Of a DNA stretch of 64,000 bases, positions 1 through 64,000 are shown piece after piece; the stretch's first letter is position 1; every line of letters starts with the position of its first letter. Source of the stretch: Paramecium tetraurelia (Eukaryota; Ciliophora; Oligohymenophorea; Peniculida; Parameciidae); the NCBI RefSeq assembly GCF_000165425.1, contig NW_001799399.1, positions 700,196 to 764,195 on the forward strand, read 5' to 3'. The position numbers were made by a program, and so were the translations under genes. A model generated the notes under the pieces. It was not told the origin of the DNA. It saw only the letters and a list, made by a program, of their open reading frames with translations, and searched no databases.

Positions 1-3000
1 TTTAAGTTTGATAATTAAAAATTTAGTGGAGAATACTCTTGGAGTGGTTGGTTCAAATGGTCTAGTGTTATTTAAAATGCATGGCATTTAGCTGTTAGAT
101 TGTCTACACTTGAAAATTATGAGAACAAAGATAGTTTGGGAGATAGAACATTATGTTTATGGGTTGGACAATAAGCTGGTGGAGTCCTCTATTTCTCTAC
201 TTATACTTATACAGACTTCTATGGCTCAGGAAATGCAAATAGTGTATAGAATGTTTAGTATAAGGATGATATTGCGAAGTGGCATTTTATTTATTTTGGA
301 TATTCAAGAGTTTAATAATTGGCTTATGGCAAAGTGGAATTTGGATATAGAAAAGAAGAAGTCAAATTCGAGAATCATCATCATTATTTACCTAACAAAT
401 TCTTTTTGTCAGTTGGCAGAGACAAATGGCATGATCCTTATTTGGGAAACATAGCCTTCTTAAGATTCTAATCAGGAGAAGGAGCATTTCATTAAGGAGA
501 ATTCAAGGAGATAAAAGATGATCTATTTGCTAATAAATTAGGATCTATGGAATTATTGAAATCTAAATTGAAATTTGATATTGATAAAGATGCTATCACT
601 AAGATGTTTGCATCCCCATAGGTTGATCAAAAGGAACCAATATTCTCTAAGATTTTCAATGAGGAAGAATTGGACAATGTCTCTGAATATGGTTACGGAT
701 TCTGGTGTAGATTTCTCACAAGGTATCCCACTCAATTAATTGAAGGATTAAAAGCAGATTGGTCATTCATATCTAGATTAACCAAAAACTAAAATAAAGG
801 GGATATGAATTATGGCGATAGAACTTTGGCTATCTGGTTAGGGAAAGGTTTTTATCATTTCACAACATATTCTCATAAATTAGCTAATGTAGTTCATAAC
901 ATTGATCATCCAGTAGACATCGAAGGATTATGGACATTTATTTATTTTTCACATAATCTATACAAAAAAGAAAGTGTAGCTATGATTAAGTTTGGAGAAG
1001 GGAAAGTGATAAAAGGAGTTATTCCAGCTATTCATTAGAGTCCAACCTTTTTGCAATTGTATATAGGAGGTAATAATATGAAGTATGCTGCCTACAATGG
1101 ATAATTTGCAGGAATATTGTTTTCAATTGGGGAAGGAATCTTCTTATAAAGTGAGACAGATTTGGAAAAATTGTTAGATAAATTGAAAAAACCAAATGAT
1201 TATAGTTTAAAATTGTAGACAAGGGATATGATTGCAAAGCCTAAGTAGTCCTTTGTTGCTTAAGAGATAGTATTTGATGATGTTCCATTGGTTGGTCAAT
1301 ATTCTTGGAGTGGTTGGTTTAAATGGAAATAAATGGGATAATAGTTTCCATGGTATCTCATGGTTAGATTAGCTATAATTAGAAATACAAGTGATATGAA
1401 ATTATTAGGAGATAGAACTTTAATGGCATTCATGGGTCAAGGTTATATTCACTTTACAACCTACACTTATAAAAATATATATGGTGAGGGTACTCCAAAT
1501 ATTTGGTAGAACATCAACCATGATGGAGAACATATATAATGGCATTTTGTGTACTTTGGGTATTCGAGAGCATAAAGATTGGCTTATGCAAGAGTAAACT
1601 TTGATGGTGGGATTGAGTCTGTTTCATTCAAAGAAACCAACCATTTTGTTCCAAATGTATTTGCTTTAACTATAGGAAAAGATAAATGGTTCAATTAGTA
1701 TAATGGAGACATTGGATACTTTAAATTTAATGCAGGAGAAGGGGCATTCCAAACTGAAAATTATGACAAAGTTTAGAATGATATATTTGCATTCAAAATT
1801 GGAAGGCTATATACTGTAAATCCTTATAAACCACCTCCAGAAGAATTGAGAAAACAAGAATAATTTGACAACACTTTGGAAGGGTAAACAGTCTATTCAT
1901 TTGAAATATCAAAAGATATTTATGAATAATCTATATCATCTCATGTTCCCGAAATTATAGGAGAAAAAGGAGAGATTGTTAAAAATACTGAGTAGATTGA
2001 AGAGGAGAAAAAAATACTATAGAAAAAGGAAGAAGAATTGAAGAAAGAAGCTGAAAAGTTCAAGAATGAAAAATCAGTAGGAATAAAAGATGGTCATTAC
2101 CAATCCCCTGATTAAGATTAGAAGAAAGTTGTATCAGATGAATCAATTGATATTGTTAAACCCATCCAAGATTAACCAAAGAAAGATGGAGAATAACCAA
2201 AATAATAAGAATAGCAATAATAAAAATAATCAGATTGGGATGGATTAAGATTCTACGGGTATGGTTTCTATTTGAGATATCTTACAATGTATCCGTAACA
2301 ATTAAGAGATGGTAAATTTGCCCCTTAATACTTCGTATCTAGATTGACCTGGAACCCTTAACCCTAAGATGTTGGTATGGGAGATAGAGTACTAACTATC
2401 TTTTAAGGATAAGGATCTTATAGTTTCCACACTCTAGATAGGCCATCCAATAATCCTAATCTAAGAACTGCTATTCCCTATGCAGATATAGAAGGAGTTT
2501 GGACCTTTGTTTATTTCAGCTATTCACAAGTAGATAAGAAGGCTATAGCATTCATCAAGTATGACAACAACGCTGAACTATACAGAAGAGATATCATATG
2601 CAATCATGGAGACGTTGAGTATTTAAAGTTGATGATTGGAGGAAAATAAGGTATTTATTAAGGATTCAATGGTTAAATTGCCAATTATGCTTTTAAGTAT
2701 GGCAAAGGAGCCTATGTAAATGACTTTGAGTTGTTCAAGAGGATTCTGTCTAATAGAATACCTCATCCCATTGCTGATGATTACAAGTTTAATCAAATTA
2801 AAATAATTGAGGATTCAACAGGTTTCAAAGGAGATGATTAGACTGATAGTATTAAAGAAATAGAGAGTCACTTCTAAAATGAATATGCAATAAGTGGATG
2901 GTTGAGATGGGATTAACCTATTGGATCACCGTTCTTTGCTCTTTTTAGATTGAGTGGATTCAAAGTAGAAGATAATAACGATTCCAAATTAGGGGACAGA

Positions 3001-6000
3001 GACATGATGCTATTCAAACATTACTCATACTATTTATTCCAATCATACAATTATCATAATTTGAATGGAGCAGGAGACTTTGTTATTAATTGGTCAGTGA
3101 ATCACTAAGAATGGGATCAGTTTTGGCACTTTTTCTATATTGGTTATAAGCGAGAGAGCAAACAACTCTATTATTACATGTCATTTGTTGATGATGAATT
3201 CGATCAAGTGCATAATAACATCCATCATTTCATCGTTCATAAACATTATCTCCAATTTGGAAGAGACTACAGTAAATTCTATAGTAAACACAGAGGATTC
3301 ACAGGATAAGCCACTCAGGTCTTATTGAGCTATGGTAAAGGATCATTCCAAACTAAACCATTTAATAATGATATCTTCATGTATATGAAAGGAGTTAAAG
3401 AATTGTTTTCATCTCTAGAATTAATCACAAGGGAAAGTGACAGAAATAAATTGCTGGTTGCCGATGCCAATAAACAAGGCACACTAATGGATCTAGAAAT
3501 CAATGATGGAACTGACTATAACATTAGAGGATTGAATGAGTATGGTTGGGCCTTGTGGTGCAGATGGTCGAGGACATTGAATCGACCTATCTCATTCAAA
3601 GATTATTGGTACTCTCTTGCTAGAATTGCCAACAGAAAGGGTCACCAAGACTTGGCAACCCCAGGAGACAGAACATTAGCTACTTGGATAGGCATGGGAT
3701 TCTATTCTTTTAGTACTTACTCCAAAGGAGTCTTACAAGTAACAGACACTATTCCCTATGGGAGGTATGAAGGATAATGGAATTTTATTGTTTTTACATA
3801 TCGGAAAAATATGGCTAAGGCAAGTGTTCTCTTTGGACAAGATTAAAATATTGTAGAAAGAGAGTTCAAAGTAAAACACAACTTGATTAAAGATTATTTA
3901 AGATTCGTTGTTGGTTCAGAATTCCATTATAAATTCTTTAATGGGCATATAGTAAATATCCAACTCAGATTAGGCAGCGGAGCCTATTTAAGCAAAGAGG
4001 AAATAGTAATCATTGCACATGGAGAATTAGGATTACCTGCAGAATCCAAATATGATTAGAGTAGAAAAACTGTTGAAATTGTAAAGGGACGAATTTCTAA
4101 TTCTGGGCAAGGCAGAGAACATGAGATCAAAGAAGAAGTTGCTTAAGGGAAATTAGAGTATTCAATATCCGGCTGGGCTAAATGGGTAGATATACCAAAT
4201 ATATAACCCTGGTATATGTTATATCGTGTCTCATACTATGATTATAATGACCTATTGAATATGGAAATACCTGGATCAAGAATCTTTTAGTGTCATAAAG
4301 CTTATGGATATTATCATTTTAATACGTACACAGTGGATTAGGAGAATGGAGGAGCATGGTACATTACGAAGAATATTGACTACGATATAACATAACATAA
4401 AAATTGGGTCTTTTTCTATTAAGGATATTCTCACTCTAAACGCTAGGTTCATATTTATATTAAATTCCCTGGATTTGAAGAACACTATACATATAACAAC
4501 ATAAATCATTTTGTTGCATAGAAATTTAAGGTTCATTTTCTATTGGATAGATGGAGTCCAGGGTTCAATGGTTTTCTTGAGAGTTGGTACTTTAATGTTG
4601 GTTCTGGATCGTATAAAGAAAGTGGATACGGTATAGGTGAAAATGAAGAAACTACATTTGGGTTTGGATTGCATAAACCAGCTGAACCAAAGAATTGGTA
4701 ATTTAATGATAATTATGCATGTGGATTTACATAATAAAATGTTGGATAAGAAGTGGAATATAAGGACGATCTACAAATAGATGGATTAGTTGAATATGGA
4801 TATGGGATGTGGACTAGATTTGCTTGGAATACCCCAATTAAGATGATCAATAAACCAACCTGGATGGCATTGTCAAGATTGACAGTTAATCCAAACTATT
4901 ATGGAGATGCTGGTTAATTGGGAGACAGAGCTCTGGCTATTTGGGTTGGACCTGGATACTATCATTTTACAACATCAACTAGAGGAAATTACAATGTAGT
5001 TCATAACATAGAATACGATCAAATGTTGGATGGATAATGGAATTACATTTGGTATGGATATAAAAGAATGAATGATAAGCAGGGCAGTGCAATTGGTTAT
5101 GTAGCATTTGAAGGCTCATTGATAAGAAAGACAAATTTAGGTAATATTCTCCAACAACCCTTGAATGACTATTTATATTTGGCTGTAGGAAGTTCAGGCA
5201 GATACTTTTTGGATAGGTACTATCAATTCAATGGTCACATCTAAAAGGTGTCTTTGGTGTTAGGACCTGGAGGTTACTTTGAAAATGAAGATCTATTGAG
5301 AAAGTAAATCCCATCGAAACCAGACTTCTTGAGAAATCTAAAGCAATTTTCCAAGGCAGTTGTAGATGAGATCAAAGTTCTGAAGAGAGAGGAATGGGTA
5401 CCATAACCTGTAGAATTCAATGAAGAGTTTGATGGTGCTTATGAATATTCAGTTTCATTGTGGTTTAAGTGGACTAAAACTTATAGAGTGGCATGGGAGA
5501 ATGTATTCTCAGTGTCCTATAATGAATAAAACATCAGAGCAAATCATGCTAAGCCTGGAGATAGAGTTTTGTCTATGTTTTAATATGCAGATCACAGAAT
5601 ATTCTTCAGTACATATACAACTCCAGGCAATCATGACTAATTCGCTCATTTGTACACTGAATGTCCAGTAGATATTCCATCACAAAATGAGTGGGTTTAT
5701 GGATATTATGCATATAGTAGATATCAAAACAAGGTGATATCATATTTGCAAACCAAAACATAAAAGTGCTTAAAGGCACTGTCTTGTATGCATAGAGTAC
5801 CTAAGTACATGGGATTATATGTGGGCAAAGATGGTATTCATACACCTTACAATGGTAAGTTCAGCAAATTATATTTTATGGGGAATGCAGGTTCCTATAT
5901 TGAAGGTAATTTCCAATCCTTCCAACCTTTTGCTGCTGGAGGCATATCAATTACAAAACCACCCTATTTTTGGAGCGATTAGAAGGAAAGATTTGAGATC

Positions 6001-8430
6001 GCTTATGATTAAAATAAAGTATTTGAATTAAAACCTGACGAGGTTGATGAATAGACATCTTATAGTATAGGTATGTGGACAAAATACTTTACTGCTATTC
6101 CAAAAAGACTGCTTCAAAAGCCAGATTGGTTACATATTGCTCGTTTAACAATTAATCCTAATCATAAAAACTATGAAAATATTGGAGATAGAACTTTGGC
6201 CATTTTTATTGGAAGATAATATTATGGATTCTTTACTTATAATGCTGCTAATAACAATCCCAATATTGTTTAAAATATTAGATATGACGATAATTTAGAA
6301 GGGGAATGGAATTTCATTTATTTCTCTTATAATTCTGAAATGCAATTGGCATCTGGTTTTGTAAAATTCAATAAACTCGATAAGATCTAAAGAATTCAAT
6401 TCAGAGACATTTAACATCGACCAATTGATAATTATGCCAAATTAGTAATAGGAAATGAGTTCTAGTATTAGGGATTCAATGGGTAGATTGTCAGTCTGTA
6501 GTTAGGATTTGGTAAGAAATATTACATACATGACTCAGATGCTCTGAATAAAATCATTCTTGAATTCTTTAAAACTCCTGCTGAGGAAGAGGACGATAAC
6601 AGAAAAATTAACATTGTTGACTAAGTTAAAGAAAGGGTCTTTAATAATGGGCCTGATTATAAGGAAATCTTAGATTAGAAAGGTGCTGAAGAGTATGCTA
6701 TGTATGGGTGGTTTAGATATACAAGTACGTCATTAAAGACTCCAAATAATTGCATAATGAGATTAACCAATAATGAATAAGCATACAGGGGTGAAATAAG
6801 TAGAGTTGGAGATAGAACATTATTAGTGATGTTGCAGCCAGGTGAATATGTGTTTGCCACTTATTCTCTTGGTAACATTGACAATGGATAAGTTGTGAAC
6901 ATCAGAAGACCTACACCATATAAAGGCAACCTTGGAATTTGGACTTACATTTACTTTGGCTATCATTTCTCAAAGAGAAGGGCATCAGGAATCATCAAGT
7001 ATCCGAATAGTTACGCACTAGTACCTTACGAAAATGTCTTACATATGGTTCCGAACTATCTATTATTCTTTTTTGGAGGAGATGGAATGCTTGGAGGATG
7101 GCATGGTTAGATGTAAAAAGTTAACTTGTTGTTTGGCCGAGGATCTTTTGTAGATTGTAATAAAGGAAACTTCGAAGAAAAATTGCCTAATCTTTAAGGA
7201 GTTGAATCTAAGCCATTGATATGGGATGGAATAGACAATAAAATTATTGAAGTGCCATTAACAGATAGACCAGGATTAGATATTGTATTTAATAAGGATG
7301 TAAGTGGATTTACAGAATATGGCTATGGATTATGGACTAGATGGCTGACTACTATTCCGAAGAGAATAATAGAAAAGGCTCCATTTAATTAATTGATCAG
7401 ATTGTGTAGTACTGAATAATATGAAGATGCTGCTTAATTGGGTAATAGGGCATTGGCAATTTGGGTTGGTAAAGGCTATTATCACTTTACAACTTACAAT
7501 ACAATTGGAAACAAGATTTCTATTTATCAAAATATCAACTATGATGACAATTTGGAAGGAGAATGGAATTATATTTATTATTCATTCACTAATAAGCAAT
7601 AGGCAAGAGCTGTTGGATTTGTATATTTTAGTGAGTAAGCAGGTACAGCTATCTCTCGAGTTGAGTTTTTGAACTTAGCTCATGTGCCTCTCAATGGATA
7701 TGCTAGAGTTGTGGCTGCCAATAAGGAGTTTGGGTATTAGTCATTTAATGGAATGATTGCAGATTTGCAAATTCATTTAGGAAATGGATTCATCGGTTCT
7801 AGAGAGTAATTGATCAAAGAAATCATTCAACTTAATCCAAGACCACCCATTGAAATCATATCTAAAATGGATGTTAATTTGATTAAAACTGAAGTTGTCA
7901 TTAAGCCTGAAGAAAGGAAAGAGATGAAATACAAATATGATTAATACAAAGGTGTAAATGAATATGCAGTATCTGGGTGGTTGTAATCTAAAGTAATGGG
8001 TTTGACAGAAGCTTATAGAAATGTATTTAGATTGACTATCAATGCACCAGATTTCTAGAGAGATAAATAGTATGCAGGAGATAGAACTCTATCTTTATTC
8101 TAAAGTAAGACTAAGTTAACATTTTCAACTTACACATTTGGAAAATTAGATTAGTAAGGAGATGATAGCAATGAATTTAACAGAATCATTAATTCAGGGA
8201 ATAGTAATGGAGAGTGGGTGTTTGTGTACTTTGGATATTAATTCAAATCGAAACAAGCCTTTGCATTCACCCTATTCATGAATCATTAGGATAGTGCTCA
8301 ATTCAATAACATCAGACATTTTGTTCCTAATTAATTCTTCTTCTCTTTGAGTAATGATGGATATTATCCAATATTTGATGGCAGTTTATATGATTGGAAT
8401 CTTTACTTCGGCGATGGTGCATTCACTAAG
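1..8430 (+). repeat. Array of 13 diverged alternating A/B domains
   Basis: Seven B and six A domains alternate strictly with a period of about 1.25-1.3 kb per A+B pair. Copies are much more diverged from each other than those in the array at 50620-64000: several have lost the EYGYG opening or the GDRTL core (for example the A domain near 3535 opens EYGWALWCRW and the A domain near 6050 opens TSYSIGMWTKY). The frame is intact throughout, so the divergence looks like selection on distinct copies and not decay. Confidence 0.85.
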
Positions 8431-8793
8431 AGACCAAGAGAGATAATTAATTCATGGCCTGTAGAACCAATTGAAGAATTCGAAGGAGTGATCTCTGCAC
8501 TATTATCAAATAAAGGTTTAAATTCTATGAAAGTGATAAGACCTGAGAAAAAGGAAGATGAGGAAATTGTTTTTAAGAATAATTTCCCTAAATCTGGAGC
8601 AATTTCAGGAAATCCACAACCAAGATCTGGTTAAACTTAAGTTGATTCTAAATAACCAAATACAATAACTTAAACTGTTAAATAACCTGTATCAGGTTAG
8701 GTTAATACTTAATAATAATAATAATAATAATAATAATCATAATAATAACAATAAGCTAGAAAACCATTATCTGGAATAGCAGATCCCAAGTGA
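1..8793 (+). CDS. Giant secreted-type protein of alternating jelly-roll-like domains, 3' part (paralogue 1)
   Basis: One frame stays open from base 1 to the TGA at 8791-8793 without an intron, giving 2,930 residues; the 5' end lies outside the window. The protein alternates two related domain types of about 210 residues. Type B starts with a motif like EYSWSGWFKW, type A with EYGYGFWxRF. B domains begin near 31, 1297, 2870, 4150, 5430, 6680 and 7950; A domains near 685, 2233, 3535, 4780, 6050 and 7310. Each carries the same series of short aromatic strands: W..F.RLT, GDRTLxIW, YYHFTT, GxWTYIYYxYS and a terminal FNGxxxxxxF. I read this as a LamG/ConA-like sandwich (inference from strand pattern, not a database hit). 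A charged K/E/Q linker lies at 1860-2230 and a Q-rich tail ends the protein. Function unknown; a surface or secreted structural role is plausible because the paralogue at 49715 begins with a signal peptide. Confidence 0.85.
8710..8754 (+). repeat. TAA-triplet run encoding polyglutamine tail
   Basis: Nine consecutive TAA codons, one TCA, then five more glutamine codons (four TAA, one CAA). With the ciliate code this is Q9-S-Q5 just before the C-terminus of the giant protein. It is a microsatellite that would be a run of stops under the standard code. Length variation between strains is likely. Confidence 0.9.
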
Positions 8794-8947
8794 ACAATTG
8801 TATTTTAGTGCTATTCATATTTTTAAATATATTATAACTAATATTAATTTAATTGATTGCATCTTATGATTGTTCTCAATCCTGAGAGTTTAGTTGAAAG
8901 TAATTTTAACTTACATTCTAGTGTGCAAAGATAAGTTGATTTAAATT

Positions 8948-9536
8948 ATGGACATAAATGAAAAGAATTTGTGGGAATTACTAGTCAATAAGAATGGTTA
9001 TACTGTCCATGTTATGAAAAACCCAGAAAATGGAGCCAAAATCAATAGAACTTAGGCTTTCATTAATAAATAGCCAGAGTTTATAGCTTAATACGTTTCT
9101 GATTTAGAAAAAAGAAAATAAACAGATGCAAGAATAGAATATGCTAGTGTGCTTGAAGAAATTGATAAGGATTCCAAACTATTATATATCAGAATGAAAC
9201 CACCTATTCCTTTCATGAGTAGTAGAGATTTGGTGTTGTATTAAAAAATATATAGATTAGAAAATGGAATGATAATTGTATGCTGTAATAATTCTATATT
9301 TATTGCTTTTAGAAAGATCTGTCATTCATTAGAAATAACCTCCTATTCATAATGTGGAAAGGGCAGAAATGTATTTGTTTGGATGGATTCTTACTCCTTA
9401 ACAGAATGGATCCACAAAAGTTGTCCTGATCCAGTGTTTCGATATGAAGGGATAAATGCCATAACAATTGGGAAATCAATTTACCTAATAACAAACAGAT
9501 TTAATGTTGGCTGTTATTCAGAATTTATCAATATGA
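8948..9536 (+). CDS. START-domain lipid-binding protein (first of a tandem pair)
   Basis: Exons 8948-9284 and 9313-9536, with a 28-nt intron 9285-9312, give 186 residues ending at TGA. The whole protein is one START-like domain: an N-terminal helix, then NPENGxKINRT, the central MKPPIPFMSSRDLVLYQ (typical 'SxRDxV' strand of START domains), IHNVERAEMYLFGWILTP, and a C-terminal amphipathic helix after GNQFTQQQTD. START domains bind a single lipid in a hydrophobic tunnel. No signal peptide or membrane segment is visible, so it is probably cytosolic. It lies 154 bp after the giant gene and 140 bp before a second copy in the same direction. The ligand cannot be read from sequence. Confidence 0.8.
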
Positions 9537-9676
9537 TGAAATGACAGTCAAGATGTTATTTTATTAATCAATATTTAAATTGGAGATAATAAAGATTAAT
9601 TTTATCAATATATAATTATTATTATATAAATTGATTAAGAACTACAGAATTCTTTTTAAATTAAAAATAATTAAAA

Positions 9677-10358
9677 ATGTAAAACAATTACGACCAACTT
9701 TTAGAGGAAACCAAAACTAAAATTCTTTCTATAGTTGAATTGAAACCAGAAAATTAATGGACTTTAGATACCAATAAGGATGGCTATGCAATCTATACCA
9801 GGAACAATCCTGAAAATGGTCTGAAGATCAATAGGACAGAAACAAACGCTGTTGTAGATCCAGAGGAGTTTGTCAATTTTGTAGTTGACATGACCAGAAA
9901 AAAGGAGTACGATACTAATTTTTTAGAAGTAATCTTATATTTAATGCTTAATAGGGAAAATTGATAGATAAATTGGATTAAAACACATTCATCTTTTATG
10001 CAAGGGGAAAACCTCCTACCTTTTTCATTGATGCCAGAGATTTCTGTTTGTTGAGTAGAGTATATAAATTGGGTGACGATCATTTTATGACAATTAGTAC
10101 AAATTTAAATCTAATTCATTAGCAAAATCAATTGAGCATCCTCAAGTACCACCAGTCAAAGGAGTTCAAAGAGGGGAGATCGTATTTTCAGCATGGATTG
10201 TTAAAAAATAACCTAATGGACAAACAAATATCATCATTATTGGCAACATGAATCCAAAAGGAGACATTCCTAAGGCCATAATTAATTAGGGTGCCAAATT
10301 CCAAGCAGAAGGAGTTAAGAAAGCTGTTGAATATTTGACAAAGAAAAAAAAAAATTGA
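9677..10358 (+). CDS. START-domain lipid-binding protein (second of a tandem pair)
   Basis: Exons 9677-9928, 9955-10096 and 10123-10358, with two 26-nt introns (9929-9954 and 10097-10122), give 209 residues. The order of motifs matches the upstream neighbour: NPENGLKINRTE, then GKPPTFFIDARDFCLLSRVY, EHPQVPPVKGVQRGEIVFSA, a strand pair, and a C-terminal helix with a lysine-rich end. The shared NPENGxKINRT motif and same-strand tandem position indicate local duplication. Divergence is large, and the intron positions differ, so the duplication is not recent. Role as a lipid carrier or sensor is inferred from the fold only. Confidence 0.8.
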
Positions 10359-10396
10359 TTTATATCTAATAAAATTAGTAATCAATATTATATTTA

Positions 10397-13300
10397 TCAT
10401 TAAAAAAATAATAAAATTAGAATAAATTACCCAATAAGTTGAGTGTACTAATCGATTTGACTAAGAGTAACACTTAAATTGATTTCTATTTATACTCCAT
10501 CTTCACACTTGTATTGATAAGGATTCCAATGACATTCATAATCCAACGTCTGGCAATCTTCTTACAGAATTAAATATCTGCAAAATTTCCTACATACTTT
10601 ATCTTGAGAACTCCAATAACATTTTTGGGAATTCTAACATTCCTTCTCTTAATTATAATTTTAACACAATATTGATTTACATTTTCCATTTGAATATGCA
10701 CAACCAGCTGAACATAAACAAGGATCTGTTATATCTTCACAAATCTAACACATCTCAAATTCATTCATATAACAAGAATATTGATTGATTTCGTTACCAT
10801 TACATAAACTAGGCGAGTTGCTATACAGATGACATTAATTGTTGGTACAATAATGAGTTGTTTAATAGATTTCATAAATTTCCCAAGAGCACTATTTATC
10901 ATTGACTTTTGTTCTAAAACAAATAGATTAATCATCAATTTCTGAACATGTTTAGATTTACTAACATTGCCCATTCTTATAAACACAGTTCGATATCTCA
11001 AAACATTGTTCATCTTGCAAGTAATCAGAACATTTTAAGGGACGACAAGTGAAATTATCATATTTACAAGATGTATTTGAACAATCACTATTAAGACAGA
11101 TCTCTTGCAAATTATCTCCACTTACACAATGGTTTTCAAGCTAAATACAATTTGAGCCGTTAAACATAAAATCTGAGCATTATTTACTTTCATTTAAATT
11201 AAGAATATCTTCACACTTTTTAGCACCTTAGCATTGTTAGGATTAGTCTTCATAACAATATTCACCATTCATTACTCCTGAACAATTAGTTAAATCAAAA
11301 CATTTTTTTGGTCTGCAAATTTTAAGTTCTTGCTCGTAGATGCAATTGTTTTTGCATTCATTTTCTTTCAAATCGCAAGCTGAATTTAGTTATTGATTTT
11401 GACAAACGCATTATTAAGGATCATGTAACCATTTACATTTTTTCTAACGATTGCAATTATTAATATTCAATCCTTTGTAATTACATGGTAGTAATTATAA
11501 TGTATACTGACAATTACCAACAACTGGATCATAAATACAATGATCATTTTTATTCATTTTACACGCTAATTCATTTACATCTCTAAGATCATTGCAACTA
11601 CTAAATAAAGATTTAATCTCTTAACATTAATTATTAACATATTAACAAGGTTAATTTAATAATCTTATGCATGCTAATCTGTTCAATCCTGGTAGTGAAC
11701 ATTTTACAAGTTGATTGAATTGTTACTAACATGTTCTTTTGTTGATATTATAGGAACAAACGTCTTAATGATAATTTAACAATTGACAAGTATAACTATT
11801 AGTAACAGTTTCATTATCACATTGATTAAGATGCATTTACAATTAAAAATTTTAACACTACTAAACTTATTTATTCCAATAGCAAGGCATTTTAATAATT
11901 TTAGCACAACCTATCTTTGATAATCCTACTGTTATGCATTAGTCTTTAGAATAATCTACTTCAATGCAAGTGTTAAGCTATGCATCATATTTACAACTTA
12001 AATGAGGCAATTGCTAACAAACCTATTGGTTCACATTATTATATTAATTGCATTTAAATTTATATTCAAAAATGTAATTAACACATTGTCCATCTTTATA
12101 TGCACATTATTTATTAACTAATGACAAACATGCCTATAATAATTGTTAATATATTTACAATTTTTGATAATCCTTAGGCATTACATTCATCTTTAAGTAT
12201 ATCAATTTGCACACATGAGTGAATAGATTCTAAATATTTAACTGTTGAGTCCATCGATTTACAGCATATCTAAGTAACTAAAGATTACGTAAAGTTCTGT
12301 TAATCAAAAACCCAATCTATACAATTATCATTCCTCCAGGCACAAAATAGGTTATGCATAATCAAACATTATTTAATACTTTTGTTTGAACAACTATCAT
12401 TCTTGCAATTATCATTAGATTAACAATCTAAGCATCTATTTTCCTACCATTCACAATAGCCTATTCTGCTTCCTACGCAATCCTCTTTTTCACTAAATTA
12501 AGTGCATTCATATATTAATCTAATCTATGTATAATTGGTCTAATCTATGTTAGTAGAGCCCGCAAAAGAGCTGGTCAATTTCATATCACATTTCTTGTGA
12601 ATTTCATCATATAGACATGGTTCTATTGAGTATTTTGAACATGACACTTTATTGAACTATTATTAGATATCAATATATTACCTTTGTGGGGATTTGATGG
12701 CAAGCCACACGCTTAAAACCCTTATCTATATTTTCACACTTACCAGTCCACTAACAATACATTGATGTGTTCATACAACCCCAATAGTTTGCTATGTTTT
12801 CACATGAGTACCTAGTCCTATACCATATATTACAATAACCATCAAATTGGCAGTAATCAAATTCAACGTTCTAGCAAGCCTTGTAACTCAATGTATCAGA
12901 ACATTTTTAAGGATTTTCTAATTTTTATTCACATTTTTGTAATGGTAAATTGTATTAGCAACTAATATGGGCTTGTCTACAATAGGAGAGGGTAGAGAAA
13001 TCAATGCATTCATTGGAATTATATAGATTTTGGCAGGTTTGATTATTCCACTTACAAATCTATTTTGGTGTTTTAATTTAATTGCAAGTCAACTATGATA
13101 TATCATCCTAACATTTCAGTAAATATAAATTAGCTTCTAAGCAGACATAACCATTCCAATAACATGTTAAACTTTGAGTGTTATTTAAACATTAAGTTCT
13201 GCTTAAGCCCAATTTATCACAGCTGAAAAATTGAATTGATAAATCATTTGCAATTTCATAACAGTAATTACTGCTCCATAACTTACCAATAGATATGCAA

Positions 13301-16300
13301 TAAGATTCACTGTACTCACATTAGCTATTTTAACATTACTAATCATTATCCACACATTGAGAAGCATTTTAAACCCAAATACAATTTTAATTCTGGGATT
13401 TTAAACACGAATTATAATTTCTATTTTCACAAGGTACATTTATAAATTCATTTAAATACTTCTCACATTTCTCATTTTCCCAAATACATGATAAATGGTT
13501 TTACACTTATAAACATGCTTGTCGATTCATCTATAGACATAAAGAAATCTATATGAATGGTCTTGTTATGTCCTTGGAACACTTGAATTACTTAAGGTCA
13601 AAAAAGTATAAGTCACCTTAGAGTTTTGTACACCCATAATGATTTAGGTTTTATAGATTGCTTAAAGGCTCCAGTGAGCAATATTCAAAATTTGACTTTT
13701 CATTATAAAATAGGTAATAATCTGAATCCTTGAAGAGACAGAAGTAATAATCAAAGATTATATCACTACCAAGGATCATAGTGATAGGATATTTTGGCTT
13801 GCACAATTTTGTATACTCCTAATAATAGCATTCAGATGTGTTATCTGGATTTTCCATAACAGACAAGCATAATTGTTTATTGACATTAAAATACTGCACA
13901 TTCTCACAAAGCAATGGTTGTTTGTAGGTTTTACATTAATCGGAGCCGAATTCTTAATAGCAATGCAATCCTGGAATGTCTTTCAAACAAAAAGTATCCA
14001 AACGTTCGCATTACAATGGCAAAGAGTAACAGAATGGTTCTCCTTAGGTAGTCATTCCGAATTTGCAATTAAAAATAGATTCGCACGTTAGTATTGAAGG
14101 ATGTATTATGTCATCAAACATTTCGCACAACAATCTTGCATCCGAGGCTCCGCAAAATTAATACCAGCTATAATTGTAGTAAGAACATTAGAGAGATCTT
14201 TACAATAAGCAACTATAACTGTCCTGACTAAATGCATTGCAAAGATATTATTCTGAAAAGTTCACATCAACCATTTGACTCTTTGTTAAGAAATTCATTT
14301 TAACGCACTCAAAAGTTGAAACCTAATATATACAAATTGGTTGGTATTGTCTACAAAAGTTTTCTGAAACATAATTAAATTAATCACATTCATAGATATC
14401 AGTATCAAGTATAGTGAAACATTTATTCTGATGGAATACACAGAATTTGGATCTATGTTACAGACATTCTTTAATAGTTAGAGCTTCTTCACAGTCATAA
14501 TCTTAATTAACACATTGATTGTCCAGCCATTGACAATATTAAAATTGGGTTTGACATATTTCGAAACTAACAGATAACCAACAGGGCACTTAACTTACTT
14601 AGGTTACACATCCGTTCTATCCTGCCGCACAGCTGAAGTTACTTGATTAGCAAATCTGCCAGCTCATGGATTCATCAAATTTTTGAGGGCAATCACCAAA
14701 GTATTATCCGCATGCTGAATTAGAGTAATTCCAATAGCAATTCTAAACACCTTAAAAGCAAGCATTCATATTCCTATATTTGCATTCAACATTTAAATTT
14801 TCAAGATTTTGGCATATCTCACCAATAAACACACAGTTTTCATAAGTATACAATAGACATAGCATTTTTGAGGCACCTATTTAGTTACACTTGAATGTAT
14901 TTGAACTTAGAGGTTACTTACATGTTTTACTCTAAACATCATAATAACAAGCATCCATGGCTTTATTACAAATTTATGGATTATAGTATTGCATATCGTA
15001 ATTAGACAAATTATCACAGCTGTCTGAAAATGAGAGGTACATCTATACACACTTTTTGTCCTGTGCAATATGACATATCTAACCGGGTGTCACAATTTGA
15101 TTACATATTTACAGATTACTTTAATGACATTCCAAGACTCCTAACAATTATTACTAATAATCTGAAGGTCCAATTATCAAATTACATCTATTATTACTGA
15201 AATAACAATTTTATTAAGTATAGGCTACACATCTATGCATATTGATCATTCTATTGTATCCACAATCAGAATCAGAAATAGAGGATGTAGATGATACACA
15301 TTGCTAATCAATGACTTCACAAAATTGATCATCTGTTAGAGTCAGGGAAAGATGGGATGCCATTTAAGTGCAAGTATTAAGATTGCTTGTATTCTGATAG
15401 GAATAGCAAGTGGTTTAGAATTACTATTTATATGATCTGCATTTGACTTTGGGATCACTGGGAATGGAACCCCAGAAACAATTCTAGTTTATAGTTGTTA
15501 TGGTAATACACGTTTGATGGGAGATGAATTCAGAATCACAGTTCAAAATATCTAAAGAGTTAATGGCATCCATACACCTGTTTTACACATTGTCAAAATA
15601 ACATTAACCCGCTGATGTGAAACAACCTTAATTGTTAACATAACTATGACAGTTGTCAGCTTGGCCAGAGAGAATCGAGCATCCAAAAACGTTGAAATCA
15701 TATTTGCAACTAAAGTCTTGGCTTGTAAATCTACACACATTTGGACTCACTTTTTAGAATTCATTACAGTAATATTACACAATTAGACTCACTTTCAGGG
15801 AAATGCATTTGTTCTCATTCCATTAACAGTTTTCTTTTTAATTGGATAGACACTATTCCTAATTGATGCCTGGAGTTTCACAACGAAGATCAATCAATGA
15901 TGATGAGTAACAACTTAATGTATCTGGATTGTAGAGACATATTTATGACTCTTAGACTATTCCATATTTACATAAATTTGGATTAACAAACTACATTGAA
16001 TCACAAGAAATAGATTTATTAGTAACATGGATACATCTTTAGAGAGAAGCATCCCATTTTGTATTAGAATTAATTAGAGCAAAACATAATTCCTAATTTA
16101 TTCTCCCATTAATTCCATTATTACATGGCATATTATCCAGGTCATAATCTTTATCTTAAAAGTCAACACAAGGCAGATATAAATTAATGTTTTCACTTTT
16201 ACAAGTCCTTGTAGCCATGTCATAATAGTTGTATAATCCTTTTTGAGACATACACAAATTATAGTTCATGACGATAGATGAAGAGAAGGATTAATAATGA

Positions 16301-17801
16301 GAGAACAAGTTTTAATCTTTAACATTTAAACATTCACCTAAATTCCAAATACAAAATTAATCATAGACACTAACAGAAGAGCAACAAAATATTGAATTGC
16401 AATCTTGACATCTTAATTACTCAATAAATTTGATTTCCTCACACCTCTAAATACTATTATTCCAATAACAATTCATACTCATCTACTAACAATATTTTTT
16501 ATTCATTCCTATTTGATTACACCCACTCAAAGGTATGCAAACTAGAAATATTGATTATTTTGAATCACTTAGATTTCCCAAATTACTACCCAACCATCTG
16601 CATGCTGAATTATTTTCACAAACAGACTTAGATGTCAAATTAGAACACTATTTAGAGCATTGTCCTTTGGGTGTAGAAATATCTAAATAGCAATATTATT
16701 GGGCCACAGTAGCACAACTATAGTGAGTTGCAATACCACTCAATGTCTTACATTCATCAGTCTCTACACTTAAATCGGTATTCATGCATTGGAATTCCTA
16801 TGTGTAATCCACCAAACATTTAATCTCAGTACTCCTGAATCTTTAGCATACCAGACCACTCAAATCCTAACACTACAACTGTTATTTATTGATGTAGGAC
16901 TAATCTGACAATTCATCCAATGTAGTTGGTTCGCATTCTGATTTAGCAAAGACAGTAAGAATTGGATTAGTTGGATGCACATTTAGGTATTTGCAATAAA
17001 CATGATTCACTCCCCGTATTATTCCATTTAAGCTAAATAACTTCAAAAACTTGTTTTCATTTAATATTTCTTAGGCTATGCAACCATACCTTTGAAAATC
17101 ATTAAGTTTGGCTAAGATAATAATTAAATTTTACTGTCAGATATCGATTACTTTGTAGAATATGTATACCATATAAACATTCCATTCGAATCTATAACAT
17201 TATCTTTCAAAGTAGTATCTTGATAGGTCCTGGATTCCGAGAATTCAACACCTGCTTCGATTTACACTTTTCTTTAGGCCTCCGATACAACATCTGGAGA
17301 GTAATCTAAAAGTGTCCATAATAGTGAATGATGAATGATTAGGAATCCTGTTATCCTACTGCACACTGATGCACTCAATTCTAAATTTTGAAATATAGTA
17401 TTGATATTGTTAAATTCTGTTTAATTTAAATATTTGCATTGGTCATCTTCCCATTTACATAATTAATCAGGATTGGTTACAGAGAGACATCCAGACTTTG
17501 ATAATTTATCTGAGCATTTTAGAAAATATTATTCATAAACAGTATGACAAGTCATATCAAATATACACATTGCTGTTGTACCATCTAGTTTCCCAATTTA
17601 TTTGGTACATAGTTTTTCACTCAAAGTTAGATCGCATCCAAATAAATAATTGTTTGACCATTTACAAACTTACCCATTCCATTTACATTGCTCCTCTTTT
17701 ATTATGATGCACTCTTCATATGTGGTTTATTGAACACAAACATCTAAACTTTAAGCATATTTAATTAGGAAAAGAATAATGATGCTTCTTATTAAAAACA
17801 T
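10397..17801 (-). CDS. Paramecium surface-antigen-type (immobilisation antigen-like) cysteine-rich protein
   Basis: Exons on the minus strand are 17801-17135, 17111-12682, 12656-12159 and 12133-10397, separated by introns of 23, 25 and 25 nt. The summed length, 7,332 nt, is a multiple of three: 2,443 residues. It begins with a signal peptide (MFLIRSIIILFLIKYAQS) and ends in a hydrophobic tail (LIGQFILILLFFQ) of the kind replaced by a GPI anchor in this family. In between, cysteines recur every few to 25 residues, with many C-x-W motifs (CKW, CEW, CYW). Size, cysteine density and both ends fit the Paramecium surface antigens, which coat cell and cilia and are expressed one at a time. I did not see tandem near-identical central repeats. 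It is divergent from the E3 ligase gene over 265 bp. A non-serotype member of the same family is the main alternative. Confidence 0.8.
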
Positions 17802-18066
17802 TGTTTAATACTATTATGTTTAATATAATTTCATTAAATGCAATTGAATATAATATATAAAATATGAATAGGAATCAACTTCTTAAGAATGATTATTCAA
17901 ATATATTTTTGTCTATGTATTTATGTTAATATAATTATATATTAATTAAGTTTATTTATAATCCTAATATCTAATATAAACTATTAATTCTGGTATGATT
18001 CTATTGAGCAATTTGATAATGAATCTGTAAAATGTGGAATTCAAATAAATAAATTTCTACAAAATA

Positions 18067-21000
18067 ATGATGTCAATTTTGGATGTCGAATAACTATGCT
18101 CAAATCAAACTCAGCCTATTGAACCCGAATAAATTTTTATAAAATATATATCTGATAGGCCTGATCATCTGAATTTTTGGAAAATAGCCATAAAGATTGA
18201 AAAGAATGTTTGCAATCAAGTAATCTCTTAAGGATAATTGGCATTCAAATGTTCTACGTGTTTTGGTGGTACTCCACATTTATTTTGTTCTTAATGTTTT
18301 AATATTGAAAGACATAAAAGTATACATTTAATATATATCCAAGATCATAACTGTTACTATACTGCAATCACAGGTAACTGTAGCTGTGGAAGTTTTGCAC
18401 CTGAATAGAATTGCGAGGTTCATTAAACATTAAAAGAATAGAACTTAAACTAATTTGAAGTGATACCAGCTGATTTAGCAGAAAAGATTGAGTAATTCAT
18501 TATGACTACAAGTTCAGTTTATAACTAAGTCATGAAACAAATAGAAATGTAATGGCATAATTATAGACAGGCAATCATGTAATTGTATCATTTGTGTCAA
18601 AAGTTTAAAATCAGTTAAATCTAATAAACTATAGACTAAAGGATAAATTATAAAGACTATTACAATTTATTAGTCAAAAGTTAATGCCTTCATTAAACCA
18701 TATTTAATATTATTGATTGGTTGACCAAAGACAGAGAAGTATTTCAAAATCTGATTGCCAATATATTCCAAAACCAATTACCAAATTGCACCTATTCTTT
18801 ATATGAAAGTCTCATAAGACATTAAACATTATAAGAAGCAGCATCACCAGAGTTACCATTCTTTATTGGAAATATAATAGAAAGGTTGGCCTCAAATTCT
18901 AATTTCTTTGAATTTATATGCAAAGTTAATCTCAAAGTATTTTCAAGCCTATTTTTACTTGCTAAAAATGCATCAACAAAGACTGCTGATACTATTTTTG
19001 ATTACGTTGATTTGTTAAATGAATAGTAGAATAATATTGATCCTTAGTATGCTAACAAGAATAAGAAAAAAATAGAGGAGGTAAATAAAAACGTTGAAAC
19101 ATATTTGCAAGAATTACAACAAGATAATTTTACATCTTACAGTTACATTCCGTGTGAGCTTATTACATGGTTTAGGTAATCTACTAATGAAATCGCAATG
19201 AAGGCTCTAGTAGATAATTTAGATTAAATTCAAGTCTTTGATCTTTTGGAAGACGTCTACAGTTAACTCCATGTTCCATTAGGAGAAATGTAATGTTATC
19301 CTTGGGAAGTAATTAAATTCTTTGGACCAAAATTTAGAAGCCCCCAGTTTGACCAGTTTAATATGATTTCATTGAAAAATGCTTTAGGAACTGATTATGA
19401 TAAATTTAAAACTCAGAATGCTGATTTGAATCTGATCAAAAATTTTGACTATGGAAAATGTTTATTAACTAAACTCATTAATTGCTTAGGCAAGGCTTCA
19501 CTATCAAATTTACCAAATAAACCTTTTGATTATAAATTCTCAATGAATGAAGATGTTGATTTAAAATATTACATACACTTTGAGGGAGAATTCATTAAAG
19601 AAATAGAAAATGCAATTATTAGCTTGTTTTGTGATTCTGAAAGTACTCCATAACTGGAAATGAACTTCATTTCAGTAATCCTCGTCTAAATCTATCAGTT
19701 AATTAAAAATAAAAGAAATTTTGGAGTAAAACTAGAGACTCTCCTGGCCTAAAAATTCTCTCAATACATAGATTAAGAAGAAGATTCTTCAATCAAATTG
19801 GCAAAAGCTAGAAAAATGTATTGTTATTTCATTAAAAATGCCTCCATTTTAGATAAATTGTTTATCAAAATTCTAAGTTTGCATTTGTCTCTTAAAGAAT
19901 ACTCAGAACCTCAACAATTTCTAGATTTCCTATAGTCAATTTTAGATGATTCAATATAAGTAATTAAATAGAATTTTTAATAAATTTTATAAAGATGCAT
20001 CTAGAAATTTACTACTGTTTGGACAATGATTGATGATAATGTAGATTAAATGTATTACGGTTTAAAAGAAAACAATTTGAGATCAAAACTAGAGTCGTTA
20101 GATACTGCTTTTGGAAAACTATATATATATTTATTTGGTGAAGAAGGCATGCTAGATGTCTATAAGGCTATAAACAATATGCTCCTTCCAGATATTACGA
20201 TGCAGTGCTCCATCACCTAGTAATTAATTAATTAAACTATAGTTTATATCTACTGAGGATGATTGCATCAGATCTTGATATTTATAACTCATCCATATTT
20301 TACTTTTCTAAATAAGAATGCCTCCCTACGATTCTTCATCAAGCACTCTAAAGAATACTTCAAATTATTATGAACGTAGAAGGATAGACCACGTTCTAAA
20401 CACTACAATAAAGATTTGAAGAATTTGGAATTACCTTCCCAAGAAAAAAGAGTTTTGTTTTTAACTTCTTAGAATTAGATGAAAACACTAAATTACTTAA
20501 GCTGAAAAGCGAATATCCTCCTCTCTATGATCCAATTATTTTTGCTTCAAATTCAGAATTAAAGAAAATAGTTCTGAAAACTTTACAATAAAAAGGCACC
20601 GAAAATAAGACTCTGCTCTTTGGAAATGGATTGTATTCGAACATAAAATAATATGATTAAGAAAATTAGTATTTAATCTAAAAGAAAATACTCAATTATT
20701 TATCCTCCAAATAGAATCTTATAGATAATCTATAATTTTTATCGAAATACAATAACAGTGAAGACGAAACTGCAATTTTTATATAAAATTTATTGTTAGC
20801 AGCCTCATATTTTAGAATTGAAGAACTAAAAAGCAATAAAATACTTATTCTTTAGCTCTTACACAAATTACATCAAGATTCAAAGTCCGAAAACAATAAA
20901 TTATAGTATGCCTTGTTAATTGAGCAATCCAAAAAACTCTCATTTTTACAAGACGATCTGTTATTTACAAAAATCTAAGCTAAACCGGACCAATCTTAAA

Positions 21001-22379
21001 TGTAATAAAATACAGTTATAAACTCAATCTAACAAAGTAATTAATAGTAATGTGATGGCTGCAAACTCTAATTATAAGATAAATTTTGTATTCCACTATT
21101 ATTGTTCAAGAAGAGCAATAATAAACATTTGTCTATGCCTGAGACATTGATCTCGTAACTGAATAACCAGGATCATAATTTACTTCAAATAAGTGTAAAT
21201 GGATGTTCACACTATTACCATCCAAATTGTATAATGCTAAACCAACAATAATAATTTTACAACTAACTTCCTGGATGGTATAAACAGGTCTGTAGATTGT
21301 GTAATCATCCATTCAATATACAAATGCCATCGCATAAAGTAATCTCCTAATTAGAAGTTCAATTTTTTAATAAGGCTCTTCTAGATAGTGTCAATGAAAA
21401 TGGATTATGGGAGTATTTAGTAAAATCAAATTAAAACCAACATCAAAACATCATTATCGAAATTTACATTTAAATCATAATTGATTTGTTATAATAATTA
21501 TTTATTGACACCAAAAGATTCAGAGATCTAAACAGAACAATTGTGTTAAATTAGGTTATTTATTTATTGGAACAAACTATAATGATATATTAATCATCAC
21601 TTTTTAAAATACAACCTAAAGCCTATAAATTTAATGCAGGTATATCGATAATCTTTGATATCCTCAATTCCATCAATAATAATATCATTATTACTTAAAA
21701 TAAATTACAATTAAAAAAAGAGATACTATCAGTGGCACTTAACTAAAAATATGATTAATACAGATAAACCTTATTGGATATATTTGGTATCTCTACCTAA
21801 GAAGTCTAAGAGTTTTAGGATCCAAATAAAATTTAGATTGAGGAATCAGATCCTCTCATAGAATATTATTAAAAAATCTATGAAAAATTTTAAGAAAGGC
21901 TCAATACTTAATTAGGCGAGAATTTTGCTGAGTTCCATAAGAAGTATTTTACTAAGGGATGTGAATTATGCAAATATCACAATGCATAATTTGAAAATAA
22001 TTAGGATATTCTTGTATGTGTAATTTGTGAAAAAGTGTTTTGTATGAAATAATGCATAAGATCTAAATTCGGAAATTTGAACCAACATGCAATTTAAGAA
22101 CACTCTGGAGGATCCTTTTTTATAAGTCTAATCACTGGGTAGATTACTTTAATCCAGCATCCTATATCATTGCATTCTGCTTTTGATTTATTTTATTTTG
22201 ATAACTTTGGAGTAGAGAAAATAAATTCAGTGGCAGTTGAGAAGTGGTCAAAGTTCGAGACAAATCAACAGGTTCTCAAGAAGATTGTTGAGTTAATTAT
22301 CTATAGCTAATATGGGATTACGATAAGTAATAAAAAATTAGAGAACAGCTAAGGTATAACAACAGATGGAAGATTATGA
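18067..22379 (+). CDS. UBR1-type E3 ubiquitin ligase (N-recognin)
   Basis: Exons 18067-20219 and 20243-22379, with a 23-nt intron at 20220-20242, give 1,429 residues. A UBR box starts at about residue 62: CSTCFGG, FCSQCFNIERHKSIH, CSCGSF and CEVH carry the zinc-binding Cys/His of the family. An atypical RING begins near residue 989 (CDGC ... GCSHYYHPNC ... CRLCNHPF). The C-terminal part has a further Cys-rich domain (CELCKYH, CVICEKVFCMKQC, QEHSGGSFF) like the UBR C-terminal domain. This order, UBR box - helical middle - RING - C-terminal domain, is that of UBR1/UBR2, which recognise N-degrons and ubiquitinate the protein for proteasomal degradation. Start choice: two adjacent ATG codons; the first is given. 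Confidence 0.85.
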
Positions 22380-22447
22380 TTATAAATAAGTATAATATTA
22401 ATGTAAAACAGGAAAAATGTAATTTGTTGTATAAATTTAATTGTTGT

Positions 22448-24842
22448 TCATATAATGTTTTATACCACTTATCTAAATACAAGGCCGGCAAATAAATTCT
22501 TTTTATTCGATACTTTATCTAGTAGTCTCTGTAATAATTGTTGTTTGTTCACAATTTTACTAATTTTGGTGATGTTATCATGAGGGTAATAGAATTCATA
22601 TTCTTCGACTTTGTCTATATCAAAGTCATTGTAATGTTCATCTTGAGGTAGGGTATTTTGAGAAAGCGAATGCTAATGGTCGTTGAATTAAGAGAAACTC
22701 TGCCTCCTTGCCTGAGGAGATTGGTATTTATCTTCTTCTTCATCACTTTACTGTTGTTGCTCATAACCTGGGTACCCAATTTTGTTCAGGAATGCTTAAT
22801 CAATTTGGACTCCTAATTGTGTCCTCATTTTGATGATGTGATCATAGGCTCCATTGAGGACACCTGTTCTTTGCTATTTGTATTTAGACTTTTTTCTGGC
22901 AAAGGTTTGTCTGCTCTGTACATGGTTGCTATGACAAGCAGCTAACACTTTGTAGGTATTTTTTTTAAAGAAAACAAGAGGGCAATTTTTAAATTAATGA
23001 TGAGACTGGCAAGCCTCACAAATAATCAGATTTGTGTTTTGACCAAAAACAGTATTGTCTATGGCATACCGGTATTGTTCAAAACTAGATCGATGATTTT
23101 GGATGATAGATTGAAATTCAGAGAGATTCAAGTAGGCTACTTGAACAAAGGAGGATGCAACAATATTATATTGCATAAAGTCTTGATAAAAGAATTCTCT
23201 TTCGCAGAGTAGATTTCCTTATTGATATCTTTTGATTGATTTTTCCAATATGAGAGATTTGACTTGTCCTGCTAATACAATGTATAATTGATTTGGCAAT
23301 TCATCCTTCCTAAATGTGTGATAAGAATGAATACCTAATGATAACCTCTTCAGGAGCGAATGTTCTTTCATGAATACAAAAACATAGCTTCTTGATGAGA
23401 TCATCGGAGAAATTGGTTCCAAACAATTTGGAATGTTTAAGATAACGATAGTACATTGCAATTTGGACTTCCTATTTGAGTTTGGGATTGAGTTGTCCCA
23501 TGAGTTCATCCAAATCCAGTTCCTCGTCCTACTTAAATTACAAATAGTATTCGATGTATTTGCGAACTCTAAACTGTAATTGAGTATTCAATCCTCTCTA
23601 CTTAATATGATTACTCACTAATCTCAATCTGGAATTGTTGATGTTAGTTTACTCAGCCATTTTATAGAAAATACTTTATATCATTCCTAATGCGTACCCA
23701 AAAACTCCAGTGACCAAGAAAGTGATGATAGTGACTAATATTTTCTCAGGGGTTGTAACTGGAACAATATCGCCATATCCAACAGTCATTGATGTGATAG
23801 TAATCCAATAGAGTGAATTGAAATATTTGGTGTACAAATCCTCATCAAATATATTCTATTGGTGTAACCAAGTGTGAGTGTAACCTTGGTCTACTTCATA
23901 AAGGGCAAAGTAGTGGAATAGACAAGCACAAAAATGAGAAATCAACAGCAACGAATAGATTAGACAAAATAGTTGATAGATGATTGCACTCTTCTCCTTG
24001 AAATTGGATATCTCCTCAATTACTATCATTGTTCTTCTGACTCTTGTCATTCGAATCAACATCAGATAGTTTGCAGCCGAATATCCCATCCAAGATAAAA
24101 TGAAGGGCAAAACTATTGCCAAATCCAATAGGAAGTCACCCTTTATGTAATGCCAAAAGATCTTCGCTTTATTTCTTTGCAGTATTCCTCGGTCGTAATA
24201 TCCTTTGAAGAATGTTAGGATTAAATCAATCAAAAATATACAACTCGGCAATGTGCTAAAAAGAGTAAAGATGCTACCCATATCGTCTTCATTGAGATTA
24301 AATGACAACTACAAAGGCACATAGAAGATATTGGCGATTGTCACCAACATCATCAATAGATCCCATACGAAAAGGAACTTATCTGCAGGTAATAGAACCG
24401 TTTCATCACTTTTCAGAAAACACCAAAAACGCCACCATAATGGATTGCTGGCATGAGCCTCATATTTTATTTGTATCCACTAACTTAATTGAAATTTAAT
24501 TACTCTTGTGGGTTTTTGAAATAACATATAATTATTTAGATAATATTGAAATGAAGAAGCCTTATCTCTAATTAATAGAAAGATGCTTTTCTTCAACAAT
24601 TTAAATCTGTATGTCGTCGAACTGTGTTTAAGACGAGTAATGAAAATCGTTATTTTCTATATGATCCTTAACGGTTTGGATTTCCACACTCTATTAATAT
24701 ACTCTATCTATTGTTACGAGCTGTTTTCTAACATCTCCAATTGCCTGTCAACTTTATTGAGTGCATCCAATTCGATCTCCTGATCCTCCATCTTCTCCTG
24801 CTCTTCCTTCCTGAATCTAATCTTTTAGAGTCCGGGTATCAT
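22448..24842 (-). CDS. Six-transmembrane K+ channel with cyclic-nucleotide-binding-type C-terminus
   Basis: Exons 24842-23335 and 23309-22448, with a 25-nt intron at 23310-23334, give 789 residues. Membrane segments run from about residue 150 (VWDLLMMLVTIANIFYVPLQ) onward. An arginine-bearing S4 (MLIRMTRVRRTM) is followed by S5, and by a pore with the K+ selectivity signature TVGYGDI at about residues 353-359. A C-linker and a cyclic-nucleotide-binding-like fold follow (ERTFAPEEVIIR, ELPNQLYIVLAGQV), then a charged Q-rich tail. This is the EAG/CNG/HCN-like family, which is greatly expanded in Paramecium and controls ciliary and somatic membrane potential. Whether it really binds cAMP/cGMP cannot be decided, since the usual FGE/RTA phosphate cassette is not obvious. 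The gene is convergent with the E3 ligase (68 bp apart) and divergent from the carboxypeptidase. Confidence 0.88.
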
Positions 24843-24900
24843 TAAAAATAAAAATAATGTTTGTTTATTTAATATACGCAAATATACGTATTAATAATGC
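24843..24900. promoter_or_regulatory. 58-bp spacer between two divergent start codons
   Basis: The start codon of the K+ channel (24842, minus) and that of the carboxypeptidase (24901, plus) are separated by only 58 AT-rich bases. Both 5' UTRs and any promoters must lie here or inside the neighbouring coding sequence. I see no recognisable motif beyond an AT-rich composition. Confidence 0.55.
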
Positions 24901-26577
24901 ATGAATAAAAAATTGCAATTAATCACTACTCATAACTATTCCTTAATAAATTATCTTAAAGTATTCCAAAAGAAGCTACAACTCCTCGACACCACCATCC
25001 AACCCCAATCAAATTAACAAAACGGACAACTCACTTTCATTACAAGTTCAATTTAGATATACTCCTTATATGATTCCTCCAACTTGTTCTATCTCACAGA
25101 AGACAACGACACAATTAATATATTATTAAATAGTGATTCAAACACCAACGGATGCACACAATGGTTTCATTTTCAGGTTTAAGCATTAAAACCTACAGTA
25201 ACAATAAAATTTAAAATATTAAATAATCGAAGAAGGCAATAGTTATTGACTAATTTTAAACCCTACACATCCAAATCAACCTGCTTTGATTTGCACTACT
25301 ACAAAACCAACATCCATCATCCCTACTATGCAAATGACGACGCCTAAATAGCAAAATACCAACAGTTAATGCACTTCTACACTCTAGAGTTTAAATTCAC
25401 CTTTTAAAACGATGAAATAGTTACCTTTGCATACGCTCAACCCTACCCCCTCTCTAGAGCGCTTTCCTTAACTGATTATAAGACAGTTGGATACACATAA
25501 CTAAATAACCCAATCATACAAATTAAAAGAGGTAAAGCCAAATAATATGTGGTAATCTTGGCTAGATAACATCCTAGCGAAACCAGTGGGTCTTTCGTAG
25601 TTGAACAGCTAATAAATATAATCAACTCTTCCAAATATCGATATATCATATACCCTATGGTAAATCCAGATGGAGTTTTCTTAGGCAATAGTCGCTGCAA
25701 TTTACATGGTGTTGACTTAAATAGAAAATGGATTAATCCCCAATTATCATCCGAACCAGAGATCTACTATATCAAATCATCTTTAGAGAAGTACAAATAG
25801 AAAATTACAATGATGGTCGATCTGCATGGTCATTCAACCAAATAACACTACTTTATATATGGGTGTGCCAATAATTAAAATAACAATAATGAAATTAAGA
25901 ATTTTATAGCTAAATTTTAGAATCACTCTTTATTCCATATGAAGCATTGCTCTTTAGAAACTTAAGCCAATAGAAAGAGCACTGCCAGATAGACATTCTG
26001 GTATCAATACAAGGTGTAGTTCTCAATTACTATTGAAATTAGTTTATTCGGTTCATTAAATGGCAGATTCAGTGATTCAGATTACAAAGAGATTGCACAA
26101 CAAATATATGATTCTATTGAAAAGTGCAATGAACCCATAGCTGATCAGACTACATTGCCAGTGATTGATTGTTTGGGTAATGATTAGGATGAGTCGGATA
26201 GCGAATGCGAATAGGATTTCGTTTTTGAGGTAGCTTAGAAGAGAGACAGTTACAAGGAACCCAAGAAATTCTTGTTCAAGTAGAAAACCATACAGACTGA
26301 GACTCAATGTGTTTAGTAGGAACAATAATTAAAGAAATTGTTATTGCCTCAAATAAAGAAGATCAAATCGATGACCAAGTCAGAACACAAATCTTCAACT
26401 AAAATGGAGTTTGAAAATCAGCTGAAAGTCAAATAAGATTCATTTTAAAAAAATTTTAATATCATAAATTATTTCCCTTAAAGAAATACTCAACCCAAGA
26501 GAATGAGTTCTATAAAGAAAGATTTGAATTTAAATAAATGCCCTTAGATAAAGGTAGATTAAATGAAAAATTATTGA
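24901..26577 (+). CDS. Cytosolic carboxypeptidase (CCP/Nna1 family, M14), tubulin-processing type
   Basis: A single intron-free frame gives 558 residues. The N-terminal beta-sandwich domain typical of CCPs shows TQWFHFQV. The M14 catalytic domain follows with HPSE (zinc ligands H224 and E227), NPDGV and GVDLNRKW (substrate-binding Asn/Arg), VDLHGHS (third zinc ligand H309) and ITIEISLFG with the likely catalytic E379. All catalytic positions are present. CCPs trim glutamates from tubulin tails, including side chains made by polyglutamylases, mainly in axonemes and cortical microtubules. The last 130 residues are a basic, Q/K-rich extension of unknown role. The start was chosen as the first ATG giving the conserved N-terminal domain; the next frame over runs into TGA. 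Confidence 0.9.
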
Positions 26578-26598
26578 ATGTTATAAAAATCAATTAAG

Positions 26599-27290
26599 TC
26601 ACTTATGTTTGTAGTAAATATTTTTGGACTTTCTACAATCCAAGCAATACCATTTACTATTAGGAACTGTTAATTCTAATTAGGCTGGATCACAAAAAGT
26701 GTGGCAAAATGTATCATTACATTTATCACATATCAGCATCAAATAAGGAGTATGGGAACCTAAGCAAACTTGGCATCTCTCCTCATCCTCATAGTCATCT
26801 TCAGATTCGTAAAATTCATCTTCCTCTTAATTCCATTTCGGCAAATTTAAATTTAATTTTAGTGGATTGTTTTCCCTTTTCCCATCTTTAATAGGATAGA
26901 TGAATTTGAATTTTGCCCTGCAACAGGGACATTATGTCTTATACTTCTCTGCCCATTCCTTAATACAAGTTAAACATATCTAATGATTGCATTTATCCAC
27001 CTCACAAACCTTTTATACATCATCCAGATTCATCAAACAAATAGGACATTCCTCTTGTGTTTATTATTATAATCTAGTTTTCCTCTTTTACCCCGAGATA
27101 AAGTGCTTGGGCAAAGTTTTCGAACTTGGTATTTACTATTAATCAATTAGGATCATTATCTTACTTATTTTGGTAATATCGTCACAGTCTCTTTAGTATC
27201 TGGACTATCAAGGATCAATCTCTTTTTTCTTTATTTATCATTCTGCCATTCGCTTTATTTATTTTGTATTTGATTAGACCTTCTCGACAT
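26599..27290 (-). CDS. RING plus PHD finger protein
   Basis: Exons 27290-27165 and 27135-26599 with a 29-nt intron give 220 residues. A RING finger comes first: CPICLMNL, then CNHQICLTCIKEW and CPCC. After an acidic linker a PHD finger follows: CQVCLG, LICDKCNDTFCHTFC and WYCLDC, which is the Cys4-His-Cys3 pattern. The RING-then-PHD order resembles the N-terminus of PHRF1-type proteins. Likely role: a chromatin-reading ubiquitin ligase in the nucleus, by family analogy only. Its stop codon is 21 bp from that of the convergent carboxypeptidase. Confidence 0.8.
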
Positions 27291-27560
27291 TTTTAGTTGA
27301 TTTTATTTTTAAACTAAATTTTCAATTAAACTATTATAAACTCATTAATAAAAGGAATAATTAAAAGTTCTTTTTAATTTATTAATTTAATCATAATATG
27401 ATATGAGAAAATAATTAATACAAATAACTTATGATCTTAAACTAATTAAAAATATTTGTAAAAGTAAATAACAATCTCATCTAGAAGGAAATAATAAAAT
27501 GATCTAAAGAACATACAATTTATAAATAATTTTAGATGATTTATTATATTAGAGCACTTA

Positions 27561-31079
<3,519 letters not shown>

Positions 31080-31164
31080 ATAAAAATTAAATAAAGATTT
31101 TTGTTTATTTAAGGGTTATTGCATTTGTTCATTATTTTTTATTTTAAAAAATGTATATATATAT

Positions 31165-34100
31165 TCACTTCCCATTGAACAGATGAACTTGCCCGATTGC
31201 TTAAGCTTCGAACATTTCCCTCCCACTTATTGAGTTCTGCTTCTTCAATAAGGGATCATCCCCTTAATTAGCCACAAAAACTATAGTTTTTTCATCAAAC
31301 CACTCCTCACACAACGGCAACTCGGCCCCAGGAGGGATAGTTGAAATGATCAAGTCGAATTTGTGATTCCTCTCAGACTGCCTCATGAATTCCACCTTGC
31401 TCTACTTTGCCAAAGCCTCTACTCTCTAAGCATTCCTTCCATACAAAAACACTTATAATAAAAATAGTTTTGCAGCCACAAAAATAGCAGTCTTTGCAGT
31501 ACCCCCATTCCCCAAAATTAAACATTTTTGCATGTTCCTAGGAAACCTAATAAATATCGGCCAAAACATCCCCCACCAATCCGTATTAAATCCAATCAAT
31601 TGATTCTCATACTTTATTATACAATTCACAGCTCCTATTATTTACGCCTCTATTGATTATTCTGTCAAGTATTATTGAACCTAGGTATATTATTGATTCT
31701 TACTTCTTCTTTAAATGGCATTGTAATGGAGGCACCCTAGAAATTGATGTCATTAAGATACGGTTTAGCTTATTCAATTTTTTTAATTGAAACTTTAGTG
31801 TAAAATTTATTATGTTGTTGATTGAGCTAGTCAAAATGTTTTTAATGAAGTAAATCACTTCTTGATAAAGATAAATCATCACCAAATATGTGATAATTTT
31901 ATGTTATCTCAAAATTGGCTAGGCTTCTAATCGATCGCAATTACTGTATAGTACATTGACCAACTGCTGTAGGGGTCAAACAAGATAAGGGAACCATAAA
32001 TTTATTTAAGGTTCTGTACAACTGCGAATTAGGACCCATTGAAACAACTAAATATGGTATCACAAACTTCATGCCCATGAATAGCTTTGATATCTCCTAG
32101 TATGTAAGTTCTGATGGATAAGCATTTTGATGAATTGCCAATTTCAATAAACATATTGTATTAGGATTGTGTTCTGAGATATATTTCATTCTGTCTATAA
32201 ATTCAATAATCTACAACTTTTCTGTTTTCTCAAATAAGTGTTATGACAAAATAATAGAATTATTATAATTTTGTGAAATCCTTACATTATTAAATAAATC
32301 CATCTCTATATCAAAATAATCTCCAATGAAGCTATTTTGCCATTATTCAATTATCTTAACATATTGAGTTCCAGTATAAAATCCTCCTTAGGATTTGGTT
32401 CTCAAAGTAAATATTATTGGAATATCAAGATAGAATTTGATGTTGTAAATTTATTATCTAATCTATTCAAATTAATCTTCAATGTTTTCAATCTTATCCA
32501 TCCTTACTTCCAATAAGTTATGATTTCTGTTTATGAAATGAATCTTCTGATGATCTAAAATTGTTAATTCTTCATAAAATATGCATGCAAAATTAGTATC
32601 TGAAACATATATTTTGTTCTTTGGAAAATTTAAATGTTAAATGTTCTTTATGAAATGCAAATAAAGTTCATTTACTCTATGATAATATCTTGTAATATCA
32701 TAATTGGATGTAATTTGTTAAATATATTTTCTGCTTGGCAAAGTAAAAACATATTTACTGACTCTCTAATAGATTGATTTTCTCCTATTATATATCTCCA
32801 TAACATTTCCAATTTGTGGTCTATTCTGAGATTATAAATCTTCAATTAACTCATTTATATCTTTTTCAATCCATATCACATTTTTACCAATCAATAACTA
32901 CTATATTTACTCATCCTCTATGATTCCACCTCCACAATCAACTACAACATTCTTTTGATATTTCAATAATATCTGTATAAATTACTCTTTTTCACTTCTT
33001 CTAAACTATTCCCATCCATTATTTGTGACAAATTCATTTATATTATTGGAAATCAAATTATCAATGCTAATATATTCAAAACCTAATTGCTTGCATATAT
33101 ATTAAGACAGTGTACTTTTACCTGCCCCCCTCATGCCAATAATATACAATGGTTCCTTATAGTATTAGTAATTGTATAAGAATTCTTATTCCTAGTTATA
33201 TGTTAGTGCCTATTGATATAACCCTAAACTTTGGATATGATTATAGAAATCAGGGAATGTTTTCCTTACACAATCTTTATTATCAATAATGATTCTATAT
33301 TAATATTGCACTTTCTCAAAATGCCCTCCCAAAATACTAAAGGCCATTGCAATTCTGTGATCATTATATGTATTGATTGTGATATCCTTTCTATAGCCAT
33401 TGTATTTTTGATATCTTTTGCCTCTAATTAAAATCTCATTATTTTATTATAAACAAACAACGCCAACCTTAATCAAGTTTTCAGTAACAGCCTTGATTCT
33501 ATCGCATTCTTTCACTCTTTAATTTTCAATTCCTTTGATAATACATTGACCTTCAATTGAGGACATTAACAATGCCAAAGATATAAAGGTGTCACTGAAG
33601 TTAATGCAATTAACATCTTGAGGTTTTAAGTCTTAATTCTTTATTATTTTATAAAATCCTTATTCTCTCACTACTTGCATCCCCATCTACTCTATAACAT
33701 CCAAGAATTGTGCATCTCCTTATAACTTGGATATCTTTTTGGTTTCAATCGATCCACCATTTAGCCCAATATGCAATAAGTCATAACTCAATGCAGTAGC
33801 ATCAGGTTCAATATCATAGGTTTGAGCTTTATATACTCCCTTCTTGACTAAGAATTTTGTTTTAGAGAGTCTCTCTACCCTTACTCCATAAATATTCATA
33901 AGTTGAATAGTCATTTCTATATAGGATTCACTAACGATGGTTTCATTTTCATTGCAATCTATGATTTCAATCAGAGTTTCATCATTTGGGAAATAAGGAG
34001 CAGACATTAAGATTCCAGAAACAAATTGACTGCTTAGTTGAGATTTAATTTTGATATGTTTAGCAAATTTTCCATCTATTACTTTGAATGGCAATTATCC

Positions 34101-35576
34101 TTCCTTTTATAAATATATCACATTTAAATCAAGTGCTTCCACCATCTCTTAAATTGGTCTTTCATAAATTCTTTATGCTCCTATAATAGTGACATTCCCA
34201 ATTAGGGCAGCAATAGGGAGTAGAAATCTAGCACAAGTTCCACTTTCTTTGACATTTATTGTGTATTCCTTCTTATAGAATTAGCCTTAACATCCTTCAA
34301 GAATGAGATTATGTTTAGAATGTGTTTGTACTTCACATAATCTTAATTCTTACAAGGAATTTAACATAGCTTTTGTATCATCTGAATCATAAAAATTATT
34401 TAATGAGCTTATTCCTTCTGATAGGGAACTTAACAAAAGCACTCTATTGGTGATACTTTTAGATCCATGTATGGGTTTGCTTGGTCTAATGTCTGAACAG
34501 GCAATTACACAGGATTTAACTAGTATTTTTTTGATAATATCCATTTTAATAGGAGTAGTGTTAAATTTGTGCTTTCCAATTTCTTAAATAAATACAAAGT
34601 TAATTTCTTGTTTTACTACCTTCTTATCAAATTATAAATATTTTAAAACATCTTGTATATTTACATATTCTGGTATTTCAATAGGCAATTCATACTTCAA
34701 AAGAACATTCCTGATTCTATTCCTCATAAGATGACGTATCGATTCCATGTTCTTTAGCCAATATGTTTGCCAAAACCATGCCAATTGATACACATTCGCC
34801 ATGCAACAATTTGCCTTGACTTGCAAATTCAACTGCATGACCAATGGTGTGACCATAATTTAAGATTTTTCGAATATTTTGCTCGTATTTATCTTCTGTT
34901 ACAATACTTAACTTTAAATTAATTCCATATTTTATAATATCTAATAAAGTAGCTTAGTTATTTGGATCCATCAAATAATTATAGTCATAGCATTCCAATC
35001 TCTCGAATAATTTTCTATCAAAACAAGCTGCTATTTTAATGATTTCAGCCAAACCATTAAGAAAGTTTCTTTTGTCCAATGATTGTAAAAATTAGCTGCA
35101 CACTTTGATTCTATAAGGATCATTTATTACTCCTAGTTGATTCTTACCGTAGATGTTGTTGATACCTGTCTTTCCTCCAACACTAGCATCTGCCATTCCC
35201 AACAACGATGTAGGAATCAAAATGAATTTTATTCTGTTGAATAGTTAAATATACCAAACCCTCTCATATATATGCTAGATACGAATCCAACCAAATCAGT
35301 CACCACTCCTCCTCCGACTGCGATCACTAAATCTTATCTACAAAATCTTTTGCTAAACAAGTATTCTGCCACTTCATTCGCAAAATGTAGATTTTTAGCT
35401 CCCTCTCCCACTGGCAATGTGAATGTAATCGCTTATGGAAATTTTTAACAGATCTATTACAAGTAGAGTTATGCGATATTGGTGTCTGAGACCTTATGTA
35501 GATAATTTAGTTACAAAACAGATTTGGGGGTTTCGAAGGTCTTGAATAGTGTTTGCTAGGGAATCAAGTGTTTCAT
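31165..35576 (-). CDS. ARO1: Pentafunctional AROM protein (shikimate pathway, steps 2-6)
   Basis: Minus-strand exons 35576-35260, 35233-31704 and 31680-31165 encode about 1,453 residues. The order is the fungal AROM order. 3-Dehydroquinate synthase comes first ([33 protein letters not shown]), then EPSP synthase ([30 protein letters not shown]). Shikimate kinase has P-loop GMRGAGKST and DCGGG. Type I dehydroquinase shows [11 protein letters not shown], the Schiff-base lysine in LLKLAIH, and [10 protein letters not shown]. Shikimate dehydrogenase has [22 protein letters not shown] and [10 protein letters not shown]. Together they turn DAHP into EPSP, so only chorismate synthase is missing. One break: within the synthase C-terminus, around 34711-34735, the frame jumps by one base with no convincing intron (see findings). 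The start at 35576 leaves 33 residues before VSDTNI; the frame is still open into the N gap, so an earlier start is possible. Confidence 0.9.
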
Positions 35577-35616
35577 TGAGTGTGTTATGATAGTCAATTA
35601 GGGAGTTTTCTTGATC

Positions 35617-35774
35617 NNNNNNNNNNNNNNNNNNNNNNNNNNNNNNNNNNNNNNNNNNNNNNNNNNNNNNNNNNNNNNNNNNNNNNNNNNNNNNNNNNNN
35701 NNNNNNNNNNNNNNNNNNNNNNNNNNNNNNNNNNNNNNNNNNNNNNNNNNNNNNNNNNNNNNNNNNNNNNNNNN
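35617..35774. other. Assembly gap (158 N)
   Basis: A run of N separates the head of AROM from a plus-strand trichocyst-matrix-type gene that is already in frame when sequence resumes. The gap therefore hides the 5' part of that gene, the divergent intergenic region and possibly the true AROM start. The true size may differ from 158. Confidence 0.98.
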
Positions 35775-36699
35775 AAAGAAGGCTGACAAAGTTCACGAAA
35801 GTGACACTGTTGCATTTGAGAAGATCATTGCTGACTTAGAATAAGAAATCGCTTATCATTAAACTTAAATTGTTGCCCTCTCTAACTTGAGAGACTCAAC
35901 AACAGAGGCCTTGGGTGAAGCTGAAGTTGAAGTCAGAGTTGTCACATCCGATATCGCCAATAACGAAAAAAGCTTCGCTGACGAATCAGCCACCAGATAA
36001 TCACAACACGACACATGGGTTAGAAAAGATGCAGAACATGTTGATTAAATTGATGCCATTGATGAAGCCTCAAAGATTGTTCAACATTTATAAGCTGGTG
36101 TTGCTTTTGCCTAACTCAAGAGCAGATTTGAAAAAGTCTAAGCTAAATTGATGGAAAGCAAACATGCTCTCTTCAAAGTATATTTCATTTGCTATTATTT
36201 AACAGCCACTCATCAATGCCTTGACCTAATTGGCTTCCAAGGTTGACAACAAGAGCATCATCAAAATCTTAGAACTCTTGGCCTAAATCAGATAATAATT
36301 GGTTGCCAGCAGAGCTTCACTCCTCGCCACCGAAGAAAGATAAGCTGCTAACTGGGAAGTCTAAAGTGGTCACTTATAAGAAGAACACAAGAGATTAGTT
36401 GAAAGAAAGGCTTTCTTAGAAAACTCAATTGTCCAATTCAAGGTCACCATCTAAGAGGCTGTTGAAGACTTAGAAGATTAAACTGTAAAATAGTCCCACT
36501 ATGTTAGTTATTCCTTGAAGATGCTGAAGATTCATTGGCTATTCAAGAAAGATGGGCTGCTGAATAAGAATCCCAATATGAAGCCTAAACCTTCGAAAGA
36601 GAATAATAATTGGAAGTCGTCGAAAGATTATAAGAAGTCTTAACCTAAAAATTAAGTGCAGCTTCAGAATTCCTCTAAGTTAGAGAAGAAGTATTTTGA
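35775..36699 (+). CDS. Trichocyst matrix protein-like, C-terminal part
   Basis: The frame is open at the gap edge and continues over exons 35775-36177, 36206-36484 and 36508-36699, with introns of 28 and 23 nt, to a TGA. The 290 or so visible residues are almost entirely long heptad-type helices rich in A, E, Q and L, with a single small break (PLINALTQLASKV). Motifs such as TEERQAANW and FLEDAEDSLAIQERW resemble Paramecium trichocyst matrix proteins. These are made as secretory precursors, cleaved, and crystallised in the trichocyst body. The N-terminal signal peptide and propeptide expected for that family would lie in the gap. The assignment rests on helix pattern and remembered family style; another secretory coiled-coil protein is possible. 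Confidence 0.7.
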
Positions 36700-36766
36700 T
36701 TTATCATAATAATAACAATCAAGATTTAAAATGTTATTTCCTAAAATTCTATCATTACTAATACTA

Positions 36767-38398
36767 TCAAAATATTTGATGTATATAAATTTCATTATTA
36801 TTCGATGCGAAGGCAATCTCAGGAGTTTATGAAAAACAAATCGCCTCTATGAAATCGTCCTACTTATATTCATTATAACATTTCCATTGATTTTATGGGT
36901 TCTTCTTCCACAATTAAAGAATATTAGTTTCTCCTCCAATTGCTAGAACTGATGAATCGTGATTAAAGTCAATCGTTCTAATTTTAGCAATATTATTAAA
37001 GATCTTTTGATTTTCTATATATTCTTTTTGTTTCTAATTTTTATTAAAACAATGAACCAAACCATCCTTTGTACAAATAATTAGATCTTCATTATTTACA
37101 CTGAATAAAATTTTCTTAGGAGTGTTATACAATTTCAGTTTTTGAATCTAAGTTAATTTTGTATCCTCGATATTCCAGAGAATTACTTTTTAATCGCATC
37201 CTCCAACAGCCAATGTTTTATCGTCATTTGATAAACTGATAGTGGTGATCAATTCACTTGATTTTTCTTAACAATACTTTAATTCTAAATGAAAATGATT
37301 TATTTTTATAACACCGATACGAATTCCCTCAGCAAAAAATATTTCAGATTCCGAAGAATTCATAGCAACACATGAAATTCTTTAAGATCCATATCCTGAA
37401 TAAATTTAAGACTAAAATGATTGCTTAATAATCCAAGAATGCTCCTTCAAAATCCATATCTTTAATAGAGCCCTATTAGGATTTAACAAATCAGATCCAC
37501 TAGTTATCATAAAGTTTTATAATTCGCTAAATGTAAAATACACTAAAGATTTTGTATAACATTCTAAGTTATGAAATTTGACCCATTGATTCGACTAATT
37601 ATCTTTTTTCCAAAACAATATGTTTTTGCATGGTTCACATAATCTTGCTGCTAGAATAGTTTAATCATAATTTAATTTAATATCAGCTATTGATAATTTT
37701 GAGTTGGATCTTAGTATTTGTCCCTCTTAATTACAAATTAATATCTGATCACTTTCGGTGGGTTTAACTTATTCAATTTGTTCATTTTTTAAATTATTCT
37801 ACAGCATTTGAGTATGGCACATATTATTTTATATTACAAAACTACTTATCATCTAATTTAATTATTATACTAAGTCTAAATATTAATTTGTCTCAGCCTA
37901 TTTTTAATCATTTAAACCTTTTGTTTTCAAAACCAAACTATTCTTTTATTGTTCAAATTCAACCTCTTCTGAAATACATTAAGTTAGAAACTCAAATTCT
38001 TAGAGGCCAAATCCTATCTAATTATTAAATGAATAAATAATTTCGTTGTAAGATTTTAAATGGGTTCTAAATTTGTTATCTTCTAGCGGCCTAGATATTA
38101 TGCTCTTAATTTTTTCATTCATCTAATTAAGTGTTTTTTCAATATTTTAAAAAATTTTCAAATAATCGTTCATTCTCTTATCATTATCATCATCCTAATT
38201 ATTCAGTTATTCACAAATAGTATTGAACTAATGAATCGTAACGCATCGTTTATTTAATTTGCATGATTTACATTTCAATCTTGACATATCCTCACAAACT
38301 CTTGAAAGGTCTAGATGGCTTAGAGGTTCGTTATGCTGATAGCATTTAATATTACGACCACTAAGATGGTTAGCTAAATTGATTCTTTTTTATTGCAT
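36767..38398 (-). CDS. WD40-repeat protein with N-terminal Cys/His cluster
   Basis: An intron-free frame gives 543 residues. The N-terminus has a zinc-binding-looking cluster (CYQHNEPLSHLD ... CEDMSRLKCKSCK ... CVTIHQ), which resembles a B-box. A coiled middle follows. From about residue 230 WD40-type repeats run to the end: SDDKTLAVGGCDQKVILWN-like blades, INFNHDSSVLAIGGE and a final WKCYNEYKQD blade. Paramecium has many proteins of this B-box-like plus WD40 form, with no known individual function. The gene is convergent with the trichocyst-matrix-type gene (67 bp). Confidence 0.75.
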
Positions 38399-39416
38399 GA
38401 TGTTTAATAATTCTGAAAATATTATAACAAAATTGTTATTAAAGAATAAAATAGTTGATAGTTTATAAAATTAAATGAATATAGTTGTTAATTAAATTTA
38501 GATTTCTATTTTGTGAAAGATTTCGATTTATTTAATTTTATATCCATAAATTACCTTACATCCTTAAATCTTTAATTGATAGTTAAGGACTATACTTAGA
38601 ATTTATCAAAGAATTTATTGAAATAATAACATCAAAACTATTAATTTCGATTAGATAATATTAGAATTTATTTAACAGATTCTAATTTAAAAATAGGTTC
38701 GACATTTCTTAGCATTTATAGAAATAAAAAAAGAATTCTTCTATTTGCTTAAGCTTTTTGTGTTAATTTTATTATAAGTTGGTATAATTATTTTAGTAAA
38801 TAATAAATATATTACCAGAATTAATTACATATTAATAGCTTATGTATTAAATTTTCAGAGCAATGAAAATGATGAAACAGGTCATAAGGCCAATTAGAAT
38901 TTGCGCTCCAATAATAGCAACAAATAATTATTTGAATATTTACAATTTGAATTAATTCTTTTTGAGGATGTCATTATCAAATAGTGATGACGACTTGGAA
39001 ACCCTTAAAGTAATAGTAGAACACAATATTCGTAGGTTAATTAAGAATTAGATGTCAGGTGCCCTCAGATGATTGTTTGAATTATTCATCATTCCAGATT
39101 AATAACTATTTTATCAACATTTGAATTTTAACTGTTCTTTCGAAAACGAATATAGACATTAGCAAATAGATTGGAGATATGAGGCAAAATAATTACCATT
39201 TCATAAGCAATGCTTCCTGTCTTATATTTCTATATTAATTTTGCTCAAATCTAAATTCGATTTTACATTGATATTTTCGATTAATTCTGTTTGCAAATCT
39301 CACACAATATCTAATGAATTATACAAAATAAGATATATCACTATTTTAGCTTTAAATCGACCTAATCGTATATTTTATCTTTCATTAGTTTAAATACCTT
39401 AATATATATTAACCTG
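38399..39416. other. About 1 kb mostly non-coding, AT-rich
   Basis: Between the start of the WD40 gene and the start of the cysteine-rich gene I see very AT-rich sequence with no recognisable RNA gene or repeat. One short candidate reading frame (38863-39080) is listed separately. The stretch is long for this compact genome and must hold both divergent promoters. Confidence 0.6.
38863..39080 (+). CDS. Possible small protein of 64-69 residues, unrecognised
   Basis: From ATG 38863 a frame runs to TGA 39070-39072 (69 residues). Alternatively a 26-nt GTA..TAG segment at 39010-39035 is removed as an intron and the frame ends at TGA 39078-39080 (64 residues). The N-terminus is basic and hydrophobic (MKMMKQVIRPIRICAPII) and could be a mitochondrial presequence; an acidic stretch follows (SNSDDDLETLK). 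With only one stop codon in an AT-rich genome, chance frames of this length are common, so this is weak. Confidence 0.3.
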
Positions 39417-40349
39417 ATGTTATTGCTAATTTTTTACGTTTTATCTTTAGCTATGGGGTTGTCTCCATTAGTGTGTGGAGATGTTACAGAGGAAAAGGAT
39501 TGTTTAGATATCATAAATGGAATGTATTTTAATACTAATATTTAGTTATCTATGCAAATGGACAACGAATGGATGTGTTAATATGAAATGTGAATTAGTA
39601 AAACCTCCTTGTGATTAGTTGATTTATGAAAATAAGGCTTGCTCAACAAGTGGGACCAATTGCGTTTCAGTTTCAGAATGCTCAGAGATAGACAACTAAA
39701 GCTCGTGTGGAGTAGTTAAAGCAGGTGGAAGGGATTGCATCTGGGATACTTTATGTAGAATGAAATAATGTTCTGATTATGATCAAGCAAACTGCAAAGT
39801 GTCTAACGATGACAATTGTGTCTTCAAAGATGGAACATGTCAAAAGTTAGTATTTTGCACTGATATCGTTACTAAGGATTTATGTTAGACAATTGATTTG
39901 GCTGATTAATGTGCATGGATAAATGATAAATGCGACATTTTTGATTGCAAAAAATTTACTAATTCGGAAGAATGTTTTTCAGCTGTCTCTAAGACTGACT
40001 CATGCTTTAATGGGGCAGTTGATAATACTGTTAACTGTATGAGTTGTTTCTCGTTGAAAAATCAATGTGATTGCTAACAATACGGGCTTTATGGTTGTAA
40101 ATGGGATACCTAAACAGGAGGATGTATTCGTTAAAAGTAATTAAATAAACGAAAAATAGATGTGAAGACTTTGAGGATACAATTACTTGTCAATAGGCTT
40201 TCGATGGTTTGACTTGCGTATGGTATAAGCCCATGGATTAATGTAAATCAATAGCGAATGCGAATGAATTAGATAGATAATGCGATCTTTATGTCTTCAG
40301 TCAGACTTTGACATTTGGATTGCTTGTTTCGTTGATCATCTATATATGA
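39417..40349 (+). CDS. Small cysteine-rich secreted/surface protein
   Basis: Exons 39417-39523, 39546-40136 and 40160-40349, with introns of 22 and 23 nt, give 295 residues. A signal peptide (MLLLIFYVLSLAMGLSP) leads; then cysteines recur at the spacing and with the C-x-W motifs of Paramecium surface-antigen modules (CKWTTNGC, CGVVKAGGRDCIWDTLC, CAWINDKC, CTCxW-like pairs). The last 18 residues (TLTFGLLVSLIIYI) are hydrophobic, as before a GPI anchor. It reads like a miniature relative of the large antigen at 10397-17801. Its stop lies 19 bp from that of the convergent p24 gene. Confidence 0.75.
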
Positions 40350-40368
40350 AAACAATAATTTTATCAAA

Positions 40369-40980
40369 TCATAAGAGTAATGGTGATCTTTTGTTGTATA
40401 ATCTCTTGATATACCAAATCTGCCATATTGTAACTAAAACAATAAAAATAGTTTCGATGACTGTGAACACGTAGATTTTCTTATTGGCTTCTTTAACCTG
40501 TAGAGTTGATGACTCATATCTGATTTATTAAAATTTATGATCGTAATATAATTCCTAAAGTCCATTATGTATATAATCTATGTCTAGTTCTAAAGGGTCG
40601 ATATCCGTTGATTTGATTTTGTCCTCTTTGTCTTTAATCACATCTACTGCATAAGTAAGCAATTAATTGGCCTTTTTTTTATTGTTAAATATTATTTAAT
40701 ACAAACCAATTTCATTTGCTTAAACAGTGAAATTCCCTTTATTTGTCGCCATTTTTGAATAGATGGTTCTTCCATTGGGAGTTTTCACTTAGAAGTCAAT
40801 CACATCTTTGTGATGATTCACTTAATATGCTCCTTTAATTAAGGTTGGCTCAGTTATATTCTCTAATAATACATCCTCCTAATTGGCTGTTAAAGTGAAT
40901 GTAATAATGTCATCAGGAATGAAATCATAAAATGAGTATACACTTACCAAAAACGTGGCATAAATAAATAAGTATTTCAT
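40369..40980 (-). CDS. p24/emp24 family (GOLD-domain) cargo receptor
   Basis: An intron-free frame gives 203 residues, the usual size for this family. A signal peptide ends near VYS|FYDF. A GOLD domain covers about residues 20-110 (DIITFTLTA, KGAYQVNHHKDVIDFQV, NKGNFTVQANEIGLYQI), then a coiled stretch, and one membrane span near the end (FTVIETIFIVLVTIWQIWYI). The short cytoplasmic tail, KRLYNKRSPLLL, is basic but lacks a terminal dilysine. p24 proteins cycle between ER and Golgi in COPII/COPI vesicles and help sort GPI-anchored cargo. Only 35 bp separate its start from the stop of the gene upstream on the same strand. Confidence 0.85.
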
Positions 40981-41015
40981 TATAAAATTAAATTAATTAA
41001 ATTTGGCATATAATT

Positions 41016-42149
41016 TCATTCCATTTGTTCAACATCTTAACTGTTGTCTTGTATTCTGAATCCAATCTGTTTTCTTTGATTTTATTTCATTTTGTATCTT
41101 CTAACCAGAAACATTGCCAAGGTCATCAATAAAATAATGGTAAATATTCCAAGGTATATGAAATATGCATTATTTTAAAAAGAGAATTAGGGTTATTCAT
41201 CATTTAAAGACTCTTACTGTCTTTTATTTCGAATCATTTCTTTTTGGATGATTAATTTTATTAAACCTCTTTCCTCTTCACTCAAATCATTTACACCATT
41301 CTTAATTAAATAATCATTGACTTCTTTCTAGATTTCCTCTTCTGTTTTACCCTACTCCAATAATTCCCTAATCAATAATCTAAGCTTTTATCTAACCTGT
41401 TTCACTTACTCACTTTGACTACTTTCTTCTTCCTATGTCTTCACATCATGAATAATTTCTTCGATACTAGTGTTATTTTGATCTAATGATGTTGAATTAC
41501 TAAAGTAGGATTGAATAAAATCTGTAATCTGTTCTTTAATTTTCTCTTCAGATAAACCCTAATCTAAAAATTCCTATATTTAGTATTCTATTTCTCTCAT
41601 TTCCTATTATTATTAGTTCTTAAGATTCTTATATTATTATATATTCCATGTTGCCTTTGAATTCTTATCAGGTTTATTTTAGTAAGCCTCGATTTCTTTT
41701 TTAATTATCAATAAAACAACTTTACTATTAAATTCTTTAGAATGATCTTTGAGAGTTTTATCTAAACTTTGTGAAATCTTTGTCATTACTATGTTCTTAT
41801 CGTTCTCATCAAGTTAACTAAAATATTAAATATCTTTTTCCAATCTTTAGTTCTCTTCATTACTTTCTTTCTCAAGTTCACCAACCATTTCTAACAAAGA
41901 GAATAATATCTTCTATTTTTCTTCTTGAGTAGCCTTAGCATAATACAATAATCCTTCATTGAATATATAGCCTTCAATTAATTCTAAATCCTACACTTGT
42001 TACTAAGTTAAATTTCCTGATATTTGTTGGAATATTTAATCAAGTGCTTTATTTGATTGATCCCACTTCTCTCCCCTTTTTGGAGGTGCTCCTCTTCCTT
42101 ACAGATTTCTTCCAGATATTTAAAAAATAAGAATAACAAGAATTAACAT
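41016..42149 (-). CDS. Single-pass membrane protein with long luminal coiled coil, unrecognised
   Basis: An intron-free frame gives 377 residues. MLILVILIFQIS at the start is a probable signal peptide. Residues about 20-310 are highly charged helices rich in E, K and Q, with coiled-coil character and two related segments (LDQGLSEEKIKEQI and LEQGKTEEEIQKEV). A membrane span (AYFIYLGIFTIILLMTLAMFL) begins near residue 325, and a basic cytoplasmic tail follows. The two LxQG-x-(S/T)EE-x-I helices suggest an internal duplication. I recognise no family. Position next to p24 may be chance. Confidence 0.75.
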
Positions 42150-42412
42150 ATTAATTATTAGTAATTTCTGTTATTGTCCTTATAACTATATATAATCTCA
42201 AAATCAACAAATGTTTAATCTCTACTCAACAATCCACAACCAATAGCCCTTCTCAAATTCAAATGAATAAAATTTCTAATATGCTAGAAGCTTCTACCAC
42301 TCTAATATGCAAAACTAATATTAATTTGATTTTATAACAATTTATATATTACAATAAAGTGGGTATGAAATATTAATTATATATTTAATTTTTATCGTTA
42401 AACAGTTTTACT

Positions 42413-42814
42413 ATGACTAGCGAACTTAGCGAGGATAGTAGTTTTTATGATATCAAATTTCCAAGATCTCTTACTACGTCTGTAAGAAAATAAGGTTAGG
42501 AAGACTATTTTTTCGAATTGAAGGAGAAACAAAAGCAAATAGAGGATTTAACTTATTAGGTTAAATTGATGGCAGCCAATAATCAAACTCTGAATCTCTA
42601 GAATTAGATGCAGAAAAGTGAAATCGAAAGATTACTAAGATTTATCAATGAGTAATAAAATGAAATGAAAAAAATGGCTTAAAGAGATAATAAAAAACAA
42701 ATCAATACTAGATCAATTAAAATGCAACTAATTAATAAAATGTGTCAATGGGCTCAACAATTTCCATTGGATTAATAGATTTAATTTGAATAAATAGTTT
42801 AAATGATTATATGA
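42413..42814 (+). CDS. Short coiled-coil protein, unrecognised
   Basis: A frame of 133 residues runs from ATG 42413 to TGA 42812-42814. The middle (about residues 35-95) is a continuous polar helix with heptad spacing (ELKEKQKQIEDLTYQVKLM and IERLLRFINEQQNEMKKM). The N-terminus is acidic and serine-rich. Its stop is 12 bp from the stop of the convergent gene at 42827, the shortest spacer in the window. Confidence 0.65.
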
Positions 42815-42826
42815 AATATTTCTAAT

Positions 42827-43643
42827 TCAAAATTTTGTCGCTAAAAATTATTTCAATAGAAATTGAACTTCTATCATCATTTCAGTAAAAGGTTTCTCCT
42901 ATTTTACTGATTTAGCTACTTGCCTCTCTAGACTGTCAAATCCCTGAGACTGAAACTAATGATAGCCATAGAATTATCTGTTGCTCTATTCTTCATCCGT
43001 AGACAACACATTAATTAAATCGAACATCGAATCCTTGATCTTAATACATTATTATTGAATGAATTACTGGTTTTTTGTATCTATTTTTAATTCGATCCTT
43101 CATCCACGCTGAATTTGAAATGGATCTCTCATCATTTAAGGCGTACTTAATATTTGGAGGACAAAATAACTAAAATATTACAGAAAAATACCTGAGTCTT
43201 AATGTCGAAATACCTCGACACAAATATCATCTCGATATCGCAAAGTGTTTAGGTACCAATGATAATGCGATTGCCTTTGTTCTCATTTTAAAAACCTGAT
43301 ATTTGTTGTTCATTAAAAACAGATGCTAATGCACCAGCCATTGATGGTACATAGGTAGATTTCTATTCATTCAAATAAAATTGATTGGAATTATTGAATT
43401 GAAAGCTAGGTACAGAGAGGCCTTAGAGGAATCCTGGAATTTGCATATTATCTTTAAAAATTGAGTCATCTTTATAGAAAATCACATTATACTTGAGTTT
43501 CTGATTTATAATTAAGGAATTTGAGAGTTATTGTAATCCATCATGGAAGTAGGTGGAAAGTTATATACAAAATATGGATATTGGGGTGGTTAGTTTTGTT
43601 GGTCTTTTGATTGCGTCTAAATATCAGTTTAATCATTAAGCAT
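42827..43643 (-). CDS. Unrecognised Q/N-rich protein with three introns
   Basis: Exons 43643-43493, 43469-43192, 43169-43068 and 43039-42827, separated by introns of 23, 22 and 28 nt, give an exact multiple of three (247 residues). Without the introns the frame meets TGA, so the model is well determined. The protein is low in complexity: an N-terminal Q/N/P/Y stretch (QPPQYPYFVYNFPP), a middle LFCPPNIKYALNDERS, and a C-terminal polar helix. No signal peptide, membrane span or known domain is visible. The start is the first ATG of the open frame and could lie upstream. Confidence 0.65.
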
Positions 43644-44020
43644 CCCCCCCACATATATATAATTATCATATGTACCTCTACAATACAGAATATTTGAGTA
43701 GATATGAAAATGTTCTATATCCATCTGTTATTGCAACATTTTAATACACTTGGTTGTACTCAATAATTTTTCTATTTACATTTTATTTTTGATTGTTTAA
43801 ACCAATATATTTCTGCTCAGGAATGCAAGTAAGGGAGTAAATTGAGTTGATGAATTAAATTAAATGGCTCCCAATAAAAATGAATAAAATTGAAAAATCT
43901 GAATTGTCTCTTAAAATTTTAATCAATTTTGCAGGAAATAAAAGCCTACTATATTTTGACTAAATGATTTAAGTTTATATGTTTTTGATATATAATATTT
44001 TGATATACAATATTGTTGAT
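43644..44020. other. 377-bp AT-rich intergenic region
   Basis: Both flanking genes are on the minus strand, so this holds the 3' end of VPS11 and the promoter of the Q/N-rich gene. It contains a C7 run at 43644-43650 beside the start codon and short TA-rich tracts. Nothing else is recognised. Confidence 0.6.
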
Positions 44021-47000
44021 TCAATCAGCTTTCTAATTTGAAATTATGCCCTGTCCTAGATACTCGCATATAACATCAAATTTATCTGCTGCTGCATAAA
44101 GTTTTTCTTTAAATGGTTTGGTTTCCTTTGATGCTTCAATGAATTCCTATTTTCTTTTGAAAAACATCTAAGTATCCTAAGGACATAGGAGACATGCTCT
44201 TTCACTAATAATATATTTAAATATTTGTGTACGTATGAATGCAATGTTCATGATAGGAATGACCACAAAGGAAATGATAAGAAGGTAAACTCAAAATGGC
44301 ATCACAGCAATTACATTTTGTGGATTGGAACACTTTGGCTTGAGTCTTTAATTTCTTGTATTCAGCTCTCAATTCTGTTGCTTTCTTCATTTTTTCCTTA
44401 ACAACTTTTTAACAGTCATCAATTTGTTTCTTATCCTTTGATATTTTATTAGTGAAATAGTTCTTGACTAATTTAAAATTAACATTTCTATTTTTTGACA
44501 ATATATTAAGTATAAGCAATGGTGAAAGATTTTCTAAACTGCTTACTAACACTAACACCTTTTCGATGTAATTCTCTGCACCATTTTCTGGCTTTGCAAA
44601 ATATTTCAATGCTTGTATCCAAAGATTTGTTTCTTCCCTACCATATTCACTGCACAAATTGATGATCTAATCATTCTACTTCAAACTGATGTAGAAATTC
44701 AATAACTCTTCTCTCATTTATAATTTTTTCAATAAGAAAATGATACCTGGTACAAAATTGTACATTTTGAACAAAACTAACAGATGATTCTTATCGTATT
44801 TCTTTTCATTTTCCTAATTCTCCAACAATTTCATAATACCTTGTTCTTTGCTCTATAATTAGGTGTCTCTAATTCCAATCTTACTCTCATCTTTATAAAA
44901 TAATTGATATTTCTCTAAATGATATTCAAAGTATCTGTGGAATATAGCTTTTTCATTCGGTAATGTTTTGCAATTTTCAATTAAGAATTTCAAATAACTT
45001 TCCAAATACTCATCATTAACCACAAATAAGTGCAAGAATTCATCTGGTTTACCAAATGTGATTGAGAATACCTTTTTGATCTCCTCATCTGATAAATTGA
45101 AATATCTCCACACCTTCAACTCTTCAGGTGTCAATATACTAATTGATTCAATTCCTTTTTGTGAGTCTATTCTTTTCTTCAAATTCTGCACCATACTAAT
45201 AAGCAAAACTAAATTTTGGATAATTTCAAGACATAATTCTGGCTCTGCCTTCATTAACTATTGTCCAAACTCCTTCAAATATTAAGCCTAATCTATTCGT
45301 AAACATTATTACCTTCTCATCCAATTAGATCTCTTCTCTTATATACATCAAAGCACTCTTACAATCCTACCTATTCTATTCCTTATTATTCTAATCTTTG
45401 TTTGTCTCAATCAGAATACTGAGGTAAGCTTCATTTTTCTATCGAGATTTAGCTAATCTCAAGGCCAAATCTATGTGTCCTAATTATCTGCATTCTTTGA
45501 TAGCAGTATCAATATCAAAGAGATCTGAATCGAAACTTGATTCCTTCAAAAATTCTTCAAGTTTAGTAATCTATTTCTACTTTACATAACAATTCAACAA
45601 CAAGGCTGTATGATTCTTATCTGCTTACTTTTCATGATGCAATGCTGCTAAATATTAAATCAAAAAGTCAACATGTGAAACATCTAAAAACTTCCCAATT
45701 ACATAAGAGGGTTCTAAAATACCTGCTGTATTAATATATTATTTGATTGCACCTTAGAAATCGTGTTAATCATATAAATGATCACCATGCAATCTACTGA
45801 TTTCAGCTAATAGAGTTTTATCAGATGATTAATTGCTAGCAAACCTATACATAACATCAAAATAATTATTTTTAAAAAAGATCTCAATTTTGTGAGTATT
45901 TTCTTTCTCTGTTAACCTTATTAAGTTTTTCTCACCTCTATTATTTTGAGTAATAACATAGAGATAATCACCGACTGGAATAAACCTTTGAATCTTTTCG
46001 AATTTCTTATAATATGCAATATAATTGTTTAGAAGATCAAAGATAGTTAATTACACGGATTAATCAACTTATTCTTTATCCTATCTTGGTGATATCAACA
46101 TAATCAAGTAGTTTTATTTGAAAAATCTAACTTCTATTTTATCACCATCGACATTCCAAGTAGCTTCTTTCTTAGTATCACTATATTCCACTATTGTAGA
46201 AGTGTCATCCTTAGGACATCCGATCAGAGTGCCTTTGGCTGTCAAATCGAATTATGCTCCTGCTGGAATTGAAAATTTCTTTCTATTTTGCATATTCTAA
46301 AAACAGATGATGTTAGAGTCGGTTGTACAAAATAAATTCAAATTTTGATCCTGTCTACTTAGATGAACAGATTTGATTGGTTCTTAATCAGTTTAAATGA
46401 CTTGATCTTTAAAATCCATTGTCATTAGGTTTTATGATTTGGCCTTGAAGATCAATATTTAACCATCTTGCAAACCAAAGGCCATAGCACTTAAGTCTTT
46501 AGCGATGCAAAAGCAATTAAAATTTTGTAAGGGTTAACCAACTTTATTGACCAAGATAACTTTGATAGGTTCTATGATGTTATTGAAATTAATTTACTCA
46601 TATTTTGATAGTCAGTTGTATTGGGATCCCAAAATTTCACAAAGCTACTCTTTTAGTTGTTTTCGCTATCGATACCAAATGTTACAAGCTTTCCCTATTA
46701 AATAAAATCAATTATGAATTATTACCTCTCTGCTTTCCCTAGTGCATTTCATAACTCTGAATGACTCATTATGAGGTTAAAAGCATCCTTGAATGGAATT
46801 GGCTTCGTAAACATAAATTAGATTCTTGGACTAAGATGAGAGGAACAATTTGGTTCCAATTCCACATCCATCTGATATTCCAATATCATTCAAGGTTGGG
46901 GCAGTTGGATCACCACTAAAATTAATAGATAAGTATTTGAGTACTTAGCTCTCTAATCTTGAATGTTTTCTTAATTAAAAAATTAAAATTTCTTGACCTA

Positions 47001-47021
47001 TTCAACTTCTGCCTATCTCAT
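44021..47021 (-). CDS. VPS11: VPS11, subunit of HOPS/CORVET tethering complexes
   Basis: Six exons (47021-46945, 46915-46726, 46694-46598, 46571-45313, 45287-44233, 44204-44021) and introns of 29, 31, 26, 25 and 28 nt sum to 2,862 nt, 953 residues. The N-terminal half is a beta-propeller opening with KKFQFFNQENI, the equivalent of the RRFxFF start of VPS11 proteins, and containing GKLVTFGID and SSFVKFWDP. The C-terminal half is a helical solenoid, and the last 90 residues form a RING-like finger (CNCCDAILSLPSYHFLCGHS, then HEHC and CLLC). VPS11 is the scaffold shared by HOPS and CORVET, which tether endosomes and lysosomes before fusion. In Paramecium such factors would serve phagosome and endolysosome traffic. 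All zinc ligands of the RING appear only after the last intron is removed. Confidence 0.9.
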
Positions 47022-47151
47022 ACTTATATATTTAATATTTATTATTTAGTATTTTTTATTTAAGAGTTAAAGCCTTCTATAATTAAGAATGAGAAATAAA
47101 AAAATGAAGATTCTTGTAAATTAAAGTAAAATATTAATATGATGGCCAAAT

Positions 47152-47406
47152 CATTACTTGAAAAAGTATAGAATTTTAGATTTGATTGAAAATTTTTATG
47201 CCTTTTATCTCCTTTGATATATTTAGATTTATAAAACTATTGATAATTTGTACCTGAGTATCTCAAATAATCAAAGAAGATTTGAGGATGAGATCAAGAA
47301 TGAATTTCAATTGGATTATCAAAATAAAACCATTTTTTTCCTTCTTCAATTATTTGAGAATGTATTAGTTAAAGAAAATTTAATCCTCCAATCATAAATA
47401 GAATGA
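47152..47406 (+). pseudogene. Short coding-like relic, unrecognised
   Basis: A frame with protein-like composition (HYLKKYRILDLIENFYAFYLL, then YIQIYKTIDNLYLSISNN and DEIKNEFQLDYQNKTIFFLLQL) is interrupted in frame by TGA at 47215-47217 and ends at TGA 47404-47406. I found no start codon in frame and no intron that removes the inner stop. It may be the remains of a small gene; a chance open stretch is possible. Confidence 0.3.
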
Positions 47407-48306
47407 TAGAACTAATGTTGTAATTGAATTATATATGTCCAAATAGTAAAAGATTTATTTTTGTTTATAAGAAATTTATTCATATTAACTTAAACATTGA
47501 AAACTATTAATTAGATAATAACATTCAAATCAATTTTCATCAAGTTGAATTAACTCTTCTGCTAGATCTCTAAAGTTTTTAATCATTTTTAGAAGTCTGA
47601 AAATTATTATTAATATATACCAATGATTAGTTTGATTTCCTCCAATATTCTCCTACATTCAGAATATTAACATAGATTTCCTATAGATAATAAGGAGACT
47701 CTCATTGTTTGATCAAGCTTTACTAATTTTAATTCCATGCCTAATACACTAAATTTCCGAGTCCCAGCTGCATTTAAGTTTTCTCCTAGTTATATTTATC
47801 ATACACCTCTTAATCTTTGAGTCACTCAACTAATTGAAAGATGAAAGGCTTAAATCCTAATTAAATCTATCAATATGAAATCCTGGATTTATAGCTGCAA
47901 AACAAAAAATTTTCTGGTGTTTAGTCAGGGTCAGAACAACATTTAATACAAAGATTGATCAAATTTGTATTTCAATAAAGATCATTAAATAAGAGGAATT
48001 TGATCTTTTCCAATCAATTTGCAGACTTTAGCTCTTAAGGTACAATCAGATTGCCGATAAAGATACAATAGGATTGTTTTAAACATTGTTATCAAAATAC
48101 TTATTACTTATAACAAATTGATTTCATATTAATAGCTTTTATTTTTAAATTATTGAACTAGAATTAACATAGTAGTGAATTAGAATTAAGGCTTTTGTGA
48201 TATGAGAGATTGATTTAGAATTTCTTAAGACGTTTGAAAATCCTTCTTAATTCTAATAAATTAGAGTAAAATTCCTAAACTTGAAATTTTGATTAAATTT
48301 TATTAT
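47407..48306. other. Gene-poor AT-rich region, possible further kinase-relic remains
   Basis: No intact gene is seen. On the minus strand a segment near 47640-47760 reads like part of a helical repeat protein (MELKLVKLDQTMRVSLLSIG), which would fit the C-terminal half of the decayed kinase at 48307-49151. Stops and frame changes prevent a clear model. Confidence 0.4.
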
Positions 48307-49151
48307 TCAACCTAATAATTATAAATCTTTAAATGATAATTTATCCAAAAATTGAGGCTCACATCTTAATTAAGTAGCACCTTGATCATCATTGGTATTT
48401 TATTCACAACTAACCCAAAACTCATCATAAAAGGGCATATTTTTTGGAGATACATAAGGATTATCTTTAAAATAATCTTACTCTCAAGAGTCGGAGTCAA
48501 AGATCTTTTTCTTTATCAATAACTTCCTCTTCAACACCAGACCATTAAGGAGGGTTTTCCAACAAATATTTAATAAAGTATGACTCCCAAACTTCATATC
48601 GACTGTGTGATCATAAGATTATTCTTAGATTAATTTTGGTGTCGTGTAAAGTGAAGTTGCTTTAATTGAATGAATAGCTCGAGTGTTTTTGCAATTACCC
48701 TGGCAAATCCTAATTAAATTACTTCATCAGCAGAAATTAAAATGTTGTATGGTTTCATTTCTCTATGGAGTATTCTATTTGGTTGGAGATAATGTAATGT
48801 CTTGACTAATTATTATGCTATGTGTCTAGCTTTAATTTATTATAAGTTGCATCGTTCCAAATTTCAAAAATTTCACCTTGTCCAAATTAAACATTATTCT
48901 CACAAAAAAAGGATTACTTCTGTGAATAAACAAAAATTCACTTGAATCTTGAATACATCTAATAATAATATGATATTTTCATGTATCAATCTTCTCAATA
49001 CTTATCTCAAATTTCTAAATCTTTCTCTGACTTCCTTTTCTTGCTTATAAATTTGAGAGCTGCAATCGAATTGCTTCTTGAGAGTCTTCCCTTATAATCC
49101 TTGCCCGAAATTGCCTTTGCCTATTAACCGCGAGATGAGATAATTTTCCAT
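48307..49151 (-). pseudogene. Decayed Fused/ULK-like protein kinase
   Basis: From ATG 49151 the start of a kinase domain reads MENYLISRLIGKGNFGQ (glycine loop), then LRRLIHENII. Further on come LQPNRILHREMKPYNILI (catalytic loop, where HRDxKPxN is expected), LGFARV in place of DFGFARV, YTTPKLIQEQSYDHTVDM (for the Y-APE region), and at 48546-48597 SLGVILYQIFVGKPSL. These lie in different frames with intervening TGA codons, and the HRD aspartate and DFG motif are lost, so no active kinase can be made. The order and wording match Fused-type kinases. Sequence with coding character continues to TGA 48307-48309. A duplicate left over from whole-genome duplication, known to be frequent in Paramecium, is a likely origin. 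Confidence 0.75.
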
Positions 49152-49714
49152 TTAATTTTAACTTTATTATTGGAATAAAATGGGATGAATGTTATCATTA
49201 TATATAATTTCTTAATTTTGTATACATGGTTTTACATTGATGAAACTACTGTTATTCTAATGGACTGAAGTAATTGACTGATTGGATGGTAAATTGCAAC
49301 GGGCAAGGATATAATTCTTTGGGTATAATTAAATCAAATGAGTTGGGTGAGTAATATAACTACGAAAAATAAAATTTGATAATAAAATTAGTCAAAACAT
49401 TTTTAGGGATAAATAATATTAATAGAGTAAGAATTGATTATTTTAGATTATTATTAATTAAATAGCAAAAACCCATCACAAATTAGTAAATTTAATTGAT
49501 GGTCGATGTTTGTCTTTGTTTATATTTTAATTTAAGTTGAAGTAGCGTTGTCTTAATCACGTACCACGATGAGTAGAGCAAAATTAGGACGAGGGCCTGT
49601 CGGTTTATAACAATAATTAAATTCTGAACTTAATTCATAAAAAAACGGATAATTATCCCTATTCTTATATTTTATGTTTGCATTGAGAAATTCATTTATT
49701 ATTTTACATTATTT
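49152..49714. other. Intergenic region upstream of the second giant gene
   Basis: AT-rich except for a stretch at about 49540-49610 that is clearly richer in G and C and reads, in the plus frame ending at the giant gene's start, as EVALSQSRTTMSRAKLGRG. This could be the remains of an exon, a short upstream reading frame (ATG 49570) or a structured RNA. The promoter of the giant gene must lie in this region. No known RNA gene is recognised. Confidence 0.5.
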
Positions 49715-52700
49715 ATGAAGAAATCTTCATTAATATTGCTATTGTTTTTGATATGTTCGCTACAAGGTAAAAGTGGTTAAAATGGAATTTTAGCGTAACA
49801 GTTTCTTGAACTATAAAGCGGAGTTAAATTACAATCGCTTGAAGAATTGAATAATTTGGATACAAGCAGTCTAGATTGTTCTCCAGGCCTGTCATAAGTG
49901 AGCAAATCTATGGAAGCTTGGCAGGAGATACTTTCTAACCCTGACTAGATAGATAATGATATTGATAATTTGAGAAAACTGAAAGTTGCAGTGTCTGATT
50001 ACAGAAAATCAGAAGGAGAGAAGACAAGTACACATAATCACAATATTTTAGCATTATTGCAATATCACAGCACAAAGGGTTCGTTTGCATTTGTTTAATT
50101 AAGACAAAGCGAAAGAGATGGCTTGTTACAATAATGGAGACAATATGGTCAAAATATATTGGATGGTTAATTGAATCTATTGGATGCTGCCTCAACAAAA
50201 GAAGATGCAGATGAATGTTGCGATAAAATTGAGGACTTAATCAATAAGCTCTTAAGCGAAAGAGAATAAATAAAAGAGCAATGCAAACAACCATCAGTAA
50301 TTTATTTAAGTAATCCATCTAGATAACAATCAACATCATCAATTCCAAATCAACTGATGTTCAAAAGAGAGTTGAGTCTTGTTCCAAGGATGGAATCATC
50401 ATAAACACAGACGATGACAAGAAAATCATCATCAGACCTGGAGATGGAAGTGCACCAGAATCTGAAGAAGAGCCCGTTAGTGCCTCAGCATTGGTGAGTT
50501 CATCCGACTCCGAAGATGATGAGGACACCGTTAATAAGAAACAACCCTCAGATTACACTAACGATAAACCTATCAGAACTGCTGAAGTTGACAACGAGGA
50601 AGAAGAAGGAACAGAAGATTTGGTTGAATATGGTTATGGATATTGGGCTAGATTTATGTTGGCCTATCCAAAGTTCATGCCTAAAGGTAAGGATGCACCT
50701 TGGTACTTTGTGTCAAGATTGTCCTCTAACAAAAATACAGATAATATCAACATGGGAGACAGACTCTTGGCTATTTGGTTAGGCAAAGGATACTATCATT
50801 TCACCACATGTGACAAACCTTAAAATCAACCCAATATTGCTAAGAATGTGGATTATCCTGAAAATTTGGATGGCGTTTGGACTTACATCTACTATTCATA
50901 CAGTTCAGAGAAGAAAAAGGCTGTTGCTTACATTAAATTTGGAGAAAACGACTTTAAGAAGGTAGAGCATGAGGTTACACATCCAACAACAAAGTTCGTT
51001 AGATTCACTGTTGGTGGCACAGATGAAAAGAGATACCCAGGATTCAATGGTTTATTGAGTGCCATCTACTTCAGTGCTAAGAGAGGAGTCTTCATTGATA
51101 ATGATGAAGACATTCAAGCAAAATTACAGTCCATGAAGAAAATTCCTAAGGACTTTATTCCTGACATCGTCACTTACAAAGTCACAACCAATCCCATCAC
51201 AAGAAAACCAGAAGACAGAGAAGTACATTAAATAGTTGGTACCACTTCAACTCCTAAATTCCCTCATGAATATGGCATTAGTGGATGGTTCAAATGGACA
51301 CCAACTGATAAACAATAAGATTGGCACAACATCTTCAGAGTTTAGATTCAAACTCCATCAACTGACAAATTCCTAGGAGACAGAACCTTATCAGCTTGGG
51401 TTGGAAAATAAGATGGAGGCATCATTCATTTACCTACCTACACTCTTACTGACCTTGAAGGTAATGGGAATGCAAATCTCTTCAAGAATGTTCCTCACAA
51501 AAATAGACATAATCAATGGTTCTTTGTTTACTTTGGATATTCTAGACCATAATAGAAGGCTAAGGCTTACATCAGATGGACAGATTCAGAAGATCATTAA
51601 GAATATGAAAATGTTAGACATTTCACTGTTCCCAAATATTACATCTTTGTTGGAAAAGATAAGCACTTCCCAGGATTCAGCGGAGACGTTGCTTTGGTGG
51701 CATTCAATATTGGAGAAGGTGCATTTAGACCAGGAAATGATTTCAAAGCCAAGAACGATGCTTTCAATGCAGTGGTTGGATAAAAACAATTGTTAGGAAA
51801 ATAACCAGATGGCAAAGTTAAAGAGAAGGAGGATGAAGATGATGACGATGGTATTACTACTCCAAGTTCTACTGATGACAATAAGCCTAAAATTGATGAG
51901 ACCAAAGAATCTGAAGAAGAGTTAGTTGAATATGGTTATGGATTTTGGGCTAGATTCTTAAGTGCCTATCCAGTTAGATTACTTAACGGAAAGAATGCTC
52001 CATGGTATTTCGTATCCAGATTGACATCCAACCAAAACTATGGAAATATTGCCATGGGAGATAGAACTTTAGCTACTTGGTTAGGACAAGGATATTATCA
52101 CTTTACTACATGTGATAAGAAATCAAACAATCCAAACGTTATTTAAAACATCAATTACCCCAATGACATCGAAGGTGTCTGGACATACATCTACTACTCC
52201 TACAGTGCCTAAGAAAATAAGGCTATTGCATTCATTAAATATGGAGATCTAGAACCAAGATCAATCATCCATAATGTCAATCACCCAACTACTAAATATG
52301 TTAGATTCATCTTAGGTGGAAAAGACAGCAATAGATATCCAGGATTTAATGGTTTGTTCAGTTAAATTGTTTTCTCTGCAAAAGAAGGAGCCTTCCTTGA
52401 TACCTTGGATGATTTCAAAGATCACATCTCTAGAACAATTATCCCAGTTCATGATTTGGACAGATTATACAAACATGAATTGGTTGAAGATACTATTTCA
52501 AGAAAAGTCAATGAAAACCCAATTTATGATGAATTAGGTGGTGGAGCTTAGAAATTCCCACATGAGTATGCTATCAGTGGTTGGTTCAAATGGGAACAAA
52601 CTTAATAATAAGTTTGGCACAATGTTTTCAGAGTTCAAATTAATAAAACCATCTACTGATAGATTCTTGGGAGACAGAACTCTTTCCTTTTGGATTGGTA

Positions 52701-55700
52701 CAGCATAAGGAGGTATTTTCCATTTCCCAACCTACACATACACCAACATGAATGGAGCTGGTAATCCCAATATGGTCAGCAATATCGTTCATAAGAATAG
52801 ACATTTGGAATGGTTCTTTGTTTACTTTGGATACTCTAAAAATGAGAGAAAAGGATTTGTAGGTGTGAAATTCACTGGAGGTATTGAAACTATTGAATAC
52901 AACAATGTCAATCATTATTACACTCCTTACTTCTACACATTTGTTGGAAAGGATAAGCAATTCCCAGGATTTAATGGTAAAATTGGATATGTCAACTTTG
53001 CTTTGGGAAGTGGCACTTTCAGAAAGACCCCAGATTTCAAACACCCTAATGATGTCTTCGGATTCGATAAAGGAGAATCAACTCTCCTAAAGAAACCAGA
53101 GTCAAAGAAACCATAACCTATCACAGATGAAACTGGTGAAAAGTAATTACCAAATGCTCACAATGAAAATAGTCCTAAAGTGATCAAAGAATTCAGATCT
53201 GATGTTGCCTTCACTGAATATGGTTACGGATTTTGGGCAAGATTCTTAACTGCTTACCCTGTCAAATTACCAAATGGTAAGAATGCCCCATGGTACTTTA
53301 TGGCTAGATTGACACAACATGAAAATTATGACAATATCAGAATGGGAGACAGAATCTTGGCAATCTGGTAAGGACAAGGATATTATCATTTCACTACCAA
53401 CAATGTTCAACCAGCCAATCCAAATGTGATCAGAAATATCAACTACCCATCTGATATTGAAGGTCTTTGGACACATTTCTATTTCTCTTACTCAAATACA
53501 GGAAAGGCTGTTGCAATTGTCAAATTTGGTGACTTGGATCCAGTGTCAGCCGAATTCCCTGTAAAACACCCTGATTTGAAATATCTTAAATTTATTTTGG
53601 GTGGAAAAGATTAAAATAGATACCCAGGTTTCAACGGACAATTCACCTAAGTAGTCTACTCAACTTCAGTGGGTGCATTCATTGATTCTGTTGATAGTCA
53701 CAAAAAGTTCTTTGCTGATAAGGCATCTCCACTCAAAGGAGGAAAGGTACCACTTTCAACTACAAGAATCATTGATTCCCAAGTTGATAGACAAGCTAAC
53801 TCAGATCCAACCAAGACAACAGTCGACACCGTGTTCCCTAAAGAATATGCCTTCTCTGGTTGGTTCAAATGGTCATAACCTACTCCATAATAAGCTTGGC
53901 ACAATCTTTTCAGAGTCTAAATTTCTTAACCATCAACAGACAGAAATTTAGGAGATAGAACTTTGGCTGGTTGGGTAGGAAATGGAGGAATCATTCATTT
54001 GACCACATACTCATACAGAAATATGAATGGAGCTGGACCAAATAATTTGCCATAAGATATTCCACACAAGAATAGACACTTCGATTGGTTCTTTGTTTAC
54101 TTTGGATACAACAAAAACGATAAGCAAGGATATGCTTATATCAAATGGAAGGACTCAGATGACAACTTAGACTTCAAAGACATTAACCATTACTTTGCTA
54201 ATAGATATTATGTCTTCACTGGTAGAGATGCTTAATTCCCAGGATTTAATGGAAAAGTCGCCTACGTTTCATTCAATGTAGGAGAGGGTGCCTCAAGAAG
54301 AGGAAGTGACTTCAGTCATCCAGATGATGCATTCAGATTTGATAAAGCTGGTTAATTGATTCCAAAAGTAGACCCATCCAAACCAAAGGTTGATGAGAAT
54401 ACAGTTCATGTCAACAAGGTTGATAACAATTCACCAAGAGTTGATGATGTTTTGAGATCTAACGATAATTTAGTTGAATATGGTTACGGATTTTGGGCTA
54501 GATTCTTAACAGCTTATCCAGTGAGATTGATATACGGAAAGAATCAACCATGGTACTTTGTCTCAAGATTGACCACTAATGAAGATTATGATAATGTGAG
54601 AATGGGAGACAGAGCATTGGCTATCTGGTAAGGATAAGGATACTATCATTTCACAACTTGCAATAAACAAAATGGAGCAGTCAATGTTATCCAAAATATC
54701 AACTACCCCAATGATATTGAAGGAGTTTGGACATACATTTACTATTCCTACAGTGCTGAAAAGAAGAAGGCTGTTGCATTCATCAAATATGGATCAGAAG
54801 ACTTTAAATCCATCACTCATTAAGTTGTTCACCCAACCACACAAAGTGTTAGATTTATTTTGGGAGGCATGGATGAGAAGAGATACCCAGCCTTTAATGG
54901 TGTTTTCACTAAAGTTGTTTACTCACATCAAGTTTGGAGTTTTTGTTGATTCAGTCGATAAATTATAGGCAGGTGTCATTCCATAAGTTCCAGTTGACTT
55001 AAGCAATACCAAGATAATTGAAAACCCAATTGAGAGATCAGTTTAAGTTGCTCCAACTGAAACCACAGTCGGCAAAGATGAAGAATTACCAAAATTACCC
55101 TAAGAATATGGCCTAAGCGGATGGTTCAGATGGACAAATACCTAATAATAAGTTTGGCATAACATTTTCAGAGTATCTATCAACACTCCAGCTAGTGACA
55201 GATTTTTGGGAGATAGAACACTCTCTCTATGGTTAGGTAATCAATAAGGTGGTATCTTGCATTTCCCTACTTATACTTACGTCAATATGAATGGTGCAGG
55301 AAACCCTAATGTTGTTTAAAATATTCAACATAAAAACAGACACAATAATTGGTTCTTTGTTTACTATGGCTATTCAAAGGTTAATAGACAAGCCTATGCT
55401 TATGTTAAATGGACAGATAGTGAAGATTCATTGAACTATGACAACATTAACCATTACTTTGCACCAAAATTCTTTATCTCAGTTGGAAAAGATAAGTTCT
55501 TCCCAGGATTCAATGGATTTGTTGCATTTGTTAATTTCAATCTTGGAAAAGGAAGCTACAGAAAAGGTAATGATTTCACTCATGATAATGATTTCTTCGG
55601 ATTTTCAACTGGTAAAGATAAATTGTTCCAACCACCTAAATAAGATGCTCTCCCAGAGGTTGAAAAAACAGTTCTTGCAAGTAAGACATCAGAAGATGCT

Positions 55701-58700
55701 CCAAAAGTCGATAGAGTTAGTCCTTAAGGCACAGATAATTTATTAGAATATGGTTATGGATTTTGGTTAAGATATTTAACAACTTATCCAGAAAGATAAG
55801 TCAATGGTAAGAATCAACCATGGTACTTCGTATCAAGATTGACTTGGAACAAGGAATATGATAATATCAGAATGGGAGACAGAACCTTAGCTGTCTGGTA
55901 AGGATAAGGATTCTATCACTTCACAACCTGCAATATCTAGAACAACAATGTCAATGTGATCAAGAATGTAGATTATCCAGATGACATTGAAGGTCTTTGG
56001 ACTTTTATTTACTATTCCTACAGCAAGAATGAAAACAGAGCCAAAGCCTTTATTAAGTATGGGGATGGCAATTTCTAAGAAGTTGATCACTAAGTCACTC
56101 ATTAACCAACTTAAATTGTTAGATTCATTTTGGGAGGTACAGATGAAAAGAGATACCCAGCTTTCAATGGTTTATTCACTTAAGTCTATTTCAACGCCAA
56201 AGTTGGTGCTTACATTGGCAGTGCAGATGCAGCTAAGAAGTTTGTTAATGAATTGTCACCTATTCCAAGAATCAGAGTCACTAATTTGATTAGTAAACCT
56301 ATTGTGTCAGATGAAATTGAAAGATAAGTTACAGACAAACCAACTGATGCTATTGTTGAAGAATAAAATCTACCAGATGAATACGGAATATCAGGTTGGT
56401 TCAAATGGAACGAAGTAGCCTAATAACCATGGCATAACATTTTCAGAGTTCAAATCAAGACTCCATCAACCGATGCATTCCTTGGAGATAGAACTCTTTC
56501 TTTATGGTTAGGAACTCCTGAAGGTGGTATCTTACACATGCCAACCTACTCATACACAAATATGAATGGAGCTGGTAATACCAATTATTGGAAGAACATT
56601 TAACATAAAGAAAGACACACTAAATGGTTCTTCGTTTACTTTGGATATTCAAAACCCAAGGCTTAAGCTTATGCCTATGTTAAATGGACTGATTCTGAAG
56701 ATTCTAACACCTATGATAAAGCTAATCACTATTACTCAGCAGTTTATTACATCTTTGTTGGTAAAGATCCACATTTCCCAGGATTCAATGGTAAATTAAA
56801 TTAAGTCACCTTTAATATTGGTGATGGATCATTCAGAACTGGAAATGATTTCACCCATCATAAGGATGTCTTTGGTTTCACTACTGGTTTAGATAAATAC
56901 ACAAAGAAAGCAGATGCTCCTTCAGTCAGACCAGGTGAAAAGGTATTAGAAAGTGCTGAAAATTCCAAGCCCCCTGTTTTAGATAAAGATGCTAATTCTG
57001 ATAAGAATTTAGAAACTTATGGTTACGGGTATTGGTTAAGATATTTGACTGCTCATCCATTTAGACAACTAAGTGGCAAGAATCAACCATGGTACTTTGT
57101 ATCTAGATTGACATGGAATAAGGAATATGATAATATCAGAATGGGAGACAGAGCTTTGGCTATCTGGTAAGGTTAAGGATACTATCATTTCACTGCATGC
57201 AATTCAAAGACTGGTAATGTGAACTAAATTCTCAACATTGATTATCCAGCTGACATCGAAGGATTATGGACATATGTCTATTATTCATTCAGCGTTGAGG
57301 AAAACTAAGCTGTTGGTTTTATCTAATTTGGTGAATCTGAACCTAAGCAAATTGTTCACAAAACATCACATGCTGCCACAAAATACGTCAGATTTTTATT
57401 GGGTGGTACTGATGAAAATAGATACCCTGCTTTCAATGGTCTATTCGCTGCAGTTTCATTCTAAACCCAAAATGCCTATATTGGAACAGTAGATGGATTC
57501 AAGAAATTAATTGCTTCAATCCCTATGCCTTCTCAAGGACTTAGAGATTTAACAACTTACAAATTAAGCGAAGTCATCACAAGAACACCAACTGACGAAA
57601 TCTCTAAAGAAGCCACTGTTGGAGGCGGCAAGGAACAATTCCCATCTGAATATGCTATTAGTGGATGGTTCTAATGGAAACCAATTGCCCAACAACCATG
57701 GCATAACCTCTTCAGAGTTACTCTTAAATAACCATCAACTGATAATTTCTTGGGTGACAGAACATTGACACTATGGGTTGGTACTCCAGAAGGAGGTATC
57801 TTACATTTCCCAACATATACATATGCAAATATGGTTGGAGGAGGAAATAACAATTACTGGAAGAATATTGTTCACAAGAATAGAATCAGAGAGTGGTTCT
57901 TTGTTTACTTCGGATACTCAAAGTCTAAAGCTCAAGCTAACGTTTATGTCAAATGGACTGATTCTGAAGATTCCTTATCATACGATAAAGCCAATCATTA
58001 CTATGCACCATAATTATACGTATTTTTGGGAAGAGACAAGCATTTCCCAGGACACAGTGGTAAAATTGCTTACATGAGATTTAATTTGGGTAATGGAGCT
58101 CATATTGATAATAACAAGTTTGATCATCCATAGGATGTAATTTGCATTTAAAGAAGGAACAGATAGATTATTCAAAAAAGATGAGTAACTCCTACCAGAT
58201 GAACCAACCAAGGATGTGTTTGAAAATGGATTTGAATAGAAAAAACCAGTTATTAATAAGGAAAGCCCATCTGAAAATGCCCTTGAAGAATATGGTTATG
58301 GTTTCTGGATGAGATTCTTGACTTCATATCCTTAAAGATTACCAAGTGGTAAGAATCAACCATGGTACTTCGTATCTAGATTGACATGGAATAAGGAATA
58401 CGATAATATTAGAATGGGAGACAGAACCCTCGCTATTTGGTAAGGATAAGGGTACTATCACTTCACAACTTGCAACTCAGTAGACAATAATCCAAACTAC
58501 ATTTAAAACAATAACTACCCAGAAGATATTGAAGGACTTTGGACCTATGTCTATTATTCATACAGTGATAACAAGAATAGAGCAGTTGGTTTTATTAAAT
58601 ATGGAAATCAAGACTTCCAATCAATCAAACATGATACAACTCATGCAACTACAAAATATGTTAGATTCATATTAGGAGGTAATGACGAGGGTAGATATCC

Positions 58701-61700
58701 TGGATTCAATGGTTTATTCGCATCTGTTACCTTTGGCACAACAAGAGGAACTTTCATTGATAGCGTTGATTAAGTGAAGAACTATTTGGCTAAAGTTGGC
58801 ACACCTGCTTCTGAATTACCTGATTTATTCAACTACAAGATTGTCGATTCCATTTAGAGCAGAGCAGCTAATGATGAACCAGTATATAAAGTGGTTGGAA
58901 AAGATAATGAAAAATTCCCTCATGAATATGCAATTAGTGGATGGTTCAAGTGGTAACCAACAGCCTAATAACCATGGCATAACCTCTTCAGAGTTCAAAT
59001 CAAGACCCCATCAACTGATGCATTCCTAGGAGATAGAACTTTGACATGTTGGGTTGGTACAGCTGAAGGTGGTATCTTACACATGCCAACATACTCATAC
59101 ACAAATATGAATGGAGCTGGTAACACCAATTATTGGAAGAATATTTAACATAAAGATAGACACACCAAATGGTTCTGGGTCTACTTTGGCTATTCAAAAC
59201 CCAAGGCTTAAGCTTATGCCTTTGTTAAATGGACCGATTCTGAAGATTCTAATACCTATGATAAAGCCAATCATTACTTTGCACCAGAATTCCACATTTA
59301 TGCTGGAAGAGATAAGCATTATCCAGGACACAGCGGAGTTCTAGCTCATGTTTAATTCAATCTTGGAAAGGATGCTTTCAGAACAGGATCAGATTTCAAT
59401 CACCAAAATGATGTCTTTGGATTTGGAAAAGGAAAGGAGCTTGTTAAAGGACCTGCTGAGTTTAAACCAAAGGAAGCTGATAACACTATATTAACAAATG
59501 CTGCCAGTTAAGCTAAGCCAGTGATCGACTAAGAAGCCAAATCAGATGCTCCATTTGAACAATATGGATATGGATTCTGGTTGAGATTTTTGACAGCTCA
59601 CCCTGAAAGATTAATAAATGGCAAGAATCAACCATGGTACTTTGTTTCTAGATTGACATAATTTGAGAAATATGATAACATTAGATTGGGAGACAGAACT
59701 CTTGCTATTTGGTAAGGATAAGGATACTATCATTTCACAACATGCAGCATTGCACCATAAAATCCAAATTTAATCTAAAACATTGATTACCCTGCTGACA
59801 TTGAAGGTTTATGGACATATATTTACTATTCATACAGTGCTGACAGCAATAAAGCAGTTGCATTCATTAAATATGGAGATTAGGAAATTAAATCAATCAC
59901 TCACAAGACAACTCATGAAGCAGTTAAATATTTGAGATTCATTTTGGGAGGTAATGATGCTAATAGATATCCTGGATTCAATGGACAATTCACTTAAGTC
60001 ACTTTCTCAACAGATGGAGCCTTTGTTGATGATTCAGCCAAGATCAATGCCTACATTAAAAACAACAAAGCACCTTCAGTCGTTGTTGCATTACAAACCT
60101 ACAAATTGGTAGAGGATGCTATTACCAGAGATCAAAATGTAGAACCTCTTGAAAAGACTGTTCAAGTTGGATTACCATTAGAATATGCAATCAGTGGTTG
60201 GGTGAAATGGAAACCAACAGCCTAAGCACCTTGGCACAATCTCTTCAGAGTTAGCTTGAAAACTCCATCAACTGATGCATTCCTAGGAGATAGAACATTG
60301 ACATGCTGGATTGGTACTGCAGAAGGTGGTATCTTACATATGCCAACTTACACATACACCAATATGAATGGAGGAGGTAACAACAACTACTGGAAGAACA
60401 TTCAACACAAAGGAAAAATCAATGAATGGTTCTACATTTACTATGGATATTCCAAGATTTCAAGAAAGGCATATGCCTTTGTTAAATGGACTGAAGGAGA
60501 GGACTCTTTGAACTTCGATGACGTCAATCATTATCTTGCATAAACACTATACTTATTTGTTGGAAGAGATAAGCATTACCCAGGACACAGTGGTAAAATT
60601 GGTTACTTCAACTTCAATGCAGGTGAAGGATCATTTGTAACAGGAAATAAGTTTGATCATCCAAAGGATATCTTCGGATTTTCAATTGGATCAGACAAAT
60701 TGTTAACTCAAAAAGATACTGAATTAAAACCAGGAGTTCCAGTTACTGAACAATTGCCCAATGGATCAGAAGACAAGAAGCCAGTCATTGAGAAGGACTT
60801 GAATGCAGATCAAAATCTAGAAGAATATGGTTATGGATTCTGGATGAGGTTCTTAACAGCCTACCCTGCAAGATTGATATCAGGAAAGAATCAACCATGG
60901 TACTTTGTTTCAAGATTGACTCAACATGATCAATATGACAATATCAGAATGGGAGATAGAACATTGGCTATATGGTAAGGACAAGGATTCTACCACTTCA
61001 CAACTTGCAATTCAGTCAACAACAATCCAAATGTCATCCAAAACGTTGATTATCCAGCTGATATTGAAGGATTATGGACATATGTCTATTACTCATACAG
61101 TGATGATAAAGCAAGAGCAGTAGGACTCATCAAATATGGAAATGATGATATCAAGGCAATTCGTCATGATGTTACTCATCCTGGAACCAAACATGTCAAA
61201 TTCATTTTGGGTGGTAACGATGCAGGTAGATATCCAGGATTCAATGGTATTTTCACTTAAGTCACATTCAGTGCTGCACCTGGAGCTTTCATTGATTCTC
61301 CTGACAAATTAAAACCACATTTGGATAAGATTGGAACACCAAATTCAGTGATTAGTGAATTGACTAATACAGTTCTTGTGGACTCTTAAATTGCTAGAGA
61401 CAAAGGAACAGATCCTATTGAAAAGACAGTTGGAAGTGAGACCACAAGATTCCCACATGAATATGCAATCAGTGGTTGGTTCAAATGGACACCTACTGCA
61501 CAAGAAGCTTGGCATAATGTTTTCAGAGTCACTCTCAAAACACCTTCAACAGATGCTTTCTTGGGAGATAGAACCTTAACCTGTTGGGTTGGTACACCAG
61601 AAGGAGGTATTTTACACTTGCCAACCTATACTTATGCAAATATGAATGGAGCTGGAAATACAAACCTTTGGAAGAACATCCCACACAAAGAAAGACACAC

Positions 61701-64000
61701 TAAGTGGTTCTTCTTGTATTTCGGATACACAAAGTTACAATAGAAGGCTTACTCCTATGTTAAGTGGACTGATGGAGAAGACAGTTTGAAGTATGACAAT
61801 GTTAACCATTACTTGGCACCTCAATTCTTTGTATTTGTTGGTAGAGATAAGCACTTCCCAGGATTCAGTGGTAAATTGGCTTACGTCAACTTTAATGTTG
61901 GAGCAGGATCATTCAGAGGAGAGAACGACTTCAAGCATCCTAAAGATGTATTTGGCTTTGAAATTGGATAGAGCAAATTATTGGACTCAAAGAAAGGGGA
62001 CTTCAATCCAAGGGAATTACAAAAGGGTACAAATCTAGAGAATGCCTTTGAAAATGATAAGCCAACAATTGAAAAAGACGAATAATCAGGAGAGTTGCCA
62101 TTTGAAGAGTATGGTTATGGATTCTGGATGAGATTCTTGACTACCTATCCAAAGAGATTAATAAGTGGAAAGAATGCTCCTTGGTACTTCTTGTCAAGAT
62201 TGACATACAATGAGAAATATTAAGATATTGCTATGGGAGACAGAACATTAGCCATTTGGTAAGGATAAGGATTCTATCATTTCACAACTTGCAGTGTTGC
62301 ACCTGCTAATGTCAATTTGATTCAGAACGTCAACTTCCCAGAAGACATTGAAGGATTGTGGACATACGTTTATTACTCATACAGTGCTGATGAAAATAAG
62401 GCTGTTGCATTTATCAAGTATGGTGATGCAGATGTTCAATCGATCACTCACAAGACTACACATCCAGCTGTGAAATTCTTGAAATTCATCTTAGGAGGAA
62501 ATGACAACAAGAGATATCCAGGATTTAATGGTTAATTCAGAACAGTGACATTCTCAACACAATCTGGTGCCTATGTTGATAAGATGGATACAATCAATGA
62601 TTATGTGAGAACAAATCCAAGTCCATCAACATTAATTCCATTATAATCAAATCAAATCATCAAGGATCCAGTCTCAAGATAAGCTGGAGATGACTTAGTA
62701 CAGAAAAGATTTGGTGGTGACGATAACAAATTCCCATTAGAATATTCATATAGTGGATGGTATAAATGGATAGATGGACCTAATCTTAATGCTTGGTATA
62801 ACTTGTTCAGAGTAACAATCAAAGATCCATCAACAGATTAATTCTTAGGAGACAGAACATTGTCAGGATGGATTGGATTTGGTAACTTGCATGTGCCAAC
62901 CTACACTTATGCTAACATGAATGGTGCTGGTAATGTTAATCATTGGAAGAACATCGAACACAAGAACAGAATCTTCAAGTGGTTCTTTGTATACTTTGGA
63001 TATTCAAAGAAAGACTAATTGGCATATGCATGGGCTCAATGGTCGACAGGAGAGAAGGATTCTTAATCATGGGAGAAATGCAATCATTATTTGACTCCAG
63101 AATTCTTCGTGTATGTTGGAAGAGATAAGCATTTCTAAGGTTTGAATGGTCAATTGGGAGCAATCAATTTCAATTTGGGACAAGGATCATTCAGAAAGGG
63201 AAATGATTTCACTCACGATGAAGATATTTTCGGATACAATGCAGCATTCACAAAGAAATAACAAGCCTAATTCGATTTGGATAGCAGAGTTGCTAAGGTG
63301 TTGACATCTAGTGTTGATTAGAAGGATCCAACATTCACAAAGAATTTCAATGGTGATGAAGTAGACAATGTTAGTGAATATGGTTATGGATTTTGGTTGA
63401 GACACTTGAACATGTACCCAATTCCAACGAATAGAGGTGTTTAAGTTGATTGGACATTTGTGGCTAGATTGAGTAAGAATGAGAAATTGGCAGATATTGG
63501 TTTGGGTGATAGAGTGTTGGCAATTTGGTAAGGAAGAGGATACTATCACTTCACTACATACAATGGTGGAAATCCAAATAACATTAACAATGTCAATTTC
63601 CCATAATTATTGGATGGTCTGTGGACATTCATCTACTATTCTCACAATTTGGATAAGAAACAATCAATTTCATTTGTCAAATTTGGAGATGCTGACATTA
63701 TCAAGAATGTTATTGCAGCTGAACACTTACCACCCTTGTTATTGAAATTCTATTTAGGAGGACAAAACTTGGTTTACAAAGGATTTAATGGTCAATTCTC
63801 AGATGTGATTGTGTCAGCTAACAAAGGTGTTTTCGTTGAGAATATCGATGATATTAAGGCATTATTAGAGAAAGTAAAATAACCAGCTACCTATGTTCTT
63901 GATGTCAAGACTAAAAAGGTCATTGAAAAGGAAGCCATATTTAATGACAAGACAGAATAGAAGGAAATTGTTTATGATGATTTGGCTTTGGCTCCAGAAT
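49715..64000 (+). CDS. Giant secreted protein of alternating jelly-roll-like domains, 5' part (paralogue 2)
   Basis: Exon 1 is 49715-50296; a 26-nt intron (50297-50322) in phase 0 joins it to one long exon that runs past the window edge. The protein starts with a signal peptide (MKKSSLILLLFLICSLQG). About 185 residues of helical, Q-rich sequence follow, then an acidic linker (SEEEPVSASALVSSSDSEDD) and, from about 50620, alternating A and B jelly-roll-like domains to the end: 11 A and 10 B in the window. A domains open EYGYGFWARFLTAYP and carry MGDRTLAIWQGQGYYHFTTC; B domains open EYAISGWFKW and carry GGILHxPTYTY and WFFVYFGYSK. Three one-base frame breaks occur, at the A-run 52644-52647, at about 54923-54928 and at 58139-58140; across each the conserved domain resumes exactly one frame on, and none is explained by an intron. 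Likely secreted or surface-bound; partner unknown. Confidence 0.85.
50620..64000 (+). repeat. Array of 21 alternating, highly similar A/B domains
   Basis: A domains begin (first E of EYGYG or its equivalent) near 50625, 51928, 53216, 54476, 55746, 57012, 58288, 59557, 60823, 62107 and 63376. B domains begin near 51268, 52564, 53843, 55104, 56379, 57648, 58924, 60181, 61459 and 62739. The A-to-A period is 1.26-1.30 kb. Copies 2-10 are nearly interchangeable, also at the nucleotide level in stretches such as AAGAATCAACCATGGTACTT, pointing to recent unequal exchange or gene conversion. The last visible B and A copies are more divergent. The array continues beyond the window. Confidence 0.9.

Follow-up and report, generated by a model that had tools for sequence, protein, structure and literature searches.

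The window analysed here, a stretch of 64,000 nucleotides from Paramecium tetraurelia, holds part of a gene for a giant protein of strictly alternating A and B domains, and computation establishes the fold of these domains, the AB doublet as their strict unit, the strong purifying selection acting upon them, their membership in a large family and their loss of N-glycosylation sequons. What the molecule does is a more delicate matter, and we give roughly even chances to its being a giant soluble protein that enters the secretory pathway, a multivalent polymer of paired LamG-like beads that would serve as coat, extrusome scaffold or adhesive. The sequence-only reading of this DNA, which had proposed a giant secreted chain of lectin-like beads fitting no named family, is partly supported: the fold and the lack of a named family in the databases searched both stand, while the length was set too low and the molecule proves to be one of a large family.

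Only ciliate code 6 gives long open frames for this gene, which lies on the + strand with its ATG at 49715, a start that is matched in the paralog C69b. Three introns of 24-27 nt, all at positions common to the window gene and its paralogs, lie close to the 5' end and are followed by a single giant exon, which extends past the window until the contig runs out, at C177:770190, before the gene does. Exon 1 (49715..49766) encodes the start codon and a hydrophobic stretch (MKKSSLILLLFLICSLQ), predicted to be a signal peptide from the hydrophobic residues 6-16 of the product. Intron 1 (49767..49793; 27 nt, a multiple of 3, GTA...TAG) keeps its site in all five of the five genes examined; an alternative model that placed an intron at 49795-49818 was dropped, since the paralogs share the former instead. 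The first part of the head (exon 2, 49794..50027) is separated by intron 2 (50028..50051; 24 nt, GTA...TAG) from the second part (exon 3, 50052..50296), which carries conserved cysteines (CC...C); the site of intron 2 is common to C69b, C63 and C3, and the intron called there in C69a is 23 nt long. After intron 3 (50297..50322; 26 nt, GTA...TAG), the giant exon begins with the end of the head and the acidic linker (50323..50625). Crude propensities suggest that the head is helical (helix 1.03-1.05 and strand 0.96-0.99, vs 0.96-0.97 and 1.04 in the domains), and its mature part has five cysteines, an odd number. The linker is indeed acidic, as had been claimed, with 26 D/E vs 10 K/R over 92 residues in paralog C69b.

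Profile HMMs built from the window gene's own copies place exactly 21 domains inside the window, all on the + strand between 50626 and 63996 and spaced by about 212 aa. Domains of type A, with odd numbers from 1 to 21, occupy 50626..51267, 51928..52563, 53216..53842, 54476..55103, 55746..56378, 57015..57647, 58288..58923, 59560..60180, 60823..61458, 62107..62739 and 63376..63996, the latter being the last full domain in the window, as domain 22 starts at 63997. Domains of type B, with even numbers from 2 to 20, occupy 51268..51927, 52564..53215, 53843..54475, 55104..55745, 56379..57014, 57648..58287, 58924..59559, 60181..60822, 61459..62106 and 62740..63375. The same profiles find 31 domains in the window gene as cut by the contig end, 34 in each of three complete paralogs and 22 in a diverged paralog, and none once the sequences of these five proteins are shuffled. 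The complete paralogs, of about 7,570-7,610 aa and about 866 kDa, therefore contain 17 A/B pairs; the earlier estimate of at least 21 domains of about 210 residues holds for number and spacing within the window, but underestimates the length. In a tree of 154 of the 155 domains, one cut domain having been left out for its length, a single branch with support 1.0 parts 77/77 domains in odd positions from 77/77 in even positions. The alternation over 17 doublets is thus exact in the proteins examined, and a large part of the array predates the duplications from which its paralogs arose. In these respects the tandem array first noticed from the letters is confirmed, from its start, strand and code 6 frames to its domains and their strict alternation.

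A/B doublets occur at no fewer than 31 places in the genome. One of these is the C-terminal part of a second family member in the same window (1..8793, + strand), in which 13 domains lie in one frame that is open for 2,930 codons, with SG motifs close to its end (8581-8610 and 8755-8790) and a TGA stop at 8791-8793; its gene model can be followed for about 3.7 kb upstream of the window, where a TGA interrupts it. Relatives of the head at C2 and C211 have no domains within the 4 kb examined and were not counted as family members; for another head relative, on C60, tracing was halted by the end of the contig. The giants are under strong purifying selection, with dN/dS of 0.087 over 6,734 codons for the recent duplicates C177 and C69b, and of 0.133 over 7,563 codons for C63 and C3. 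The window gene has three single-base frame changes, near 52645 (in domain 4), 54935 (domain 7) and 58143 (domain 12), among 23 such changes in four genes. They consist of extra bases at sites that differ between duplicates and look like assembly errors; programmed frameshifting was rejected because no common motif was seen and the positions differ between duplicates. That the frame changes mark pseudogenes in a decaying repeat array is hardly credible in the face of these dN/dS values, of extra bases at sites that duplicates do not share and of the long open frame of the second member.

The sequence-only reading had assigned both domain types to a LamG/ConA-like sandwich and had proposed structure prediction with a fold search as a check. 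For the A-B pair of domains 13 and 14, AlphaFold2 returned beta-sandwiches (pLDDT 73.6, pTM 0.72) in one good model of five, the other four having pLDDT of 29-35, and no unrelated fold emerged. The best Foldseek matches in the PDB, among 148 with E <= 0.001, are laminin LG4-5 (E 5.7e-9) and neurexin LNS2-3 (E 7.0e-9), with 10-12% identity in the structural alignments and loose superpositions (rmsd of 5 A or more across the 50 matches listed); the matches in BFVD are general LamG/ConA-like folds. The good model, one of five, thus places the domains in the LamG/ConA-like superfamily as predicted. A model of four domains, including domains 15 and 16, is weak (pLDDT 63.9, pTM 0.44), too weak for a fold search. 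In blocks of ten residues, mean pLDDT is 24-37 in the B-to-A linkers, of about 48 residues and modelled as disordered, vs 63-89 in the A-to-B junctions, modelled as ordered; hence we infer that each AB doublet would be one rigid unit within a flexible chain. The residues conserved among the domains, mostly G, W, Y and a GDR motif, probably form the core and do not suffice to demonstrate a binding site. The Asp of GDR, a putative counterpart of the calcium ligand that LNS domains carry at the sandwich rim, is conserved at 95% in A and 99% in B. Carbohydrate binding is a candidate property suggested by the lectin-like fold.

The fold is old, yet the copies tested match no Pfam laminin-G model: with Laminin_G_3 (PF13385) and others, 0/10 A copies and 0/8 B copies match at E <= 10, a threshold at which HMMER filters discard most matches above about 0.1. 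Weak Pfam matches such as Herpes_TK_C, Tudor_3 and Leptin were attributed to chance, being below cut-off and not common to the copies. NCBIfam, for which two doublets and a portion of the head served as queries, gave only weak matches far below cut-off, and no PDB chain matches at the sequence level. Within Pfam, NCBIfam (for the parts queried) and PDB sequences, the claim that no named family fits is therefore upheld, and none of these searches identified the repeats as a named, characterised family. Across the genome, PF13385 matches seven places, six of them over cut-off, and none overlaps a match of the giant family; three places sit 5-6 kb from such a match (C54:76.7 kb, C60:229.0 kb and C148:4.5 kb). 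Two scans of viral contigs with the A and B profiles revealed no relatives. Among prokaryote contigs, the A profile has a single match, in a contig of a Bacteroidetes MAG (L036), of which bases 3-960 read as a B domain and the start of an A if 9 TAA and 4 TAG codons are translated as Gln; downstream of the match the frames are long and bacterial-looking. Although base composition is constant across the junction, we read this contig not as a prokaryote relative but as ciliate sequence probably joined by assembly. Among the open-access papers listed, no title or abstract start describes this giant family of A/B domains.

A new finding is the purge of N-glycosylation sequons, which was not expected and is a strong, directly testable indication of selection: four paralogs contain 17 of them, vs about 211 expected by shuffling. 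Each giant has 5, 5, 3 or 4 sequons, vs 49-54 after shuffling and 54-61 occurrences of the reversed motif. Since the copies are related, z-scores from shuffling overstate significance, which is partly corrected by counting alignment columns: within domains, the sequon occurs in 4 columns and the reversed motif in 35. Linkers are less depleted (1-3 found, 5-8 reversed). Sequons are also few in the window part of the second member (4 vs 17.3 expected) and in C81 (1 vs 14.1); the purge is nevertheless uneven across the family, as the diverged sister C69a has 19 vs 45. This depletion speaks for a route through the ER and for an avoidance of glycans. Controls show no depletion, be they 11 nearby signal-peptide-like ORFs (41 found, 29.8 expected) or 44 other ORFs (165 found, 167 expected).

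How would such a molecule work? Its parts would be a signal peptide, a Cys-bearing head, an acidic linker, 17 LamG-like A/B doublets and a hydrophilic, SG-rich tail devoid of anchor, the last bead pairs and tail of the window gene being taken from the complete paralogs, in which neither a membrane anchor nor a KDEL-like ending, a known C-terminal motif, was seen. The protein would resemble 17 double beads strung flexibly together, with a length in the range of 150 nm for an assumed bead size of about 4.5 nm; its head could link chains by disulfides, while the chain would bind glycans or other partners many times, each time weakly, as befits a structural or adhesive polymer. Bead surfaces free of N-glycans would prevent self-binding and preserve packing. 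The likeliest location would be the cortical secretory organelles, for storage and later release, or else a deposit in the cell coat. Since the protein has about 7,600 codons, four copies and strong purifying selection, it must be costly to the cell; hence, it may be an important component of the cell surface or of extrusomes that has so far escaped description in a classical model group.

Among the rivals to this soluble secretory polymer, an outward-facing fibre of the cell coat, ciliary surface or mating adhesins, its beads attaching to glycans on food or on partner cells, is possible though doubtful: it suits the lectin-like fold, the multivalency and the large family, but not the anchor-free tails of the three complete paralogs, nor an array that purifying selection keeps rather than diversifies. 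A bolder version of the preferred reading, only tentatively entertained, sees a new class of giants, an 866-kDa lectin-like polymer whose 34 beads are purged of sequons against self-recognition, a secretory counterpart of titin and a main structural product of cell surface or extrusomes, from a family of dozens of genes overlooked by domain databases. It loses probability through codon usage, which gives a mixed picture as to high expression. Some choices resemble those of a ribosomal protein exon: ATA makes up 0.09-0.15 of Ile codons in the four giants (0.35 in neighbours, 0.00 in RPL3) and CCA 0.70-0.77 of Pro codons (0.41 and 0.80), the reference being a single ribosomal protein exon of 219 codons; in Asn, Gly and third-position GC, the giants as a group show no shift towards this exon, and C69a is neighbour-like. 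It is rather unlikely that the giants are trichocyst cargo, a scaffold of tip or sheath, even if an ordered lattice would account for absent N-glycans and low cysteine, and signal peptide, anchor-free tails and sequon-purged domains agree with it. A LamG protein is described at the tip of the homologous organelle of Tetrahymena, the mucocyst (PMC9159632), but this protein, Mdl1p, has a mass of 40 kDa, sits in the membrane and carries a single LamG domain, and the known trichocyst matrix proteins, with 176 annotated genes in P. tetraurelia (PMC3091696), are presumably a different gene family. Less probable still is that they are never secreted and form a scaffold in the lumen of some permanent compartment such as the cortical alveoli, which would fit ER entry, the lack of an anchor and an acidic linker that perhaps binds calcium; nothing specific favours it, and the three C-termini have no KDEL-like end.

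Compared with known systems, the giants resemble the Paramecium surface (immobilisation) antigens in being large secreted repeat proteins. However, those antigens have a cysteine-rich periodic sequence and a GPI signal or anchor, whereas the four giants have 25-28 cysteines in 6,742-7,610 aa, and the complete paralogs have hydrophilic tails. Another ciliate parallel is Mdl1p, a LamG-bearing protein of the secretory pathway involved in mucocyst docking, which according to PMC9159632 has a predicted C-terminal transmembrane helix and conserved cysteine pairs. In contrast, the giants have 34 domains in about 866 kDa and no hydrophobic C-terminus, and fall outside its family. The LamG-domain proteins of Colpoda, whose abundance is reported to be highest in resting cysts (PMC11237667), can be set beside them by description as ciliate LamG proteins. 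The nearest relatives in structure are laminin LG4-5 and neurexin LNS, the best PDB matches, which share the beta-sandwich and the side-by-side pairing; the giants differ from them in matching neither Pfam laminin-G models nor PDB sequences, in having few cysteines beyond the head and in stringing together 34 copies of two alternating types.

The giant gene of the window (C177:700196-764195, in an assembly of 69 Mb and 231 contigs) starts at position 49715 on the forward strand, and translation keeps its frame open only with TAA and TAG read as Gln and TGA as stop. It has three introns on the same strand (49767-49793, 50028-50051 and 50297-50322) at positions common to its paralogs, the introns common to the giant genes being short (23-27 nt). 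After the third intron, a single exon exits the window and then runs off the contig end 6 kb further, giving approximately 6,740 codons up to that point. Domain HMMs made from the copies of this gene recognized 31 domains in it, exactly 21 of which lie inside the window, and 34 in each of three complete paralogs: C69b (C69, ~593981-616741), C63 (~126677-149515) and C3 (minus strand, inside the contig's first 40 kb). The diverged paralog C69a, at C69:540082, has 22 domains, and shuffled versions of the five proteins have none.

The two alternating domain types are akin to each other, for their profiles align with an HHalign probability of 99.65 at 31% identity, and mean pairwise identity in C69b is 0.44 within A and 0.41 within B versus 0.25 between A and B. 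We built a tree from 154 of the 155 domains, dropping one cut domain and labeling the others from odd or even position alone. A branch with support of 1.0 parts 77 odd from 77 even domains with zero exceptions; among the 34 positions, 22 form monophyletic groups across the giants and 12 do not. Because of this split and these monophyletic positions, the AB doublet is, on the evidence of the tree, the repeat unit, and much of the bead array is by the same evidence older than the duplications behind the paralogs.

The strand pattern had led the sequence-only reading to propose a LamG/ConA-like sandwich, and structure prediction agrees with this proposal. Among five models of the A-B pair at 58288-59559, computed from an alignment of seven window pairs, the best (pLDDT 73.6, pTM 0.72; the remaining four were poor, 29-35) has a secondary structure that is almost entirely beta. 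Its Foldseek matches in the PDB, 148 at E ≤ 0.001, are led by laminin alpha-2 LG4-5 (E 5.7e-9) and neurexin LNS2-3 (7.0e-9), followed by collagen IX NC4 and then by galectins, legume lectins and other ConA-like folds. TM-scores normalized by query length are low, 0.19-0.33 among the best 50 of the 148 matches; by the target's own length they reach 0.5-0.65 for some single-domain targets among the matches listed, with rmsd of at least 5 A. None of the 10 A and 8 B copies has a Pfam laminin-G match, even at E 10. Two other Pfam matches, each in a single one of these copies, were dismissed as chance. Pfam Laminin_G_3 itself occurs at seven places in the genome, six above the cut-off, and none overlaps the matches of the giant family. 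The beads thus have, according to the model, a LamG/ConA fold, yet by sequence they are not members of a named LamG family. Three of the Laminin_G_3 places (C54:76739, C60:229042 and C148:4497) lie 5-6 kb upstream of a family head or bead match on the same strand, and may belong either to a neighboring gene or to the family gene itself.

In two- and four-domain models, the latter weak (pTM 0.44), the A-to-B junction is ordered (block means 63-89) and the B-to-A linker disordered (24-37), from which we infer that the chain would be a string of 17 doublets. All four giants have six cysteines in their first 300 residues, five of them past the signal peptide, and 25-28 in the whole protein. All three complete giants end in a hydrophilic C-terminus in which SG motifs recur and which lacks a membrane anchor; C69b from residue 21 onward has 866 kDa and a pI of 6.6.

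The giants are strongly depleted in N-glycosylation sequons (N-x-S/T, x not P), with 5, 5, 3 and 4 found versus 49.4, 54.2, 53.5 and 54.0 expected by shuffling, while the reversed motif occurs 57, 61, 56 and 54 times. Of the 17 sequons, signal peptides account for two and a stretch of doubtful frame for one. Depletion at position +2 after Asn is by far strongest for Ser (13 vs. 102 expected) and Thr (4 vs. 111); Cys (1 vs. 6.9) and Met (8 vs. 19) are also low, and Asn and Pro high. Counting each alignment column once takes out much of the dependence among the copies and leaves three columns with a sequon in A and one in B, versus 18 and 17 with the reversed motif; linkers are depleted less (1-3 vs. 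5-8). Sequons are also few in the window's part of a second family member (4 vs. 17.3 expected) and in C81 (1 vs. 14.1), half purged in C69a (19 vs. 45), and 1 versus a small expectation of 3 in C230. Clear depletion is seen neither in 11 neighboring ORFs (z -1.9 to 1.1), nor in a crude set of 11 ORFs whose start is hydrophobic (41 vs. 29.8), nor in 44 other ORFs (165 vs. 167). We take this depletion as independent evidence of ER transit for the giants and of a presumed need to keep the surfaces of their beads unglycosylated.

The four giants form recent duplicate pairs nested in an older pair, with dN/dS of 0.087 for C177/C69b (6,734 codons) and 0.133 for C63/C3 (7,563 codons); comparisons of the older pairs, with dS above 1.2, give 0.24-0.26. 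Compared with one ribosomal protein exon (219 codons) and 13 neighboring ORFs, they are nearer the exon than those ORFs in Ile and Pro codons and overshoot it in Phe; as a group they show no shift towards it in Asn, Gly or third-position GC, and C69a is more akin to the neighboring ORFs. Codon usage gives a weak and mixed hint of high expression. We called 23 frame changes in the four giants. Comparison with the paralogs shows a length one base past a multiple of three in 18 stretches and an excess of two bases over the nearest paralog in four more; one case is ambiguous. The window's giant has single extra bases at 52645, 54935 and 58143 (forward strand), and the other three have the same type of insertion at different places; a clear deletion was never seen, and none of the 23 is common to recent duplicates. 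These changes look like uncorrected read errors.

Doublet matches from three protein searches of the genome group into at least 31 separate places on at least 24 contigs, and the head reaches further members on C230, C25 and, weakly, C148, which have long Glu-rich linkers behind it. Members L039, L040 and L041 share this head, with long Glu-rich linkers carrying EEG repeats ahead of the beads, and L041 has PGEEEKPEIPDEKGPEEK repeats; C69a (C69:540082-556730; L012 and L013) has short Gln-rich repeats of QTNQET type that span about 580 residues between bead pairs. The C-terminal part of the second member occupies window positions 1-8793 (forward strand) as one open frame that encodes 13 domains and finishes with SG motifs, without a frame change in these 8.8 kb. 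A matching head, pair of that at C69:540082, lies upstream at ~C177:693007; the gene model does not join the two, and upstream of the window there is apparently at least one switch of frame, via an intron or a frame change. Outside this genome, the sole trace found of the family is in bases 3-960 of L036, a contig binned as Bacteroidetes, which holds ciliate-coded (TAA/TAG = Gln) B-A domains and is probably the product of contamination or mis-assembly in a publicly available bin.

In functional terms, the evidence on balance favors, at about even odds, a multivalent structural polymer, secreted or luminal, for which cell coat, adhesin and extrusome cargo are the candidate roles. Leads come from other ciliates: a LamG protein is located at mucocyst tips in Tetrahymena (PMC9159632), and LamG proteins of Colpoda are reported to peak in abundance in resting cysts (PMC11237667).
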